From Natronosalvus amylolyticus (GTDB taxonomy: Archaea > Halobacteriota > Halobacteria > Halobacteriales > Natrialbaceae), in assembly GCF_024298845.1 (NCBI RefSeq), contig NZ_CP101156.1:1178001-1242000 (forward strand): 64,000 nt of DNA, read 5' to 3'. Positions 1 through 64,000 of the stretch are shown here, piece after piece. Numbering within the stretch: the stretch's first letter is position 1; every line of letters begins with the position of its first letter. The notes under the pieces were generated by a model, which had not been told where the DNA came from, searched no databases, and worked only from the letters and a program-made list of their open reading frames with translations. Both the position numbers and the translations under genes were made by a program.

Positions 1-2141
1 ATCGTTTCACCGTCAGTTATGTCGCCTGCAATCAGGATCTGAGCTTGTCCACCTTCGCGCTGGAAGTGCTCGTTGAGGTACGCCAACGACGCCTGCATTC
101 GATACTCCCCAGGTTCGAGTGGCCCGAGATAGGCCGTCCACGAAGCAGTGTCGTCCGTGAGGAACGCGCGCTCGTCGAACGTCGTATCCACCTGTGTCGC
201 ACCGACAGCACCGCCTGCAGTGACGAGAAACAGACACAGGAGGACGACGAGCGGTGCCCGGCGAGCGAGCGTCGCCCCGCTCGAGAGGATGCGTCCACCC
301 TCCCCGGTTCCAATAGCGCGTTTATTACGATCGTAGCCACGATCCTCGAGGAAACCGTCCACCTGTACCTTCACCGCAGGAATCAACGCCCCAAAGACGA
401 CGAACGAGGAGACGATTCCCAGGGCGCTCACGACCCCGAACTCGCGAACGGGACCGACCGGACTGACGAGGTTCGCCAGAAATCCGATTGCCGCGGTCGC
501 CGTCACCAGGATCAGTGCCACGGCGATTCCACCGAGGGCTCCGACCATCGCTCGTCCCGAGGTCGACTCGCTACCGTAATCCGCATCCGTCACCGCCCGT
601 TGTAAGGACTTTTCAGGGCTCTCCGACCCCCCTTCCGCCTCGAGTGCGTAGTACTCTCGCTGGCGCATGAAGACGTGTATCGCGTAGTCGATAGAGAGCC
701 CGATCAGTAACACGGGAATAGCGACGAACAGTTGCGTGAACGCAACGCTGGCCCATGCTGCGGCCCCAAACGTCCAGATGAGGACGACCAGCATACCGAC
801 ACACCCCAACACGATATCGAGGGGGTCACGATAGGCAATGGTGAGTGTACCCACCACGAACAGCAGTGCCAGCGGACCAACGATCAACACGCTATCGAAC
901 ACCGCCTGGTCGACCTCTGCCGCCACCAGTCCGAACCCGAAGACGATGGTGTTCGCCCGCCACTCGAGCGCATCCTCCTCGATCTCGTGTTGGGCCTCGA
1001 TGACGTCGTCCCCGAGCGCTCCTGGCGGACTGTCGCCCCGGTCGAGCGACTGGGTGATGAGCAACATGCGGTCGCTCGCCTGCGTCTCACCCGGCGTGTA
1101 CTCGGCCGGGAGCAAGCGTACGGCTCTGTCACTGCCGGGTCCCTCCGCCCCGAGGACGAATTCGATTGCCTCGTCGACGTCATCCTGATCTGCTGCTTCC
1201 AGCACTTCGATCTGCTCTTCGAGCGGTGGCTGTTCGATTCGCTCCAGTGCATCCCGGGTATCTTCGAGTCGTTCTCCTTCTCGCTGGAGGGCCTCGAGTT
1301 CGTCGAGATAGAGGCGACTAGAACCGTCAGTGATTGCCTGACCGCGTGCAGACTCGAGCCCGTTGCGTTGAACCTCGTACTCGTCGTCGGTCACGTTCTC
1401 GGCCGCTCGTTCGCGCTCTAGTTCGGCGATTTCGTGCTCGATCGAGCGGAGGGAGTCGACTGCAGCCTCGAAGTCTGCGGCTCGGTCGCTCTCGAGAGTC
1501 TCAGTGGCGTTTTCGATTACCGATTGGATGCGTGTTTCGTACGCGCTCGCCTGCTCGTCGTAGGTTTCGTCGTCGATATCGCCCGCCTCGTAGGAATCGT
1601 TCAGAGTTTCGTACTCTGCCTGGAGCGCTGCTATCTCCTCGAGTGAACCTTCGAGGGATCGAATCTGCGTCTCGACGGCCTCGAGTTCCCGCTCGAACTC
1701 GGTCGCTTCTTCCTCGATGAGGGCAGCTTCCTCGAGTCGGATAATTGCCGTTGCCAGCACGTTTTCTACGCCAACAGTCGGCGTCTCCTCGACAAGCGTC
1801 GGGCCGATCGTCTCGTCTTCGTGCAGGTCGCGCTGGAAGTACAGTCCCTCGAGTAAGGACTCTCGCGTCAGTGCATTGTCCGTTTGCCCGCCGATTGCTT
1901 CCCCTTCAGCTCGCCAGATGACCTGGACTGTCGTCGTGTTCTCGTCGCGTTCGTCGAAACTCCGTTCGGCGTACTCGAAGGCATCGCCCTCCGGTGCAGC
2001 CGTCTCGAACTGCTCGAGTCGAGTATCCGTCTCGAGACCGGGCAATCCGGCACCCAACACGAGCGTGAGCACGAGACCGATGGCGACGATAATTTTCGCG
2101 TGTGTGACGATTCCGCTGGCGACATCCTCGAGGGCGGTCAC
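1..2141 (-). CDS. RND/MMPL superfamily exporter, C-terminus cut by window edge
   Basis: The minus-strand frame is open from a GTG at 2141 to the window edge, giving 713 visible codons. An in-frame TGA lies just upstream, so GTG 2141 is the first possible start. A membrane anchor occupies roughly residues 10-32. The extracytoplasmic loop contains an unusually long Glu/Arg/Ala coiled coil, about residues 130-310. A block of membrane helices follows (about 415-580) with the family hallmark GLSIDYAIHVF near residue 484. This is the sterol-sensing-like permease unit of RND/MMPL proteins, which export lipids or hydrophobic compounds by proton antiport. The substrate cannot be read from sequence. 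A second loop begins at the window edge, consistent with a two-repeat RND protein of 800-1100 residues. Confidence 0.9.
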   Translation of the reverse strand, partial: MTALEDVASGIVTHAKIIVAIGLVLTLVLGAGLPGLETDTRLEQFETAAPEGDAFEYAERSFDERDENTTTVQVIWRAEGEAIGGQTDNALTRESLLEGLYFQRDLHEDETIGPTLVEETPTVGVENVLATAIIRLEEAALIEEEATEFERELEAVETQIRSLEGSLEEIAALQAEYETLNDSYEAGDIDDETYDEQASAYETRIQSVIENATETLESDRAADFEAAVDSLRSIEHEIAELERERAAENVTDDEYEVQRNGLESARGQAITDGSSRLYLDELEALQREGERLEDTRDALERIEQPPLEEQIEVLEAADQDDVDEAIEFVLGAEGPGSDRAVRLLPAEYTPGETQASDRMLLITQSLDRGDSPPGALGDDVIEAQHEIEEDALEWRANTIVFGFGLVAAEVDQAVFDSVLIVGPLALLFVVGTLTIAYRDPLDIVLGCVGMLVVLIWTFGAAAWASVAFTQLFVAIPVLLIGLSIDYAIHVFMRQREYYALEAEGGSESPEKSLQRAVTDADYGSESTSGRAMVGALGGIAVALILVTATAAIGFLANLVSPVGPVREFGVVSALGIVSSFVVFGALIPAVKVQVDGFLEDRGYDRNKRAIGTGEGGRILSSGATLARRAPLVVLLCLFLVTAGGAVGATQVDTTFDERAFLTDDTASWTAYLGPLEPGEYRMQASLAYLNEHFQREGGQAQILIAGDITDGET

Positions 2142-2389
2142 CGCAACCCGCCTCCAGTTGCATCAAGATGGGTTGGAAAAAGCAGGCGACACACGGCACA
2201 GAGAAGTGGGGGGAGTGAACAACCGTCACCAGATCGGAGCCAGCCGAGTGCCATCGTCTGGATGATGCGTTTTCAGCGCTGGTGAATATATCTGTTGACA
2301 GGTGTGTGTTGAGGGCTCTCTCGAAGGGGCGGGCGAGTAAGGTCTCTCGAGAGGGCACTGTAGGCACCGTTCCTCGAGAAGGAAACCGG

Positions 2390-3319
2390 TTACAGTCCGA
2401 GGAACGATTCAGCGTTCTCCCAGAGCAGCTTTCGTTGGACGTCCGGCGGGAATTCGAGGCTGGCAAACTGCTCGAGCCAGGGTTCGGGCTCGAGCATCGG
2501 ATAATCGGTGCCGAACATGACGGTATCGGCGAGTAGCGTCTTCGCGTAGTGGAGCACCTGGTCGTCGATATATTTCGGCATCCACCCTGAGAGATCCATG
2601 TACACGTTCCCCTTTTGCTGGCAGATGGCGAGTTGTTCGCGCTCCCACGGGAACGCAGGGTGGGCGATCAGTATCTGTAACTCGGGATGGTCGGCAGCGA
2701 CGTCGTCGATCAACATCGGGTTGCCGTACTTGATTTTGAGCCCGCGCCCGCCCGGCGAGCACGCACCGAGCGTCGAGTTGCCGCCGTGGAAGACGACGGG
2801 GACGCCGAGGTCTTCGATCGTTGCCCAGAGCTGTTCGTGTTCGGGGTCGCTCGGATCGAACCCCTGAGCAATCTGCTGGAATTTGAAACCCGAGAGGTCG
2901 AGATCTTCGACGCACCGAATCGCCTCTTCGACGCAGTCGTCTTTCAGCGGATCGACGGAGCCAAAACCGATGAAGAAGTCGGGGTACTCATCGCGCACCT
3001 CGGCCACGTAGTCGTTTGGGACCGGTGGATTCCCGGTGTTCGTCTCAGCATCCCAGCCGAGTAACACGGCTCTACCCACGCCTGCCGCGTGGTAGCTCTC
3101 GATCATGTTCTCGTAGGTGTCCGTCTCGAGATCTGCGCCAAAGCGTGCAGCAGCATCTTTCATCATCTGCCCGCCGGCGTCGTGCAAGAACTCACTCGTC
3201 GGTTGGTGGGCGTGCATATCGATAGCTCGTGGCTCGTCGGTCTCGTCGAGTACGCTCTGTGGCCTGTCCGCAGATACAGCCGCCCCACCGCTTTCGTCAC
3301 CCGTTTCCGAACCAGTCAT
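2390..3319 (-). CDS. Amidohydrolase-2 family metal-dependent hydrolase
   Basis: 309 residues from an ATG. After about 30 hydrophilic residues the protein shows MHAHQPT, the N-terminal metal-binding HxH. Later come GFKFQQIAQGF, VVFHGG (His ligand), LIAHPAFPWE (His ligand) and MFGTDYPM (catalytic or ligand Asp). This is the TIM-barrel layout of the amidohydrolase_2/ACMSD-like family, which hydrolyses or decarboxylates cyclic and aromatic acids. The exact substrate is unknown. It is followed on the same strand by the RND gene after 248 bp without a recognisable gene. Confidence 0.88.
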   Translation of the reverse strand: MTGSETGDESGGAAVSADRPQSVLDETDEPRAIDMHAHQPTSEFLHDAGGQMMKDAAARFGADLETDTYENMIESYHAAGVGRAVLLGWDAETNTGNPPVPNDYVAEVRDEYPDFFIGFGSVDPLKDDCVEEAIRCVEDLDLSGFKFQQIAQGFDPSDPEHEQLWATIEDLGVPVVFHGGNSTLGACSPGGRGLKIKYGNPMLIDDVAADHPELQILIAHPAFPWEREQLAICQQKGNVYMDLSGWMPKYIDDQVLHYAKTLLADTVMFGTDYPMLEPEPWLEQFASLEFPPDVQRKLLWENAESFLGL

Positions 3320-3511
3320 ACTCGAAACTCGTCTCGAGGTGGTAAAAATTGCGACGGTTTCCTCGCCGATGGTCGAACCCTGTCGAGTGCTGGGCAGCTT
3401 CGAGCAGGTACCGTAGCGAAGACCGGCATACCCCGAACTGGTCGCGAGCCGAACTCGAGCGTATCCGTGAACCTCGAGAGACTCGAGTGTGTGGACACTC
3501 GTCCCGGAAAT

Positions 3512-3970
3512 TCACTCCTCCTGGGTGGATTCGGAGTCGGCACGTTCGGAGTGGCGAACCGTTAACACCGGCACATCGGAGAGACGAACGACCTTTTCCG
3601 TGACGCTTCCGAGCAGGTAGCGGTCGAGCCCGGTTCGACCTCTGGTCCCCATCACTACCACGTCGATATCCTCTTCTTCGGTGTATTTCAGGATCGCTTC
3701 GTGCGGACTACCGCGGCCGAGATGGGTAATGGTTGTCTCGATACCTGCTCTGGTAGCTTCCGTTTCGACCTCCTCAAGCACAGACTGTCCCACCTGTTCG
3801 AACTGGGTGACGATCGTCCCGGTTTCGACGTCGCCGGCGAAAACGGCTTTGTCGATGACGTACATGACGTGAAGGGCGGCGTCGTACTGTTGTGCGAGGT
3901 CGATAGCATACTCGAGGGCCCGTTCCGAGGCCTGGCTTCCATCAGTTGGGAGGAGAACGCTGTCGTACAT
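3512..3970 (-). CDS. Universal stress protein UspA family, ATP-binding type
   Basis: 152 residues, single Usp domain. It starts MYDSVLLPTDGSQ and carries the nucleotide-binding signature VMGTRGRTG followed by LLGSVTEKVV (G-x2-G-x9-G-S), so it should bind ATP. Its C-terminus is a short acidic tail. Usp proteins are cytoplasmic stress or signalling proteins in haloarchaea. Contrast with the second Usp at 16628-17020, which lacks this glycine motif. Confidence 0.93.
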   Translation of the reverse strand: MYDSVLLPTDGSQASERALEYAIDLAQQYDAALHVMYVIDKAVFAGDVETGTIVTQFEQVGQSVLEEVETEATRAGIETTITHLGRGSPHEAILKYTEEEDIDVVVMGTRGRTGLDRYLLGSVTEKVVRLSDVPVLTVRHSERADSESTQEE

Positions 3971-4047
3971 ACGTTGATATTCGATATCACGCGTAAAGAA
4001 TGTGCGGTGGCGGGGCGATCACTGACACCGCAACACGTGTCCCGCTC

Positions 4048-5037
4048 TCAGGAACTCGGTTCGCCGTGGGATACGCCCGTCTGCTGATCGGCTCGCAACC
4101 GTCGTAACGCTCCGCGTGCATTGCTCGCCTCGTAACCGAAGAACACGTCTTTGCCGTAGTGACCGGCGACTTCGGTGGCCTTACACAGATTATCGATGTC
4201 GATGTCGACTGCGTACAGTTCGATACTAAAGGGTGTCTCGAGCGTGCTCTCGAATCCGCTTGCGATCACCTCGAGCCAGTAGGTCGTCGTATAGGCCATA
4301 TCGTATAGCGGCACGACGAACTCGTCGACGTGCTCGGACAGGGCCTCGAGGTCGAGTCCCGCCCGTTCGTACAGGTGGCCAGGGTACGGGTCAGGATACA
4401 GCGTCAGGTAGACCCGGCCAGGGATTCGTTCAGTTGCTTCGGCGACGAACTCCGTGATGACGTTCGCTCGCCAGGCTTGCCTGTCGTCGAAGTCGCTGTC
4501 GGCAAACGACTCCTGGCACACGTCACACCGACAGTATCCCTGCCGGGGGAAGCCGACGTCGTCCAGTCTGACGTCCGCGTTCGCTTCGACACAGTCGTCG
4601 ATAATCTCGAGCAGCCCTTCCCGGTACTCGGTCCTCGAGGGGCAGATGTACGCCCAGTCGAAGTATTTCCGCTCGCGGGTGGCCCGATTCCCATCGTCGT
4701 CGACGGGAACCAGCGAGGGTTCGGCATCGGCTGCCGCGTTGTCTCCGAAACAGGAGACCATGTTGACCGCATCAGGAAGCGGTTGTGCAGACCGGCCGGT
4801 CACGTCCTTGACTTCGTAAAAAGCGCGGTCGAAGTCTTCCCAGGCGACTTCGTCGGGGTTTCGCGTCACGACGCCGTACATACGAACGGGTTCGGCGCCG
4901 AGACGGTAAGCGGTTCGGATATCGGCCAGCTACTCGAGTGGATCGTACTCGACGTCGACTTCGGAACTGCTGAAGACGACTTTCCAGAGGACGACGACGG
5001 CGACCAGTACGAGCAGGAATTTGATCGTTCGCGACAT
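4048..5037 (-). pseudogene. Membrane-anchored TIM-barrel (glycosidase-like) protein with in-frame TAG
   Basis: An ATG at 5037 begins a 35-codon stretch with one hydrophobic anchor (TIKFLLVLVAVVVLW). It is preceded by a TATA-like AATATCTAA about 30 bp upstream. The frame then meets TAG at 4930-4932 and continues in the same frame to a stop at 4048 without another interruption. The downstream part is 277 residues if counted from the internal ATG at 4881. It is acidic, has a Cys cluster (YCRCDVCQ) and alternating barrel-like segments (VYLTLYPDPYPG, FVVPLYDMAY). The fold guess is a glycoside-hydrolase-like barrel, not a firm assignment. A single G-to-T change in a Glu codon would explain the TAG. 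It is either a recent pseudogene, a sequencing error, or expressed from the internal ATG. Confidence 0.7.
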
Positions 5038-5114
5038 ATACGTTCGAATGCACGTTTGCCCGGCACTTAGATATTCTGGAAGGGGCGGCTCACAGGTCGA
5101 TGTTTGACGGAGTA

Positions 5115-5594
5115 CTATTCGATGAGGTCGGCAATCGATTCGCGGACGATCGTCCCACAGTACAGACAGCGGACGCCGTCCTCGAGCACCTCGAACCGAG
5201 AGGTAACCGGTTCGTCTTCAGTCGTGATACAGGCTGCGTTCGGGCAGCGTAACACGTCCTGGACTTCGTCGGGGCGTTCGACGCGGTGTTTGCTCGTCAC
5301 CTCGTACTCGCGGACGATGTTGATCGTCGCGTCGGGCGCGATGAGCGACAGGACGTCGACTTCTTCCTGGCTCAATTCGCGTCCCTCGACTTTGACGATG
5401 TCTTTTCGAGCCAGCCGGTCGGAGGGGACGTTGATCCCGACCGAAACCTCCTCGTTTTGACTGCCGTCGATGTCGAGAATTGCCAGTACGTTGAGTGCCT
5501 GGCCCGCTCGGACGTGGTCGATCACGGTGCCGTTTCTGATCTTGCTTACGCGCAGTTCGTGTGCGGTATCGTCAGTGGATGTGTCGTCGCTCAT
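5115..5594 (-). CDS. pyrI: Aspartate carbamoyltransferase regulatory subunit
   Basis: 159 residues. The N-terminal allosteric domain ([15 protein letters not shown], then GINVPS) is followed by a zinc domain with CPNAAC and CLYC. These four cysteines have the C-x4-C and C-x2-C spacing of PyrI. The protein binds PyrB and transmits nucleotide feedback in pyrimidine synthesis. Its start codon overlaps the pyrB stop (ATGA), so the two are translationally coupled. Confidence 0.97.
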
Positions 5595-6505
5595 TGTGCA
5601 TCACCGAGCAGGAGGTCGAGCAGCGCCATTCGAACGGGGACCCCGTTGTGTGCCTGTTCGAAGTACGCCGCGTGGGCCGTTTCGTCGATTTCCGGCGCGA
5701 TCTCGTCGACTCGAGGGAGCGGGTGCATCACTGTCAGGTTGTCGCTCGCTACCTCGAGAGTCTCCATATCGATCTGGTACTCGCCAGCGATCTTCTGGTA
5801 TTCGTTTTCGTCGGGGAATCGTTCGCGCTGAATGCGCGTCACGTACAGGACGTCGAGCGTCGACAGGATCTCGTCCAGATTTTCGTGTTCGCGAACCGAG
5901 GCCCCCTCCTGGTGGAGGTCGTAGACGACCTCACGAGGTAACTGGAGACTTTCGGGGCTGATGAAATGCTGGTGGGCGTCGAAGTGAGAGAGCGCGTAGG
6001 CCAGCGAGTGGACCGTCCGGCCGTACTTGAGATCGCCCATGATCCCGATCGAGAGGTCCTCGAGGCCGGCGTTCTCTCGAATCGTATAGAGGTCGAGGAG
6101 CGTCTGGGTGGGGTGATGTCCGGCCCCGTCGCCGGCATTGATCAGCGGGACGTCGACGAACTCCGCAGCCATCGTCGACGAGCCCTGTTTTGGGTGGCGA
6201 ACGACGAGGGCGTCCGCGTAGCCTTCGATCACCCGAACGGTGTCCGCGAGTGTCTCCCCCTTTTTGACACTCGAGGATTCGACAGACCCCATATCGATGA
6301 CGTTGCCCCCCAGGCGCTTCATCGCCGTCTCGAAGCTCAGTTTCGTTCGCGTGCTGGGTTCGAAAAACAGCAGTCCGAGGATGGTATCCGGATAGGAGTT
6401 GGCAACTGCGGACGGATCGGCGTCGATTTCAGCGGCCCGATCGAGGATGGTTTCGATATCCTCCCGTGACAGTTGTTTACTCGTGATGACGTTGTCGTGG
6501 CGCAT
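5591..6505 (-). CDS. pyrB: Aspartate carbamoyltransferase catalytic subunit
   Basis: 304 residues, the usual length. The carbamoyl-phosphate site [12 protein letters not shown], the [12 protein letters not shown] segment and the [10 protein letters not shown] loop are all present. It condenses carbamoyl phosphate with aspartate, the first committed step of pyrimidine synthesis. It lies upstream of pyrI in a two-gene operon with a 4-nt overlap. The N-terminus [18 protein letters not shown] matches archaeal PyrB starts. Confidence 0.98.
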
Positions 6506-6913
6506 TGTTCGTCACAGCACGCGCCGGCCCCTTGAATCTCTCCATTCGTCGTGCGCTCGAGCGAAACGAACAGACGGTCCCGTCCGTGGTGAAACGCCCG
6601 GTTACCGATTCCTGCGGCCGATTGGAGACGCCCCCGACGAACGGAGGCACTGCTCACGGGTCGATGGTCTTCGAGAAAACCCACCACAGGGTGCAGGTGA
6701 TGTCCAGCGTGGCCAGCTATATCGATTGCTGGCATCCCACGGCCGACCCATCGTCGGGTCATTGCCACCCTGGATTGTGCTGCGGTATAACACACAACAC
6801 AGGCCAGTATAAGCATGCTGTTACGGGAAATAATCGCCAGCAGCGTTCCTGTTGCAGGGAACGCCCCTCGAGGGATCGTTTTCGAAGGATTCTTTCTCCC
6901 CGAAAAGCCGTTG
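6506..6913. other. 408-bp intergenic region, no gene recognised
   Basis: This lies upstream of pyrB and downstream of the YbjQ gene, both on the minus strand. Short open frames exist on both strands but show neither a recognisable family nor a haloarchaeal acidic composition. It should hold the pyrB promoter; no convincing TATA element was identified. Confidence 0.5.
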
Positions 6914-7228
6914 TTACCGCAGTCGCACTGCCGTCCCGTAGGCCATCACTTCCGAGCCACCGTCGGTGATCTGTGAGGTCTCGAGACGGACATTGAGTAC
7001 TGCATCAGCGCCCATTTCCTCGGCGTCGGCTTCCATGCGGGTGATCGCTTCGTCGCGTGCTTTCGTCAACAGGTCGGAGTACGCCTTGAGCTCACCACCG
7101 AAGACGTTTCGAATACCCTGCGTGATGTCTCGGCCGACGTTCCTGGCCTCGACCGTATTGCCACGGGCGATGCCGAGGACTTCGATGACTTCGCGGTCCG
7201 GGAGGGTTTCCGTGTTCGTGATCTCCAT
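6914..7228 (-). CDS. YbjQ / UPF0145 family protein
   Basis: 104 residues, a typical length. It starts MEITNTETLPDREVIEVLG and has the family pattern EARNVGRDITQGIRN, a GGELKAYSDLL segment and a C-terminal MGADAVLNVRLETSQI...GTAVRL. The family forms small oligomers and is sometimes called heavy-metal-binding; its function is not established. Confidence 0.93.
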   Translation of the reverse strand: MEITNTETLPDREVIEVLGIARGNTVEARNVGRDITQGIRNVFGGELKAYSDLLTKARDEAITRMEADAEEMGADAVLNVRLETSQITDGGSEVMAYGTAVRLR

Positions 7229-7322
7229 GCCGAAGCGTTTGGTGTTGGTGTAGTAACAACTTTTTGGTCAATCACGGGCATCGAGCGCAACACTGACGAC
7301 GGTTCGACACGCCACAGCGCAT

Positions 7323-7706
7323 ATGCGTATCGATCACGCTGGTATCGCGACCGACGACGCGAGTGCGACGGCCGCGCTGTATGCCGACCTGTTCGACGTC
7401 GAAATCGCCCACGAGGAAACGTTCGACGGGATGACCGTCGTCTTTCTCGCGTTCGAAAACGGCTACTTCGAACTGCTGGAACCGGAGGAGAGAGGGACCA
7501 TCGCACGTTACCTCGAGCGAAACGGCCCAGGTATTCACCATCTGGCAGTCGAAACCGACGACGCCAGTGGCGCCCTCGAGCGCGCCCGCGAGATGGGTAT
7601 CGAGTGCATCGACGAACAACCACGGCCGGGCGCGTGGGGCCACGACGTGGCGTTTTTACACCCGCGAGACACCGGTGGCGTGTTGCTCGAGTTCGTCGAA
7701 CACTGA
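7323..7706 (+). CDS. mce: Methylmalonyl-CoA epimerase (VOC/glyoxalase fold)
   Basis: 127 residues made of two beta-alpha-beta-beta-beta units. MRIDHAGIATDD supplies the first metal His, PGIHHLAVETDD the second and GGVLLEFVEH the final Glu. This combination and the length fit methylmalonyl-CoA epimerase, which interconverts the R and S isomers in propionyl-CoA metabolism. A different VOC enzyme is possible but less likely. No mutase gene is adjacent. Confidence 0.85.
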   Translation: MRIDHAGIATDDASATAALYADLFDVEIAHEETFDGMTVVFLAFENGYFELLEPEERGTIARYLERNGPGIHHLAVETDDASGALERAREMGIECIDEQPRPGAWGHDVAFLHPRDTGGVLLEFVEH

Positions 7707-7792
7707 CGGGAAACCGTATACTCATGTACCGCCGATCACCCCACTGACACCGTTGCACGCGATCGGGAGATCAGTGAACCGAACGCCGTAGG

Positions 7793-9046
7793 TCAGTTGA
7801 GCCGCGCTAGCTGATTGAGCGCGTAAACCGTCCGGAGTACGTCGACGCTTTTGCCCTGTGCGAAGACCAGTTCGTCCGATCTGATCACGTGATCGAGCGT
7901 GTCGCTCGAGGCGTGTTCTGGGGCAGCCGCGATGCCCGCGTCGTTTTCGGCGACCCACTCCATTACGCGGAGATCGGTTTTCGAATCACCCATAACGAGC
8001 GCGAAGGGGTCCTCGACCCCCAGCACCTCGAGCGCCCGTTTCACGCCGGCAACCTTGTTGAGTTCCAGGCTGCTTACTTCCGCTGCGTCGGCCTCGTAGT
8101 AGGCAACGTCGATCCGCTCGAATACAGCGGCCAGCGGCTCGGGAACGGCAGCCCGATCGACGTCAGGATAGGCCCCCTCTCCCTCGAGCACGCTACGGAT
8201 TTCGGGGTCTTCACCGGCGTAAAACGCTCGAGTGTAGCCGACGAGTTCGTTCGAGTCTGACGGTGACCACGATATCACGTCGGCGACCGCCGTTCCAAGC
8301 AGGTCGATCATGTAGACCAGTGCGTCATCGATGACTTCGCGGGCCTGACTCGAGCCCGTCTCGTAGTTCGGCTTCATCGTGACGTTGAACTCGTTGCCCT
8401 GGAGGTGACAGCCGCGTCGGAGGTGCGCCGGAGCCCCAGTCAGCACGCGCGCCCGAACCGCATCGAAGATATCTCGAATCGAATCGTCGAGGTCGTTGTA
8501 CAGCAACTGCTTGGTATCCGCTCCGTGGCCTGGCGTGAACACGCCGTTGCCCGACTCGTACACGATGGAGAGTTCACCCGAGTGGACGATTTCGCTGCCC
8601 AACCCCTGGATCGCGAACCCTTTGACGTTCTCGAGAGTCTGTCCCGTACAGATGACGATGGGGATGCCCGCCTCGTGAAATTCGGTCAGGACGTGCAGCG
8701 TGTCACGCGGAATCTCGTTGTCGGTGCTTCCAGCCGAGCGCAGCGTCTCGTCGACGTCTAGCACGAGGACGTTCACCGGCCTCGCGTACTTGGCTTCCAG
8801 GTCGAGCGCCGTAAAGGCCTGATCGCGTGTCGTTCGCGAGGCGATCTCGGCGAACGTCTCGCCGGCGGCGAACGCCGCCCGAATGTCGTCTTTACGCGCC
8901 TCGAGTTCGTCACTCGCTTCCTGCCAGTGCTCGAGAGCGACGCGCGAGTCGACCGGCGGAAAGACATCGACGAACTCCTGGTACTCGCGGAGCGTCTTGG
9001 TGTCGAACTCGTCGTAGAGCTGGTAGACGAGATCGTATCGTTCCAT
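7793..9046 (-). CDS. HAD superfamily hydrolase with N-terminal helical domain
   Basis: 417 residues from the ATG at 9046. A GTG 93 bp further upstream is in frame, but the added residues look non-conserved and hydrophobic/low-complexity. The HAD motif I VLVLDVDETLRS lies near residue 95, motif II is around VICTGQT, and motif IV is GDSKTDLRVME near the C-terminus. The first 85 residues are a helical, Glu-rich segment not seen in simple HAD phosphatases. A cofilin-like cap probably lies in the middle (HAD-IIB type, sugar-phosphate phosphatases). Substrate unknown. Confidence 0.85.
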   Translation of the reverse strand: MERYDLVYQLYDEFDTKTLREYQEFVDVFPPVDSRVALEHWQEASDELEARKDDIRAAFAAGETFAEIASRTTRDQAFTALDLEAKYARPVNVLVLDVDETLRSAGSTDNEIPRDTLHVLTEFHEAGIPIVICTGQTLENVKGFAIQGLGSEIVHSGELSIVYESGNGVFTPGHGADTKQLLYNDLDDSIRDIFDAVRARVLTGAPAHLRRGCHLQGNEFNVTMKPNYETGSSQAREVIDDALVYMIDLLGTAVADVISWSPSDSNELVGYTRAFYAGEDPEIRSVLEGEGAYPDVDRAAVPEPLAAVFERIDVAYYEADAAEVSSLELNKVAGVKRALEVLGVEDPFALVMGDSKTDLRVMEWVAENDAGIAAAPEHASSDTLDHVIRSDELVFAQGKSVDVLRTVYALNQLARLN

Positions 9047-9185
9047 GTCACGGCATGCGTGTGGCGCGGGGATAATCGTTTCCGCTGGCGCGACGGTTGC
9101 CCCCTTCCCAGCACCCTGTTCAAAAGAGGTCTGTGCCACTACGAAGCGACTCGAGCAACCGAAAATGATTCTTTACTCGAGATAG

Positions 9186-9197
9186 AATAAACTTTTA
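9186..9197 (+). promoter_or_regulatory. Probable TATA box of gdh-gfcR
   Basis: AATAAACTTTTA lies about 25 bp before the gdh ATG at 9222, in an AT-rich interval between divergently read genes. The distance predicts a leaderless or nearly leaderless transcript, as is common in haloarchaea. The GfcR operator could not be assigned by eye. Confidence 0.6.
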
Positions 9198-9221
9198 GCC
9201 CTCGGACGCTAACTGTCGGGT

Positions 9222-10289
9222 ATGTACGCTATTGCAGTCGAACCAGGGGCGGGTGAGCCAACGATCGTCGAGAAGCCGATACCCGAACCCGAAACGGGTG
9301 AGGCACTCGTCAGGACGCTCCGGGTTGGCGTCGACGGCACCGACCACGAGGTGATCTCGGGTGCCCACGGTGGCGTTCCAGATGGGGCGGACCACCTCGT
9401 ACTCGGCCACGAGGCCGTCGGCGTGGTCGAAGACCCGAACGGAACTGACCTCGAGACGGGCCAACTCGTCGTCCCCACGGTTCGACGACCGCCAAACGGA
9501 ACCAACCACTACTTCGAATCGGGCTATCCAGATATGGCACCGGAGGGCGAGTACGTCGAACGAGGGATCGTCGGTGGCCACGGCTTCATGGCCGAATACT
9601 TTACCAGCCCCGCAGAATATCTCGTGTCGATTCCAAAATCGCTCGCATCGCTCGGTTTTCTCGTCGAACCCATTAGTATCTCTGAGAAGGCCATCGAACA
9701 CGCCTTCGCCAGCCGTTCCGCGTTCGACTGGCGACCCGAATCCGCGATGGTCCTCGGCAACGGCTCGCTCGGGCTCTTGACCGTGGCCATGCTGGTCGAA
9801 ACCCTCGAGTTCGACCGGACGTACTGTCTGGGCCGTCGCGACCGACCGGACCCGACTATCGATATCATCGAATCGTTCGGTGCAACGTACGTCGACTCTC
9901 GAGAAACGCCCGTCTCGGAGGTACCTGACGTCCACGAAGGAATCGACTTCATCTACGAGGCGACGGGCTACGCGCCACACGCCTTCGAGACTATCGAAGC
10001 GCTCGCACCGAACGGGGTCGGTGCCTTACTCGGGGTGCCCTCGAGCTGGGAGTTCGAAATCGACGGCGGTGCGCTCCACGAGGAGTTCGTCCTCCACAAC
10101 AAGGCGCTCGTCGGGAGCGTCAACTCACACCGCGGCCACTTCGAATCGGCCATCGACACGCTCTCAGAACTTCCGCAGTCGTTTACCGACGATCTCGTCA
10201 CCGGCGTCTACGACCTCGATTCGTTCCAGGACGCATTCGTCGACGACGACACGACTATAAAAACGGCGGTCGAATTTGACACCATATGA
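9222..10289 (+). CDS. gdh: Glucose 1-dehydrogenase, halophilic medium-chain zinc type
   Basis: 355 residues. The zinc ligands known from Haloferax glucose dehydrogenase are seen at D38 (RVGVDGTDHE), H63-E64 (LVLGHEAVG) and E149 (FLVEPISISEKA). The Rossmann segment is AMVLGNGSLGLLTVAML, followed by CLGRRDRPD, consistent with NADP preference. It oxidises glucose to gluconolactone at the head of the semi-phosphorylative Entner-Doudoroff pathway. The stop codon overlaps the gfcR start (ATGA), tying it to its likely regulator. Confidence 0.95.
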   Translation: MYAIAVEPGAGEPTIVEKPIPEPETGEALVRTLRVGVDGTDHEVISGAHGGVPDGADHLVLGHEAVGVVEDPNGTDLETGQLVVPTVRRPPNGTNHYFESGYPDMAPEGEYVERGIVGGHGFMAEYFTSPAEYLVSIPKSLASLGFLVEPISISEKAIEHAFASRSAFDWRPESAMVLGNGSLGLLTVAMLVETLEFDRTYCLGRRDRPDPTIDIIESFGATYVDSRETPVSEVPDVHEGIDFIYEATGYAPHAFETIEALAPNGVGALLGVPSSWEFEIDGGALHEEFVLHNKALVGSVNSHRGHFESAIDTLSELPQSFTDDLVTGVYDLDSFQDAFVDDDTTIKTAVEFDTI

Positions 10290-10927
10290 AAAACGTCGAC
10301 GACCTCATCGACAGTGCAGCAGACCTGGCCGACCGCGGCCTCTCGAAAGGCGAAATCGCGGACGAACTCAACGTCTCTCGAGAAACCGCCAGCTGGCTCG
10401 TCGAACGGAGCGGTACCGCCCCAACCCCCGCGGAAGAAACGGCGTCCTCGAGTGGCGGGTCTGGCGACATTCACGTCGACTGGTCGGCCATCGGTCGGGA
10501 TTCGAGGCGAATGGGTTACGTCGCCAAAGCGCTCGCCGACCTGCTGGCAAAACACGGCGAAGACGTCGACCTGACGATCGGCATCGAGAAAGCCGGTGGC
10601 CCCATTGCAGCGCTCGTCGCCCACGAACTCGAGACCGACCTGGGAACGTACACACCCGCCAAACACCAGTGGGACGACGACGATATCGACGAACTCGGCG
10701 GAACCTTCTCCCGTAACTTCGCGACCATCCGTGGCCGGGAGTGTTACATCGTCGACGACACCATCACCAGCGGAACGACAATGCGTGAAACGGTCGAGGC
10801 AATTCGTAAGGAAGGAGGCGAACCACTGGCGTGTGTCGTCCTCGCCGACAAACAGGGGCTGGACGAGATCGACGGCGTCCCCGTCTACTCGCTGTTACAG
10901 GTCATCAGTGTCGGCACCGACGAGTAA
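10286..10927 (+). CDS. gfcR: Sugar catabolism regulator GfcR (HTH plus phosphoribosyltransferase-like)
   Basis: 213 residues. An N-terminal helix-turn-helix (GLSKGEIADELNVSRETASW, about residues 20-40) is joined to a type I phosphoribosyltransferase domain with the PRPP loop CYIVDDTITSGTT near residue 155. This architecture is that of haloarchaeal GfcR, an activator of glucose and fructose breakdown genes, formerly annotated as orotate phosphoribosyltransferase-like. Overlap with gdh supports the assignment. It probably senses a phosphorylated sugar through the enzyme-like domain. Confidence 0.95.
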   Translation: MKNVDDLIDSAADLADRGLSKGEIADELNVSRETASWLVERSGTAPTPAEETASSSGGSGDIHVDWSAIGRDSRRMGYVAKALADLLAKHGEDVDLTIGIEKAGGPIAALVAHELETDLGTYTPAKHQWDDDDIDELGGTFSRNFATIRGRECYIVDDTITSGTTMRETVEAIRKEGGEPLACVVLADKQGLDEIDGVPVYSLLQVISVGTDE

Positions 10928-11170
10928 CCGCTACACAATCCCCTCGAAACACGGCCCCCTGTCGTTTCTTCGTCTCCCACTCGTGAAAGCGTCCCTCACT
11001 GACCGATACTCCAACTTCACTATCGAATACTCCAACTAGCCAACATAATCACTACTAAGGAAATACTAAATACTTCATAATTAAGAGTTTGGTCTAACCG
11101 AAGAACGACACTCGGTGTGAGATGCCGCGAGAGGACAAACCCTTAGTCCGTGACGCACCAAGTGGTGGCA

Positions 11171-11515
11171 ATGACGTTCCAACCGAACTCAAGTCTCGAG
11201 CAGTCCGAAGTCGACGACATCGTGGAAACAACCCTCGAGGAAAACGAGGTCGTGCTGTTCATGAAAGGGACGCAGTTGATGCCCCAGTGTGGGTACTCCC
11301 AGCGCGCACTCGAGTTGATCGGCACCTATCGCGAGGACTTCGAAACCGTCGACGTCCTCGAGTCCCTGCCGGAGTTCAGGACGGCGCTCTCCGAACACAG
11401 CGGCTGGGAGACGATCCCACAGACCTTCGTCGACGGCGAGTTCGTCGGCGGCTCGGACATCCTCGCTGAACTCGACGAACGTGGTGACCTCGAGTCGACA
11501 CTGACCGTCGAGTAA
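11171..11515 (+). CDS. Monothiol-type glutaredoxin family protein
   Basis: 114 residues from the ATG at 11171; a GTG 21 bp upstream is the alternative start. The active site region is FMKGTQLMPQCGYSQRALEL, a CGYS variant of the CGFS motif. The cis-Pro region is TIPQTFVDGEFVGGSDIL. It is likely to handle iron-sulfur clusters or low-molecular-weight thiols in the cytoplasm. The AT-rich stretch at 11040-11100 should hold its promoter. Confidence 0.92.
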   Translation: MTFQPNSSLEQSEVDDIVETTLEENEVVLFMKGTQLMPQCGYSQRALELIGTYREDFETVDVLESLPEFRTALSEHSGWETIPQTFVDGEFVGGSDILAELDERGDLESTLTVE

Positions 11516-11597
11516 TGGAAGTGCGTGTTCGGGTGCCTGTTCGAGGCCGCCACCTTCGATTGTGCCCGATACGTATATGAATTCAAATGAATCGGGC

Positions 11598-11609
11598 GAG
11601 TATATAATA
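11598..11609 (+). promoter_or_regulatory. TATA box upstream of conserved hypothetical
   Basis: GAGTATATAATA is a strong archaeal TATA box, about 65 bp before the ATG at 11673. A short palindrome ATTCAAATGAAT (11581-11592) immediately precedes it and could be an operator. Confidence 0.5.
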
Positions 11610-11672
11610 GCAGGTCATATATGGCCCGCCACCGTAGTAACGGGCAGACGACTGTCGCCCACCTTTCCACAC

Positions 11673-12254
11673 ATGTCAACAGAGGACTCCAGACACGTAT
11701 ATCGGTTGCACTCCACCCTCGAACTCCCACTCGAAGAACTACACGAGTTTCTCGAGACGGCGACCTACCCGGAGAAGGTCACCGACGTCGAGTTAACGCG
11801 GCGAAACAACACGCTGATTTTGAAAGCCGTCTCCGACGACGACAGCGTGAGCAAGTATACCCCGACGGCCCAGCTCAAAGCGAGCGTCACCGAAAACCGG
11901 GTGTACGAGGAAGACCCGGACGAGCGACGGAACTCCTTCCGGTGGGACGAGGAGGAAGAAGACGAGATCGAATCCGAACTGGTCGAGTTCGCGGCGTTCA
12001 AAGGCGACCGTGAAACCGTCCTCCAGAACTCCCTGCTCCAGTACGAGATGTTTCAGGTACTCTGTGCGATCGCCCAGGAGACCGAAAAGGGAACGCTGAC
12101 CGCGATTTCGGAAAACGACGGCGAACTCGAGGCAACTCGTATCGTCGATGGGGAACCACGGCCAGCCGACGTCGAGGTCGTCGAAGGACCTCGAGAGCGA
12201 AAGGCCTCCTCTGCGGGGGTCAACTGGCGCGATAACAAATTTATTAGCGACTGA
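11673..12254 (+). CDS. Conserved haloarchaeal hypothetical protein, acidic
   Basis: 193 residues from ATG 11673. In-frame starts further upstream run through the promoter region and are unlikely. It is rich in Glu and Asp with no membrane segment. The N-terminal half (YRLHSTLELPLEELHEFLE ... VTDVELTRRNNTLILKAVS) looks like a compact alpha/beta domain. A middle acidic stretch follows, then a helical part (LQNSLLQYEMFQVLCAIAQE). No enzyme motif was recognised. It resembles proteins restricted to haloarchaea. Confidence 0.85.
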   Translation: MSTEDSRHVYRLHSTLELPLEELHEFLETATYPEKVTDVELTRRNNTLILKAVSDDDSVSKYTPTAQLKASVTENRVYEEDPDERRNSFRWDEEEEDEIESELVEFAAFKGDRETVLQNSLLQYEMFQVLCAIAQETEKGTLTAISENDGELEATRIVDGEPRPADVEVVEGPRERKASSAGVNWRDNKFISD

Positions 12255-12373
12255 TACTCGAGTTCCTTTCCTGAATACTGGGCATTCGATCCACTCGAAA
12301 GGCTAAACCGCATCTTAAGTTGTTCTCGAAGCAGATCGCTATCGCTTTTCTATTCGATAAGTAGTGAAAATAT

Positions 12374-12381
12374 GATAATTG
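12374..12381. repeat. 8-bp target site duplication, left copy
   Basis: GATAATTG directly abuts the left IS end and is repeated exactly at 13320-13327. Eight base pairs is the usual duplication of the ISH1 group of IS5. Confidence 0.9.
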
Positions 12382-12416
12382 GGCCGTGGTGAATCACCAT
12401 ACGGCGTTGGATTCGC

Positions 12417-13241
12417 CTAGCTCACAGCACGCTTGATGTTGTAGACGACACACATCAGGACGATTTCACGGAACTCACGATACCAGCTTCGCGCACACAC
12501 GGCGTCGCCGAGCGTGCGCTTGATCACCGAGAAGACGGTCTCAGACAACGCTCTCTGGCCGTAGAGAGCATCATCGATCCGCGCGTTATGCGCGTGATCG
12601 ATGGGACGGAACTCACGATGCTTGATCAGCGGTCTTACGTCCTCTTCTCGGAGTTTATCACGTAACCGTTGCCAGTCATAGCCTTTGTCGGCGGCGAGGC
12701 TGTGCAACTCGCCCGCGTTGCGGCGGGCGAGTTGCCAGCCGATCTGCGTGTCGTGACGTTTTTCGGTTGTGCAGTGAACGTCGAGGATAGCTTGTGACGC
12801 TGTATCGACGAGAGCGGTTGTTTTGAGCGTCTGAACGCGGTAATTCGTGCGACGGCAGTAGTGTTTGCTCGCGTTTTCGCGGTCGAAAAATGTCGCGTCC
12901 ATCGCCGCGTGACCAGATGGCTCGTGCAGCTGCGCCGACAGGCGCAGCAGCACTCGCCAGATCGCCATCTTGATCCTGTCAAACGCTTTTACCAGCGTCG
13001 AGTGATCAGGGAGATCGGCCTTCTCAAGGCCGATCTCCGCCAGTATTTGTGGCATCTCGCTCAGTAGATCAAGCGCTTCGCGGTAGGATTTCTCCAAGTA
13101 AATCCGGAGACAATGCAGCGAAACGACGGCGTAGTCGGCGAATCCGCCGCCACCCTGCGGGGCGGCGGATTCGCCTCGGCCACCAACAGCACTTTTAGCC
13201 AACGTCACTACCTTCCCAGTGAAGCGGGAAATTTTGGACAT
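12417..13241 (-). CDS. IS5-family DDE transposase
   Basis: 274 residues, full length. The catalytic triad is visible as D115 (AAMDATFF), D185 (LAADKGYDW) and E234 within YGQRALSETVFSVIKR, the Y-R-E-K signature. The N-terminal half is helical and DNA-binding-like. The start codon at 13239-13241 lies in the loop of a perfect 11-bp inverted repeat, which may limit translation from outside transcripts. Confidence 0.95.
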   Translation of the reverse strand: MSKISRFTGKVVTLAKSAVGGRGESAAPQGGGGFADYAVVSLHCLRIYLEKSYREALDLLSEMPQILAEIGLEKADLPDHSTLVKAFDRIKMAIWRVLLRLSAQLHEPSGHAAMDATFFDRENASKHYCRRTNYRVQTLKTTALVDTASQAILDVHCTTEKRHDTQIGWQLARRNAGELHSLAADKGYDWQRLRDKLREEDVRPLIKHREFRPIDHAHNARIDDALYGQRALSETVFSVIKRTLGDAVCARSWYREFREIVLMCVVYNIKRAVS

Positions 13242-13265
13242 GAACCATCCGCCGTTTCCCGCTTC
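13221..13265 (-). promoter_or_regulatory. Stem-loop enclosing the transposase start codon
   Basis: GAAGCGGGAAA (13221-13231) and TTTCCCGCTTC (13255-13265) are perfect 11-bp inverted arms with a 23-nt loop. The loop holds the ATG and a GGATGG upstream of it. In mRNA this could hide or expose the initiation region. Confidence 0.6.
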
Positions 13266-13319
13266 AACTCCCTAGTTCTGACGGATCAAGTCGTCGCAGT
13301 CTGGCGATTCACCAGAGCC

Positions 13320-13327
13320 GATAATTG
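13320..13327. repeat. 8-bp target site duplication, right copy
   Basis: GATAATTG, identical to 12374-12381 and directly abutting the right IS terminus. Confidence 0.9.
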
Positions 13328-13423
13328 TAAAACGCACCTCTGAAATTATTCCGACAAATCAAGATAACATATCAGCCTGGAATTGTTGATAAACAGGACG
13401 GCGTTCCCTCTCTCCTATTATCG

Positions 13424-14896
13424 CTAGTCCTGGCTTACTTCTATTTGTTGGTGTGCAATATTTAGGTACGTAATTTCTGGTGGTTGAACTGGACCTCCGA
13501 TCGCAGGGTCCAGGAATTCTAGATGACCATGGTGGCTGATTTCTGACGTACCACCGATATCAACATGCCCAACAACAACAGACCCATCTATGATGAAATT
13601 GCCACTTTCTTCAAGGGTTGAACTTCCGTTTTCACCAGCAGGTGCGTAAACGACGCCCTCAAAATACGAATCCCCACTCATTGTTAACTCAAATTCTGAA
13701 GTTCCATACACCTGAAGATGTTGAGCGTTGATTTCACCGGGTCCTGGTTTATTTCCTTGCCTATCTGGAAATGAGCCGGTGCACTCGGTTTGATCTACGC
13801 ACATCTGATCATCGATTGAGATATCTCCAGTAGTGTATATTTGCAATTCATTCTCGCCCCAGTTTGTGACACGGAATTCATTGTTTACGTTTAAACTTCC
13901 GTTCACCACCAGAACAACGTCTCCATTCTCGAGATCAACAGTAAGATCATCACCAAGATTTACTTCATCTGCGTAATACTCGCCAGCTTCGAGAGTCCCT
14001 CCAGTTAGTTCTCCTTCATTCGTGTACTCTTTTTCTGCAGTTGCTACTAATTCCCAAATTTCATTGTCAATTGGTTCAAGAGAATCATTTACTTCCACTT
14101 CGCCATCAATTCCGCCCGCCTCTCCACGCACAGTTGGTTCTTCTCGGACGTGGACAGCGTTCTCAAACGGTGTTGGACGATCGATTCGGCCGAGATCTAC
14201 TCTCACTTTTCCTTTGTCACTTTCTTCTATTGGTTCTGCAAGGACACCACGTTCCCCGATCTCGTTGATGAAATACTGTTCCCAAGCACCCCAATATCTG
14301 CTTTCTATTGTTATTATCACCTGCTCATCTTCGACGACGGAACTGTAACCCTCGCTACTGTTCATTTTCAGACTTATCGAATCTGAGTCTAACTGGCCTT
14401 CACCAACGGCCTCAACCAGTTGGAAATTGAGGGTGTTTGTTACCCCGTCATATTCGATACGTGGTCCCGAAACCATCTGTGCATTTTCGCCAGTTCCTCG
14501 AATCACTGCACCCCCCTCAAGCGCATATATTCCCCCATCATGTCCTTCGTATTCTATAGCCCCAAAGGTAATGGGTTCTTCAAATTCCTCGCTGAGATTC
14601 TCGTAATCCACTGAGATTGATCCTGCATCGTCTCGAATTATTGCACCTCCGTCGCCAAGGTCTAAATTGATCGTTTGGCTGGTATCTGATTGATAACCTT
14701 GGGTGTGCATCGACTGTTTGAGTTCAATGAAACTCTGTTCAGCACGTTCATTTTCAGCTTGTTGTTGCTGGGCTCCGATCAGGTCTAATCCCACGATAAA
14801 AATTCCAAGAGAACCAATTAAGGCAATGCCAATGAGAAGTGTAAGCCCGACAACAGGAGTGGCCCCTCTTGAATCCTCACAAATTGTAGAGCCCAT
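13424..14896 (-). CDS. Pilin-like surface protein with class III-type signal
   Basis: 490 residues from ATG 14896 (a TTG 12 bp upstream is less likely). RGATPVVGLTLLIGIALIG followed by a hydrophobic stretch is the N-terminal signal and helix of haloarchaeal type IV pilin-like proteins. After it comes AQQQQAENERAEQSFIELKQ, the continuing helix. The long extracellular part is beta-rich and acidic. It has a late segment GEYYADEVNLGDD...VLVVNGSLNVNN that resembles polymer-forming beta-helical domains. Base composition and codon use are clearly more AT-rich than neighbours, suggesting acquisition by transfer. No pilus assembly genes are nearby. Confidence 0.85.
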   Translation of the reverse strand: MGSTICEDSRGATPVVGLTLLIGIALIGSLGIFIVGLDLIGAQQQQAENERAEQSFIELKQSMHTQGYQSDTSQTINLDLGDGGAIIRDDAGSISVDYENLSEEFEEPITFGAIEYEGHDGGIYALEGGAVIRGTGENAQMVSGPRIEYDGVTNTLNFQLVEAVGEGQLDSDSISLKMNSSEGYSSVVEDEQVIITIESRYWGAWEQYFINEIGERGVLAEPIEESDKGKVRVDLGRIDRPTPFENAVHVREEPTVRGEAGGIDGEVEVNDSLEPIDNEIWELVATAEKEYTNEGELTGGTLEAGEYYADEVNLGDDLTVDLENGDVVLVVNGSLNVNNEFRVTNWGENELQIYTTGDISIDDQMCVDQTECTGSFPDRQGNKPGPGEINAQHLQVYGTSEFELTMSGDSYFEGVVYAPAGENGSSTLEESGNFIIDGSVVVGHVDIGGTSEISHHGHLEFLDPAIGGPVQPPEITYLNIAHQQIEVSQD

Positions 14897-14986
14897 TAGT
14901 TGTCTCAATAATGACTATCGTATCATATTATACTTCTGGCCGTTATCCACTTGTTGATGACACTCTCTTAATATAGGCAGGCACTC

Positions 14987-15006
14987 AACAATATATACGT
15001 ATTGTT
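14987..15006. promoter_or_regulatory. Palindrome in divergent promoter region
   Basis: AACAATA and TATTGTT form 7-bp arms around a 6-bp centre. They lie inside the 261-bp AT-rich region between the pilin-like gene (leftward) and the PAPS-reductase-like gene (rightward). CAGGCA and TGCCTG flank it as wider inverted arms. It is a candidate operator for one or both genes. Confidence 0.4.
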
Positions 15007-15157
15007 TTAACCTCTAAATATGTATGCCTGTTCAGGAAACGAACAATCTGGTACATCGTGAGTCGAAACTATGAGTGTTCTTCTCATCTCGAGTACCGAC
15101 AGAGATTTCCGCCGCCACAAGCGGTTTATCCCTGGTAATTATATCTAATTACACGAT

Positions 15158-16129
15158 ATGTCCGAGAACTTTCCCGACTACGTCGACGTCAACTATCAAG
15201 ACGGCACCGATCAGGATCCAACGGATTACCCGCACGTGCACGAAAAGATCGAGAAGGCCATCGAGGTCACCCGCCAGGGCCTCGAGCAGTACGAAAACCC
15301 GGCGGTGATGTGGACCGGCGGCAAGGACTCCACGCTCGTCCTGTACATCGTCAAGGAGGTCGCGGACCGATTCGACCTCGAGGTACCGCCAGCGATCTTC
15401 ATCGACCACTACCAGCACTTCGACGAGATTATCGAGTTCGTCGACCACTGGGCCGAGGAGTGGGACCTCGACGTCATCTTCGCTCGTAACACCAATATCG
15501 GCGAGTACGTCGACGAACACGGCCTCGAGCCGGGCGACGACATTCCCGTGGCGGACCTCGACGAGCACAACCGGCATCACATCGAGAACATCCTCGAGTA
15601 CGAAGACGAGTCGTTCCCGTTCTTGCTCGACACCTACGCAGGGAATCACCTGCTGAAAACCGTCGCGCTCAACGACGCACTCGAGGAGTACGACATCGAC
15701 GGAGTCATCTCCGGCGTTCGATGGGACGAACAGGAAGCCCGTGCCGACGAGACGTTCTTCTCGCCGCGTCACGACCCGGACATTTACCCGCCACACGACC
15801 GCGTCCAACCGATTTTGCACTTCGAAGAACGCGCCGTCTGGGAGGCGTTCTGGCAGTTCGTCGTCCCCGATACGGTCGAGCACTTCCCGGACGAGGGGTA
15901 CGTCCCGGAGAGTGCAGACGACCTTCCGGAGGGTGTCGAGCAGGCTGACATCCCCGTCTCCCCGAAATACTGGGAGGGATTCCGGTCGCTGGGCAGTGAG
16001 ATCAGCACGAAAAAGGCCGAAGACGAGCCGGCCTGGTTGCAGGACCTCGAGGGAACGACCGAGCGGGCCGGTCGCGCTCAGGACAAAGAGGACCTGATGG
16101 CTCGGCTGCGAGATCTGGGCTACATGTAG
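15158..16129 (+). CDS. Phosphoadenosine phosphosulfate reductase family protein
   Basis: 323 residues. The PP-loop of N-type ATP pyrophosphatases is AVMWTGGKDSTLVLYIVKE near residue 52. GVISGVRWDEQEARADETFF and IYPPHDRVQPILHF are the C-terminal family blocks, closer to CysD (sulfate adenylyltransferase subunit 2) than to bacterial CysH. It therefore probably binds ATP or a sulfonucleotide. No other sulfur assimilation gene is beside it, so the physiological reaction is uncertain. Confidence 0.88.
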   Translation: MSENFPDYVDVNYQDGTDQDPTDYPHVHEKIEKAIEVTRQGLEQYENPAVMWTGGKDSTLVLYIVKEVADRFDLEVPPAIFIDHYQHFDEIIEFVDHWAEEWDLDVIFARNTNIGEYVDEHGLEPGDDIPVADLDEHNRHHIENILEYEDESFPFLLDTYAGNHLLKTVALNDALEEYDIDGVISGVRWDEQEARADETFFSPRHDPDIYPPHDRVQPILHFEERAVWEAFWQFVVPDTVEHFPDEGYVPESADDLPEGVEQADIPVSPKYWEGFRSLGSEISTKKAEDEPAWLQDLEGTTERAGRAQDKEDLMARLRDLGYM

Positions 16130-16248
16130 GTTCGAGGGTTACCTCGGGTCTCCAGTTGACTGGGCGAAACGAAGCCTCCGAAGCCAACGGTCGTGGTACC
16201 ACGACCCTCGCAAGCCTTAACCGTGTATCGGCGTTGTGTTTAGAAGCA

Positions 16249-16443
16249 ATGGCGAAAGGAAACGTTGATTTCTTCAACGACACAGGCGGCTACGGTTTCA
16301 TTTCGACGGACGACGCGGACGATGACGTATTCTTCCACATGGAAGACGTCGGCGGCCCGGACCTCGAAGAAGGCACCGAGATCGAATTCGACATCGAACA
16401 GGCCCCCAAAGGCCCTCGCGCGACGAACGTCGTCCGCAACTAA
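16249..16443 (+). CDS. Cold-shock domain protein
   Basis: 64 residues from ATG 16249. It has both RNA-binding motifs of the OB-fold, GGYGFISTDD and DVFFHMEDV, and the ending KGPRATNVV. It is a typical haloarchaeal CspA-type RNA chaperone. A TATA-like CTTAACC lies about 30 bp upstream, so the leader is very short. Confidence 0.96.
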   Translation: MAKGNVDFFNDTGGYGFISTDDADDDVFFHMEDVGGPDLEEGTEIEFDIEQAPKGPRATNVVRN

Positions 16444-16627
16444 TTTTCTGACTTCAGATCGCCGCGGTTAGGCACTCTGAACGACGAACGCTCTCACCTC
16501 TCGAGAGTGGTGACGATGCGTCGTATCTGGAATCCCCCATCACCCGAGCCGAGGATGGTGTTCTCCCTCGAGAACCGAGGGTGCAATTCTCCACAATCAT
16601 TAGGGCGGTGGCGGATAACGTGTCTAT

Positions 16628-17020
16628 ATGAACATACTGGTGCCGTTCGATATCCAGCCGGTTAGCGAACGAGCGGTTCGAGCAACCCTCGAGCTCTTCG
16701 GCGATAGAGAGGACGTTCACGTCGTGGCGACACACATCAGTGACGCTAAAGCGGACCCCGCACGGATAGCGGCGAGCGAAATCGAGTCGCTCGGCGACAA
16801 CTACGAAGCGTCGGTCGAAGCAGAGGTTCGACTCATCGAGGGCGATCCCGATTCCAGAGCCGTCATCAGAAAGGCGATTACCGATATCGTTGCCTCGGAA
16901 GATATCGACCTCGTCATCCTCGGTTACGAGTCGAAATCCCTGTTCGATCGGGTTCTCGAGAGCGACACGACCGAGCGACTTCTCCAGAAACACGAAATTC
17001 CCGTCCTGCTCGTCCCGTAA
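16628..17020 (+). CDS. Universal stress protein family, lacking the ATP-binding glycine motif
   Basis: 130 residues. The Usp fold starts MNILVPFDIQPVSERAV and ends IPVLLVP. In place of G-x2-G-x9-G-S it has LGYESKSLFDRVLESDTTE, so nucleotide binding is doubtful. It stands alone between csp and a small membrane gene. The role is probably structural or signalling. Confidence 0.88.
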   Translation: MNILVPFDIQPVSERAVRATLELFGDREDVHVVATHISDAKADPARIAASEIESLGDNYEASVEAEVRLIEGDPDSRAVIRKAITDIVASEDIDLVILGYESKSLFDRVLESDTTERLLQKHEIPVLLVP

Positions 17021-17036
17021 TCCACACTCGAGTGAA

Positions 17037-17237
17037 CTACTGAGTCGCTCGATACTCGCCGTGTTTGACGCCAATTGCGAGCGCAATCGCTCCGAACACG
17101 GCCATCGATGGGAGCACCATCATCAGAACGGTGTCGGTCCCCATTCCCATCGGCATGGTTAGCAGAATACCGACGCCGACTGCCACGATCAGTGCGAACG
17201 CTCCAACGGTTTTCGGGAGATCGAACTCGAGTGCCAT
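17037..17237 (-). CDS. Small two-helix membrane protein
   Basis: 66 residues from ATG 17237; the reading frame extends upstream but only as poorly conserved-looking sequence. MALEFDLPKTVGAFALIVAV begins one membrane helix. A glycine/methionine-rich turn (TMPMGMGTDTVLMMV) leads to the second helix (AVFGAIALAIGVKHGEYRA). It belongs to small haloarchaeal proteins of unknown function. Confidence 0.8.
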   Translation of the reverse strand: MALEFDLPKTVGAFALIVAVGVGILLTMPMGMGTDTVLMMVLPSMAVFGAIALAIGVKHGEYRATQ

Positions 17238-17353
17238 ACGGGGAGATACGATGGGATTTCTCCTAAGGATGTCGGATGCGGAACCGAGGATGGGCGGTGT
17301 AAATTTATCCGTCGGCGCTTGACGGAGCACTCAGCAAGGGACGACAGGCCGTG

Positions 17354-18103
17354 TTAATTCGTCGGCCGGACGACGTTCGCCAGCGCGACCATCGCACCGA
17401 GGAACCAGCCAAGCGGGAACGAAAAACCGAGCCACATGCCCGCGTAGGCGACTCCCTCGAGCTGGTAGTTATCACGGAGATACGTGTTCAGGTCGCCGAA
17501 GACGAGAACGGTGTCGAGCAACCAGACGGCCAGATCGTAACTCGGCTCGAGGACGTGGGGCTCGAGCGAGGGTGTTACCAGGGCGGCGACGACCGGCGGG
17601 AGAAACAGGGCCGTCATAGCGAACGGGTACGCCAGGGCAACGGACAGGGGGCGACCGCCGAATTTCGAGCAGGTTGCGGCCAGTGCAGTCGACAGCGTTG
17701 CGACGCCGCTCGCGGCGGCGACGGCGAGAAAGGCGTCCCAGGGCAACTGGATGTGGGCAATAACGGTCAGGATACCCCAGAAAAGCAGTGCCACCCCGGT
17801 TGCCCCAACGATACCGAGTCGCGTCGCCGTCGAGTCGAGTTTGGCGGCGTAAAACCGCGTTGCCAGTCCGATGACCGTCAGCGGGTACACGAGCAAGAGA
17901 CCGAGTGCGCCGATCGCGCTCCAGAGGGCGTACCCGATCTTTTGTGGGAGCGTTTCGGGTTTCCACTTCCCCATGACGGAGTGGCCACGGCCACGCTGTC
18001 GGGGAAAGATAAGTTCCATCCACGCCCCGTGTAAGAGCGCCAGATCAACCTTCACCGCGGCGACGATCCCACCACCGCCTCGGTTGCGTGCACGGGTAGA
18101 CAT
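17354..18103 (-). CDS. Multi-pass membrane protein, YIP1-like
   Basis: 249 residues from ATG 18103. About six hydrophobic helices lie between residues 55 and 245. The cytoplasmic N-terminus is basic and glycine-rich. ALWSAIGALGLLLVYPLTVI and FAMTALFLPPVVAALV are typical helices. The layout resembles YIP1/haloarchaeal hypothetical membrane proteins; no functional residue is recognised. Confidence 0.8.
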   Translation of the reverse strand: MSTRARNRGGGGIVAAVKVDLALLHGAWMELIFPRQRGRGHSVMGKWKPETLPQKIGYALWSAIGALGLLLVYPLTVIGLATRFYAAKLDSTATRLGIVGATGVALLFWGILTVIAHIQLPWDAFLAVAAASGVATLSTALAATCSKFGGRPLSVALAYPFAMTALFLPPVVAALVTPSLEPHVLEPSYDLAVWLLDTVLVFGDLNTYLRDNYQLEGVAYAGMWLGFSFPLGWFLGAMVALANVVRPTN

Positions 18104-18205
18104 TATCCAACCAAATCGACTGCGATACCGTAAACTTTCCTCCTCGAGACGATCACTCGAATCGAACAGTCAGTGCTCGAACATCATACAATGCCGGTGT
18201 CGTGG

Positions 18206-18285
18206 TATAGTAGCCAGTGAAAATTATTGCGCACCCTGCCGCAGGGCGACATCGGGATAGGGGGTATGGATCGTTTCAATGACCC
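18206..18285. repeat. Dispersed inverted-repeat element, copy A
   Basis: It starts TATAGTAGCCAGTGAAAA, contains TTGCGCACCCTGCCGCAGGG and GGGTATGGATCGTTTCAATG, then degenerates at its right end. It aligns over its full length with copy B at 38591-38676. It lies in the 235-bp gap between a membrane protein gene and an aldo/keto reductase gene. Confidence 0.75.
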
Positions 18286-18338
18286 TCTCGCTATGATCAT
18301 CAGTGGACGATCGAACACTGTAACCGACGGCAACACCC

Positions 18339-19175
18339 TCACTGGAGGTTCCAAGGGGCCGCATCGGGATCGACTTCGCGGTGGACACTGTCAATGCTGT
18401 CAAGCGTTGTAACGTCTTCGTCGTCTAGCTCGAGGGAAAGCGAAGCGAAGTTGTCCGCGAGGTGGTCAGTACCAGTGGCTTTCGGTATCGCCGTAATCCC
18501 CTTTTCACGTAGCCAGGCCAGACTGACCTGCGCTTCGCTGACGTCGTGTTTCTCGGCTACGGACCCAATTTCAGGGACGTCGAACACCTTCCCTCGAGCG
18601 AGCGGTGAATAGGCGACGAGTTCGATTTCGTGGGCTGCACAGACCGCCCGGAGTTCGGTCTGTGGCAACAGCGGATGGCACTCGACCTGGTTGGCAAATA
18701 TCGGTGCATCGAGTGTCTCGACCGCCTCTTCGATGTGTCGTGGCTCGAAATTACTCACGCCCACGCGCTCGATGTACCCGTCGTCGTAGAGATCGTCGAA
18801 CGCCGCGAGGGTTTCTTCTGTGTCGTAAGTGTTGATAGGCCAGTGGACGTACAACAGGTCGACGGCATCGACACCCAGTTTCTCGAGGCTCGTTTTCGTC
18901 GTCTCGATGACGTCGTCGTAAGCCAGATTCGACGTCGATACTTTCGTCGCCAGAAAGACCTCCCTGCGGTCCACGTCGGCCGCTTCGATGCCGCGGCCGA
19001 CGAACTCCTCGTTGTCGTAGCCCTGGGCAGTATCGACGTGTCGGTATCCCATCTCGAGTGCGTTGGCGACGCTTTCGGCACACTGCTCCGGATCGTCGAG
19101 CTGCCAGGTGCCGAGGCCGAGAGTAGGCATCCCGTTCGCTCGCGGATGGTCGCCACTGTGGTCAGTGTTCGTCAT
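18339..19175 (-). CDS. Aldo/keto reductase
   Basis: 278 residues from ATG 19175 (a GTG 15 bp upstream and ATG 19130 are alternatives). The catalytic tetrad is visible: D and Y in HVDTAQGYDNEEFVG, K in FLATKVSTS, H in LLYVHWPI. The C-terminal KGITAIPKATGTDHLADNF binds the NADP phosphate. It reduces aldehydes or ketones; the substrate is unknown. It is first in a run of minus-strand genes for acyl and carbonyl metabolism. Confidence 0.95.
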   Translation of the reverse strand: MTNTDHSGDHPRANGMPTLGLGTWQLDDPEQCAESVANALEMGYRHVDTAQGYDNEEFVGRGIEAADVDRREVFLATKVSTSNLAYDDVIETTKTSLEKLGVDAVDLLYVHWPINTYDTEETLAAFDDLYDDGYIERVGVSNFEPRHIEEAVETLDAPIFANQVECHPLLPQTELRAVCAAHEIELVAYSPLARGKVFDVPEIGSVAEKHDVSEAQVSLAWLREKGITAIPKATGTDHLADNFASLSLELDDEDVTTLDSIDSVHREVDPDAAPWNLQ

Positions 19176-19259
19176 CGTATCTCGGGCCACGTCCGGGAGT
19201 CGAAAAGACGTTTGGGTTCCAGCAGTCCGAGGCGGGTGTGACCGGGTCGGACGAATCCG

Positions 19260-19646
19260 TTATTCGAAGACAGGGACCGGCGAATCGACTTCGAGCACGC
19301 CGGCGAGTTCGACCGAGTCACCGATGTCGCTGTCGCCTTCGAGTCGGGCCATCACGCGAGTCGAACCGAGGTCGACGATACCGACCCTGTAGCCCCCGTC
19401 GAACCCCTGGGGGGCGACGGCGACCGTCGTTTCCGTATAGAGCGTGCCCGTCGTCGGTAGTTCGATGGTCTCGCGTTCGCGCGACCCACAGGTGTTACAC
19501 GCCCCAGACGGGGTTGCAGTTTCCGCGCCGCAGTCGCGACAGCGCTGGCCGAGAAGCCTCCCTTCACGAAGCGCTTGCGTCCAGGTACGGTGGTTCAACT
19601 GTTCCGGAAGCGATTCGGTCGCCTCGCTCGAGTCTGTCTCGCTCAT
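19260..19646 (-). CDS. Zn-ribbon OB-fold (DUF35) acyl-CoA-associated protein
   Basis: 128 residues. The rubredoxin-like zinc ribbon CRDCGAETATPSGACNTCG gives four cysteines; an OB-fold follows (ETTVAVAPQGFDGGYRVGIV). DUF35 proteins form complexes with thiolase-like enzymes and channel acyl-CoA. Its ATG overlaps the stop of the upstream thiolase gene by 4 nt, so the partner is evident. Confidence 0.94.
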   Translation of the reverse strand: MSETDSSEATESLPEQLNHRTWTQALREGRLLGQRCRDCGAETATPSGACNTCGSRERETIELPTTGTLYTETTVAVAPQGFDGGYRVGIVDLGSTRVMARLEGDSDIGDSVELAGVLEVDSPVPVFE

Positions 19647-20833
19647 GCATCTCCCTCCAGGATCGAAACGACAGTCGTTGCAGCGTCGCCACCGAGGTTG
19701 TGTGCGAGGGCGTGCGTTGCCCCTTCGACCTGGCGTTCGCCGGCCTCCCCACGAAGGTGTTCGGTGAGTTCGACCAGTTGCGCGATGCCGGTTGCTCCGA
19801 TAGGGTGGCCCTTGGCTTTCAGCCCGCCGCTCGGATTAACCGGGATTCGTCCACCGAGTGCAGTCGTGCCCTCGACGGCCGCCGTGCCCCCTTCGCCGTC
19901 TTCGACGAATCCGAGGGCTTCGATAGCCAGTATTTCCGCGCCGGTGAAACAGTCGTGGACTTCTGCCACGTCGACGTCTTCTGGACCGATGCCGGCCGCC
20001 TCGTAGGCCTGGGTCGCGGCATCCCGTGCCGACTGGGTGGCCGTCATATCCTCCTTTTCGGCGAGTGGAACGACGTCAGTTGCGTGACCGATACCGGTGA
20101 CAGCGACTGAGTCTGCTTCCATGTCGGCAGCGACGTCTTCGTTCGCAACGACGACGGCAGCGGCGCCATCCGAGAACGGACAGCAGTCGAACAGTCGGAA
20201 CGGCGTGGCGACGATGGGGCTGTCGAGCACTTCTTCGACTGTCGTCTCGGTGCCGAACTGTGCGCGATCATTGAGCGTCCCGTGGCCGTGGTTCTTGACG
20301 GCAACGGCAGCGAGTTGTTCCTCGGTCGTACCGTGCTCGTGCATGTGTCGGGTCGTCAGGAGCCCGAAGACGCCGGGAAACGAGATGCCCGTTGGCTGTT
20401 CGTACTGGCGATGTGACGCCGACGCGAACACTGACGTCATTTCGGGCGTCTCGAGTCCGGTCGTCGGCGTACAGCGTTCGACGCCGCCGACGAGGACCAC
20501 GTCGTGCTGGCCGGCTTCGACCGCGCGAACGGCGTGTTTGAACGCATTCGAGGAGGTCGCACACGCGTCTTCGTAGCGCTGACAGGGAATCCCGGCCAGT
20601 CCAAGGTGGCTCGCGATGGTCGGCGCGAGATGGGTATCCCGTTCGGACTGGCCACTCATCGCGTTCCCCAGATAGAACGATTCGATTGCCTCTCCGCCGA
20701 CGCCAGCATCGTCGAGCGCGTCGAACGCTGCAGCGGCGAAGAGTTCCGTGAGTGGCGTTTCGTGAACGCCGAAGTCGGTCATTCCGACTCCGACGATATG
20801 TGCCTGATGCATATTCGTAGTGTTGGAGTCCAT
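19643..20833 (-). CDS. Thiolase family protein (SCP-x / acetyl-CoA acetyltransferase type)
   Basis: 396 residues; an internal ATG at 20812 (MHQAHIVGVG) is an equally good start. The nucleophilic Cys lies in YEDACATSSNAF. The CxG-equivalent region is VAEVHDCFTGAEI. The catalytic His is in NPSGGLKAKGHPIGATG. This archaeal thiolase class works with DUF35 partners in acetoacetyl-CoA or beta-ketoacyl-CoA chemistry. It forms an operon with the DUF35 gene. Confidence 0.95.
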   Translation of the reverse strand: MDSNTTNMHQAHIVGVGMTDFGVHETPLTELFAAAAFDALDDAGVGGEAIESFYLGNAMSGQSERDTHLAPTIASHLGLAGIPCQRYEDACATSSNAFKHAVRAVEAGQHDVVLVGGVERCTPTTGLETPEMTSVFASASHRQYEQPTGISFPGVFGLLTTRHMHEHGTTEEQLAAVAVKNHGHGTLNDRAQFGTETTVEEVLDSPIVATPFRLFDCCPFSDGAAAVVVANEDVAADMEADSVAVTGIGHATDVVPLAEKEDMTATQSARDAATQAYEAAGIGPEDVDVAEVHDCFTGAEILAIEALGFVEDGEGGTAAVEGTTALGGRIPVNPSGGLKAKGHPIGATGIAQLVELTEHLRGEAGERQVEGATHALAHNLGGDAATTVVSILEGDA

Positions 20834-20862
20834 GGCAAAAAACGATGTGAATTACCGCGCAG

Positions 20863-21564
20863 TCATTCGATTCCTTCCATCGCGTCGACGACGCGTTTGA
20901 GGATCTTTCGTTCGGCTCGGCGGACGTTTTTCGAGACGGCTGTGTCCGAGATGTCGAACTCCGAGGCGAGCATTTGCAGCGTTGCTCCCCGCGGTTGATC
21001 GAAGTAGCCTTTTCTCGCTGCGACCGCCAGCGTCTGGCGTTCGACCTCCGATAACGACCGACAGCCTTCGAGTAAGTTGCTCGCAGCGTCGGCGTTCTCG
21101 AGCAGGTCATACAGTTCGGTCAGCTCGAAATCGTCTTCCGCGAGAACGTCGAACTCGTTGTTCCGCTCGAGTTCTGCGAGCGCGTCATCGGCGGTGTCCC
21201 CGGTATCGAATCCGACCTCCCAGCGTTCACTTCCATCCTCGATGTGAAACGGGCCAGTGATGTAGCCGTGATTGTCCCGGATAACGCGCATAGCGTCTGT
21301 TTCGTCGATAACGGTTCGCAACAGTGCCGTCCCCTCGTGCTTTTTGAACAACGTACACTCTTGCATATTGTCGTGAGCCTGTAACGTCGAGAGGCCCGAC
21401 TCGAGAATCGAGCGGTCCTCGCCTTCGACCATCATCCGCGTCTCGAGTTCGCGTCGCCGGCTATCGAACTCCCACTGGACGGCCGTGAACGCGACATCGT
21501 GGTCGTCGCTGGTGTCGATGAACGGGCAGTCGTACTGCTCCATGTCCAGCGTGAAGTCAATCAT
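20863..21564 (-). CDS. Bacterio-opsin activator-type HTH regulator
   Basis: 233 residues. The C-terminal HTH_10 domain is LSEVERQTLAVAARKGYF ... LQMLASEFDISDTAVSKNVR. The N-terminal 150 residues form the sensor-like domain of bat-family regulators. Its position between thiolase and acyl-CoA ligase genes on the same strand makes it the likely regulator of this cluster. The ligand is unknown. Confidence 0.93.
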   Translation of the reverse strand: MIDFTLDMEQYDCPFIDTSDDHDVAFTAVQWEFDSRRRELETRMMVEGEDRSILESGLSTLQAHDNMQECTLFKKHEGTALLRTVIDETDAMRVIRDNHGYITGPFHIEDGSERWEVGFDTGDTADDALAELERNNEFDVLAEDDFELTELYDLLENADAASNLLEGCRSLSEVERQTLAVAARKGYFDQPRGATLQMLASEFDISDTAVSKNVRRAERKILKRVVDAMEGIE

Positions 21565-21667
21565 GATCTATCACATGGTTTCCATGACCATAACCGTAGC
21601 TGTCGGTTTCGATGCCAGCCGTGTCGAAACGAGATTCGTGGCAGCCATACGGCCTCGGGGGTGCCAC

Positions 21668-23341
21668 TCACGTCCCGTCACCACCAAATCGATCTTCGAT
21701 AGCCGCACGATCGATCTTCGAGGGGCCGCTCATCGGCATCTCGTCGACGAACGCGAGATACTTGGGAATCTTGAATCGGGCGAGTTTGCCGTCAAGGAAC
21801 ACCTCGAGGTCCTCGAGCGTGAGTGACAATTGCCTCTCGGTAGACTCGGCCGATCCCATGTTTGCGGTTCCCGTTCCGCCGTCAGCAGTTTCGACGGTGT
21901 GGCCCGTCGTTCCCACATCGGGGCCATATCCTTCGGCGAGTTCGACGACCGCCTTGCCGACGGTTCCCCACTGATCGTCGGGAACGCCGACGACAATGGC
22001 TTCGGCGACGGCATCGTGTTCGGTGATGACATCCTCGACTTCTGGCGGGTACACGTTTTCTCCGCCGCTGATGAACATGTTCTTCTTTCGCCCCTCGATG
22101 TGGAAGTAGCCGTCCGAATCGATTCGAGCCAGATCGCCTGTGGATACCCAGGGACTCGAGTCCGATGCTCGCTCTCCGAAGGTTTCTTCTGACGCCTCGG
22201 GATTGCGCCAGTACTCGCGCGCACCGTGTGGGCCGGTCAGTTCGAGTTCGCCGACCCCACCGTCGTCGAGTTCGACCCCGTCCTCGTCGACCACCCGCGC
22301 ATCCGCGTGGAAGACGGGTTTGCCGACGCTCGCCACCTTGTCGTCGCCGTAATCGTCGGGCATCGCGAAGTTGTTCGGCCCGATTTCGGTCAATCCGTAG
22401 CCCTGTGAGAAGTCGACTCCACGCCGTTGCCAGGCACGGACGATGGTTTCCCGGCAGGGGCCGCCGCCGCTTTTCACGAAGCGAAGACTCGAGAGGTCGG
22501 TTGCCTCCCAGTCGTCGTCGGTCGCCATCGCACGTAACACGGCGGGAACAGCGACGAGAATCGTCGCGCCGTAGGTTTCGACCTGCTCGAGGACGCGTGT
22601 GGGTTCGACCTCGCGGTCGATGACGACGGTCGCCCCCATGTGAAACAGCGGGAGCGTGAGAACGTTCCAGCCCCCGGTGTGGAACGTGGGAAACACCATC
22701 GGCGTGACGTCGTCCGGACGAAGCCCCCAGGCGGTAATGGTGTTCATCGAGTTCCAGTAAATCGAGCCGTGGGTGATCGTCGTCTCCTTGGGCGTCCCGG
22801 TCGAACCGCCGGTGTGTAACAGCAGGTGCGGATCAGAGAGGGACCGTTCCCGGGACGCAACTGGACTCGAATCCGATGGCCGTTCGTCGCTATAGACGTC
22901 CCAGCCGCCCGCAGGATCGTCTGTCTCGACTTCGAGGACTGCCGGATCGACCGACGAGCGAGCAATGGCGTGCTCGAGCCGTTCGACGTACGGCGACTCG
23001 ATAACGAGCAGGTTCGGGTCGACCAGGTCGAGGAGCGCGGCCAACTCCGGAGGTGCCAACCGATAGGACAGTGGAGCCAGCACACCGCCGGTTTTTCCTG
23101 TTGCAAAGAACAGGTCGAACACCTCGAGTCGGTTCCGCGAGACGACGGCGACACGGTCACCATCAGTCACGTCGTGCGTTTCCAACAGGCGCGCGGTTTG
23201 ATTTGCCCGGTCCTCGAGGTCGCCGTAGGTGACGCTCGTTTTCGTTGTCGCGTCGACGACGGCGGTTCGGTTGGGGCTCAGCGATGCGCGTCGTGCCGCC
23301 CAATCGCCAACCCACCGATACGGTTCGTCACTCCAGTTCAC
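21668..23341 (-). CDS. Acyl-CoA ligase (AMP-binding), GTG start
   Basis: 557 residues from a GTG at 23341 beginning MNWSDEPYRWVGDWAARRA. The AMP-binding signature is LLHTGGSTGTPKETTITHGS. QGYGLTEIGPNNF, STGDLARIDSDGYFHIEGR and SGPSKIDR (catalytic Lys) complete the ANL motifs. Between the GVPDDQWGTVGKAVVELAEG block and the lysine there is an unusual Gly/Thr-rich insertion of about 40 residues. It activates a carboxylic acid, probably a medium- or long-chain fatty acid, for the neighbouring thiolase/MaoC enzymes. Confidence 0.94.
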   Translation of the reverse strand: MNWSDEPYRWVGDWAARRASLSPNRTAVVDATTKTSVTYGDLEDRANQTARLLETHDVTDGDRVAVVSRNRLEVFDLFFATGKTGGVLAPLSYRLAPPELAALLDLVDPNLLVIESPYVERLEHAIARSSVDPAVLEVETDDPAGGWDVYSDERPSDSSPVASRERSLSDPHLLLHTGGSTGTPKETTITHGSIYWNSMNTITAWGLRPDDVTPMVFPTFHTGGWNVLTLPLFHMGATVVIDREVEPTRVLEQVETYGATILVAVPAVLRAMATDDDWEATDLSSLRFVKSGGGPCRETIVRAWQRRGVDFSQGYGLTEIGPNNFAMPDDYGDDKVASVGKPVFHADARVVDEDGVELDDGGVGELELTGPHGAREYWRNPEASEETFGERASDSSPWVSTGDLARIDSDGYFHIEGRKKNMFISGGENVYPPEVEDVITEHDAVAEAIVVGVPDDQWGTVGKAVVELAEGYGPDVGTTGHTVETADGGTGTANMGSAESTERQLSLTLEDLEVFLDGKLARFKIPKYLAFVDEMPMSGPSKIDRAAIEDRFGGDGT

Positions 23342-23416
23342 GGTGAATCACCGTGTTCCACGTCCTTGCTCCGAGGGGGTATCCGTTCACTTCCTCTCAA
23401 TGCACCAGCCATCCGT

Positions 23417-24241
23417 TCAGACACCTCCAGTGTCGATCGGGTTGGCTTCGAAAAACGCCTCGAGTCGATCTGTGACCCAGTCAGCCGACTCGATGAAAAA
23501 CAGGTGTGGGCCGCCCCCGACAACCTCGAGTCTGGCGTTCGGCAATAGCTCTGCGAGCAGGTGTGCGTTTTCCACGGGCAACACACGGTCGGCCTCGCCG
23601 TGCATGATGAGCGTCGGCGTCTCGAGGTTCGGCAGTTCGTCCGTCGCGTCGAACGTCGCCACGCCAGCCGCCTGTGCCTGTTTCGCCGGGTCGCTGGCGT
23701 CGCTCTCGAGTCGCCAGTCCACGATTCGTTCGACGAGTTCGGGTTCGTTCTCGTAGAAGCTATCGGAGACGGCTGGGCGCATTCGGTGTTTGATGCGCTC
23801 GCGTTCGTCGGCATCGGGGGGCGCGGCGAACATTTGTTCCTGCGTCGCGTCCGGCACTGGCACGGCGTCCGGTCCGCCCGGCGTCGTACACAACAGCGAG
23901 AGTGACGCCGCCCGGTCGTATTCGAGGGCATAGCGCTGGGCGATCATCCCACCCATGCTCGCCCCCACGACGTGTGCCCGGTCGATACCGGCGTCTTCGA
24001 GGACGGCCTCGAGATCGGCGGCCATGGTTTCGATCGAGTACGGTCCCTCGGGAACGTCCGACTCGCCCGTGCCGCGATTGTCCCACAGCACCGTGTGATA
24101 GTCTGCGGCGAGTGGCTCCTGTTGCCAGCGCCACATCCACCGGCCGTAGCCCAGTCCCTCGATGAACACGACCGGTTCGCCATCGGATGGCCCGCTGACC
24201 TCGTAGGCCAGCCGAACGTCGCCGTTGGTCGCCTGTCTCAT
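23417..24241 (-). CDS. Alpha/beta hydrolase
   Basis: 274 residues. Nucleophile elbow GASMGGMIAQ, acid HGEADRVLPVE and histidine GGGPHLFFIE make a complete triad. The oxyanion region is VFIEGLGYGRWMW. It is a lipase/esterase or haloperoxidase-like fold; position next to the acyl-CoA ligase suggests release of acids from esters for activation. The specific substrate is not visible. Confidence 0.93.
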   Translation of the reverse strand: MRQATNGDVRLAYEVSGPSDGEPVVFIEGLGYGRWMWRWQQEPLAADYHTVLWDNRGTGESDVPEGPYSIETMAADLEAVLEDAGIDRAHVVGASMGGMIAQRYALEYDRAASLSLLCTTPGGPDAVPVPDATQEQMFAAPPDADERERIKHRMRPAVSDSFYENEPELVERIVDWRLESDASDPAKQAQAAGVATFDATDELPNLETPTLIMHGEADRVLPVENAHLLAELLPNARLEVVGGGPHLFFIESADWVTDRLEAFFEANPIDTGGV

Positions 24242-24358
24242 GAGTATCTAGTAGGTTTCTCAGCGACCAAGTATCCTGACGTTCGACTATCAACCCTCGA
24301 CGCTGTCGGTTCGAGTATCAACCTGCAGGTACAGGCAGGTTCGGCCGAATCAGTACGT

Positions 24359-24766
24359 ATGTCGATAGCTCAACCTGGCGACCAGACGCGCTCGCGCCGA
24401 GAGATTACAACGGATCGTATCGAACAGTTCGCGGACATCACCGGCGACGACAACCCACTACATCTCGATCCGGAGTACGCGGCAACGGGCCTCTTCGATG
24501 GCCGGATCAGTCACGGAATGCTCGCTGCAGGCGTTATCTCGAGCGCGCTGGCCAAACTCCCTGGAGACATCATCTATCTTTCACAGGACCTCTCGTTCGA
24601 GCAGCCAGTGTATCCCGGCGAGACGGTCACGGCAACTGCAAACGTTGTCGAAGCGCTCGGCGACAATCAATTCCGAGTCGAAACGATCGCTCGCACGGAC
24701 GACGGTGTCGTTGTCGACGGCGAAGCCACGGTACTCGCACTCGCTCGAGACGAGGCCGCAGACTGA
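24359..24766 (+). CDS. MaoC family (R)-specific enoyl-CoA hydratase
   Basis: 135 residues from ATG 24359; in-frame codons upstream belong to the gap from the divergent hydrolase gene. The hydratase motif is ADITGDDNPLHLDPEYA with FDGRISHGML downstream, the catalytic Asp/His of the hot-dog fold. It hydrates 2-enoyl-CoA to (R)-3-hydroxyacyl-CoA for beta-oxidation or polyhydroxyalkanoate supply. It is divergent from the acyl-CoA ligase/hydrolase genes. Confidence 0.93.
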   Translation: MSIAQPGDQTRSRREITTDRIEQFADITGDDNPLHLDPEYAATGLFDGRISHGMLAAGVISSALAKLPGDIIYLSQDLSFEQPVYPGETVTATANVVEALGDNQFRVETIARTDDGVVVDGEATVLALARDEAAD

Positions 24767-24807
24767 CTCGAGCCCGTGTTTTACCCGCCGACAGAAGCCA
24801 AAATACC

Positions 24808-25725
24808 CTACACCAATACGCGCTCGAGCGCGACGACCGTCCCTGTATCGGCTGTGGGGTCGCCGACGAGTTTTCCCAGACAAATAGCCGCTCCGTCGGG
24901 AGTATAACAGGCGACGAGCGGAGGCGAACCGTCCTCGCCGACGAACTCGATGTCCGCGTCGATAACGCCGGGCGCGTACACTGGCGCACCGGTGGCGACC
25001 GACTCGGCTGCACTGGGAGCGATGGTAATCCCCGGGAGGCCCTCGAGAATCCGTTCGGCCGGCTGGACGATTTCGAGGAGAGGGTCCGGATCGTCGTCTT
25101 CGTTCCAGAACGCCAGTGCGTCGAGGAGTTCGTACGCAGAGACGAGCGTCGAATCGTCGAACGGTGCCGTTTCGGTTCGTCGAAGATGACCCATATGGGC
25201 TCCAGTGCCAAGTGCCAGCCCCAGGTCGTGACACAGCTTCCGGACGTAGGTCCCGCTCTCACAGCGAATCCGTAACAGGACCTTCCGTTCGCTGGTTTCG
25301 AGAACCTCGAGGTCGTATATTTCGCGAACTCGCAACCGACGTGAGACAGCGCTCTTTCGTGGCGGCTTCTGGTAGAGCGGTCCTTCGAACTCTGCGATGA
25401 CCGATCGGGCATCAGTTGGTACCGGCCCGTGGCACTCGAGGACAGCGACGTACTCCTTTCGCCCCTCGAGAAATGCCGGGGCAAGACGGGTCGCGTGGCC
25501 GAGCATGAGCGGGAGGCACCCGGTGACTTTTGGGTCGAGCGTACCTGCATGTGAAGCCCGATCTATCGGTGTCTTACCAGCCTCGCTGAGCGTCTCTGCG
25601 ACGGCGTCACGAATCCAGCCGCTCACCTGATGGGAGGACGGACCAGGGGGCTTATCGAGATTGACGACCCCGAACTGTAACAGAGCTGTGGGCGGTCGCT
25701 CGGATGGCGGGCCACGTCGAATCAT
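24808..25725 (-). CDS. truB: tRNA/rRNA pseudouridine synthase Cbf5 (TruB family)
   Basis: 305 residues. The catalytic Asp is in SHAGTLDPKVTGCLP. The catalytic TruB/Cbf5 domain is followed by a C-terminal PUA domain (from about 225, PAERILEGLPGITIAPSA). It forms the core of archaeal H/ACA ribonucleoproteins and also modifies tRNA U55. Its ATG overlaps the cmk stop (TAATG), as in the conserved distal spc cluster. Confidence 0.96.
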   Translation of the reverse strand: MIRRGPPSERPPTALLQFGVVNLDKPPGPSSHQVSGWIRDAVAETLSEAGKTPIDRASHAGTLDPKVTGCLPLMLGHATRLAPAFLEGRKEYVAVLECHGPVPTDARSVIAEFEGPLYQKPPRKSAVSRRLRVREIYDLEVLETSERKVLLRIRCESGTYVRKLCHDLGLALGTGAHMGHLRRTETAPFDDSTLVSAYELLDALAFWNEDDDPDPLLEIVQPAERILEGLPGITIAPSAAESVATGAPVYAPGVIDADIEFVGEDGSPPLVACYTPDGAAICLGKLVGDPTADTGTVVALERVLV

Positions 25726-26300
25726 TAGAACTCCGCGTCGATGTCGACAGGTGTTTTCCCCTCGTCAGACCGGCTATCGTAGGCTTCGACGGCGGTGACG
25801 AGCATATCGGCGACCGATTCCGGACCCCACCGTGCGGTGTTCACCGAGAGGTCGTAGATGCTGAGGTCGTCGAACTCGATGCCATAGTACTCGCGATAGC
25901 GATGGACCTCGCTTGCTTCGCGTGCGCGAGTTTCCTCCATTGCTCGTTCGGGCGTTTTTTCCTCTCGCTCGGCGATTCGTTCGCCCCGAACGGCGAGGGG
26001 CGCATCGAGCCAGAACTTGAGGTCAGCTTGCTCGGCGGCGAGCCAGCCCGCCAGTCGCGATTCGAGCACTAGATCCTCGCGTTCGACGGCAATCTCGCGG
26101 AGTCGCCGGTCCAGATCGCGGTCAATCTGATCGTTCTCCTCGGCCAGTTTATTGAACTCGAGTGGCGTATAGCCGCGCTCGTCGGCCAGCTGTCGGAAAA
26201 TATCGCCCCCGCTGACGTGCTCGAAGCCGAATTCGTCGGCCAGCAACTCGGCGTTCGTGGTTTTTCCCCCGCCCGGTGGACCGGAGACGGTTAGTAACAT
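25725..26300 (-). CDS. cmk: Cytidylate kinase
   Basis: 191 residues. The P-loop is [36 protein letters not shown] and [10 protein letters not shown] are the CMP-binding blocks of the archaeal enzyme. It phosphorylates CMP and dCMP. A TATA-like ATTTTAC lies about 33 bp upstream of the ATG, suggesting its own promoter. A 330-bp gap separates it from DUF106. Confidence 0.96.
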
Positions 26301-26630
26301 GGTCGAACTGCGTTCGGACTGGTAAAATGGGTTTTGAATCGTTTCCCTCGAAGCGTGGCCTTGTTAGAAGGTGCCGCGCAGTCATTACCGATGGGGACGT
26401 CACGTTACTCGATCTACGGTCAAAGAACGAGTTATACCTTCACCACCGGTTCCTCGAGACATAGTCTCGGAAGTGGCATCCGGCGAACATACCGACTCAA
26501 CGTCGGAGCACGTGAGAGAGTGTTGAAGCAATTCCCATGAGGTGGTAGCCGAATCTGAATACCCGGGGTAAAATATTGGACAGAGGTAGCAAACTCGAGC
26601 CTTCGGGCAGCGGCTGAAAACGGTGTCGGC
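26301..26630. other. 330-bp gap between DUF106 and cmk, no gene seen
   Basis: In many archaea these two genes lie close together. Here the interval has no recognisable coding sequence on either strand. It contains the probable cmk promoter near its left edge and otherwise shows no clear structure. Confidence 0.5.
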
Positions 26631-27578
26631 CTAGCTCGTCGCCGGCGACATATCGATGTTGAGCGCCTTTCGCAGGAGCTGGATGAATCCCATCGAACAG
26701 AGGAAATACCAGACAATCCACGCACGGAGTGGACCGATGATGCCATCGCTCCACTCGACTTCGCCGGCGATCGGCATGATGACGGTTTCGGTAACCACCT
26801 GATCGCCGGTCGCGTGGATTTTCCAGTACATCCAGAGGAACAGCGGAATGGTAAAGAGCATGATCCAGACCATCGGTCGGAACTGCTCTTTGAACATGCC
26901 AAGGTTGTCCGCCATGGCTTCCATCTGCTCTTCCTGGACCTTGTCGAGTTCGTTGTCGAGTTTCTCGAGTTCGGCCTCGCTTGCGCCTCGTTCTTCGGCT
27001 TCCTTTTTGCGTTCCTGGACATCGCTGCGTTTGTCCTGCATGGCTTTCATCCGCTCCTGGTACTTGCCCATGCGTTCCATGTCCATCAGGTTCGCCTGGA
27101 GGAGCGTCGAATACAGCCCCGTCAACATCGCGACTGCCAGGATAACGGTGTAAAACGGCATCGAAGCAGCCAGCGGACCGAGCGCGATGTCGATAACTCC
27201 GCCGATCGAATCTCGAACGGAGTCGAACCAGTAGCCGACCATAAACAGGACCGACGCCAATCCGGCCAGTTTGTCCCACTGTGACCATTTCGAGGCCTCC
27301 GCGTCGACTTCCGGCAGATCTGCCGCCCCTTCGGCGTCGCCGTCGAGCGCGCTATCGAACGCCTCCCGGTCGGCTATCTCGAATCCCTCGTCACCATCGA
27401 CCAGTACCCCTTTCTCGATCAATCGACCCCACTGCCCACTCGTCAGGTCATCTCGAACGTCCGCCCACTCGACTTCGCCGCCGTTTTCGTCGACCGTCTG
27501 GCGAATCGACTCGAGTGCCTCCTCGAAGGAGCCATCTTCGCGGACGAGGGCATTGATCTTCTCCGCTGTACGCGTCAT
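26631..27578 (-). CDS. DUF106 membrane insertase-like protein (Oxa1/EMC3 superfamily)
   Basis: 315 residues. About 95 hydrophilic N-terminal residues are followed by a membrane helix (LAGLASVLFMVGYWF), a second (PFYTVILAVAMLTGLYSTLL) and then a charged coiled coil rich in Lys/Glu/Arg (about 180-240). Two more helices follow (WIMLFTIPLFLWMYWKIH, AWIVWYFLCSMGFIQLL). The helix-coiled coil-helix layout is that of archaeal DUF106, a homologue of Oxa1/YidC/EMC3 that helps insert membrane proteins. It belongs with secY and adk in conserved archaeal gene order. Confidence 0.93.
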   Translation of the reverse strand: MTRTAEKINALVREDGSFEEALESIRQTVDENGGEVEWADVRDDLTSGQWGRLIEKGVLVDGDEGFEIADREAFDSALDGDAEGAADLPEVDAEASKWSQWDKLAGLASVLFMVGYWFDSVRDSIGGVIDIALGPLAASMPFYTVILAVAMLTGLYSTLLQANLMDMERMGKYQERMKAMQDKRSDVQERKKEAEERGASEAELEKLDNELDKVQEEQMEAMADNLGMFKEQFRPMVWIMLFTIPLFLWMYWKIHATGDQVVTETVIMPIAGEVEWSDGIIGPLRAWIVWYFLCSMGFIQLLRKALNIDMSPATS

Positions 27579-27719
27579 CTGCTTGGGCTAGGTCACCTGC
27601 GGTATACAAGTGTTTATCTTCGCGCCCGGGTCGGGGGTTATCGTACTCGCTTTCCGTTCAACACACCCATTGCTTTTAGTTAGAAGTAGAACTCGAATCA
27701 TCACTAGTGTATAATCAAT

Positions 27720-27734
27720 ACTTTTATAAATATA
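27720..27734 (+). promoter_or_regulatory. TATA box of the giant surface protein gene
   Basis: ACTTTTATAAATATA ends about 20 bp before the ATG at 27755. It lies inside an AT-rich stretch quite unlike the surroundings. The spacing predicts a leaderless mRNA. Confidence 0.7.
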
Positions 27735-27754
27735 TAGGTGAAATTAGCAATCGT

Positions 27755-30700
27755 ATGGGTGTGGTAACCGAGGGCATATCAATTGAACAGCGAGGTGACG
27801 CACCGCTCATCGGCGTTGTCTTGCTATTTGGTATGGTATTTGTTGGGGCGGCAGTGCTCGCTGTGACGGGAATGGCTGCGCTCGAGGCACTCGAGAGCAG
27901 TTCAGCACACGAACAGGCAGCTTCGTCCGTGGACATGACTCATCACGGAATTTCGACGACGACAACGACCTACTCGGAGGAAGTCGTCCCGTGGACTGAC
28001 GCCAAGTACAGTGACGATGGGACGGTATACATCGTGTGGTACAACGAATCCGAAGCTGGCTCACTCGATCCGGATGGTGAGGCCGCTGTCCATCTCGAAT
28101 CGCTCGGTGCGATCGAATACGAAACCGGAGACAGTGTTCTCGCCTATCAGAGTGGTGGGACGTGGGAACGAAGCGGTTCGACCACCACCGTGCGATCAGC
28201 ACCGACGATGGCTGGAGACGACGGTCTCACTCTCAGTTTCGTCACCATCGATGAAGATGACGTCCGAGGTTCAGAAGCCACGGTTCGACACCAACCAACC
28301 GATGGCTTCAACGGCGCTATCGAAGAGGCAATGTCGGCTGCTCGTAGTAACGGCTATACGGATGTCGCAGTCGTCATCGAAAGCGAGTTTCACGATGGAT
28401 GGCGAAGACATCTCGAGTCGACGTTCGGTGCACAGAACGTATCGACGGACGTCGCGTCCTTTGAAGACGAAAACTACGTTGGTGGCTCGTTCGATGTCGA
28501 CGGTTCTCAGACCGTAATCGCGACGCAGACGGAGACGATGGAGCCAGTGCCGCCGTTCTTCTGGGTGAAAACGGACCGGGGGTTAGTCGATGCAAGCGGT
28601 TCTCCGACAGACACGTTTGTCAACGCTGGCGGTGACTGGATGAACTTCGAAACGACTGTCGAGAACACTGGCGACATCGATGACGAACAGGATATCCGTC
28701 TGCGAATACCCGGCGTCGAATTCAACACACCACATCACGAAGCGACAAAAACGCTTGCTGGCGGCGAGTCTGCCGACGTTACTCTCTCAGTCAATCCCGG
28801 GCAGGCCAAGGGCCTCGAGTCCGGCCAGACGTACGAATACGAGATCCTGACCGAGGACGACGAAACCGATCCACGGGGCTCGTTTTATTACACCGAATAT
28901 GAAGGCGTCGAATACCGGATTAGCCAGACGGCAGTGAGTCGATCCGGAGAGTTGATCAACGTCTCTACTGACATCGCAAACATCGGTGCAAAGAACGGAT
29001 CGAAGAACGTTACACTCACTATTAGGGGTGAAACGTCTGGTCAGGAAGTTACCAGTACAACCAGCCCCATGCCGCTTGAGTATGGATCGAACGCTACTGT
29101 TTCGTGGTCGATAAACGAAACCAACTGGCCCAATGGCGAGTATGAACTCGATATCGTTACGGGCGACGAAGGACCACAGGGTCCAAACAACCCCGACAAT
29201 GCAGATTCGTCAGCCACTTTCGAGGTAACCAATGGATTCGAACCGCAAGTTGCAGTCACCGCCGATCTAGGCGTCCCCGAAGACCAACAGGTGTCCGGAG
29301 AGACGGGCCACGTCATTCCCGATGGAGCTGATGCCTCGATCGAAGTGAGCGTAGCAAATACACATTTATTCGAACAAGAACAGCCAGTGACGCTCACCCT
29401 CATGGACGATGGGACAGTCGTCGAGCAGGTGGAAAAATCGATCACGATCGACGGTGCGAGCACGAAGCAAATTTCCCTTCCAATTGCTGATCACGCGGTC
29501 GATGCGGGCACAATCTACCAGTACGATATCGCTACCGAAGACGACTCTCTCGATCACCTGGGGTCGTTCCTGGTCGTCGAAGATGGCGACACCCCTGCGT
29601 TTTCGATTGAGGGAATCGACGTCCGCAATTCGTCTGTCAAGCCGAACGATGCTCTCCACCTCGATGTTACCCTCACGAACGAAGGCGACGCTGGGGAGCA
29701 GTTCGTCTGGCTCGAGGGCTTCCATGACGATATCGTCGCCGTCGACGACATCGATATCGATGCAGGGGAGTCCAAAACTGTGCCTATCGTGTGGGATAGC
29801 GTGGCTGCCCCTCGGTCTGGGGAGACGACGTCAGTGACGCTTCGAACCGATGGAGATAACGCGACAGCGAGCGTCGACGTTGATCCACTTTTACAGGTCA
29901 ACAGCGTGGAGTCCACCGCCGATGTTATTTCGCCCGGTGAATCGGTACAGATCGTGACGGAACTCGAGAGCGTCGCTGGCACTGCCAGCCAACAGGTCTC
30001 CCTGGAGCGTGCCGATGGAACGATTATCGACACGACTGCCGTCACTGTCGACGAAGATGAGACGAAAACCGTCACCTTCGACTACCAGACCGATGCCGAT
30101 ACGATCACAGAGCGAGTCTCCGTGACGACCGACGACGACGAACGTGACGGATTGGTCGTCGTCGAACGAGATGGCCCAATCTGTGACGCTGTCGACTACG
30201 AGGGAGCCGGGACCGAGTCCGACCCCTACCAGATTAGTACGATCGATGAACTCCAGTGTATCAACGACCACGACCTCGAGGCACACTACGAACTCGTCGC
30301 TGATATCGACGCACACGGCACAGAGTACTGGAACGATGGGAAAGGATTCGAGCCGATTGGTCCAGACGGTCACAACTATCCAAACACCTATTGGCAATCT
30401 CCTGAAGCAATTGACCACGAACCGTTCGGCGGGAACTTCGACGGAAACGGACACGTTATCGATGGGCTAAGTATTGACCGCCCCGATGAGAATTTCGTCG
30501 GCCTGTTCGGCGCAACCAGTTATACGCAGGATTTCCATCCCGTTACGGGCGATGATGTCCAACCTGGTGATGGTTCTGTGATCCAAAGTGTCAGACTGAC
30601 AAACGTGAGCGTCGTTGGGAATCAACACGTCGGTGGACTGGTCGGGCAGGCTGGGGGAACGGTTCTTGACGCTCGAAGTGAAGGCTACGTCGAAGGCCAG

Positions 30701-31786
30701 GAGCAGTTGGTCGGCGGTCTCATCGGTGATGGTGCCCACGCCGATATCGATAATCGGCTCGTTGCAGTTGGAACTGTCGTCGGTGGTGAGATCAACGCCG
30801 TTGGCAATAATCGATTGAACCACGAGGGAATTGGCGGACTTGTCGGCCGTGCCACCTGGAATACGCAGGTTTCGATGGCGTATACACACACGGATGTTAG
30901 CGGTGACGAACACGTCGGTGCTATTATCGGTACGTCTTCGTACCGCGATTCGACGTTCGAACAGATGTATACGAGTGGGACAGCGACTGCCGACAGCGCT
31001 GAAGCGGGAGCAGTCGTCGGCACGGTCCTGTCTCACGGGGACGAGTTTGCAGATAGTATCTACTGGGATACGACCGTCGAACCGGCAGCATACGGTGAGG
31101 CGGGCAACTGGTTCCGTGACATCAATATGAACCGTGTGCAGACCGAGTGGAACGGAAGAAACACTCAGGAAATGACCGGACTCGAGGTAAACCAACCCGG
31201 ACACATGGAGAACCTCGTATTCGAAGAAGACGGCGGCCCGTGGGTTGCGATACCCGATTCGTACCCACGGTTCGCCTGGGAACTCGCCGCTGAAGGAACG
31301 TTCGATGTCTCGATCGACGAGGCCCCAGAGGAAGCCACTGCCGGGGAGTTCCTCGAGGTCGAAGTGACGGTGACGAGTCGGTACGAAGACAGCGATGAAT
31401 CAGATGTGACACAGACGATCGTTCTCACTGACCCCGATGGACAAACGGTCGACACGCAGTCAGTCACGTTACCGAGCACGCTCGGAAAAGATGAAACAGA
31501 ACAGATTACACTGGTCTGGCGGACTGACGACGAAGACGTCGGAACTGGTGATCTCACCGTCCGCAGTGAGGAGAATCAGGAGACGACGACGATCGAGATC
31601 AGCCCACTCGAGTTGGGTCCTGGGCAATCCGATGGAGACGTTCCAGATATCGGGATTGGTGACGGTGGTATCGAAAACGGATCGCCACCGAATCTGGGCC
31701 CTGGTCACTCGGATTCGGGTGCAGAGAACGGATCGGTACACGATCCGAACATCGATATCAGTATCGATGGTGTGACTATCCACTAG
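27755..31786 (+). CDS. Giant pilin-signal surface protein with CARDB-like and GLUG domains
   Basis: 1343 residues from ATG 27755; a GTG 48 bp upstream overlaps the promoter. The N-terminus RGDAPLIGVVLLFGMVFVGA plus AVLAVTGMAALEAL is a pilin-like signal/helix. Several CARDB/Ig-like repeats follow (for example VRNSSVKPNDALHLDVTLTN, NTGDIDDEQDIRLRIPG). GTESDPYQISTIDELQCIND and FGGNFDGNGHVIDGLSI then mark a GLUG-type beta-helical region with IGGLVGRAT and HVGAIIGTSS repeats. A further CARDB-like domain and a low-complexity tail with repeated LGPGQSD/LGPGHSD end the protein. No C-terminal anchor is seen. It is probably an adhesin-like cell-surface or pilus-tip protein. It sits on the opposite strand between adk and DUF106. 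Confidence 0.85.
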   Translation: MGVVTEGISIEQRGDAPLIGVVLLFGMVFVGAAVLAVTGMAALEALESSSAHEQAASSVDMTHHGISTTTTTYSEEVVPWTDAKYSDDGTVYIVWYNESEAGSLDPDGEAAVHLESLGAIEYETGDSVLAYQSGGTWERSGSTTTVRSAPTMAGDDGLTLSFVTIDEDDVRGSEATVRHQPTDGFNGAIEEAMSAARSNGYTDVAVVIESEFHDGWRRHLESTFGAQNVSTDVASFEDENYVGGSFDVDGSQTVIATQTETMEPVPPFFWVKTDRGLVDASGSPTDTFVNAGGDWMNFETTVENTGDIDDEQDIRLRIPGVEFNTPHHEATKTLAGGESADVTLSVNPGQAKGLESGQTYEYEILTEDDETDPRGSFYYTEYEGVEYRISQTAVSRSGELINVSTDIANIGAKNGSKNVTLTIRGETSGQEVTSTTSPMPLEYGSNATVSWSINETNWPNGEYELDIVTGDEGPQGPNNPDNADSSATFEVTNGFEPQVAVTADLGVPEDQQVSGETGHVIPDGADASIEVSVANTHLFEQEQPVTLTLMDDGTVVEQVEKSITIDGASTKQISLPIADHAVDAGTIYQYDIATEDDSLDHLGSFLVVEDGDTPAFSIEGIDVRNSSVKPNDALHLDVTLTNEGDAGEQFVWLEGFHDDIVAVDDIDIDAGESKTVPIVWDSVAAPRSGETTSVTLRTDGDNATASVDVDPLLQVNSVESTADVISPGESVQIVTELESVAGTASQQVSLERADGTIIDTTAVTVDEDETKTVTFDYQTDADTITERVSVTTDDDERDGLVVVERDGPICDAVDYEGAGTESDPYQISTIDELQCINDHDLEAHYELVADIDAHGTEYWNDGKGFEPIGPDGHNYPNTYWQSPEAIDHEPFGGNFDGNGHVIDGLSIDRPDENFVGLFGATSYTQDFHPVTGDDVQPGDGSVIQSVRLTNVSVVGNQHVGGLVGQAGGTVLDARSEGYVEGQEQLVGGLIGDGAHADIDNRLVAVGTVVGGEINAVGNNRLNHEGIGGLVGRATWNTQVSMAYTHTDVSGDEHVGAIIGTSSYRDSTFEQMYTSGTATADSAEAGAVVGTVLSHGDEFADSIYWDTTVEPAAYGEAGNWFRDINMNRVQTEWNGRNTQEMTGLEVNQPGHMENLVFEEDGGPWVAIPDSYPRFAWELAAEGTFDVSIDEAPEEATAGEFLEVEVTVTSRYEDSDESDVTQTIVLTDPDGQTVDTQSVTLPSTLGKDETEQITLVWRTDDEDVGTGDLTVRSEENQETTTIEISPLELGPGQSDGDVPDIGIGDGGIENGSPPNLGPGHSDSGAENGSVHDPNIDISIDGVTIH

Positions 31787-31936
31787 CGGTTTCTCCGACT
31801 GTCGGATAACCGGCGACGTCTTCCGCTCTCGCTCACACGTCACCGCTTGACGTAGTAGTCCTCTCCCAACTGTCGACTCATGGGTGAAATCGACCGTTAC
31901 CGCCCGATTTCAGCCATGGGTTCCGGTTTAGGAAGC

Positions 31937-32572
31937 CTAGCTCGTTTCTTCGACCGTTTCCTTCACGTCCTCCCACACGTCATCGGGTGGCTGCTCACCA
32001 TCGACTCGCTCGAGGCGACCGTCATCTTCGTAGTATTCGAGAACTGCTGCCGTATTCTCGGAATACACACGGAGTCGTTCACGAACGGTCTCTTCGGTGT
32101 CGTCTTCCCGCTGGATCAACCTTTCTTCGACGTCGGGGTCTTCCGGCGGGTTGTATTCGACGTGATAGATGTCGCCCGTTTCGGGGTCCATCCGTCGCCC
32201 GGTCAGTCGGTGGACGAGTTCCGCCTCACTCACGTCGAGGGCGATAACGACGTCCAGATCCGTCATTCCTTCGAGTTCTTCGACTTGCTCGAGGTTGCGT
32301 GGATAGCCATCTAAAATAAAGCCATCTGCCGAAGAGAGTGCTTCGTCGACGATTGCGTTGACGACGGCGTCTGGCACGAGTTCACCCTGATCCATGTACT
32401 CGCCGGGGGTGTCGTACTCGAGGTCGAGATGGGAGATATCCATCTCCTTGTTCGACCGGAGTGCGTCTCCGGTCGTGATGTGTTCGATATCGAAGTGGTC
32501 TGCAATTTTTGCGCTCTGGGTTCCTTTGCCGGCCCCGGGAGCCCCGAGGATGAGAATACGTGGCTGTGCCAT
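31937..32572 (-). CDS. adk: Adenylate kinase
   Basis: 211 residues. The P-loop is [17 protein letters not shown], the AMP-binding block [11 protein letters not shown] and the lid [29 protein letters not shown] is also present. The lid lacks a zinc-binding Cys cluster. It interconverts AMP, ADP and ATP. It belongs to the archaeal secY-adk-DUF106 group but here lies 12.5 kb from secY. Confidence 0.97.
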
Positions 32573-32610
32573 ATGCGCTCGTTCAGCGCCAGCACATAAA
32601 GGCTTAAAGA

Positions 32611-33042
32611 ATGGCGCACGATCATCCGGCTATGACGCGATTTTCCGCCGAGACGCCCCGTGAACGGGTACGGCTGATCGTCGACGCGATTACGGCTCAC
32701 CGCGAGCGGGCGAGCCCGTACCTGACGATCGAGATCGACGAAACGAGTCTCGAGGATGGCGCCGGACCGGACCCCGACCTCGGCGTCCCCTGGATACAGT
32801 TCGCCGATGGAACGATCAGCCTCGATTGTACTGACGACGAACTCGAGCGGTTGAAAGGGTTACTAGCAGAGTTTCCGGCGTTCAAAATCGAGGAACTGAT
32901 CCGGCCCGAAGAAGCCGAGGGGACGAACGCGCGCGTGAGCGCGAAAGCTGATCCGAACCGGATTGCCCAGTTCTGTGACGGCGTGATACAGGAGGTGTTC
33001 GATTGCCCTGAAGACACGATTATCTGGATTGCTGCGGTGTGA
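32611..33042 (+). CDS. Conserved haloarchaeal hypothetical protein
   Basis: 143 residues from ATG 32611 (an internal ATG at 32632 is possible). It is acidic and soluble, with [19 protein letters not shown] then YLTIEIDET and [20 protein letters not shown]. It has no recognised motif. The promoter ATAAAGGCTTAAAG lies directly upstream, divergent from adk. Confidence 0.8.
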
Positions 33043-33223
33043 AAAACGGTGATAGCACAACGGAACCGTTTGTGCGGCACAACTGACGGGAATTGTCGTC
33101 GCTACGTGTCGATCAGCGGCCAGGTCAGTTCGTCGCTGACACAACAACGGACAGCGTAACGAGTTATCGGTGATTGCCCGAGTGAAGACGAGGACAACCG
33201 ATACTCAAGCACAACAGACCGTG

Positions 33224-33514
33224 TTAATCGATGGTCAACGAGTTGTCGCCGACAGCCTCATCATCGACACCCTCGTCCCACTCGAGTTCGAACTCAACAC
33301 TCAGTTCGGGCGTCCCACCCGAGGAAGACGTTTCTCGCTCGGCCTTGATTTCGAACGTGGGGTTTGCCGGGACGTCCATCGTAACTGAGTCTGTTCCTGA
33401 CTCGAGGCTGAGTGGCTCCCCGCTTTCGATTCGGTCGGCCACAGAGCGAAGGTAGTCAGCGATTTCGTCAGTAGACATTTGCTGTTCGAATTTGAAGAGG
33501 ACTTCTTCTGGCAT
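33224..33514 (-). CDS. Amphi-Trp domain protein
   Basis: 96 residues from ATG 33514. MPEEVLFKFEQQMSTDEIAD and LRSVADRIESGEPLSLESG match the small amphi-Trp domain family found in haloarchaea and some bacteria. The C-terminus is an acidic beta-rich segment (LSVEFELEWDEG). Function unknown. Confidence 0.85.
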   Translation of the reverse strand: MPEEVLFKFEQQMSTDEIADYLRSVADRIESGEPLSLESGTDSVTMDVPANPTFEIKAERETSSSGGTPELSVEFELEWDEGVDDEAVGDNSLTID

Positions 33515-33716
33515 ACATTGAATAACGTGGTCACGGCATAAAACCGTACCCCTGGCTCGAGGTCGAATCGATAGATGGTGGGGCCGCTCAACTGACCTCA
33601 TTTCGCCACGGTAAGCAGGAATTATGCCGCCTGTTCGCCAGGAGAGAACGACAGACAAAAGACCAGGTAGTCAAACTATACAGTGACGGACATCGGCTGG
33701 TGTGACGACGCAACCG

Positions 33717-33757
33717 AAAATCTGGTGAACGACTGCCTTGTTCGCTCACCAGATTTT
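33717..33757. repeat. Perfect 12-bp inverted repeat upstream of coxB
   Basis: AAAATCTGGTGA (33717-33728) and TCACCAGATTTT (33746-33757) are exact inverted arms around a 17-nt loop. It lies within the 312-bp region between the amphi-Trp gene and coxB, 15 bp before the likely coxB TATA box. It could be an operator, attenuator hairpin or remnant of an element. Confidence 0.6.
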
Positions 33758-33771
33758 GGTGGGGCGTTTCC

Positions 33772-33782
33772 AAATAGATAAG
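33772..33782 (+). promoter_or_regulatory. Probable TATA box of the coxB-coxAC operon
   Basis: AAATAGATAAG precedes the coxB start by about 45 bp, giving a predicted short leader. The 12-bp inverted repeat just upstream could control it. Confidence 0.45.
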
Positions 33783-33826
33783 TGCACCCAGCCATCATCG
33801 TCCCATAACAGGACTACTCAACCGAG

Positions 33827-34812
33827 GTGACCACAATCTCCATCCCACTTCCGACCCTGCTGATGACACGTGTCGACGTTTTCGAGGATATCTTCCTCGT
33901 GTTCCTTGGACTGGGGACGCTCGTCGGTATCATCGTCATCACTTACACGTTGTATAATGCGTACAAATACCGTGACGACGGCGCTCGCGACCCGGACGAA
34001 AACTTGCCCACGCTGGGCGAGCTCCCAACGGGTGGTAGCGGTGGGAAGAAGCTCTTCCTTTCGTTTATTCTGAGTGCCATCATCGTCATTTCGCTGGTTC
34101 TCTGGACCTACGGCATGCTGTTGTACGTCGAAGACGGGCCCGAAGGACCAGGCGAAGACGCAATCGAAGTTGACGTCGAAGGATTCGCCTTCGGCTGGAG
34201 CTTCTATTACGAAAACGGCGTCGAATCCAGTAACGAAATGGTCGTCCCAGCAGACACACCCATCTGGATTGAGGTGACTGCGACAGACGTCTGGCATGCG
34301 TTCGGCGTTTCGGAGTTGCGGGTGAAATCCGACGCACTCCCAGGCGAAACTGACGTTACGTGGTTCGTTGCCGAAGACGAAGGTGAGTATCTGATCGAAT
34401 GCTTCGAACTCTGTGGCCCCGGCCACTCCGGCATGGAGGGCACGTTGACGGTCAAGAGTGAAGCCGAATACGAACAGTGGCTCGAGGACCAGTTGACGGT
34501 CACGATCGATCTCGAAGACGCGGAGGGTGAACCAATCACCGATCCGGACGCAATCGAAGGCTCGCTTGTGCACGGTGATGACACCGTTGTGACCTTCACC
34601 GAGGACGACTTCGAGGACGGCGAACTCCGGATTACTGTCGACGAGGGAGACACGTATACGCTGCTCGTCGAGTCGCCAGATGGCGCCTTCGAAACGATCG
34701 AGATGGACGTCGACATCGTCAGCGGTCCAGACGAAACCCTCACACTCGAGGAACCCGGTGATGACGACGAAAACGATACTGAAGACAATGAAAACGACGG
34801 AGGTGACGACTG

Positions 34813-34813
<1 letters not shown>
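33827..34813 (+). CDS. coxB: Cytochrome c oxidase subunit II
   Basis: 328 residues from GTG 33827; ATG 33863 is an alternative. Two membrane helices (LVFLGLGTLVGIIVITYTLY, SFILSAIIVISLVLWTYGML) precede the CuA cupredoxin domain. It has GFAFGWSFYY, DVWHAFGV and CFELCGPGHSGM, so C192, C196, the two His and Met are complete. About 110 extra acidic C-terminal residues follow the CuA site (a small beta domain and an Asp/Glu tail), longer than the usual subunit II. The stop overlaps the coxAC ATG by one base. Confidence 0.95.
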
Positions 34814-37293
<2,480 letters not shown>

Positions 37294-37299
37294 GCGGAT

Positions 37300-37500
37300 T
37301 CAGCCCCCGACGAACTTTTCGACGCTGTTTGTGATTTTTAATTCTTCCTCGAGTGGGCTATCGAATTCGATGTTGATGGGATTGTTCTCAGTCTGAGAGC
37401 CGGTGGATACTTCGATCGATGCGCGTTCGACGCTCACCGAACCGTCCGTGTCCGACGGGGTAACTCGACCAGACCCATACCACTGGTACCGTCTCCTCAT
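37300..37500 (-). CDS. Small hypothetical ORF convergent to coxAC
   Basis: 66 residues from ATG 37500, ending 6 bp from the coxAC stop. It has plausible halophilic composition (SVSVERASIEVSTGS, EFDSPLEEELK) but no recognised family and no clear TATA box. It may be a real short protein or chance. Confidence 0.4.
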   Translation of the reverse strand: MRRRYQWYGSGRVTPSDTDGSVSVERASIEVSTGSQTENNPINIEFDSPLEEELKITNSVEKFVGG

Positions 37501-37667
37501 GCTTAATCATCGAAGCGAGCCTCTTGGAATAGTCAGGGGCCCAGTGACCGTACAGTGGGAGCTGGCCGCAATGTTGGCGGTGGTGTACGAAAGAATACCT
37601 ATCTTGAAACGAAAATCACTGCCGTCCCCAATACACGTTTTTCCTCGACCGAAGCAAATCAGAGCGT

Positions 37668-38039
37668 ATGTTGTCCAACGAAGACAGCGACCGACTTGAG
37701 GCGGCGTGCTCGGAAACCGTAGGCCAGGCATTGCGAAGCATCGTCTATTTTACCGAAGACGATTTCGACCAGGTTCACCTCACGGATTATCTTTCGGCCG
37801 AGGCAGACATAGCAGCGTTCGTCGATAACGAACGCGAGGGATTCCACCGGGTTTCGACACACGAAGGATCCGAACTCGGTCGGTACGAATACACTATTCG
37901 GCGGTTCGAAAGAGGATATCTGGTTCGTGTGATTTCGGATTCCAAGGGAGTCTTCGTAACGACGAACCAGCTACCGACCGAAGAATTCGACGAACTGGCA
38001 TCGGCCGTGGAGCGGGTAATGAAAACGTGGAACGAGTGA
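37668..38039 (+). CDS. Conserved haloarchaeal hypothetical protein
   Basis: 123 residues. LEAACSETVGQALRSIVYFT, DDFDQVHLTDYLSAEAD and FERGYLVRVISDSKGVFVTT form a compact alpha/beta protein of the kind common in haloarchaea near redox or signalling genes. No motif allows a function. Confidence 0.8.
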   Translation: MLSNEDSDRLEAACSETVGQALRSIVYFTEDDFDQVHLTDYLSAEADIAAFVDNEREGFHRVSTHEGSELGRYEYTIRRFERGYLVRVISDSKGVFVTTNQLPTEEFDELASAVERVMKTWNE

Positions 38040-38088
38040 GACCAGTTTTCATTGGACAGGCACAGACCGCCAAATCGTAGGTGATTTA

Positions 38089-38550
38089 TCACTCCTCGTT
38101 TTCTGCATCGACGGCCCGACGCCCATGTACGTCGTCGATTCGAAGGTCGTACCATTCGAAATCGAGATCTTTCAACGGCTCCTGAAACACTTCGGGTGAC
38201 GCGATCTTCGAGAAGGCTGCGAAAATCCCGGCCGGTCGTGAATTTTCGGCAACCGGGATCTCGTGGAGGGTGCCCCGAACGACTACACTCCGCCAGTCGT
38301 GGATCGATTCCCAGTCGTACGCCGACAAAGTAACCTGATTTCCTTCCTCTATATACTTCGCTTTCAGACTCTCCTCACCGAAAGACAGTTGAAAGATGAT
38401 CCGATCTTCGACCCGATCGTATCCGAACGACATCGGAATCCCGTAACCGCCCGTTTCGTTACCGAACGACAACGTGCCGACTCCCTTCGATTCGAGGTAT
38501 TCGGCCACTGCATCGTCGTCCATAACAACGCCGTAACTGTCACTGGACAT
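38089..38550 (-). CDS. Pyridoxamine 5'-phosphate oxidase-like flavin-binding protein
   Basis: 153 residues from ATG 38550; the frame stays open upstream into copy B of a dispersed repeat, which is not coding. VGTLSFGNETGGYGIPMSFG and IIFQLSFGEESLKAKYI are the split-barrel strands of the family. DWRSVVVRGTLHEIP is the usual third block. It probably binds FMN or F420; substrate unknown. Confidence 0.88.
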   Translation of the reverse strand: MSSDSYGVVMDDDAVAEYLESKGVGTLSFGNETGGYGIPMSFGYDRVEDRIIFQLSFGEESLKAKYIEEGNQVTLSAYDWESIHDWRSVVVRGTLHEIPVAENSRPAGIFAAFSKIASPEVFQEPLKDLDFEWYDLRIDDVHGRRAVDAENEE

Positions 38551-38590
38551 ATCCAATCGGCACATTACGAGAGCTAATAAAGGGCACCGT

Positions 38591-38676
38591 CTATACTGGT
38601 CAGTGAAAGTCATTGTACACCCTCTCGCAATACGGCGTCGCGGTAGGTGTGTAAATCGTTTCACCGGCTACTATGA
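38591..38676. repeat. Dispersed inverted-repeat element, copy B
   Basis: The left end CTATACTGGTCAGTGAAA and the right end TTTCACCGGCTACTATGAG are imperfect inverted copies. The core (ATTGTACACCCTCTCGCAAT, GGTGTGTAAATCG) matches copy A at 18206. This is the best-preserved copy in the window. Confidence 0.8.
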
Positions 38677-38832
38677 GCACAGTTTGGGGAACGGGCAGGT
38701 CGTGGAGTTTGGTTGGAAGAAGGTTCGTTTCTCGTTGATCGTCACGCCAGGGCCGCGCTCGGTATCGGCGTTGCCCTCCTCTCCGTGTTAGCGTGAGAGG
38801 ATTTTACCGTAGGGTGTCGGGCTGGTTCGTGA

Positions 38833-39243
38833 ACGCCCCTCACGATTTTACGTACAAATCCTTGCCGAGGTAGCCACCCTATACGCAACTCGAGCAGCGA
38901 CAAACCAAACAGTACGGGAAAGCCTGCAGACGCACCGAACGCGACCGATGAACGATACGGAGACGGCATTATCGATGCCGAAGCGGCGACCGAGGCACTC
39001 GTCCTGACGATGACAACTACGACGGCACCCGACGAACCGCCGGCGTATAATTCGGACGGAAATTTGTCGGACGATGTTCGCAACTCGAACGGGCTGGGCG
39101 ACCAAGACGATGTGACAGAGGGCTCGAGTGAGCAACAGCCCACTCACACCGATAGGGATGACTGGGACGAAACACCGTCTCCGGGAAAAGGGTGTCAGAG
39201 ATCGGCCCGCACACTCTCTCCACGACTACCCGACGAACGGTAA
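38833..39243 (+). other. Possible decayed coding fragment
   Basis: This frame is open for 136 codons after a stop at 38830. Its composition is that of a haloarchaeal secreted protein (SSSDKPNSTGKPADAPNATD, RYGDGIIDAEAATEALV). It lacks a credible start codon and RBS. The GDGIIDAEAAT stretch recalls dockerin/EF-hand calcium loops seen at the ends of haloarchaeal exported proteins. It may be the tail of a lost surface-protein gene. The rest of the 38677-39322 interval holds nothing recognisable. Confidence 0.3.
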
Positions 39244-39322
39244 GTACAGTTGGGCGATGTATCGCAATAATCAGCATCACTGTGGCGAATTCAACTGGAC
39301 GCGGTCAGTGGAGTAGAGATCC

Positions 39323-40717
39323 TTAGGGACTCGGCTTGACGTTCTGATTCAGGCTAAAGAGGTTGGTCGGATCGTACTCGTTTTTTAGCTCGACGAGACG
39401 GTCGTAGTTCTCGCGGTAGGCGAACTGTTCCTCGCCAGTCTCCTCGGTGATGAAGTTCACGTACGTTCCGGCGGTCGAATGCTCGGTCAATGCCGTGTGG
39501 GCTTCTCGTGCCCACCCGATGCACTGGTCATCACGGGCTGGCTCGGTCCAGCGCGGAGTGATGTTCACGACGAACTCCGCGTCGCGGTGTGGGTACGCGG
39601 TCGAATCTCCCGGAACACGGCTGGCGGCCCCGCCAAGGTGGGCGACGCCGATTTTCGAGTCGGCTGTCGGAAGGTTTCGGCCGTACTCCAGGAACGTGTC
39701 GATCACGTCGTCGCTGAAGTGGTCGAAGTTCAGCGATTTCCAGTAGTTCCGTGCTCCCGACGTATTTGCCGGATCGAAATACTGTTGCCAGGCTGCGTAC
39801 GGACGCGGCGCTACGTTGTCTGCAACCGGTTCACCGAACTCACGAAGCGGCTTGACCAGCGCCATCCCCTCATCCACGTTGTCCGTATAGACAGGGACGA
39901 CAGCGAGGATCGTGCTCCCGTGGTACTCCTCGGGGATGAACGGAAACGGAGGTGCCGTACCAGCGAGCACCCAGACGCTGAGGTCATCCGGGGCGTCAGC
40001 CACGAAGTCCCGCCAGTGACGGGCCACGGCCTTCGCATCCGCAGCCGGATAGACGATCAATCCTGCCAGGATCTCTGGACCGACTTCGTGGAGGTCGAAC
40101 TCGAAGGACGTGACGATGCCGAAGTTGCCGCCCCCGCCCCGGAGCCCCCAGAACAGGTCGGGGTTCTCGTCCTCGCTCGCGTGGATCAACTCGCCGTCGG
40201 CAGTGATGAGATCCACCGACCGCAAATTGTCGATCGTCATTCCGTACTTCCGCGAGAGCCAGCCGAAGCCGCCGCCGAGCGTGAGACCGGAAATGCCGGT
40301 CTCGGAGACGAAGCCCATTGGTGTGGCGAGCCCGAACGCTTGGGTTTCGTGATCGATATCGGCCAACGTCGCCCCGGGTCCGACACGGACCGTCCGTGCA
40401 ACAGGATCGACCCGGACCGACGACATCAGTGAAAGGTCGATTACGAGTCCGTCGTCACAGACAGCGTTCCCGGCGACATTGTGTCCCGCCCCTTTGACGG
40501 CGAGGGAGAGGTCGTAGTCACGGGCGAACTCGACCGCCTGGATGACATCGGCCACGCCGGCACACTGGGCGATAACGGCGGGATGCCTGTCAATCATGGC
40601 GTTCCAGACCTCACGCGCCTCGTTGTAGCCCTCGTCATCAGGTCGGAGAACCTCGCCGTGGATCTTCTGAGTGAGCGATTCGTAGTCCCGGTCGTCTACT
40701 GGAGTGTTGACTGTCAT
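39323..40717 (-). CDS. FAD-linked oxidase, berberine-bridge-enzyme-like
   Basis: 464 residues with RBS GGAGG 7-11 bp upstream of the ATG. The FAD domain shows VKGAGHNVAGNAV (covalent-flavin His) and GISGLTLGGGFGWLSRKYG. The C-terminal BBE motif is YRENYDRLVELKNEYDPTNLF followed by NQN. The Cys of bicovalent enzymes is absent, so a single His-FAD bond is expected. It oxidises an alcohol, sugar or similar compound; substrate unknown. A transposase remnant lies just upstream. Confidence 0.93.
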   Translation of the reverse strand: MTVNTPVDDRDYESLTQKIHGEVLRPDDEGYNEAREVWNAMIDRHPAVIAQCAGVADVIQAVEFARDYDLSLAVKGAGHNVAGNAVCDDGLVIDLSLMSSVRVDPVARTVRVGPGATLADIDHETQAFGLATPMGFVSETGISGLTLGGGFGWLSRKYGMTIDNLRSVDLITADGELIHASEDENPDLFWGLRGGGGNFGIVTSFEFDLHEVGPEILAGLIVYPAADAKAVARHWRDFVADAPDDLSVWVLAGTAPPFPFIPEEYHGSTILAVVPVYTDNVDEGMALVKPLREFGEPVADNVAPRPYAAWQQYFDPANTSGARNYWKSLNFDHFSDDVIDTFLEYGRNLPTADSKIGVAHLGGAASRVPGDSTAYPHRDAEFVVNITPRWTEPARDDQCIGWAREAHTALTEHSTAGTYVNFITEETGEEQFAYRENYDRLVELKNEYDPTNLFSLNQNVKPSP

Positions 40718-40859
40718 AGGCCCGACCTCCGATGAGCTACGATAACGAGGGTTAGATAGGCATCTGCTGACTGCTTGTCAGGTGTTGCCGCTCGTGCAAC
40801 CACTGCAAGAATTATTAGATCGCATGAGGAACAGCTCATGTCGTGGACCGCCTGTTTTA

Positions 40860-41423
40860 TTTCGGTTGAGCGTGTCATAGAATCCATCCCATAGCTTCTC
40901 ACAGCCCGGTTCGTTTCCTCGTTCGTAGTGGTGATGGCAACGACGAGCCGGAGACACAGCGCAAGGAACACTTCTTTTCGTGCGTGGACGCGGCCTCGAG
41001 CGCGGACGTACCCGAGGCCGCAGTCCTTGACTGCGTCGTTGGTCCGTTCGACTCCTGTCCGGTAGTCGAGCCTGTGGAAGATACCGTCGATAACGTGTTC
41101 GAGATCGGTGAGAAAGCGGTCAACCGTGTCTCTAGACGGCGGTTTGTCGAGTCCGCAGTAATACCAGACGAGGCCTGCTGGAGTTCTCGTGCAACCGGAC
41201 GTGTGCCGTAGATGTCCTTGTAGTAGCAGTGTAGAAAGCCCCAAAAGAGGGCTGGTGGCTGGTGAACTCGTGTTCGCCCCCTCGAAGCGGGGGCGAACAC
41301 GTCGTACTCTCTCAGAAACTGGAGTTCAAGGTATTCAAACAGCGGTACTGTCTCGGTAGCCGCCGCATTCAAGAAGTCGTCTACCGAAGCTACGTCTTGC
41401 AGGGTTGCGCTGGTGTTGGACAC
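40860..41423 (-). pseudogene. ISH3-family transposase remnant (internally deleted and frameshifted)
   Basis: The N-terminus MSNTSATLQDVASVDDFLNA and YYKDIYGTRPVARELQ is recognisable as an ISH3-type transposase. Near 41175 the frame shifts by one base (LVWYYCGLDKPPSRDTVDRF continues in another frame). The sequence then jumps from LTDLEHVIDGIFHRL directly to RTGVERTNDAVKDCGLGYVR, skipping most of the catalytic domain. A second one-base shift occurs near 40917, after LRLVVAIT. Only about half of the usual 390 codons remain, so it is inactive. Confidence 0.88.
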
Positions 41424-41461
41424 ACTTTTCGCACCCTGCTGCTTCGCACGTGACGCTTTCT

Positions 41462-41578
41462 ATGACCCGCTCTCGCCGGGAACGGATACCACCGCAAGCG
41501 ATTGAAACTGGCGAGACAGGGGATTCGGCCGACGCTGATGATGAACGAGTCGTCACACCATCCGATGGCAGTAGGTGA
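41462..41578 (+). CDS. Short basic/acidic ORF overlapping a tiny membrane ORF
   Basis: 38 residues beginning MTRSRRERIPPQAIETGE. It overlaps the next frame by 38 nt. It could be the N-terminal part of a 60-residue single-helix membrane protein whose C-terminus is read in the other frame, or chance. Confidence 0.3.
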   Translation: MTRSRRERIPPQAIETGETGDSADADDERVVTPSDGSR

Positions 41579-41648
41579 AACCATCCCACTTCTGACGCTT
41601 ACGGCGGCGCTAGCTGCGCTTGGCCTCGGTGTTCGATTGCGCTCCTGA
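41541..41648 (+). CDS. Tiny single-helix membrane ORF
   Basis: 35 residues: a polar start (MNESSHHPMAVGE) and one membrane helix (TIPLLTLTAALAALGLGV). A tiny membrane subunit near a terminal oxidase would be plausible, but no homologue is recognised. The preceding frame runs into it, suggesting a single protein split by a frameshift. Confidence 0.35.
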   Translation: MNESSHHPMAVGETIPLLTLTAALAALGLGVRLRS

Positions 41649-41696
41649 GGCTAATTGCTCGATCAGGCGGCACATTGGTTGAGCATGACAATAGTA

Positions 41697-41981
41697 TCAG
41701 GCCCACACGAGTGCGTACATGAACGAAAACATGAAATAGACCATGAACACGGTCACAGCTGCCTTGACGTGGAACGTAAAGAGTTCGAACTCCTCGTCGG
41801 ATTCGACCGTTTCGTAGGCCTCGAGTTCCTCGTCTGTACAGACCTCTTTGTGGCTCGAGCCCACGTGGTGGATCAACAACTCGTCTGTCCGAAATGGTCG
41901 CTCACAGTACGGACATCGTTCGAACGAGGTCTCAGACTCGGGGACGTCGTACTCCGGCTGGGAAACCGTCTCGGCGAGCAT
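41697..41981 (-). CDS. Zinc-finger membrane protein
   Basis: 94 residues. A C2H2-like finger (FERCPYCERPFRTDELLIHH then HKEVC) is followed by an acidic helix and one C-terminal membrane helix (AAVTVFMVYFMFSFMYALVW). Such a finger-plus-anchor protein is typical of small haloarchaeal proteins seen close to cytochrome oxidase genes. The role is unknown; assembly or metal handling is a guess. Confidence 0.8.
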   Translation of the reverse strand: MLAETVSQPEYDVPESETSFERCPYCERPFRTDELLIHHVGSSHKEVCTDEELEAYETVESDEEFELFTFHVKAAVTVFMVYFMFSFMYALVWA

Positions 41982-42060
41982 TCACCTGACATAAGCGCTA
42001 CTCGCAAAAAGGAATATCGATGTGACGTCTGCATGGCCAGGTTCGAATGTCCCGGGTTGA

Positions 42061-43470
42061 TTAACTCTGGACGTACGGCGGTTCGAACGCCGGCAGCGAC
42101 ACGAGATACAGACTCACCATCGTAAACACGATCATCACGATGATGAACGGATACTGACTTCTGATTGCCTGTAACTTGCCGGGGAACAACTCGAGCGAGA
42201 CCGCGTGAGCGATCCAGACGGCGATCACGTGGCCGATGAGGATGCCGGCGATTTCGACGTATCCGAACCAGGGCGTCAACGCGAGTTGTGTCGGGTTGGG
42301 GTCCGGATTGAGCGGCGCACTGAGTGCACTCAGGAGTGTTGGCCACAGCGAAATGGCGAACCCGAGGTAGTGGGCCACGTGATAGCCCGCGGCGATGGCC
42401 AGCAGGGGTGGCGCGTACCGTATCGCCAGATACCGCCTCGAGAGAAACGTATCTGCTCGTGTGCGAGTCCACTTTGCCGCACGCCAGTACATCCAGCAGA
42501 AACCGGCGTAGCCGACGAGGAGCAACAGCAAGTAGACCAGCGCTGGTGGGAGGCCGATCCCGACGAGTGTTTCGATGGTCCAGATCCCTGGTGGCGTGAC
42601 GATGAACCCGCTATAGGTGAGCTCCCAGACGAGGACGATAGCAAAGGCGACCACCGAGAGGTCTGTGATGACGTCGTCGTCGCCGAGTCGAGTCCCTGGC
42701 CACCGCAGGCGCAATGTACCGGTATCGTCCCGGTAAAGCGGTCCAACCGCGCCATACAATCGGAACCAGACCGACAGCGGATCTCCCCTCCTGAACCAGG
42801 TTTCGGGTGAAAAGAGGACGGCCCCGGTAAGCGTTAGGAGTGTATAGACACCGATAACGGCCGTCAGATGCAACGGACTCGAGATGACCGGCAGTATCAC
42901 TTCGACCCAGACGAACAACAACAGCGCGGCCACAGCGGGCCACGAACCAAGCCACGACGGATAGGGCGCGTTACGTGACGGGAGGACGGTCGCAATCGTT
43001 CGCCAGGGGTTGAGTATCGGCCATGGATTCCCCACCGTGTAGGCAGTCATCGTCAATATCGCCCGAACGACCACGAACGTTACCAGCACGGTGAGACTGG
43101 TGAGACCGATTCCCTGTGGTCCGTATACCCCGACGATTAGCAGGCCGACTAACGCGAGAACGCCTATTGCCCGTCCGATGATCGTGACCGTTCGAGCCAC
43201 TGTATCACTCGAGAAGCCGACGGACTGATGATGAATGTCGGCGACAAACTCCTGATCAGTCACCATCATCGTTAACAGTGCGGAGGCACCGACCACACCG
43301 GCTCCCGTCGCCAGATAGAGCCAGGTCGGGACGCTCACATCGCCTCGAGTCTCAGAGAGTCCGGTAACGACGTTACTCGCCGACGTGATGCCGGCAGCGA
43401 CACTCAGTGCGAGCACCGACAGGATGAGGACCAGACCGGTTCGTCGAACGGCGACCGAACGCCATCTCAT
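42061..43470 (-). CDS. Large multi-pass membrane protein of the respiratory region
   Basis: 469 residues with about 11 hydrophobic helices. It is rich in Trp, Leu and Val. Charged loops include WFRRGDPLSVWFRLYG and RWPGTRLGDDDV. Several histidines lie within or beside helices (YHVAHYLGF, LIGHVIAVWIAHAVSLELFP), suggesting metal or haem-related roles, but there is no recognised cofactor motif. It is divergent from the coxIV-like gene at 43603 and close to the zinc-finger membrane gene, hinting at oxidase assembly or maturation. Confidence 0.82.
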   Translation of the reverse strand: MRWRSVAVRRTGLVLILSVLALSVAAGITSASNVVTGLSETRGDVSVPTWLYLATGAGVVGASALLTMMVTDQEFVADIHHQSVGFSSDTVARTVTIIGRAIGVLALVGLLIVGVYGPQGIGLTSLTVLVTFVVVRAILTMTAYTVGNPWPILNPWRTIATVLPSRNAPYPSWLGSWPAVAALLLFVWVEVILPVISSPLHLTAVIGVYTLLTLTGAVLFSPETWFRRGDPLSVWFRLYGAVGPLYRDDTGTLRLRWPGTRLGDDDVITDLSVVAFAIVLVWELTYSGFIVTPPGIWTIETLVGIGLPPALVYLLLLLVGYAGFCWMYWRAAKWTRTRADTFLSRRYLAIRYAPPLLAIAAGYHVAHYLGFAISLWPTLLSALSAPLNPDPNPTQLALTPWFGYVEIAGILIGHVIAVWIAHAVSLELFPGKLQAIRSQYPFIIVMIVFTMVSLYLVSLPAFEPPYVQS

Positions 43471-43602
43471 TGTTTGCCCCGAAGCACCGGATCGCTATCA
43501 CGGTGTCGTTTCCGTACTCGAGTGGGCACCGGCTCAGCAATTGTGACCCGCCTCGAGCCATATGAGGAAGGTATAAGTGTCCGTCTCACTGAGTTCCCTC
43601 CA

Positions 43603-43863
43603 ATGTCGAGTGTACGGACCTACACGCTCATCTACGTCCTGTTACTGGTATTGGGGACGGCCAAGTTCGTGTTCTTCGAACTGCCGTTCAGTTACGAGTT
43701 CGCCCTTGGAGCGACCATCGTGCTCGCGGTCATCAAGTCGTTGTTGATTGCGGGCTGGTTCCAGCATCTCATCGACGAACCTCGGTCGATCACCTACATG
43801 ATGCTCGTCGCCGTCTTCATGGTGTTCCTGCTGACCATTGCGGCCGGGTTCTCCATCCAGTAA
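43603..43863 (+). CDS. Cytochrome c oxidase subunit IV-like membrane protein
   Basis: 86 residues from ATG 43603. It has three membrane helices: YTLIYVLLLVLGTAKFVFF, EFALGATIVLAVIKSLLIAG and TYMMLVAVFMVFLLTIAAGF. KSLLIAGWFQHL is the prokaryotic subunit IV (COX4_pro) signature. It stabilises the oxidase core. It is separated from coxAC by 6.3 kb. Confidence 0.92.
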   Translation: MSSVRTYTLIYVLLLVLGTAKFVFFELPFSYEFALGATIVLAVIKSLLIAGWFQHLIDEPRSITYMMLVAVFMVFLLTIAAGFSIQ

Positions 43864-43944
43864 CTGGCCCGGAATCGATCACCGAGCGATACCTACCCGT
43901 CTCTATTTTCTGCATCCACTCCCGAACGACGCTATCGTAACACT

Positions 43945-44026
43945 TCATAGAGACCGTTGTCGTCACGTGTCGCCGATCGCCGACGTCGCTTTCGATCGGG
44001 TGTGAAATGGCTTGCAGTGGCTACTA
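43945..44026. repeat. Dispersed inverted-repeat element, copy D (degenerate)
   Basis: The right half matches copies A and B (CGACGTCGC, GGGTGTGAAAT) and the right end is CAGTGGCTACTAT. The left end is heavily eroded (ATAGAGACC), so the left boundary is approximate. Confidence 0.5.
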
Positions 44027-44178
44027 TTTCTGTGCCCGTCAAGATATTTAGCTCAGTGCCTCGTCACGCTTGTGCCTGTAAGCCGACCCGATGGCTGGCA
44101 CAAGGTTGGCTATACGTCGCCGCTTGATTGACCATCTCCTGCGTGACAATCATCAACCCCCCAAACGCCTACTGACGA

Positions 44179-44197
44179 GTGAAACCATCGGTTTCAC
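44179..44197. other. Perfect short hairpin in intergenic region
   Basis: GTGAAACC-ATC-GGTTTCAC folds into an 8-bp stem with a 3-nt loop, 235 bp from the next gene. No poly-T follows on either strand, so it is not an obvious terminator. Confidence 0.5.
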
Positions 44198-44431
44198 ACA
44201 CCCGTGCAGGTCTGGAAAGCCACGAACTCTGTATTAACGACTCGGTTGACACGTCAAAGACCCTCGATACAGGGTTACAAACGAATTCTCAGCCGCACGC
44301 GAACTATTGCAGCCCGCTCGAGCTTCGACCAACACACTCATAGAGACATCGTACTCGAACAGCACTCGAGGAAAAACATCGTCCGCTCGAGGGTATCTCG
44401 TACTCAAGCTCGATGAAAAAGTGACTACAGA

Positions 44432-44893
44432 CTACCCAAGCAACAACAACCCGACGACGGCTATCAGGCCAAGCGTCAGCACGAGCACCGATGCTGCAGC
44501 GACGCCGATAGCCGAACTCTCGGTTCGGTCACGGGCGGCAAAGTACGCACCAAAGAAGACGAATCCGATAAGGACAGCCCCACCGATTCCGAGGACGATC
44601 GGCTCAATCAGGGCTACATCGACGAACTCTCCCTCCCCAACCAGAAGGGCTGCACCCGCAAGAAACGCGATGACGAGCGCGATGAACGTTGCAGTCCAGA
44701 CGATCGGCATCTTCGAGAGTGCGACGAGACGGCTGGATTCCGGTTCAGTCCGGGGCGACCAATCGACGTACCGACTTCGGCTACCTGCGTGGCCACTCGG
44801 CGTTGCTCGTTGTCCCATTCGGGTCATCGTCGCGACCACCGCAATCACGATCAGTCCCATCAAAAGTGTGCTAATCAGATATATTTCTGGCAT
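44432..44893 (-). CDS. Four-helix membrane protein downstream of secY
   Basis: 153 residues. The first helix is at the N-terminus (IYLISTLLMGLIVIAVVATM). A polar basic loop follows, then three helices (WTATFIALVIAFLAGAALLV, GIGGAVLIGFVFFGAYFAA, AAASVLVLTLGLIAVVGLLL). It follows secY on the same strand after 144 bp. Function unknown. Confidence 0.82.
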   Translation of the reverse strand: MPEIYLISTLLMGLIVIAVVATMTRMGQRATPSGHAGSRSRYVDWSPRTEPESSRLVALSKMPIVWTATFIALVIAFLAGAALLVGEGEFVDVALIEPIVLGIGGAVLIGFVFFGAYFAARDRTESSAIGVAAASVLVLTLGLIAVVGLLLLG

Positions 44894-45037
44894 CGTTCCG
44901 ATTCCTGAGAAACCGTAGACCCTTCGTCCATATATATCCTGCCGATGTGACTCGCCGGCTGCACGCCCACCGAAAGAAAAATCCGGCGGTTTGTCACTCG
45001 AGCGAAAGCCAGACGGGAAAAGAAAACGCCGTGTGGA

Positions 45038-46513
45038 CTACTCGCGGCCGAACATCTGGCGCATCATCGGGTGCATCTCCATGAGCTGCTCTTCGGCGAT
45101 CTCCTCGTACAGCTTGTACGTGATCGAGACCGCGAGCAGCAGCCCTGTTCCGTCGACGGCACCAATGGTTCCGAGCATGTTCGCCCAGACGGCGAGCAGG
45201 CCGACGAGTGCGCCGCCAATGACGGTCACTTGCGGGATGTACCGTTCCATGACCTTCTCGACGACACCGGCGTTCTGTCGGAAGCCCGGGATCTGCATTC
45301 CGGAGTTCTGGATCTGTTTGGCCGTCGCTTCAGGGCCCATGTTGGTGGTTTCGACCCAGAAGATGGCGAAGATTGCACCGCCAATGACCATGAACGTCAG
45401 GTCGACCGAAATCCTGAGGAATATCTGCCAGACTTCGATACCAGCAGGTACCTGTCCAGTCCACCACATCCAATCGTTTGGCGAGTAAATTGGCGCGGTG
45501 TAGTAGAAGAACCCGCCGACGACCTGGCCGTCGGAATACTCTCCAAGCCAGGTGGGCATGGTCGCCCACTGGCTGTTGAGAATCTGCCCCATGAACTGAA
45601 TGTTCGCCTGCACTGCACGAACGAGGATCATGGGCAGGACGCTCGCGTAGATGAGCTTCACCGGGAAGCGACCGCGAGCGCCTTTTACTCGAGCGTGACT
45701 CAACGGAATCTCCACGCGGACGGACTCAGCGTAGACGACGATCCCGAAGATCAAGAGCGTGGTTGCCAGTGCCAGCAACTGTCCACCGCCGTCGGCGATG
45801 AACAGCGTGTTGAACCCTTCTCGACTGAGCCACGAGCCGGCAGTCACTTCGTTCGTAAACAGGATCTGATACCAGCTGTAAAAGAACCCCTCATCGCTCA
45901 TCGAGAGGAATCCCGAGACCAGCAGCTGGCTCACACCGGCGATAATGAAGAGGCCGACACCGCTGCCGACTCCCCATTTACTGACGACCTCGTCCATGTA
46001 CAGGATGAGGATACCGCCGATGAAGATCTGGATGAACATCAGCGTCTGAATTTGGGTCCCGACGAGGGTCAGACTGCCCAGTTGAAGGACGTCTGCTGGT
46101 GGAAGGAAGCCACCGGCGAACACCATCGGTAGCGCTGTCAGTGCCGTCATCACGATGACGAGCAACTTCTGGAGGCCCTGGTAGAGCACCTGGTCACGCG
46201 GATCGTTCGTATCCAGGCCCAGCAGGTTCGCTCCGCCGAGCAACTGCAACACAATGCTGGCGGTGACGATCGGTCCGATCCCCACCTGCATCAGGGACCC
46301 GTGTTCACCTGCCAGAATGGTGCGGAACTGACCGAACAGGTCCTCACCACCCTGTGGATGAATTCCCAGGAGCGTGATGTTCGTCAGGAAGAAGTACAAC
46401 ACGAGGATGCCCGCAGTCCAGCCCAGTTTCTTCTTGAAGGGCACGTGCCCATCCGGACGGGTGACTGTCGGCATCCGCGTCAAGACCGGTTCGGCGGCTT
46501 CCTTCCATCCCAT
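45038..46513 (-). CDS. secY: Preprotein translocase subunit SecY
   Basis: 491 residues, ten membrane helices. The plug region lies after the first helix (LLGIHPQGGEDLFGQFR), then SLMQVGIGPIVTASIVLQLL (pore-lining helix 2). AESVRVEIPLSHARVKGARG carries the basic cytosolic loop that contacts the ribosome. It forms the SecYEG channel for protein export and insertion. It is the last canonical gene of the spc block here and starts 2 bp after the uL15 stop. Confidence 0.98.
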   Translation of the reverse strand: MGWKEAAEPVLTRMPTVTRPDGHVPFKKKLGWTAGILVLYFFLTNITLLGIHPQGGEDLFGQFRTILAGEHGSLMQVGIGPIVTASIVLQLLGGANLLGLDTNDPRDQVLYQGLQKLLVIVMTALTALPMVFAGGFLPPADVLQLGSLTLVGTQIQTLMFIQIFIGGILILYMDEVVSKWGVGSGVGLFIIAGVSQLLVSGFLSMSDEGFFYSWYQILFTNEVTAGSWLSREGFNTLFIADGGGQLLALATTLLIFGIVVYAESVRVEIPLSHARVKGARGRFPVKLIYASVLPMILVRAVQANIQFMGQILNSQWATMPTWLGEYSDGQVVGGFFYYTAPIYSPNDWMWWTGQVPAGIEVWQIFLRISVDLTFMVIGGAIFAIFWVETTNMGPEATAKQIQNSGMQIPGFRQNAGVVEKVMERYIPQVTVIGGALVGLLAVWANMLGTIGAVDGTGLLLAVSITYKLYEEIAEEQLMEMHPMMRQMFGRE

Positions 46514-46515
46514 AG

Positions 46516-47013
46516 TTAGTTCTCAGATTCGGTTTCGGTTTCGGCTTCGTTTTCCTCGGCCGCCCGCTCCTGTGCACGCTCGGTGAGCAGTGGCTCGCCA
46601 CCGGCGTCCTCGAGTTTTTCGCGAGCGGTCTCGCTAAAGGCGTCTGCGGTGACCTCGAGAGCGTTGTGAACCTGGCCGCTGCCAAGCACTTTCACAACGT
46701 CGACCTCGTGGCCGTCCTCGACGACGTCGCGCGCGTCGATGGCGTAGCCGTCGTCGGTTTCCTCGGCGTCGCCGTCGGCGACGTAGAGGATGGCGTCCTC
46801 ATCGAGCGTGCGGACGTCGATTTCAGCGACGGAAGGGCGAACGCCCTGCGGTCGTTTGAAGCCGTGTTTTTTCCTCGGTTCGTGGTTGTGGAACTCGTGT
46901 TTGTCACGCCCGGCGTTGCCGCGGCCACCTCGGTGGCCGGCCCCGCGGCGGTTCTTGTGTGTACCGCCGCCGTGGGTTCGCGAGCCGCGCTGACGTCGTT
47001 TCTTACTCGTCAT
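46516..47013 (-). CDS. rpl15: 50S ribosomal protein uL15
   Basis: 165 residues. The basic glycine-rich N-terminus (RRQRGSRTHGGGTHKNRRGA) wraps 23S rRNA. VVKVLGSGQVHNALEVTADA is the globular C-terminal core. An acidic, Glu-rich extension ends the protein (ETETESEN), a halophilic trait. Between uL30 and secY, 2 bp from each. Confidence 0.97.
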   Translation of the reverse strand: MTSKKRRQRGSRTHGGGTHKNRRGAGHRGGRGNAGRDKHEFHNHEPRKKHGFKRPQGVRPSVAEIDVRTLDEDAILYVADGDAEETDDGYAIDARDVVEDGHEVDVVKVLGSGQVHNALEVTADAFSETAREKLEDAGGEPLLTERAQERAAEENEAETETESEN

Positions 47014-47015
47014 GG

Positions 47016-47489
47016 TTATCGCATCGACGTTAAGAGGGCGTTAATCTGCTCCGTTGTATGCTTTCCGAGTTGGCCGCCCTTAATGGCCGGATGTTTGACA
47101 CCGTCGTGACCGCCACGTGGCGGGTGGAGACGGAGCGTTGGCGACAGACCCTGTTCGCGAAGCGTCGTTTCTTCGTCGAGCAGGGCTTCGGCGAGTGCGC
47201 CGAAGTCGTCGTACTCGGTGTGCTCTGTGAGCCATTCTTCGTCCACGTCCGACTGTCGGCCCTCGAGCGGTTCGGCTCGTTTTTCGAGCACAGTCTCGAG
47301 GACGTCGGCGGTTGGCTCACCGAAAGCAACGAAGTCGTTGACTTTGGTGATCATACCGCGGTAAGTGTCGGTGTCGGGGACGATAGTGAGGTGGTTGACC
47401 TTGTGCAGGTTGAGCATCGACAGCGTGTCGTCGACGGCTTCCTTGCGGTTGACCTCCCCGCGGACCTGGATGAGGGCTTTCGCCGTCAT
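47016..47489 (-). CDS. rpl30: 50S ribosomal protein uL30
   Basis: 157 residues, the long archaeal form. [20 protein letters not shown] and [19 protein letters not shown] are the ferredoxin-like core. The C-terminal [20 protein letters not shown] is the archaeal extension. Its ATG overlaps the uS5 stop by 4 nt. Confidence 0.97.
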
Positions 47490-48118
47490 CGTTCAGCCAC
47501 CTCTCGGGGAACGCGCGATTGCGAGGCGTTCTCCAGCGCGTTGTAGGTTGCTTTTGCCAGGTTCACGGTCGTCCGAGTGTTGCCGTGGCTTTTCGTCCAG
47601 GCGTTCTCGATGCCTGCCAGCTCGAGGACGGCGCGAACGGTGTCGCTCGCAGCCAGCCCGAGACCTTCGGGGGCAGGGATCAGGGTGACCTCGACCGAGC
47701 CCGCTTTGCCCGTCGTCTGTCGGGTCAGCGAGTGTGGTCGGTCGGATCGGTCTTCCCACGAACCGGAGCCGCGGGGGACCTGGATGAGGTTCAGTTTTGC
47801 AATACCGATTGCCTTCTGGATGGCAGCACCGACCTGGTCCTCACGGCCTTCGGCGTAGCCGACGAAACCGTCGCGGTTGCCGACGGCGACGACACACCGG
47901 AACTTCACTCGGCGGCCGGAGTCGGTCATCCGCTGGACCATGTTGATGTCGAGCACTTCGTCGTCCAGGCCGGGGAGGAGTTGGTCGACGATTTCTGGCT
48001 CCTTGAGTGGGAGACCCGAGTCGAGGGCGGCTTCCATCGTCTCGATTTCGCCCTCCTGTACCATTTTCCCCAGTCGGGTAACGGGCTGCCACCCGTCGTT
48101 GTAGTTGTTTCCGCTCAT
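47486..48118 (-). CDS. rps5: 30S ribosomal protein uS5
   Basis: 210 residues. The dsRNA-binding-like domain ([20 protein letters not shown]) is followed by the C-terminal domain ([20 protein letters not shown]). It lies at the mRNA entry and affects decoding accuracy. Overlaps with uL18 and uL30 by 4 nt each show tight coupling. Confidence 0.97.
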
Positions 48119-48663
48119 TCTAAGATCGCCTCTCGTACGTCGTCGAAGTGTTCTGGAAGGTCGGTCGCGTCGAAGTCACCGCTGTAGAGCGGTTCGTCCA
48201 GCTGTTCGGCGTACTCGGCGATGTGCTCGCCGCGAGTACGCGACCAGTCTGCGAGGACGCTGTCGTTGTGCGGCACGTCGAGTCCCGCGTCGATTGCGCC
48301 TTCCTGTACTGCAAACACTTTGTTTCCGGGCGTCGCTTTGTTGAGGCCGATATCCAACACTGCCTCTTCGACGCCGGCGTCGATCGCTCGTTGACCGGCC
48401 AGCAGGCCGGTCAGGTACGCTGCCGGGAGGTTACTCGTCGGCGCTTCCCAGCCGTACTCCTCGAGGTCACTCGAGTGAGCACTTGCGAGCGTGTCGTCTC
48501 CGTCTGGGCCGGGCGTGATCAGCTGCGCCGTGGTGTGCTTGTTGCTCACGCGAGCAACGAGGCGGGGCTTACCCGATTTCAGCAGGCGCAACCTCTGATG
48601 GTAGTCCGTCCGGACCTCACGGCGACGACGCATCGGAACTTTGTATCGTGGTCCTGTCGCCAT
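48115..48663 (-). CDS. rpl18: 50S ribosomal protein uL18
   Basis: 182 residues. [20 protein letters not shown] is the basic N-terminus that binds 5S r[23 protein letters not shown] is the core fold. It has the archaeal length and an acidic C-terminal part. Start ATG overlaps the eL19 stop by one base. Confidence 0.97.
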
Positions 48664-49112
48664 TATTGGTCACCGTATTCGTTGTCGATGTAGTTCAACA
48701 GGTACTGAACGCTACGGAACTCCCCGCCGCTGGCCTTGCGGTACAGCTGGCGGTACTGTGCTGGCGTAATGTCGCCTTTGTCACGGAGTTCACGGAGCGT
48801 TCGGCGCTGTGCGCGAATCTTGCTCGTCCACTGTTCTTTCTCGTTCTGGCGGGCGCCTTTCTTCCCTTTGCGTTTGCCGGGGCCTTTCTTGTGGCCGTAG
48901 GCACGCTTTTTATTGCGTTCACGGGCGCGTCCGCGGGAGTTACCACGGGCGTCTTTGGCGCGGATGGTGCCGTCCTCGACGAGTTCGCGAATCTCTTCGC
49001 GAGTGATCGCCGAGGCGATCTCGCCCTGCGCTTCGGGGTCGAACCAGATACGGTTTTTCCCGACGTCGAGGACGTCCGCCGCAAGTCGTTTCTGTGCTTT
49101 CAGATCAGTCAT
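48663..49112 (-). CDS. rpl19e: 50S ribosomal protein eL19
   Basis: 149 residues. [20 protein letters not shown] starts the helical N-terminal domain. [20 protein letters not shown] is the long basic stretch that spans the subunit. It is specific to archaea and eukaryotes. ATGA overlap with eL32. Confidence 0.97.
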
Positions 49113-49825
49113 TCGTCATCCTCCACTTCGACTTCGACGTAGGTGGGGTTCAGGACGCGAATCTCGGCGTCTTCGGCCTGTTCTTCGATCTGTTCGCGTT
49201 TGCGACCACCGACGGAGCCGGCGATTCGAACGGCCTGGGTGTCGCCGTCGACACCCTCGAGGTCGTCCGTGTTCTCGACGTAGACTTCCTCGAAGCCGCT
49301 TGGGTGCTTGCCGCGAACGGCTTCCGGCGTTCGGAAACCGGCCTGGACTTTCGGGCCGCGACTCTTGAAGCCTCGGCGCTGTTTCGAGAGGCCACCTCGT
49401 GGCTTGCGCCACGATTCTGGCGTCCGCTTTTTCATGTGGTAGTCCTGGCGTTTGAACGCCGGCTTGCCCTCGCCGCGACGCTGATCGAGCAGTCGCGCTT
49501 CCTCGTCGTCGAGGGTGGGCGTCTTCTCGGTCAGGCCACGGGGCTGCAGTTCGGTTTCGACGTCCTCGGCTTCGGCTTCCGCTTCGGCCTCGGCAACTTC
49601 GTCTTCGATTTCAGCCTCGGTTTCGTCGGTGACCTCGAGGTCGCCGACGTCGGCTTTGATACGCGCCGCGAGTGCGTTACCGATGCCTTCGGCTTCGGCC
49701 AGGTCGTCCTGGGAGGCCGCTTTGACGTCGTCGATCGTTTCAAAGCCTGCCTCTCGCAGGGCGTCGGCTTTGCTCGCACCAACGCCGCTAATGTCTTCGA
49801 GTTCCTGTGGTTCGTCGTCAGCCAT
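49109..49825 (-). CDS. rpl32e: 50S ribosomal protein eL32 with N-terminal helix-hairpin-helix domain
   Basis: 238 residues. The conserved eL32 core is the C-terminal part ([40 protein letters not shown]). The first 70 residues carry two hairpin units ([39 protein letters not shown]). A Glu/Ala-rich acidic linker follows. This fusion is known in halobacterial eL32. Confidence 0.97.
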
Positions 49826-49828
49826 CTA

Positions 49829-50362
49829 TCAGGCACCTCCTTTCCGTGGCTTCTGGGTAATGTAGACACCGTCCTGGAAGACGCGGATGTCTTTCCCTTT
49901 CACCTTGGTGAGCTGTTCGATGTCGGCCGCCGTCTGGCCGACGTGTTCTTTGTTCGGGCCCGTCAGGGTCAGCGACTCGCCGTCGACACGAACCTGCGTG
50001 TCGCCGTGAATCGTGGTTCGTCGGGGCGCTTTCTCTCCGAGGAAGTTCTCGATGACGACATCGTCCCCTTCCACACGGACCTGCATCGGGAAGTGAGAGT
50101 AGAAGACTTCCATCTCGTACTCCCAGCCCTCGGTCACGCCGTGGAAGGCGTTCTGGATGTGGCTCTCGAAGGTGCCAACGGTCGCGTTCGTTTTCGCGTT
50201 TTCCGTCTCACTTTCGATAACCACGGTGTCGTCTTCGACTTCGACGGTGACGTCGGGGTACCAGAGGCGGCGGGTGACGCTGCCTTCCGGGCCTTCGACC
50301 GTCACGTCGAGGTGGTCGACCTCGGCGGTTACGTCGTCGGGGATGTCCAGTTCAATTCGCAT
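49829..50362 (-). CDS. rpl6: 50S ribosomal protein uL6
   Basis: 177 residues, two copies of the uL6 fold. RIELDIPDDVTAEVDHLDVT begins the first, and the second ends with TKVKGKDIRVFQDGVYITQK. It lies near the GTPase-associated centre. Three bases separate its stop from the eL32 start. Confidence 0.97.
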   Translation of the reverse strand: MRIELDIPDDVTAEVDHLDVTVEGPEGSVTRRLWYPDVTVEVEDDTVVIESETENAKTNATVGTFESHIQNAFHGVTEGWEYEMEVFYSHFPMQVRVEGDDVVIENFLGEKAPRRTTIHGDTQVRVDGESLTLTGPNKEHVGQTAADIEQLTKVKGKDIRVFQDGVYITQKPRKGGA

Positions 50363-50366
50363 TGTT

Positions 50367-50759
50367 CTAGTAGACGTATGCGATCACCTGGCCCCCAATA
50401 CCTGCCTCACGAGCCTCGTAGTGGCTCATGATGCCGTCACTCGTCGTTACGATGAGTGCGCCGAAGTCTCGAGCCGGGAGGAACCGCTTCTCCCATTTCT
50501 CGAACTCGTCGGCTTTGACGGCGTAGCGTGGCTTGACGGGGCCGCACTTGTTGATCGCTCCTTTCAATTCGACCTCGAACGTACCGGCTTTGCCATCATC
50601 GACGAACTCGAATCCGTCGATGTATCCGCGGTCATAGAAGACCTCGAGGACGCTGCCGATGACGTTTGAGGCGGGTGATACTTCGTGGCTCAGATGGCCA
50701 ACGCTCTCGGCATTGTCGATGCCCGAGAGTGCGTTGCTGAGTGGGTCGTTTCCGGTCAT
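50367..50759 (-). CDS. rps8: 30S ribosomal protein uS8
   Basis: 130 residues from ATG 50759 ([18 protein letters not shown]); longer in-frame readings upstream overlap uS14 and are not real. [20 protein letters not shown] is the C-terminal RNA-binding signature. It binds the central domain of 16S rRNA and in other organisms represses the spc operon. Confidence 0.97.
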
Positions 50760-50760
50760 G

Positions 50761-50934
50761 TTATCGGTACTTCTTGAATCCCATGTCGCGGGCAATCTCG
50801 CGGAAACACTGCCGGCACAGGTTGATGTCGTACTTGCCGACGAGTCCCTGTTTCCGGCCACAGCGCTGACAGGCCACTTCCTGGCCCGTTCGCTTTGCGG
50901 CGTGTTCGCCCGTCTCCTGTTCGCTTTCACTCAT
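50761..50934 (-). CDS. rps14: 30S ribosomal protein uS14, zinc-binding
   Basis: 57 residues. The four zinc cysteines lie in [11 protein letters not shown] and [12 protein letters not shown], and the ending DMGFKKYR is the family signature. It overlaps the 3' end of the uL5 gene by 8 nt and ends 1 nt before the uS8 start. Confidence 0.97.
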
Positions 50935-51466
50935 CGTCTGTCACCTCGACGTCGACGTCGAAACTCGACTCGAGGTACGCGATGGCGTCCTCCGGGGTGA
51001 GTCGGTGGTTCGACGGAATCGACTGGTTGGCTTTCGCTCGTTTCGTGACACGGTACCCCGGTCGGACCATGTTCACCGTGACGTCCAGGCCGTAGATCCC
51101 GATTGTGGGGTCGTACTCCTGGCTGGGGAAATCAGTGTGTTCGGCGACGCCGAAACTGAAGTTCCCGGTCTGGTCGAACTGGCTCGCCGACAGGTCCGCG
51201 AGCGGCAGTGCCGTCTCGAGGAAGGCTTCGGCATCGTCACCGCGGAGGGTGACTTTCGTGCCGATCGGATCGCCCTGGCGGATGCCGAACTCGGGTTCGG
51301 TCTTCTTTGCGAGCGTGCGGACACTCTGTTGGGAAGTGATTTCCTCGATGATGTTTTCGGCACGCCCGAGGTCACGGCCACCGCGACCGACGCCCATGTG
51401 GACGACGACCTTCTCGACCTGTGGCTCGCGCATCTCGTGGAACTCGGCTTCGCTCGCCTCGCTCAT
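50927..51466 (-). CDS. rpl5: 50S ribosomal protein uL5
   Basis: 179 residues. [20 protein letters not shown] and [20 protein letters not shown] are conserved archaeal uL5 blocks. It binds 5S rRNA and contacts P-site tRNA. Overlaps eS4 (4 nt) and uS14 (8 nt). Confidence 0.97.
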
Positions 51467-52179
51467 TCGTCGTCACCTCCACTCGAGTCGTCGTCAGTGA
51501 AATTCTCGTCGATCACGACGACGTACTCCTCGACGGTCTCGAACGTTTCGTCGTCGGTTTCGACGGTGACGATGTTCGAACCGCTGCCGAGTGTAACGTC
51601 GATCTCGACGAGTTCGCCGATTTTGCCACCGTGGTTACCGGCGACGGCGGTTACGAGCGCGCCCTCTTCGTACGGGAAGTGAGCGACGATCGATTTGTCC
51701 TCGTTGCCGATGACGATCGAATCTTTGGCGTCGTATGCTTCGTCGTCGACGGTGACGTTCGTCCCGTCGTGCAGGGTCAACTGCGTGTTGCCGCCTTTGA
51801 CCTGCTGTTTGCCGACGACTTTGCCGAGTCGGCCGTCTGCTGCTTCGGCGTCGATCTCTGTCAGTGCGAGACGACCGCCTTCGTCGGGGAAGACGCGGTA
51901 GTACTCCTCGCGCTGTGGGAACCCGACGATGTCGAACATCCCGATGGGACGTTTCTCGTCGTTGATCGGTTCGCCGTTGACCAGGATTGCATCCTGGGAG
52001 AGAGCATACCGGGCCTCTTTCTTCGAGTCGACGTAGCCGAGGACGTCTCGCAGGATAATGACCAGCGGGACGCCGGCTTCGCCGTGTGGGCCGGCACGTG
52101 CTTTGACCGTGAACACGTCCGTCTTGCGCTCGACCGGCCACGATTTCGGTACTGAGAGTCGTTTCTGGTGGTTACTCAT
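51463..52179 (-). CDS. rps4e: 30S ribosomal protein eS4
   Basis: 238 residues. The S4 domain is in [20 protein letters not shown], followed by the KOW-like beta domain ([20 protein letters not shown]). [20 protein letters not shown] is the archaeal/eukaryotic N-terminal signature. ATGA overlaps on both sides. Confidence 0.97.
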
Positions 52180-52532
52180 TCGCTATCACCTTCGAGACGT
52201 GCCTCACGCCGGTCGTCAGAGAGATCGAGATCTACGATACGGACGTTCGAGGCGTCGAGCGGGCGAGGAACTTCCTCACCGTCGGCCGTCTCGACCGTCA
52301 CGCCTTCGACGTGGATCACGGCGTCCTCGAGGACGACGCGGACGACTTCGCCTTCGTCGCCGGCAAAGTCACCGCGCATGACCTCGACGCGGTCGCCCGT
52401 ATTGACACGGGTGCGTCGGCGGCCGTACTCCTCGCGGAGGTCGTCTGACAGGGTGGCGTGAACCTGTTTTTGCTTCTGGTGAAGCGGGGCACGCTCCGTC
52501 TGTGTTCGCTGTTTGCGTGGTTGTTTCGTCAT
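52176..52532 (-). CDS. rpl24: 50S ribosomal protein uL24
   Basis: 118 residues. The KOW motif is [39 protein letters not shown] is the basic archaeal N-terminus. It initiates 50S assembly. Ten bases separate it from uL14. Confidence 0.97.
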
Positions 52533-52542
52533 AGTTCGATAC

Positions 52543-52941
52543 TCACACGATCATCGTCGCCGTGCTGGCGATCGTTCCGTAGCGCTCTGCGACCTCGCGG
52601 GCGATTGGCCCTTTGATCTCGGTGCCACGGGGTTCTTCGTTCTCGTCGATGATGACGGCAGCATTGTCCTCGAACTTGAGTCGGGTTCCATCGGGCCGGC
52701 GGATCGCTTTCCGCTGTCGAACGATGACGGCCTCGAGGACCTGTCGTCGCATCTCGGGGGTACCCTTCGTGACCGAAACGGTCACTTTGTCACCGAGTCC
52801 CGCCTTTGGCTGGCGGTTCTTGGTGCCGTGGTAGCCCGCAACGCTGAGGACCTTCAGTTCGCGAGCGCCCGTGTTATCCGCACACGTGACGAGCGAACCT
52901 TTGACGAGGCCCTGGGTAACGTCGGCTTTCATTGCCTCCAT
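52543..52941 (-). CDS. rpl14: 50S ribosomal protein uL14
   Basis: 132 residues, beginning [16 protein letters not shown] as in other haloarchaea. [20 protein letters not shown] and [20 protein letters not shown] are signature blocks; the end is IASTATMIV. It sits at the subunit interface. Its ATG touches the uS17 stop. Confidence 0.98.
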
Positions 52942-53381
52942 CAGGCATCACCGTCGTTCGATGCGTCGCCAACGATGTCTTCGGTCGACAGCTGGGGATC
53001 GTGTTCTTCTTCCAGCGTCAACTCGGCGACGTCGGTTTCGGTCGCTTCCTGTGTTACTTCGACGACCACGTGCGATTTCGTCTTCGACAGTGGTCGGGTC
53101 TCTGCTATTTTGACCGAATCGCCAACCGAGAGCGGCTCGAGCACGCCCGGCACGTGTGCCGGAATGCGCGAGCGACGTTTCATTTGACGGTCGTATTTGG
53201 GTACCGTCACGTCGTACTCTCGCTCGACGACTACGGTCTTGTCCATGTCCGTAGAGACGACGGTGCCGACGAGGATCTGACCTCGAACGGACAATTCGCC
53301 GTAGAACGGACACTTCTCGTAGTCGTATTCCTCCGGGTTCTCTGGTTCCGGAGGGGTTTCAACGTCTAGTCCTATTGCCAT
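52941..53381 (-). CDS. rps17: 30S ribosomal protein uS17, with C-terminal extension
   Basis: 146 residues. The OB-fold has [20 protein letters not shown] and [20 protein letters not shown]. About 35 acidic residues follow the normal end of the family (from about 111 on). The N-terminus overlaps the Rnp1 gene by 10 nt. Confidence 0.96.
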
Positions 53382-53764
53382 GGTGAGTCACCTTTCGTTT
53401 CGGTGCGTCGGGCGGGTCGTGAGAGGAGTCGCGAGCCATCGACCGTAACGTAGGCTACGTCCTCGCCAGCGCAGTCTGCCGAGTCGTCGGCAGGTTGTGT
53501 CTCGGCCAGTTTGGACGCAGTCCCCGGAGACTTCTCGTCTCCGGCGGCTTCATCGGTGATCGCGAACTCGAATACCGAGCCCGATTTCGGCACGGTGAGC
53601 ACCCGGGACTCCCCCTCGTTACGAACTTCTATGGAGAGAGTCTTCGTCGTCTCGAGGACGACTCGTCCCTCGATGCCGACCCGATCGGCGTCGTCGCTAT
53701 CGACGACCCGGACGGGCAGGCCGTTGAGTTCGTGTCGTGGGAGTGTTTCGGGTGTCAGTGCCAT
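53372..53764 (-). CDS. rnp1: Ribonuclease P protein component 1 (Rpp29)
   Basis: 130 residues from ATG 53764. The Sm-like core is in DRVGIEGRVVLETTKTLSIE and LTVPKSGSVFEFAI, with VTVDGSRLLSRPARRTE at the end. A hydrophilic insertion of about 30 residues (DEAAGDEKSPGTASKLAETQ and on) breaks the usual C-terminal part. It helps RNase P mature tRNA 5' ends. Position between uL29 and uS17 is conserved in archaea. Confidence 0.95.
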   Translation of the reverse strand: MALTPETLPRHELNGLPVRVVDSDDADRVGIEGRVVLETTKTLSIEVRNEGESRVLTVPKSGSVFEFAITDEAAGDEKSPGTASKLAETQPADDSADCAGEDVAYVTVDGSRLLSRPARRTETKGDSPWQ

Positions 53765-53771
53765 CGTATCG

Positions 53772-53990
53772 TTATTCCTCGTCTTCGTCGAGATCGCCTT
53801 CTTCTCGCTGGATCGTCTTGACCCGCGCGATCGTCCGCTTGAGTTCGCCGATTTCGCCCGGATTCTCCGGGGCACCACCGGCGGCGAGGACAGCGTTGGC
53901 GTTCAGCAGTTCCGTCTCGAGATCCTCGAGTTCTGCCTGCCGTTCAGCAGGCGTCATGTCGCGGATTTCGTCAACGTGCAAGATCGCCAT
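53772..53990 (-). CDS. rpl29: 50S ribosomal protein uL29
   Basis: 72 residues, a two-helix hairpin protein. [20 protein letters not shown] and [16 protein letters not shown] are the family signatures. It lies at the exit tunnel and helps bind export factors. Start overlaps the uS3 stop by one base. Confidence 0.97.
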
Positions 53991-54925
53991 TATTCCTCAT
54001 CCTCCTCAGAGTCGTCTTCCATTTCGGCGACGAGATCTTCAGCTTCGGCTTCGATCTCCTCGTCGAGTTCGTCGAGTTCCGCTTCGATGTCTTCCTCGCT
54101 GTCGACGGCGGTTTCGGCCTCGCCGGCGTCAGTTTCGGTTTCGTCGACGACTTCCTCTTCGATGACTTCTTCGACGACATCCTCGTCGATATCGACGGCT
54201 TCGTCGGCGTCGACTGCTTCGTCAGCCTCGAGGTCCTCAGCTTCGGGCTCTGGCTCACCCTCGAGCAGTTCCTCGACGCCTTCGGCCTCGTTAGCCTCGA
54301 TTGCCTCGGGAACGACTTCCTCGAGGTCTACATCGTCGCGAATGCGGAAGTCGTCGGGGAGCTCGGCTCCCGGTGGGATGATTTTGACGTTGACACCGAT
54401 GGTGCCAAGTTTCATCACTGCGACGCCCTGGCCACTGTCGACGACCTCTTCGGCAGGCTCGCCGTTGTGTTTGATGTAACCACGGTTGAACTTCTCCACG
54501 CGCGAGCGTGCGCCGGTGACCTTCCCGGCAAGGACGATTTCGGCACCGAGTGCGCCGGCGTCCATGATCCGGTCGATCGTCGTGTGACCGGCTTTTCGGA
54601 AGTACCAGCCACGCTCGAGTGCGTTGGCCAGTCGGTCGGCGACGATGCGGGCGTTGAGGTCCGGTTCCTCGACTTCCTGCACGTCGATCTGCGGGTCCTC
54701 GAGATTGAACTTCTCCTCGAGTGCCGTCGTGACCTTCCGAATGTTCTCACCGCCTTTGCCGATGACCATCCCGGGCTTTTCGGCCTTGAGGACGATCTGC
54801 GTTCCCATCGGCGTCTTGGCGACGTCCATACCACCGTAGCCTGCACGGCCGAGTTCTTCCTCGAAGAACTCGTCAATCTGAGACCGCTGCAGACCGTTTT
54901 CGATGAATTGATGTTCGTCTGCCAT
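53990..54925 (-). CDS. rps3: 30S ribosomal protein uS3 with long acidic tail
   Basis: 311 residues. The KH domain holds [20 protein letters not shown]. The S3 C-terminal domain follows ([35 protein letters not shown]). After about residue 200 comes a tail of about 110 residues that is almost all Glu, Asp, Ala and Val. Such tails are typical of haloarchaeal uS3, though this one is long. Confidence 0.97.
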
Positions 54926-55404
54926 TAGTCGTCACCCTCCTCTTCGGTGTCCGCCTCGGCGACGACGATCTCGACGTCGACCTGCGGCGTGTTCCAGGCG
55001 GAGGCACGTCCCATCGCTCGCGGTTTGCGACCGACGGATTCGCCGACTTTGTGGGCTGCACAGTGGACGATTTCCATCGACCCACCGTCGAAGCCCTGGT
55101 GGTCGGCGTTGGCCGAAACGTTCTCGAGCAACTCGAGGAACGCCTCGCTTGCTTTTTCGGGGTATCGACCGGCGTCCCAGCCATCGATATCCGATCGGTG
55201 GCCGACGCCAGAGTTGTGCGAACGGAACGGAACCGAACGCTCCCCGGCGATCACTGCCTCGAGATAGTCGGCGGCGTCGTCGACCGTTCGACCCTTGATC
55301 TCGCGGGCGATCTCTTTGCTGTGCTTGTTGCTCATGTGACGCTCCCGAAGCATCGCTTTCGCGGTCGTGTCCGGGTCGGCGTCGACTGAGTAGTTGATTC
55401 CCAT
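54925..55404 (-). CDS. rpl22: 50S ribosomal protein uL22
   Basis: 159 residues. [20 protein letters not shown] is the archaeal N-terminus. [20 protein letters not shown] is the loop reaching the exit tunnel. One-base overlap with uS3. Confidence 0.97.
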
Positions 55405-55411
55405 ACGATGA

Positions 55412-55837
55412 TCACTTCAGTGGGACGAACTTCGACGATCGCGTCGCACCGATACCGGCCTGTCCGTGTGAGACCGACGTTCGGGTGAGCTGGAACTCAC
55501 CGAGGTAGTGGCCGATCATTTCGGGTTCGACGCGAACGCGTTCGAAGTTCTGTCCGTTGTAGACAGCGAACGTCAGGCCAACGAACTCCGGGAGCACCGG
55601 CATGTTGCGCAGATGCGTCCGGATCGGGGAGTTGGCCGTCTCCTGTTCGTCTTTCTCGCGAGCTTTCTCGAGCAACTTCTCTTGCTCGACTGAAAACCCG
55701 CGCACGATACTTCGTCGCTGGCGTGCCGGCAGCAGTTCAGCGACTTCCTCGAGCTCCAGATCCTGAAGCTCCTCGAGCGTGTGACCGCGGTAGGTGAACT
55801 CCTCACCCTCACGGCCGGTTCGGTACTCCTGACTCAT
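55412..55837 (-). CDS. rps19: 30S ribosomal protein uS19
   Basis: 141 residues. [20 protein letters not shown] opens the archaeal form. [20 protein letters not shown] and [20 protein letters not shown] are the rRNA-binding core at the head of 30S. ATGA overlap with uL2. Confidence 0.97.
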
Positions 55838-56556
55838 TTGTTTCCACCTCGACCGGTGCGCCGGGAGGCGATGTCACCGACTTTCCGTCCCGGTGGTGCG
55901 TTCTTGGAGACGGATTTCGGACGTCCGGGGTGCTGGCGACCGCCACCACCGAATGGGTGGTCGACGGCGTTCATGGCAACCCCGCGAACGCGCGGCCACT
56001 TGATCCCGCGGGCGCGCATTTTGTGGTGTTTCTTTCCTGCCTTGACGAACGGCTTCTCGGTTCGGCCGCCGCCGGCAACGACGCCGACGGTCGCCCGACA
56101 CTGTGGGTCGAGGCGTTTGACTTCGCCACTTGGCAGTTGAACGACCGCAGCCTTGCGGTCGTGCGTGATCAGGTCCGCGTTGACACCGGAGGCACGAGCG
56201 AATCGGCCGCCGTCGCCCGGCTTGGCCTCGACGTTGCACACCGGGACCCCTTCCGGAATCTCAGCGAGCGGAAGCGTGTTTCCGGGTTTGATCTCGGCGC
56301 TGACGCCGACCTGGATCTCCTCACCGACAGCGACGCCCTCGGGAACGAGGATGAGTCGCTGGTCGCCATCTTCGAACTCCACGGCGGCGATCGGTGCCGA
56401 TCGAGCCGGATCATGCTCGATGCCGACGACCGTTCCCGACACGACGTCGGAATCGTCCGCACGTTTGTGCTCGAGTTTGGCTTTGTAGCGGTGTGATGGG
56501 GCACGGAACGTTGGTGCACCGCGGCCACGTCGTTGGCCGAAGATTCGTCGTCCCAT
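55834..56556 (-). CDS. rpl2: 50S ribosomal protein uL2
   Basis: 240 residues. [20 protein letters not shown] is the start; the conserved C-terminus is [20 protein letters not shown], which lines the peptidyl transferase centre. Essential for subunit joining. Two bases after uL23. Confidence 0.98.
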
Positions 56557-56558
56557 GG

Positions 56559-56813
56559 TTAGAACACCCCAATTCGGGAGGCGACTTCCTGAGCATCGTC
56601 GTCGTCGCTCAGGGTCACCGTCGCTTTCTTTTTGCCCTGCATCGTGATCTGTGTGTTAACCTTGTCGACTGTGACGTCGAAGCGGTCTTCGACTTCGTCC
56701 CGAATTTCGGGTTTGCTGGCGTCGACGTTGACCAGGAACTGGAGCTTGTTCTCGAAGTCCATGTCGTTCATGGCCTTCTCCGTCACGAGGGGGAACTCGA
56801 TGAGACTGCTCAT
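56559..56813 (-). CDS. rpl23: 50S ribosomal protein uL23
   Basis: 84 residues. IEFPLVTEKAMNDMDFENKL and VDKVNTQITMQGKKKATVTL are the family core. It docks SRP and other factors at the tunnel exit. ATGA overlap with uL4. Confidence 0.97.
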   Translation of the reverse strand: MSSLIEFPLVTEKAMNDMDFENKLQFLVNVDASKPEIRDEVEDRFDVTVDKVNTQITMQGKKKATVTLSDDDDAQEVASRIGVF

Positions 56814-57562
56814 CGGTCAGCCACCTCCTCGACGGCGCTCTCGGTCCAGACGGTCAGTCGACCGGCCTGCGTACCCGGTGCCAGATCCTCCGCGTTGACC
56901 TCGGCGGCGGTCGCCACGTCGGCACCCGCGAGGTTGCGGGCAGCGCGCGACGGACCGGTCTCGCTCGAGGTCACGAAGAGGATCGACTTCGGAGACTGGT
57001 ATTTTCGGCCACGGAGTTTGCCCTGGCCGGAGCGAACGTTTCGCCCCTCGTCGGCGCGTTCGATGTCGCCGTCGACACCGACTGCCTCGAGGAAGGAGAC
57101 GACCTCCTTGGTCTTGACGAGGTCTTCGAACTCGTCGCTGACGACCAGCGGAAGTTCGGTCTCCTCGTCGAAGACGTGGCCACGCTCTGTGACGACGTCT
57201 GCGTCGGTCGTCGCGGCGATGGCGCTTCGGGTGGCGAGCTGTCGCTCTTTCTTGTTGATCGATTCGCCCTGGTCTTTCTCGGCCTTCGGCGGGTGGGCTT
57301 TGCGTCCTTTGACAGCCTGTGGAACGCGTCGAGCGCGTCCGTTCTGTCGGGGGACGTGAGCCATCCCGCGGCCGCTGCCGAACGATTCGGCGGGAGTCCG
57401 CATCCCGGCGAACTCGTCGGCACCGTAGGCCTGTTTTCGGTTTGCCTGTGCGACGCGAACCGCGCGAGCGATCAGGTCCGGGCGGTAGTTCGTCTCGAAC
57501 ACCGCCGGGAGGTCGATCTCCCCCGCGTCTGCGCCGTCCAGGTCTCGTACTGTTGCCTGCAT
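56810..57562 (-). CDS. rpl4: 50S ribosomal protein uL4
   Basis: 250 residues. MQATVRDLDGADAGEIDLPA begins; the tunnel loop is GRGMAHVPRQNGRARRVPQA. The C-terminal fold has KYQSPKSILFVTSSETGPSR. It lines the polypeptide exit tunnel. Three bases separate it from uL3. Confidence 0.97.
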   Translation of the reverse strand: MQATVRDLDGADAGEIDLPAVFETNYRPDLIARAVRVAQANRKQAYGADEFAGMRTPAESFGSGRGMAHVPRQNGRARRVPQAVKGRKAHPPKAEKDQGESINKKERQLATRSAIAATTDADVVTERGHVFDEETELPLVVSDEFEDLVKTKEVVSFLEAVGVDGDIERADEGRNVRSGQGKLRGRKYQSPKSILFVTSSETGPSRAARNLAGADVATAAEVNAEDLAPGTQAGRLTVWTESAVEEVADR

Positions 57563-57565
57563 AGT

Positions 57566-58585
57566 TTATCCCTGGTTGGATGCGGTGGAGACGTAGCGCA
57601 CCTCGGGATCGAGACGCGGCTGGTCTCCGGGTCGGATCGCCGGGCGGAAGCGCAGGAGGCGCTTGTTCGGCCCGGGGAGCGAGCCCTTGATCAACGCGTG
57701 TGGGCCGTCGACTTCGCCGTAGTTGACGAAGCCGCCGTCGACAGACGCGTCGTCGCCGTCGCCGATATCGACGAGGCGTTTGTTCAGTTCAGTCCGCTGG
57801 TGGTAGCCGGTCTGACCCTGCTGTGGCACGGTCGAGCGAACGCGGCTTGGATTCCACGGACCGAGGTTCCCGATGCGGCGGCGCCATCCCTGCCGGGCGT
57901 GTTTGCCCTTGCGCTTCTGGACGCCCCATCGCTTGACGGGACCTTGCGTTCCTTTCCCTTTCGTGACGCCGCTCGCGTCGACGTACTCGCCGGCGCGGAA
58001 GACGTCGTTCATCTCGTGCTCCCCGCCCTCGTGGACGAGTTCGAGCGCGAAATCGACGCGGTCGTTGACGGAGCCGCCGCCAACACGCGTTTCCATCACG
58101 TCGGGTTTCTTCTTGGGGACCGAGGGGACGCTGCCGGGGACGGTGTGGGTGATGACGCGAACGTCATCCACACGACCTTCCTCGAGTGCCCCACGAAGTT
58201 CGTCTTCGGCGGCATCGGCGTCGTAGTCGTCTCCGGGGACGTCGAGGACGCGGTCGAGTTCGTCGATGAACTCGGTCGTCCAGACCTCGGTAATCGGTTG
58301 CTGTCCATACGGTGTGTTCTCGTACGCACGCAGGGCGACGGCGCGCATTGGCGGCGTCTCCACGATGGTGACGGGAACGGTCTCTTCCATTCCCTCGGTC
58401 GGCGAGTTTGCGGTGTCGTCGACCATTACCACGTGGGTCATGCCGGCCTTGTAGCCCGCGAAGCCCTGGAGCGATGGCTGTCCGTCGTCATCCGGCCACG
58501 AGTTAAAGCGTGGGACCTCGCTGGTCGCCCGCTGTCGTGGACCGAATCCGAGTGAGCCTTTGCGTGGTGCGTTTGGTTGTGGCAT
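57566..58585 (-). CDS. rpl3: 50S ribosomal protein uL3
   Basis: 339 residues, the long archaeal form. PRKGSLGFGPRQRATSEVPR opens. YVDASGVTKGKGTQGPVKRW is the loop near the peptidyl transferase centre. GPNKRLLRFRPAIRPGDQPR is the C-terminus signature. It begins the S10-type cluster and starts 4 bases after the methyltransferase stop. Confidence 0.98.
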   Translation of the reverse strand: MPQPNAPRKGSLGFGPRQRATSEVPRFNSWPDDDGQPSLQGFAGYKAGMTHVVMVDDTANSPTEGMEETVPVTIVETPPMRAVALRAYENTPYGQQPITEVWTTEFIDELDRVLDVPGDDYDADAAEDELRGALEEGRVDDVRVITHTVPGSVPSVPKKKPDVMETRVGGGSVNDRVDFALELVHEGGEHEMNDVFRAGEYVDASGVTKGKGTQGPVKRWGVQKRKGKHARQGWRRRIGNLGPWNPSRVRSTVPQQGQTGYHQRTELNKRLVDIGDGDDASVDGGFVNYGEVDGPHALIKGSLPGPNKRLLRFRPAIRPGDQPRLDPEVRYVSTASNQG

Positions 58586-58589
58586 TCTA

Positions 58590-59462
58590 TCACGTTCTCA
58601 GTGAGAGGGGCGCGAGCGTGGCGAACAGAGCCTCTTCCGTTCGCACGACGTCGCTGCCCTGATGCGGAACCGTATTGAGCCAGAGGTCGAACCCCGTTTC
58701 CAGATCGTTGGGTTCGACGTTTGCGTCGTCCTGGCCACTGTATGCGGCCTCGACGGCCGTTTGATCGATGCCCAGGATGTCCGGCAACCCTCGTTCGGGT
58801 GCGCCGAAGGCGACGGTCATACCGTCCCGTTCGATGCGCCCGGCTAGCGTTCCCAGTGTCCCGACGGTGAGCGGTTCACCGTAGCGGGACGCAGCGATGC
58901 GAACGCCAGCGTCCTCACGGCCGAGTGCTGCCGAGAGGTCCGTGCGTTCGACGGCAAATCCCGGTGGGGATTCGTCGACGAGCTTCGCACGGACCGGTCG
59001 TCGCGAAGAGATCCTGACGGTCACGCGCTCTCCCTCCTGTACCGCCATCGATGGCGGCACGTTGAGGGAGATCGGGTGTTGCAAGCCGCAATTGACCCGG
59101 ACGCGCCCTTCAGGTCCGACCTCGGTCACGATTCCTTGTCTTGACGACCCCGAACCGTTCGATTCGGAGCCGGTCTGTGACGGAGTGCGGAGCGGCGGTA
59201 AGACGCCCACGGCCTCCAGTTCGTCCCGCTTGCCCCAGGCCTCCTTTCGGAGGTATGGGGGCGTCGCGGCGTACCGTAACACGGTTTCGACGAACCCGCC
59301 GTCAAATTGCCCCGTTTCGCCGTCCCGATCTGGGTAGACGATGAGGCGATCAGCACGGAAGATGGTTGCCGCGCGAGCGACGTATCCGAGTTTGCGAGTT
59401 GCCTCGCGTTTGTCCTCGGCTTCCCGGCTGAGTGACGACGGCACGAGTACGCTTGTGGTCAT
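58590..59462 (-). CDS. SPOUT-type putative RNA methyltransferase (DUF171 family)
   Basis: 290 residues from ATG 59462 (MTTSVLVPSSLSREAEDKRE); upstream in-frame codons run through the promoter. The N-terminal SPOUT-like part shows ATRKLGYVARAATIFRADRL and YLRKEAWGKRDELEAVGVLP. It is interrupted by an OB-like insert (IVTEVGPEGRVRVNCGLQHP). It ends VPHQGSDVVRTEEALFATLA, the AdoMet-binding knot region. Archaeal members precede rpl3 and are thought to methylate rRNA. Confidence 0.92.
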   Translation of the reverse strand: MTTSVLVPSSLSREAEDKREATRKLGYVARAATIFRADRLIVYPDRDGETGQFDGGFVETVLRYAATPPYLRKEAWGKRDELEAVGVLPPLRTPSQTGSESNGSGSSRQGIVTEVGPEGRVRVNCGLQHPISLNVPPSMAVQEGERVTVRISSRRPVRAKLVDESPPGFAVERTDLSAALGREDAGVRIAASRYGEPLTVGTLGTLAGRIERDGMTVAFGAPERGLPDILGIDQTAVEAAYSGQDDANVEPNDLETGFDLWLNTVPHQGSDVVRTEEALFATLAPLSLRT

Positions 59463-59515
59463 ACCGCCACTTCGGCGCCTCGTCACTAGACTGTAGCGCT
59501 TTGTTACCGACATGG

Positions 59516-59525
59516 TCTTAAAAGG
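59516..59525 (-). promoter_or_regulatory. Probable TATA box for the S10/spc operon
   Basis: Read on the minus strand the sequence is CCTTTTAAGA, about 55 bp before the methyltransferase ATG. It is the only good TATA-like element ahead of the tightly packed ribosomal block, so it may drive a transcript of 14 kb or more. Confidence 0.5.
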
Positions 59526-59750
59526 GTGCCGGATTAGAATCCGGGCTGTGAGGCGTTCACAGGGCTCAAAACGTTGGTACTCGCACACACAGTCGCTCGA
59601 GGGAGAGTGCCCCGTGTAGTGATAGGTGGTGACTGCCAATAGTTGCCGGTTCAGGGAGTGTATGGCCTCGAGGTCGGTGTATTCGTTGCTCGAGGAAATC
59701 GAGTGACGGGCGTATGCTGTCGTGTGTCGCAGGCGTCCCGATTCGCAACG

Positions 59751-59758
59751 CTTATACA
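59751..59758 (+). promoter_or_regulatory. tRNA promoter (TATA box)
   Basis: CTTATACA lies about 32 bp upstream of the tRNA 5' end, the usual box A distance. Confidence 0.65.
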
Positions 59759-59789
59759 TCCCTCGCGGAGTACTGTTAATTGCAACAGG

Positions 59790-59860
59790 GCGCTGGTAGT
59801 GTAGTGGTATCACGTGACCTTGCCATGGTCACAACCTGGGTTCAAATCCCAGCCAGCGCA
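59790..59860 (+). tRNA. tRNA-Gly (anticodon GCC)
   Basis: 71 nt. Acceptor arms GCGCTGG and CCAGCGC pair perfectly with discriminator A. The anticodon stem TGACC/GGTCA encloses loop TTGCCAT with anticodon GCC. The T arm CTGGG-TTCAAAT-CCCAG is perfect. No CCA is encoded and no intron is present. Confidence 0.97.
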
Positions 59861-59928
59861 CTTCTACGGCGAACAACTTCGACGAGCACCGCGTAGCGTG
59901 TGCTCGGCATCCGTGAGCCGTGAAGTCG

Positions 59929-59945
59929 CTCTGGATTTGAATCAG
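59929..59945 (-). repeat. Inverted T-arm-like sequence
   Basis: CTCTGGATTTGAATCAG is an inverted, imperfect copy (13 of 17) of the T-arm-like sequence at 59989-60012. The two enclose a sequence rich in GAGCGA repeats. Confidence 0.4.
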
Positions 59946-59988
59946 GGAGGTCGCACGCAGTGAGCGAAGCGAGCGAGTACGTCCGACC

Positions 59989-60012
59989 GTGGTTCAAATC
60001 CCAGGCAGTACA
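59989..60012 (+). repeat. Degenerate duplicate of the tRNA-Gly 3' end
   Basis: GTGGTTCAAATCCCAGGCAG followed by TACA closely resembles the tRNA 3' end at 59836-59860. Position 130 bp downstream in the same orientation is what an old attachment-site duplication or a partial tRNA copy would look like. Confidence 0.5.
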
Positions 60013-60106
60013 AGTGTGCTGCACTACATCGACCTCCAACCGTGCTGATTGACGGGGAACGGCAACTGATCACACCACTTAACTCGAGACGCACCAACCC
60101 GCATCC

Positions 60107-60991
60107 ATGAATGTACTCGTCACCGGAGCAACAGGCGGGATCGGTAGCTGGGTCGTCGACCGACTCGCCGAATTGGGCCACGACGTGGTCGGTGTCGACC
60201 TCGAGCGGCCACCGAAAACTCGAGAAAACGCCCACTTCTACGCGGCCGACCTGACTGACCAGGGACAGGCCTGGGAGCTGATACAGACGGTCGACCCGGA
60301 CACGATCGTCCACTGTGCGTCGATTCCAAAGATGGGAATCGTCCCCGGCACTGAAACCTTCACCAACAACGTCGAGTGTACGTACAACACGTTCGTCGCG
60401 GCGGGCACTGTGGATGCGGATATCGTCTGGACCTCGAGCGAGAGCATTTACGGGACGCCCTTCGCCGAAGACGTGTGGCTACCGGACTATTTCCCCATCG
60501 ACGAGGCCCATCCCAAACGACCGGAGGACCCGTACGGAACCTCGAAACTCGTCGGTGAGGAGTTGGCGGAGATGGTCGTCCGTCGTGACGGAATTTCGGT
60601 CACCTCGATTCGTCCCTCGTGGGTGAACTATCCGGGCGACTACGATCTGACGAGCGTTCGGGAATCGTTCGATCCGGCCACCGCCGAGAAGTCCGGGAAT
60701 TTCTGGTCGTACATCGACGTTCGGGACGTCGTCTCCCTGATCGAGCGGGCGCTCGAGGCCGAAACTGAGGGACACGAAGCGTATCTCGCCGTCGCGGAAA
60801 CGAACTATCTTGGCCGGGAGACTGCAGAGACGATCGAAGCCGTCTTCGGTGACTTACCAGCGGACTGTGACCTGACTGGGGAGGAATCCGCTTTTTCGAC
60901 GGCGAAGGCTCGAGCGACGTTTGGCTGGGAACCGGCACACGATTGGCGTGACGCCGAGACGGCGACCGTCGACGGGCCGTCCTTTCTGTGA
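60107..60991 (+). CDS. NAD-dependent epimerase/dehydratase (extended SDR)
   Basis: 294 residues. The Rossmann motif is VLVTGATGGIGSWVVDRLAE. The catalytic Ser-Ser is in IVWTSSESIYG and YxxxK in DPYGTSKLVGEE. FWSYIDVRDVVSLIERALEA is typical of sugar-nucleotide epimerases, and uronate dehydrogenases are also close. The stop TGA overlaps the start of a short repeat. Substrate unknown. Confidence 0.92.
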   Translation: MNVLVTGATGGIGSWVVDRLAELGHDVVGVDLERPPKTRENAHFYAADLTDQGQAWELIQTVDPDTIVHCASIPKMGIVPGTETFTNNVECTYNTFVAAGTVDADIVWTSSESIYGTPFAEDVWLPDYFPIDEAHPKRPEDPYGTSKLVGEELAEMVVRRDGISVTSIRPSWVNYPGDYDLTSVRESFDPATAEKSGNFWSYIDVRDVVSLIERALEAETEGHEAYLAVAETNYLGRETAETIEAVFGDLPADCDLTGEESAFSTAKARATFGWEPAHDWRDAETATVDGPSFL

Positions 60992-61015
60992 CTACGGCCA
61001 GTGACTGGCTACTAT
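60991..61015. repeat. Short derivative of the dispersed element, copy C
   Basis: GGCCAGTGACTGGCTACTAT keeps both ends of the element (CCAGTGA and ACTGGCTACTATAG) with the core missing, making a small palindrome. It sits exactly at the epimerase stop codon. Confidence 0.45.
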
Positions 61016-61395
61016 AGATGCGTGGCCCAGCAGGCGTCGTCCTCTTGTCGTCTCTCGACAACGCCGAAAGCGTCATGACTGCTCGGGACCTGTATATTCA
61101 GTGACGAATAGCGGTGTTTTCACCGTGAGAAAACACCCGGTGTGGGTTTTCTTCCCCGAAAACAGAGTTGGCGTGTGAACGGCGGAGTCGAACGCACAGG
61201 GCGGAACGTGCACTCGAAGACACCGATGGTCTCTCGCTCGAGGACATCAAAGGTGCCACGCTCGAGGACACACATCAGTCGTTCGCATGCTGGTTACCAA
61301 GGGTGCCCACGCGTGACAGCCATCGATGAAACGTGAGGACACAACTCCCGTCCAAGTGAACGGAAATTCAATAAGTTCAAACCAATGACTTGATT
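61016..61395. other. 380-bp region with hairpin, no convincing gene
   Basis: A perfect 9-bp hairpin GGTGTTTTC/GAAAACACC spans 61113-61137 (7-nt loop), directly followed by a third near copy GGTGTGGGTTTTC. Downstream, one frame reads LEDTDGLSLEDIKGATLEDT, a possible trace of a lost coding sequence without start codon. The PAP2 gene promoter should lie near the right end. Confidence 0.45.
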
Positions 61396-62307
61396 ATGAT
61401 TCATCACACAGTGCCGGAAACGATGCTCTTTGATCCATCTACTGTCGAAGCCGTGCGGGATATTGCTCCGCTCTGGCTCGTAGTTTTGCTGACGGTGCTT
61501 TCGTTTCTGGGGAGCACGTTCTACCAGGTGCCGGTTTTGCTGACTATCTACTGGGTGAGTGCTCGAGAGCGGGCGGCAACGTGGCTCGGTATCGTCCTCG
61601 GGAGTTACGCGTTTCGAAGTCTACTCAAGCATCTGAACGATATCGAGCGTCCCCCGGTGGACCCACCGATCGATCCGGCGGCTTTTCCCGCCCTGGTCAG
61701 GCCGATTTACACACACCCGGCTGAAATCGCAACCACTTCGTTCCCGAGCGGGCACACGCTCGCGGCGACCGTCCTCTGGGGATTGCTGGTGGTCGATACG
61801 AAGATTGCCACCCGGCGAACGCGAGTTGCGGTGGCTGGATCGGTCATTTTCACTGTAGGCCTCTCGAGAGTCGTGCTCGGCGCTCATTACATCGAAGACG
61901 TCGTCGCCGGCTTCCTCTTCGGCGTGCTCTTTCTCGGCGTCGCACTGTCGGTCCGTAACCGCAGTCCTTCGTCGGTCGGTGCCACCTTCGGACTCGCCGG
62001 TGTCCTCTCTCTGGTCGTCGTTTCGTTCACCGAAAGCACGACCGGGAGCGTCGTACTCGGTGTCTCACTCGGTGCGTTGCTCGTCTGGCACGGGCGCTCT
62101 CACCTCGAGTCCCAGGCATCAAGACAGTACACGCTCGGTGCAGGCGGCGTGTTCGTTATCGTTGTCGCCCTGTTCTCGTCGGTCATCCTCGAACTCTTGC
62201 TCGTGGGTTTTTTACTCGGGATACTCGCGTTCTGGGTTCCGTGCCAGCCACGGGTTCGGACGACGGTAACGAAGCTGCCGTTCTGGCGTCGCCTCGAGCG
62301 TCGATAG
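61396..62307 (+). CDS. PAP2 family phosphatase, membrane-bound
   Basis: 303 residues from ATG 61396 (a TTG two codons upstream is not preferred). The three acid phosphatase motifs are KHLNDIERP, FPSGH and SRVVLGAHYIEDV. About eight membrane helices, with three or four after the catalytic block. It removes phosphate from lipid or isoprenoid phosphates at the membrane. Substrate not known. Confidence 0.95.
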   Translation: MIHHTVPETMLFDPSTVEAVRDIAPLWLVVLLTVLSFLGSTFYQVPVLLTIYWVSARERAATWLGIVLGSYAFRSLLKHLNDIERPPVDPPIDPAAFPALVRPIYTHPAEIATTSFPSGHTLAATVLWGLLVVDTKIATRRTRVAVAGSVIFTVGLSRVVLGAHYIEDVVAGFLFGVLFLGVALSVRNRSPSSVGATFGLAGVLSLVVVSFTESTTGSVVLGVSLGALLVWHGRSHLESQASRQYTLGAGGVFVIVVALFSSVILELLLVGFLLGILAFWVPCQPRVRTTVTKLPFWRRLERR

Positions 62308-62389
62308 TACCGGCAGGGAACCGAGTACACGACTGCCAAACAGAGGATAAGTCGGTAGCATAATAGACGTTGATAGATAATGGGTTGAT

Positions 62390-63070
62390 ATGACATACAC
62401 CACTGACGATATTGCCGGGCGAATTCAGCACACTGAGGTGACGCCAACGGCAGATCGAGAGCGCATCGACGAACTCTGTGACGAGTGCCTCGAGTACGGG
62501 TTCGATGGGGCGATGGTCCAGCCGTGTTGGGTACCCCACGTCGCAGAGAGACTCGCTGATTCGGAGGTCACCGTCTGTACGGCTGTCGGGTTCCCGATGG
62601 GCGGTGACCGACCGCTGACGAAGGCGGTCGCCATACGAGACGCAGTCGCCGCCGGAGCGGAGGAAATCGACGTCATGCCGAATATCGGTTTCGTGAGGTC
62701 CGGGAACGACCAGGCCGTCCGAGAGGAACTCGAGACCATCGTCGACGCGGCCGGTGACGCGACCGTCAAGATCATGCTCGAACTCGCGGCCCTCTCGCCC
62801 GAGCGCCGGGAATTTCTGACGCAGGCGGCCGTCGACGCGGGGTTCGATTACATCAAAAACTCGAGTGGCTGGGGTGCCGGCGGCAAAGCCGACGTCGAGA
62901 CCGTGTCGTTCCTGAGCGAGTACGCGACCCCGGAAACGAAGGTGAAAGCGAGTGGCGGTATCAAGACGTTCGAGGATGCCGTCGAACTGCTCGAGGCGGG
63001 GGCGGAGTTGCTGGGTGCCTCGAGCGGTGTCGAAATCGTCACCGGCGAGGTGGGCGAGGGTGAGTACTGA
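62390..63070 (+). CDS. deoC: Deoxyribose-phosphate aldolase
   Basis: 226 residues. The Schiff-base lysine lies in ETKVKASGGIKTFEDA; DYIKNSSGWGAGG, EEIDVMPNIGF and CTAVGFPMGG are the other conserved blocks. It splits deoxyribose 5-phosphate to glyceraldehyde 3-phosphate and acetaldehyde. It overlaps the next gene by 11 nt, forming a nucleoside/pentose salvage operon. Confidence 0.97.
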   Translation: MTYTTDDIAGRIQHTEVTPTADRERIDELCDECLEYGFDGAMVQPCWVPHVAERLADSEVTVCTAVGFPMGGDRPLTKAVAIRDAVAAGAEEIDVMPNIGFVRSGNDQAVREELETIVDAAGDATVKIMLELAALSPERREFLTQAAVDAGFDYIKNSSGWGAGGKADVETVSFLSEYATPETKVKASGGIKTFEDAVELLEAGAELLGASSGVEIVTGEVGEGEY

Positions 63071-64000
63071 CGCGGAGGGAGACGATGTGGTCTCCTCGGG
63101 TGGTCGAGTGACTGTCGTCGGGAGCTACAACGCCGGCTTCGTGATCGACGTGGACGAGATACCAGTTCCCGGCGAGACCGTTCTCGGCTCGGATTTCGCC
63201 GAAGGCCCCGGCGGAAAGGGGTCGAATCAGGCTATCGGCGTGGCCAGACTCGGGGCGAACGCCTCGTTCGTGGGCTGTGTAGGCGACGACCACTACGGCG
63301 ACGAAGCGTTCGACCTCTGGGCACGAGAGGACGTCGACGTCGAAGCCGTCGAGCGCATCGACGACGTCGCAACCGGGGCGGGGTTCGTCATCGTCGACGA
63401 AAACGGAGAGAACGCCATCGCGGTCGCTCCGGGGGCGAACGCCGAACTCCATGCCGATCACGTTGCCGATGCCCACGAACAAATTCGGAACGCCGACGTG
63501 GTGCTTTGCCAACTCGAGATTGGTGACGAGGCCGTCGGACGAGCCGTCGAACTCGCTTCGGACGCGGGCGTTCCGACCGTACTAAATCCCGCCCCTGCCA
63601 GAGAACTCCCGGCCACAATCCTCGAGTCGGTCGACTACCTGACGCCAAATGTGACCGAAGCGCGACTGCTGGCTGGTCACGAACCGGACGCGGATGTCCC
63701 GAACGAAACCGTCGGTCACGAACTGCTCGAGTTGGGTGTCGGCTGCGTGGTCATGACGGTCGGCGAAGACGGAGCCCTGATTATCACCGAGGACGACCTC
63801 GAGCGCATTCCGGCGCCCGTCGTCGACGTGGTCGATACCACAGGTGCCGGGGACGCGTTCAACGCCGGTTTTGCGGTGGCGCTGACGGCTGGCCTCGACG
63901 TCACCGCAGCAACTCGGTTTGGGTGTCGAACCGGGGCCCACTGTGTCACCGCTCGAGAGGTTATTCCGGGATTGCCCACGCGGGAGGACCTCGAAGGAAT
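63060..64000 (+). CDS. rbsK: Ribokinase / PfkB family sugar kinase, 3' end cut by window
   Basis: Open from GTG 63060 to the window end, 313 visible codons; the true start could be the GTG at 63108 in VTVVGSYNAGFVIDVDEIPV. Sugar-binding GPGGKGSNQAIGVARLGAN and the catalytic DTTGAGDAFNAGFAVAL are complete, so little is missing. It phosphorylates ribose or deoxyribose. Coupling to deoC suggests a shared pentose salvage path. Confidence 0.94.
   Translation, partial: MSTDAEGDDVVSSGGRVTVVGSYNAGFVIDVDEIPVPGETVLGSDFAEGPGGKGSNQAIGVARLGANASFVGCVGDDHYGDEAFDLWAREDVDVEAVERIDDVATGAGFVIVDENGENAIAVAPGANAELHADHVADAHEQIRNADVVLCQLEIGDEAVGRAVELASDAGVPTVLNPAPARELPATILESVDYLTPNVTEARLLAGHEPDADVPNETVGHELLELGVGCVVMTVGEDGALIITEDDLERIPAPVVDVVDTTGAGDAFNAGFAVALTAGLDVTAATRFGCRTGAHCVTAREVIPGLPTREDLEG

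Follow-up and report, generated by a model that had tools for sequence, protein, structure and literature searches.

The 1343-residue protein described here is probably an adhesin of the minor pilin class with an exchangeable head. Its gene lies in the window, the 64,000-nt stretch of the Natronosalvus amylolyticus genome (contig NZ_CP101156.1) that was analyzed, and its features are listed in Table 1. The base, the site, the order of domains, the exchange of heads, the variability and the conservation of the tail are read from sequence, and from these we infer cleavage, display and adhesion. The original prediction treated the size of the protein as exceptional, on the grounds that pilin-processed proteins are normally small. 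This does not hold, as large proteins with class III signals have already been published (PMC2910488, PMC4858521): the substrate-binding proteins of the Sulfolobus bindosome are of this type (PMC2910488), and archaeal pilus loci encode large proteins annotated as “adhesin or minor pilin” (PMC4858521). The giant is therefore not a new kind of protein; what is new here are its two-site loci, head swapping, the variability of the locus within a genus, and a C-terminal strand motif.

Table 1. Features of the giant gene and related features in the window (positions counted from its first nucleotide).
Feature	Position	Strand	Basis
Second DUF7289 pilin-like protein, 490 aa, DUF7289 + DUF7305	13424..14896	-	Pfam
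TATA-like AT-rich element TTTTATAAATATA, putative leaderless promoter	27722..27734	+	Sequence; partial conservation in N. hydrolyticus (G113); function inferred
Giant DUF7289 pilin-signal protein, 1343 aa	27755..31786	+	Pfam match; purifying selection vs. G113
Predicted class III (prepilin) leader, residues 1-14, predicted cut R13-G14/D15	27755..27796	+	R[GAS] in 61/64 relatives
DUF7289 domain, residues 13-260, pilin-like base	27791..28534	+	Pfam PF23960, E 2e-15
Predicted pilin alpha-1, ~residues 15-66, hydrophobic half then amphipathic half	27797..27952	+	Homologue model; weak 8gi2 profile match
About four to five Ig-like beta domains, residues ~261-805, stalk	28535..30169	+	Models, Foldseek; boundaries approximate
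GLUG beta-rich head, residues ~806-1180	30170..31294	+	Pfam Glug, alignment, model
C-terminal Ig-like domain, residues ~1181-1285	31295..31609	+	Model, alignment
Gly/Ser/Asp/Pro-rich linker with LGPGQSD, LGPGHSD	31610..31741	+	Sequence; disordered in model
Conserved C-terminal strand tail, PNIDISIDGVTIH-COOH region	31742..31783	+	Tail motif enrichment

Translation gives an open frame from the ATG at 27755 to a stop codon ending at 31786, with no internal stops. The Met start is shared with the orthologue in the nearest named relative, Natronosalvus hydrolyticus AArc-curdl1 (G113), and the two proteins are 93% identical across all 1343 residues. The dN of 0.036 and dS of 0.249 between them indicate purifying selection on a genuine gene rather than a chance ORF. 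The predicted mature protein has a calculated mass of 141 kDa and pI of 4.05, and the precursor contains 12 N-glycosylation sequons. Its only two cysteines are C810 and C835; the pair near the start of the head is nearly invariant throughout the family, even where another domain replaces the GLUG part. The AT-rich promoter that had been proposed is present as the TATA-like TTTTATAAATATA, which begins 33 nt upstream of the ATG and includes a stretch, TAATCAATACTTTTATA, common to N. hydrolyticus; its position would fit a leaderless start.

The N-terminus had been described as pilin-like, and this is borne out by its match to DUF7289 (PF23960; 57.4 bits against a curated Pfam cut-off of 27 bits, E 2e-15), which aligns residues 13-260 to positions 1-234 of the 238 in the profile and takes in the pilin-type segment R13-G14/D15-APLIGVVLLFGMV. 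By the criteria of PMC4371748, an archaeal prepilin has a charged residue at -2 followed by G, A or S at -1. R13-G14/D15 has this form, with the charge at -2 and the small residue at -1 placed before a hydrophobic domain (D15-A-P-L-I-G-V-V-L-L-F-G-M-V after the predicted cut). Rather than beginning after the pilin-like segment, homologues retain it, with R[GAS] at the predicted cleavage site in 61 of 64 family members. The sole strong hydrophobic segment starts at residue 18 (mean KD 2.83), and the second-best 20-mer scores just 0.83, so the protein has no C-terminal anchor, as originally supposed.

In an AlphaFold model of an 812-residue homologue (L055:7864-10299; 58-sequence alignment, mean pLDDT 83, residues 1-50 only pLDDT 36-63), a continuous 54-residue helix (26-79) is followed by beta domains, the predicted arrangement thus being that of a type IV pilin, with a long alpha-1 and a beta-rich domain. 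The only family-relevant PDB matches of the N-terminal profile are two solved archaeal pilins, 8gi2 (Natrinema PilA2; E 0.007, residues 10-47) and 9myg (E 0.036), both weak. A whole-sequence search found no relatives of the giant among solved structures. Pilin_N (PF07790) has no match in the window protein at E<=1 in Pfam, and in one homologue it reaches 21.8 bits, below its cut-off of 25.2.

For the body, adhesion-type domains, including CARDB-like repeats and a GLUG region, had been proposed. In a model of residues 478-1343, built from 13 sequences and of moderate confidence (pLDDT 65), Ig-like beta domains lead into a beta-rich GLUG region and then one more Ig-like domain, and the final 57 residues are disordered. 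Pfam places one GLUG motif (PF07581) at residues 955-977 (21.9 bits, E 2e-4, passing the cut-off of 20.5 bits). The CARDB part of the proposal did not stand: PF07705 has no match in the window giant at E<=1 in Pfam (one homologue, L054, scores 21.8 bits, just below the cut-off of 22.7), so “CARDB-like” amounts to an Ig-like fold call from the model. Foldseek searches of the PDB returned ice-binding adhesin extenders, repeats of large adhesion proteins, and rods from integrin and complement proteins, with low TM-scores throughout. These generic beta-sandwich rods support an adhesin-like rod at the level of the modeled fold, and point to no specific adhesin or ligand.

The LGPGQSD/LGPGHSD repeat, which had been taken for the end of the protein, is real (35 of 64 family members have motifs of this type within 60 residues of the C-terminus), but sits in a linker, with a conserved strand tail after it. 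Giants generally have a variable Gly/Ser/Asp linker preceding the tail motif, [IVLF]x[IVLF]..[DGN]x[IVL]x[IVLA], which is found at the extreme C-terminus of 52 of 64 family members and in 4 of 783 control ORFs; a stricter version is found in 26 of the 64 and in no controls. In the full-length homologue model the tail is a strand of nine residues, and in the window model, which does not include the base, it is disordered. A docking or donor-strand role may be hypothesized for it. Separately, one of the four control matches, L088:6193 TGDTGVDVDADHIVIG, resembles the split-off end of a giant.

The genome has five DUF7289 candidates, one of them below cut-off. The best, a 246-residue protein (ERG/VSEVLAFILVF), is encoded immediately after genes for a PilB-type ATPase, a PilC-type protein and three small pilin-like proteins. 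Because this member adjoins a PilB-PilC locus, the most natural reading of DUF7289 is as a family of minor pilins, perhaps the same as those grouped in arCOG02911 (PMC4858521); a literature search found no paper on DUF7289 itself. The DUF7289-type N-terminal profile, short members included, matches 356 of 391 haloarchaeal genomes (344 of 377 good ones). One clear copy of a PibD-type peptidase is encoded in the genome. A homologue of the 490-residue DUF7289/DUF7305 protein (Table 1) shares a locus with a giant in 13 of the 24 loci at site A (defined below), and is normally adjacent; the count takes in the window, though here the two genes are ~13 kb apart. No pilus assembly genes adjoin the giant gene in the window, and the PilB and PilC homologues are encoded elsewhere in the genome.

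This arrangement leaves a smaller though appreciable chance that the N-terminus is a pilin-like anchor only, and that the protein, cut by PibD or uncut, is retained in the cytoplasmic membrane through its N-terminal helix, from where it reaches out across the S-layer as a solitary surface adhesin or receptor that never enters a filament. As a filament subunit it would be very large, one N-terminal hydrophobic helix would be enough for anchoring, and class III signals also serve non-pilus surface proteins such as those of the bindosome (PMC2910488). The lack of linkage to assembly genes also favors an anchor, but haloarchaeal pilins are often encoded apart from such genes (PMC4858521), and the placement of the best DUF7289 member in a PilB-PilC locus points toward pili.

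Among 125 genomes of the family, a match was found in 99. The 58 loci examined fall at two chromosomal sites, 24 at site A (adk/DUF106) and 34 at site B (ABCE1). The window giant is at site A, between adk (31937-32572, minus strand) and DUF106-cmk-truB (27578-24808, minus strand), and on the opposite strand from both. Site B adjoins genes for a small membrane protein and ABCE1, and usually TafE/TasA-like, CARDB and SipW-like signal peptidase genes (24, 23 and 20 of the 34 loci, respectively), with DUF5305 as well. In NCBIfam, one site-B protein is a TafA above cut-off, and others are TafE-, TafC- or TafF-like, below cut-offs; none of the NCBIfam families, Taf included, matches the window giant. 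We take TafA, TafC, TafE and TafF to be families of Tat-dependent haloarchaeal fimbriae; a literature search found no primary archaeal paper on Taf fimbriae.

It is accordingly conceivable, if improbable, that the giant serves Tat-type fimbriae of the TafA/TasA kind as an accessory component (anchor, tip or cap), with its C-terminal beta strand docking by strand complementation. The gene associations at site B are in keeping with this, as are the strong enrichment of the terminal strand motif and its behavior in the models, a strand in the full-length homologue and disorder without the base. The TafE matches, however, are all under the curated cut-off, site-A giants are distant from Taf genes, and the site-B TafE/ABCE1 cluster of this genome has no giant. 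An obligate Taf/TasA partner for giants was considered and rejected, as 3 of 22 genomes checked (G011, G016 and G097) have giants and no TafE match at E<=1e-5. Giants without TafE, and a TafE/ABCE1 cluster without a giant, indicate that the Taf link is positional and not obligate; perhaps it is regulatory. Least probable is an ordinary Sec-secreted or signal-anchored Ig/GLUG surface protein with an N-terminus that merely looks pilin-like: the sequence GMAAL after the hydrophobic segment is compatible by eye with a type I signal peptidase site, but the invariant pattern lies before and not after the hydrophobic stretch in 61 of 64 members, the helix of the homologue model runs unbroken through the would-be cut region, and DUF7289 membership includes the pilin-like segment.

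The exchange of heads is apparent from pairwise comparisons. The GLUG head of the window giant is 53-73% identical to other such heads, on proteins whose bases are only 31-39% identical to its own; in G118 the values are 73% for the head and 31% for the base, and in the site-B protein of G011 they are 66% and 36%. The closest bases (43% identity) belong to proteins without GLUG, and in a tree of N-terminal bases the window protein groups with GLUG-less proteins from site A (support 95/86 for the all-site-A set of 24 rows, and only 89/77 for the inner clade of 10 rows that includes it). High head identity on divergent bases, together with a base nearest to GLUG-less proteins, indicates that heads have been swapped between bases and between the two sites.

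Presence across strains had been proposed as a check; at the level of species, the gene is widespread but variable at close range. In the genomes of four other Natronosalvus species (G111, G112, G114 and G117) the giant at the same place is ~31% identical, and over just part of its length, whereas the flanking adk, DUF106, cmk, truB and cox1 are ~80-92% identical and cox2 64-78%. Such strong variation between species is as expected for an adhesion or recognition protein. Relative to N. hydrolyticus, silent differences appear patchy, with few at residues 301-480 and 1141-1200 and many at 781-1080; this pattern suggests recombination tracts within the gene.

If the giant is a minor-pilin-class adhesin, Sec/SRP would insert its N-terminal hydrophobic helix and PibD would cut at R13-G14/D15, after which the pilin-type alpha-1 would enter a type IV pilus or remain in the membrane as a pilin-type anchor. 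Within a pilus, its bulk makes a position at or near the tip most likely. The Ig-like rod could then carry the GLUG head past the S-layer, where it could bind a surface, a glycan or a cell. On this account the head is an interchangeable module, and the locus itself diversifies from one species to the next. A broader proposal, put forward tentatively, is that a conserved type IV pilin base, with heads swapped by recombination between adk and ABCE1 cassettes and a tail joining or completing another subunit by strand complementation, might provide haloarchaea with a variable system at the pilus tip or for surface recognition. The roles of large class III proteins are largely obscure, and this family offers a case that can be tested genome-wide, with two fixed loci that are simple to locate and a well-defined C-terminal signature. 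It gives DUF7289 a likely role, as a minor pilin class, and might account for the way in which haloarchaea vary their attachment or recognition, perhaps in response to viruses that exploit surface structures.

Several known systems invite comparison. With the donor-strand fimbriae of TasA (PMC9674648) and TafA the giants share co-location, at site B, and a tail reminiscent of donor strands; unlike them, the window protein has no TasA/TafA domain, and giants persist without TafE matches. Archaeal PilY-like (DUF2341) proteins are also large and have been proposed to sit at the pilus tip (PMC4858521), whereas the giant has no DUF2341 in Pfam and the adhesin itself bears the pilin signal. Large non-pilin domains also follow the class III signal peptide of the Sulfolobus bindosome proteins (PMC2910488), but those are sugar-binding transporter proteins, while the giant has Ig and GLUG domains and no adjoining transporter genes. 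The family consensus RGxSPxVGxVLL resembles the N-terminus of PilA adhesion pilins (Haloferax; Natrinema PilA2, PDB 8gi2), although the PilA with a solved structure is at most ~165 aa long and a common globular domain was not detected. Finally, though five times larger than the 246-residue DUF7289 minor pilin, extended by an Ig rod, GLUG head, linker and terminal strand, and unlinked to pilB/pilC, the giant resembles archaeal minor pilins of the DUF7289 type in its class III site, hydrophobic alpha-1 and beta-rich domain.

The window also encodes a 490-aa pilin-like protein (DUF7289+DUF7305), in a stretch of low GC content (~51%). In other genomes a homologue of this protein directly adjoins the giant gene, and its C-terminus (TYLNIAHQQIEV...) is likewise kept among its homologues.

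Elsewhere in the N. amylolyticus genome (G000), a 2562-residue open frame on a contig other than the window's has GLUG-type segments with 34–41% identity to the GLUG head of the window giant. The TafE/CARDB/ABCE1 cluster lacks a giant, and is an empty site B (the ABCE1 site). The PilB-PilC locus is adjoined by two large membrane-anchored proteins (854 and 863 aa), which look like chemoreceptors, as recognized by eye only.

Among relatives, the adk site carries two or three giant DUF7289 proteins in tandem arrays in G032 (L058) and G031 (L055). In G050, the reading frame of a giant homologue contains several stop codons, two of them TGA and one TAA, and this homologue is likely a pseudogene. 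The giant at L088 in G065 is shortened to 664 aa, and a separate 362-aa ORF there terminates with the family tail TGDTGVDVDADHIVIG, which together suggest a split gene.

Coordinates of the features (G, genome; C, contig; L, locus)
Feature	Location	Strand
490-aa protein	window 13424-14896	-
2562-residue frame (L002-L004, L006)	G000:C5:369228-378437	
PilB-PilC-small pilins-DUF7289 (L147)	G000:C1:3216001-3234000	
TafE/CARDB/ABCE1 (L107)	G000:C1:2547001-2567000	
Interrupted giant homologue	G050:C1:1109314-1110597	
362-aa ORF	L088:6193
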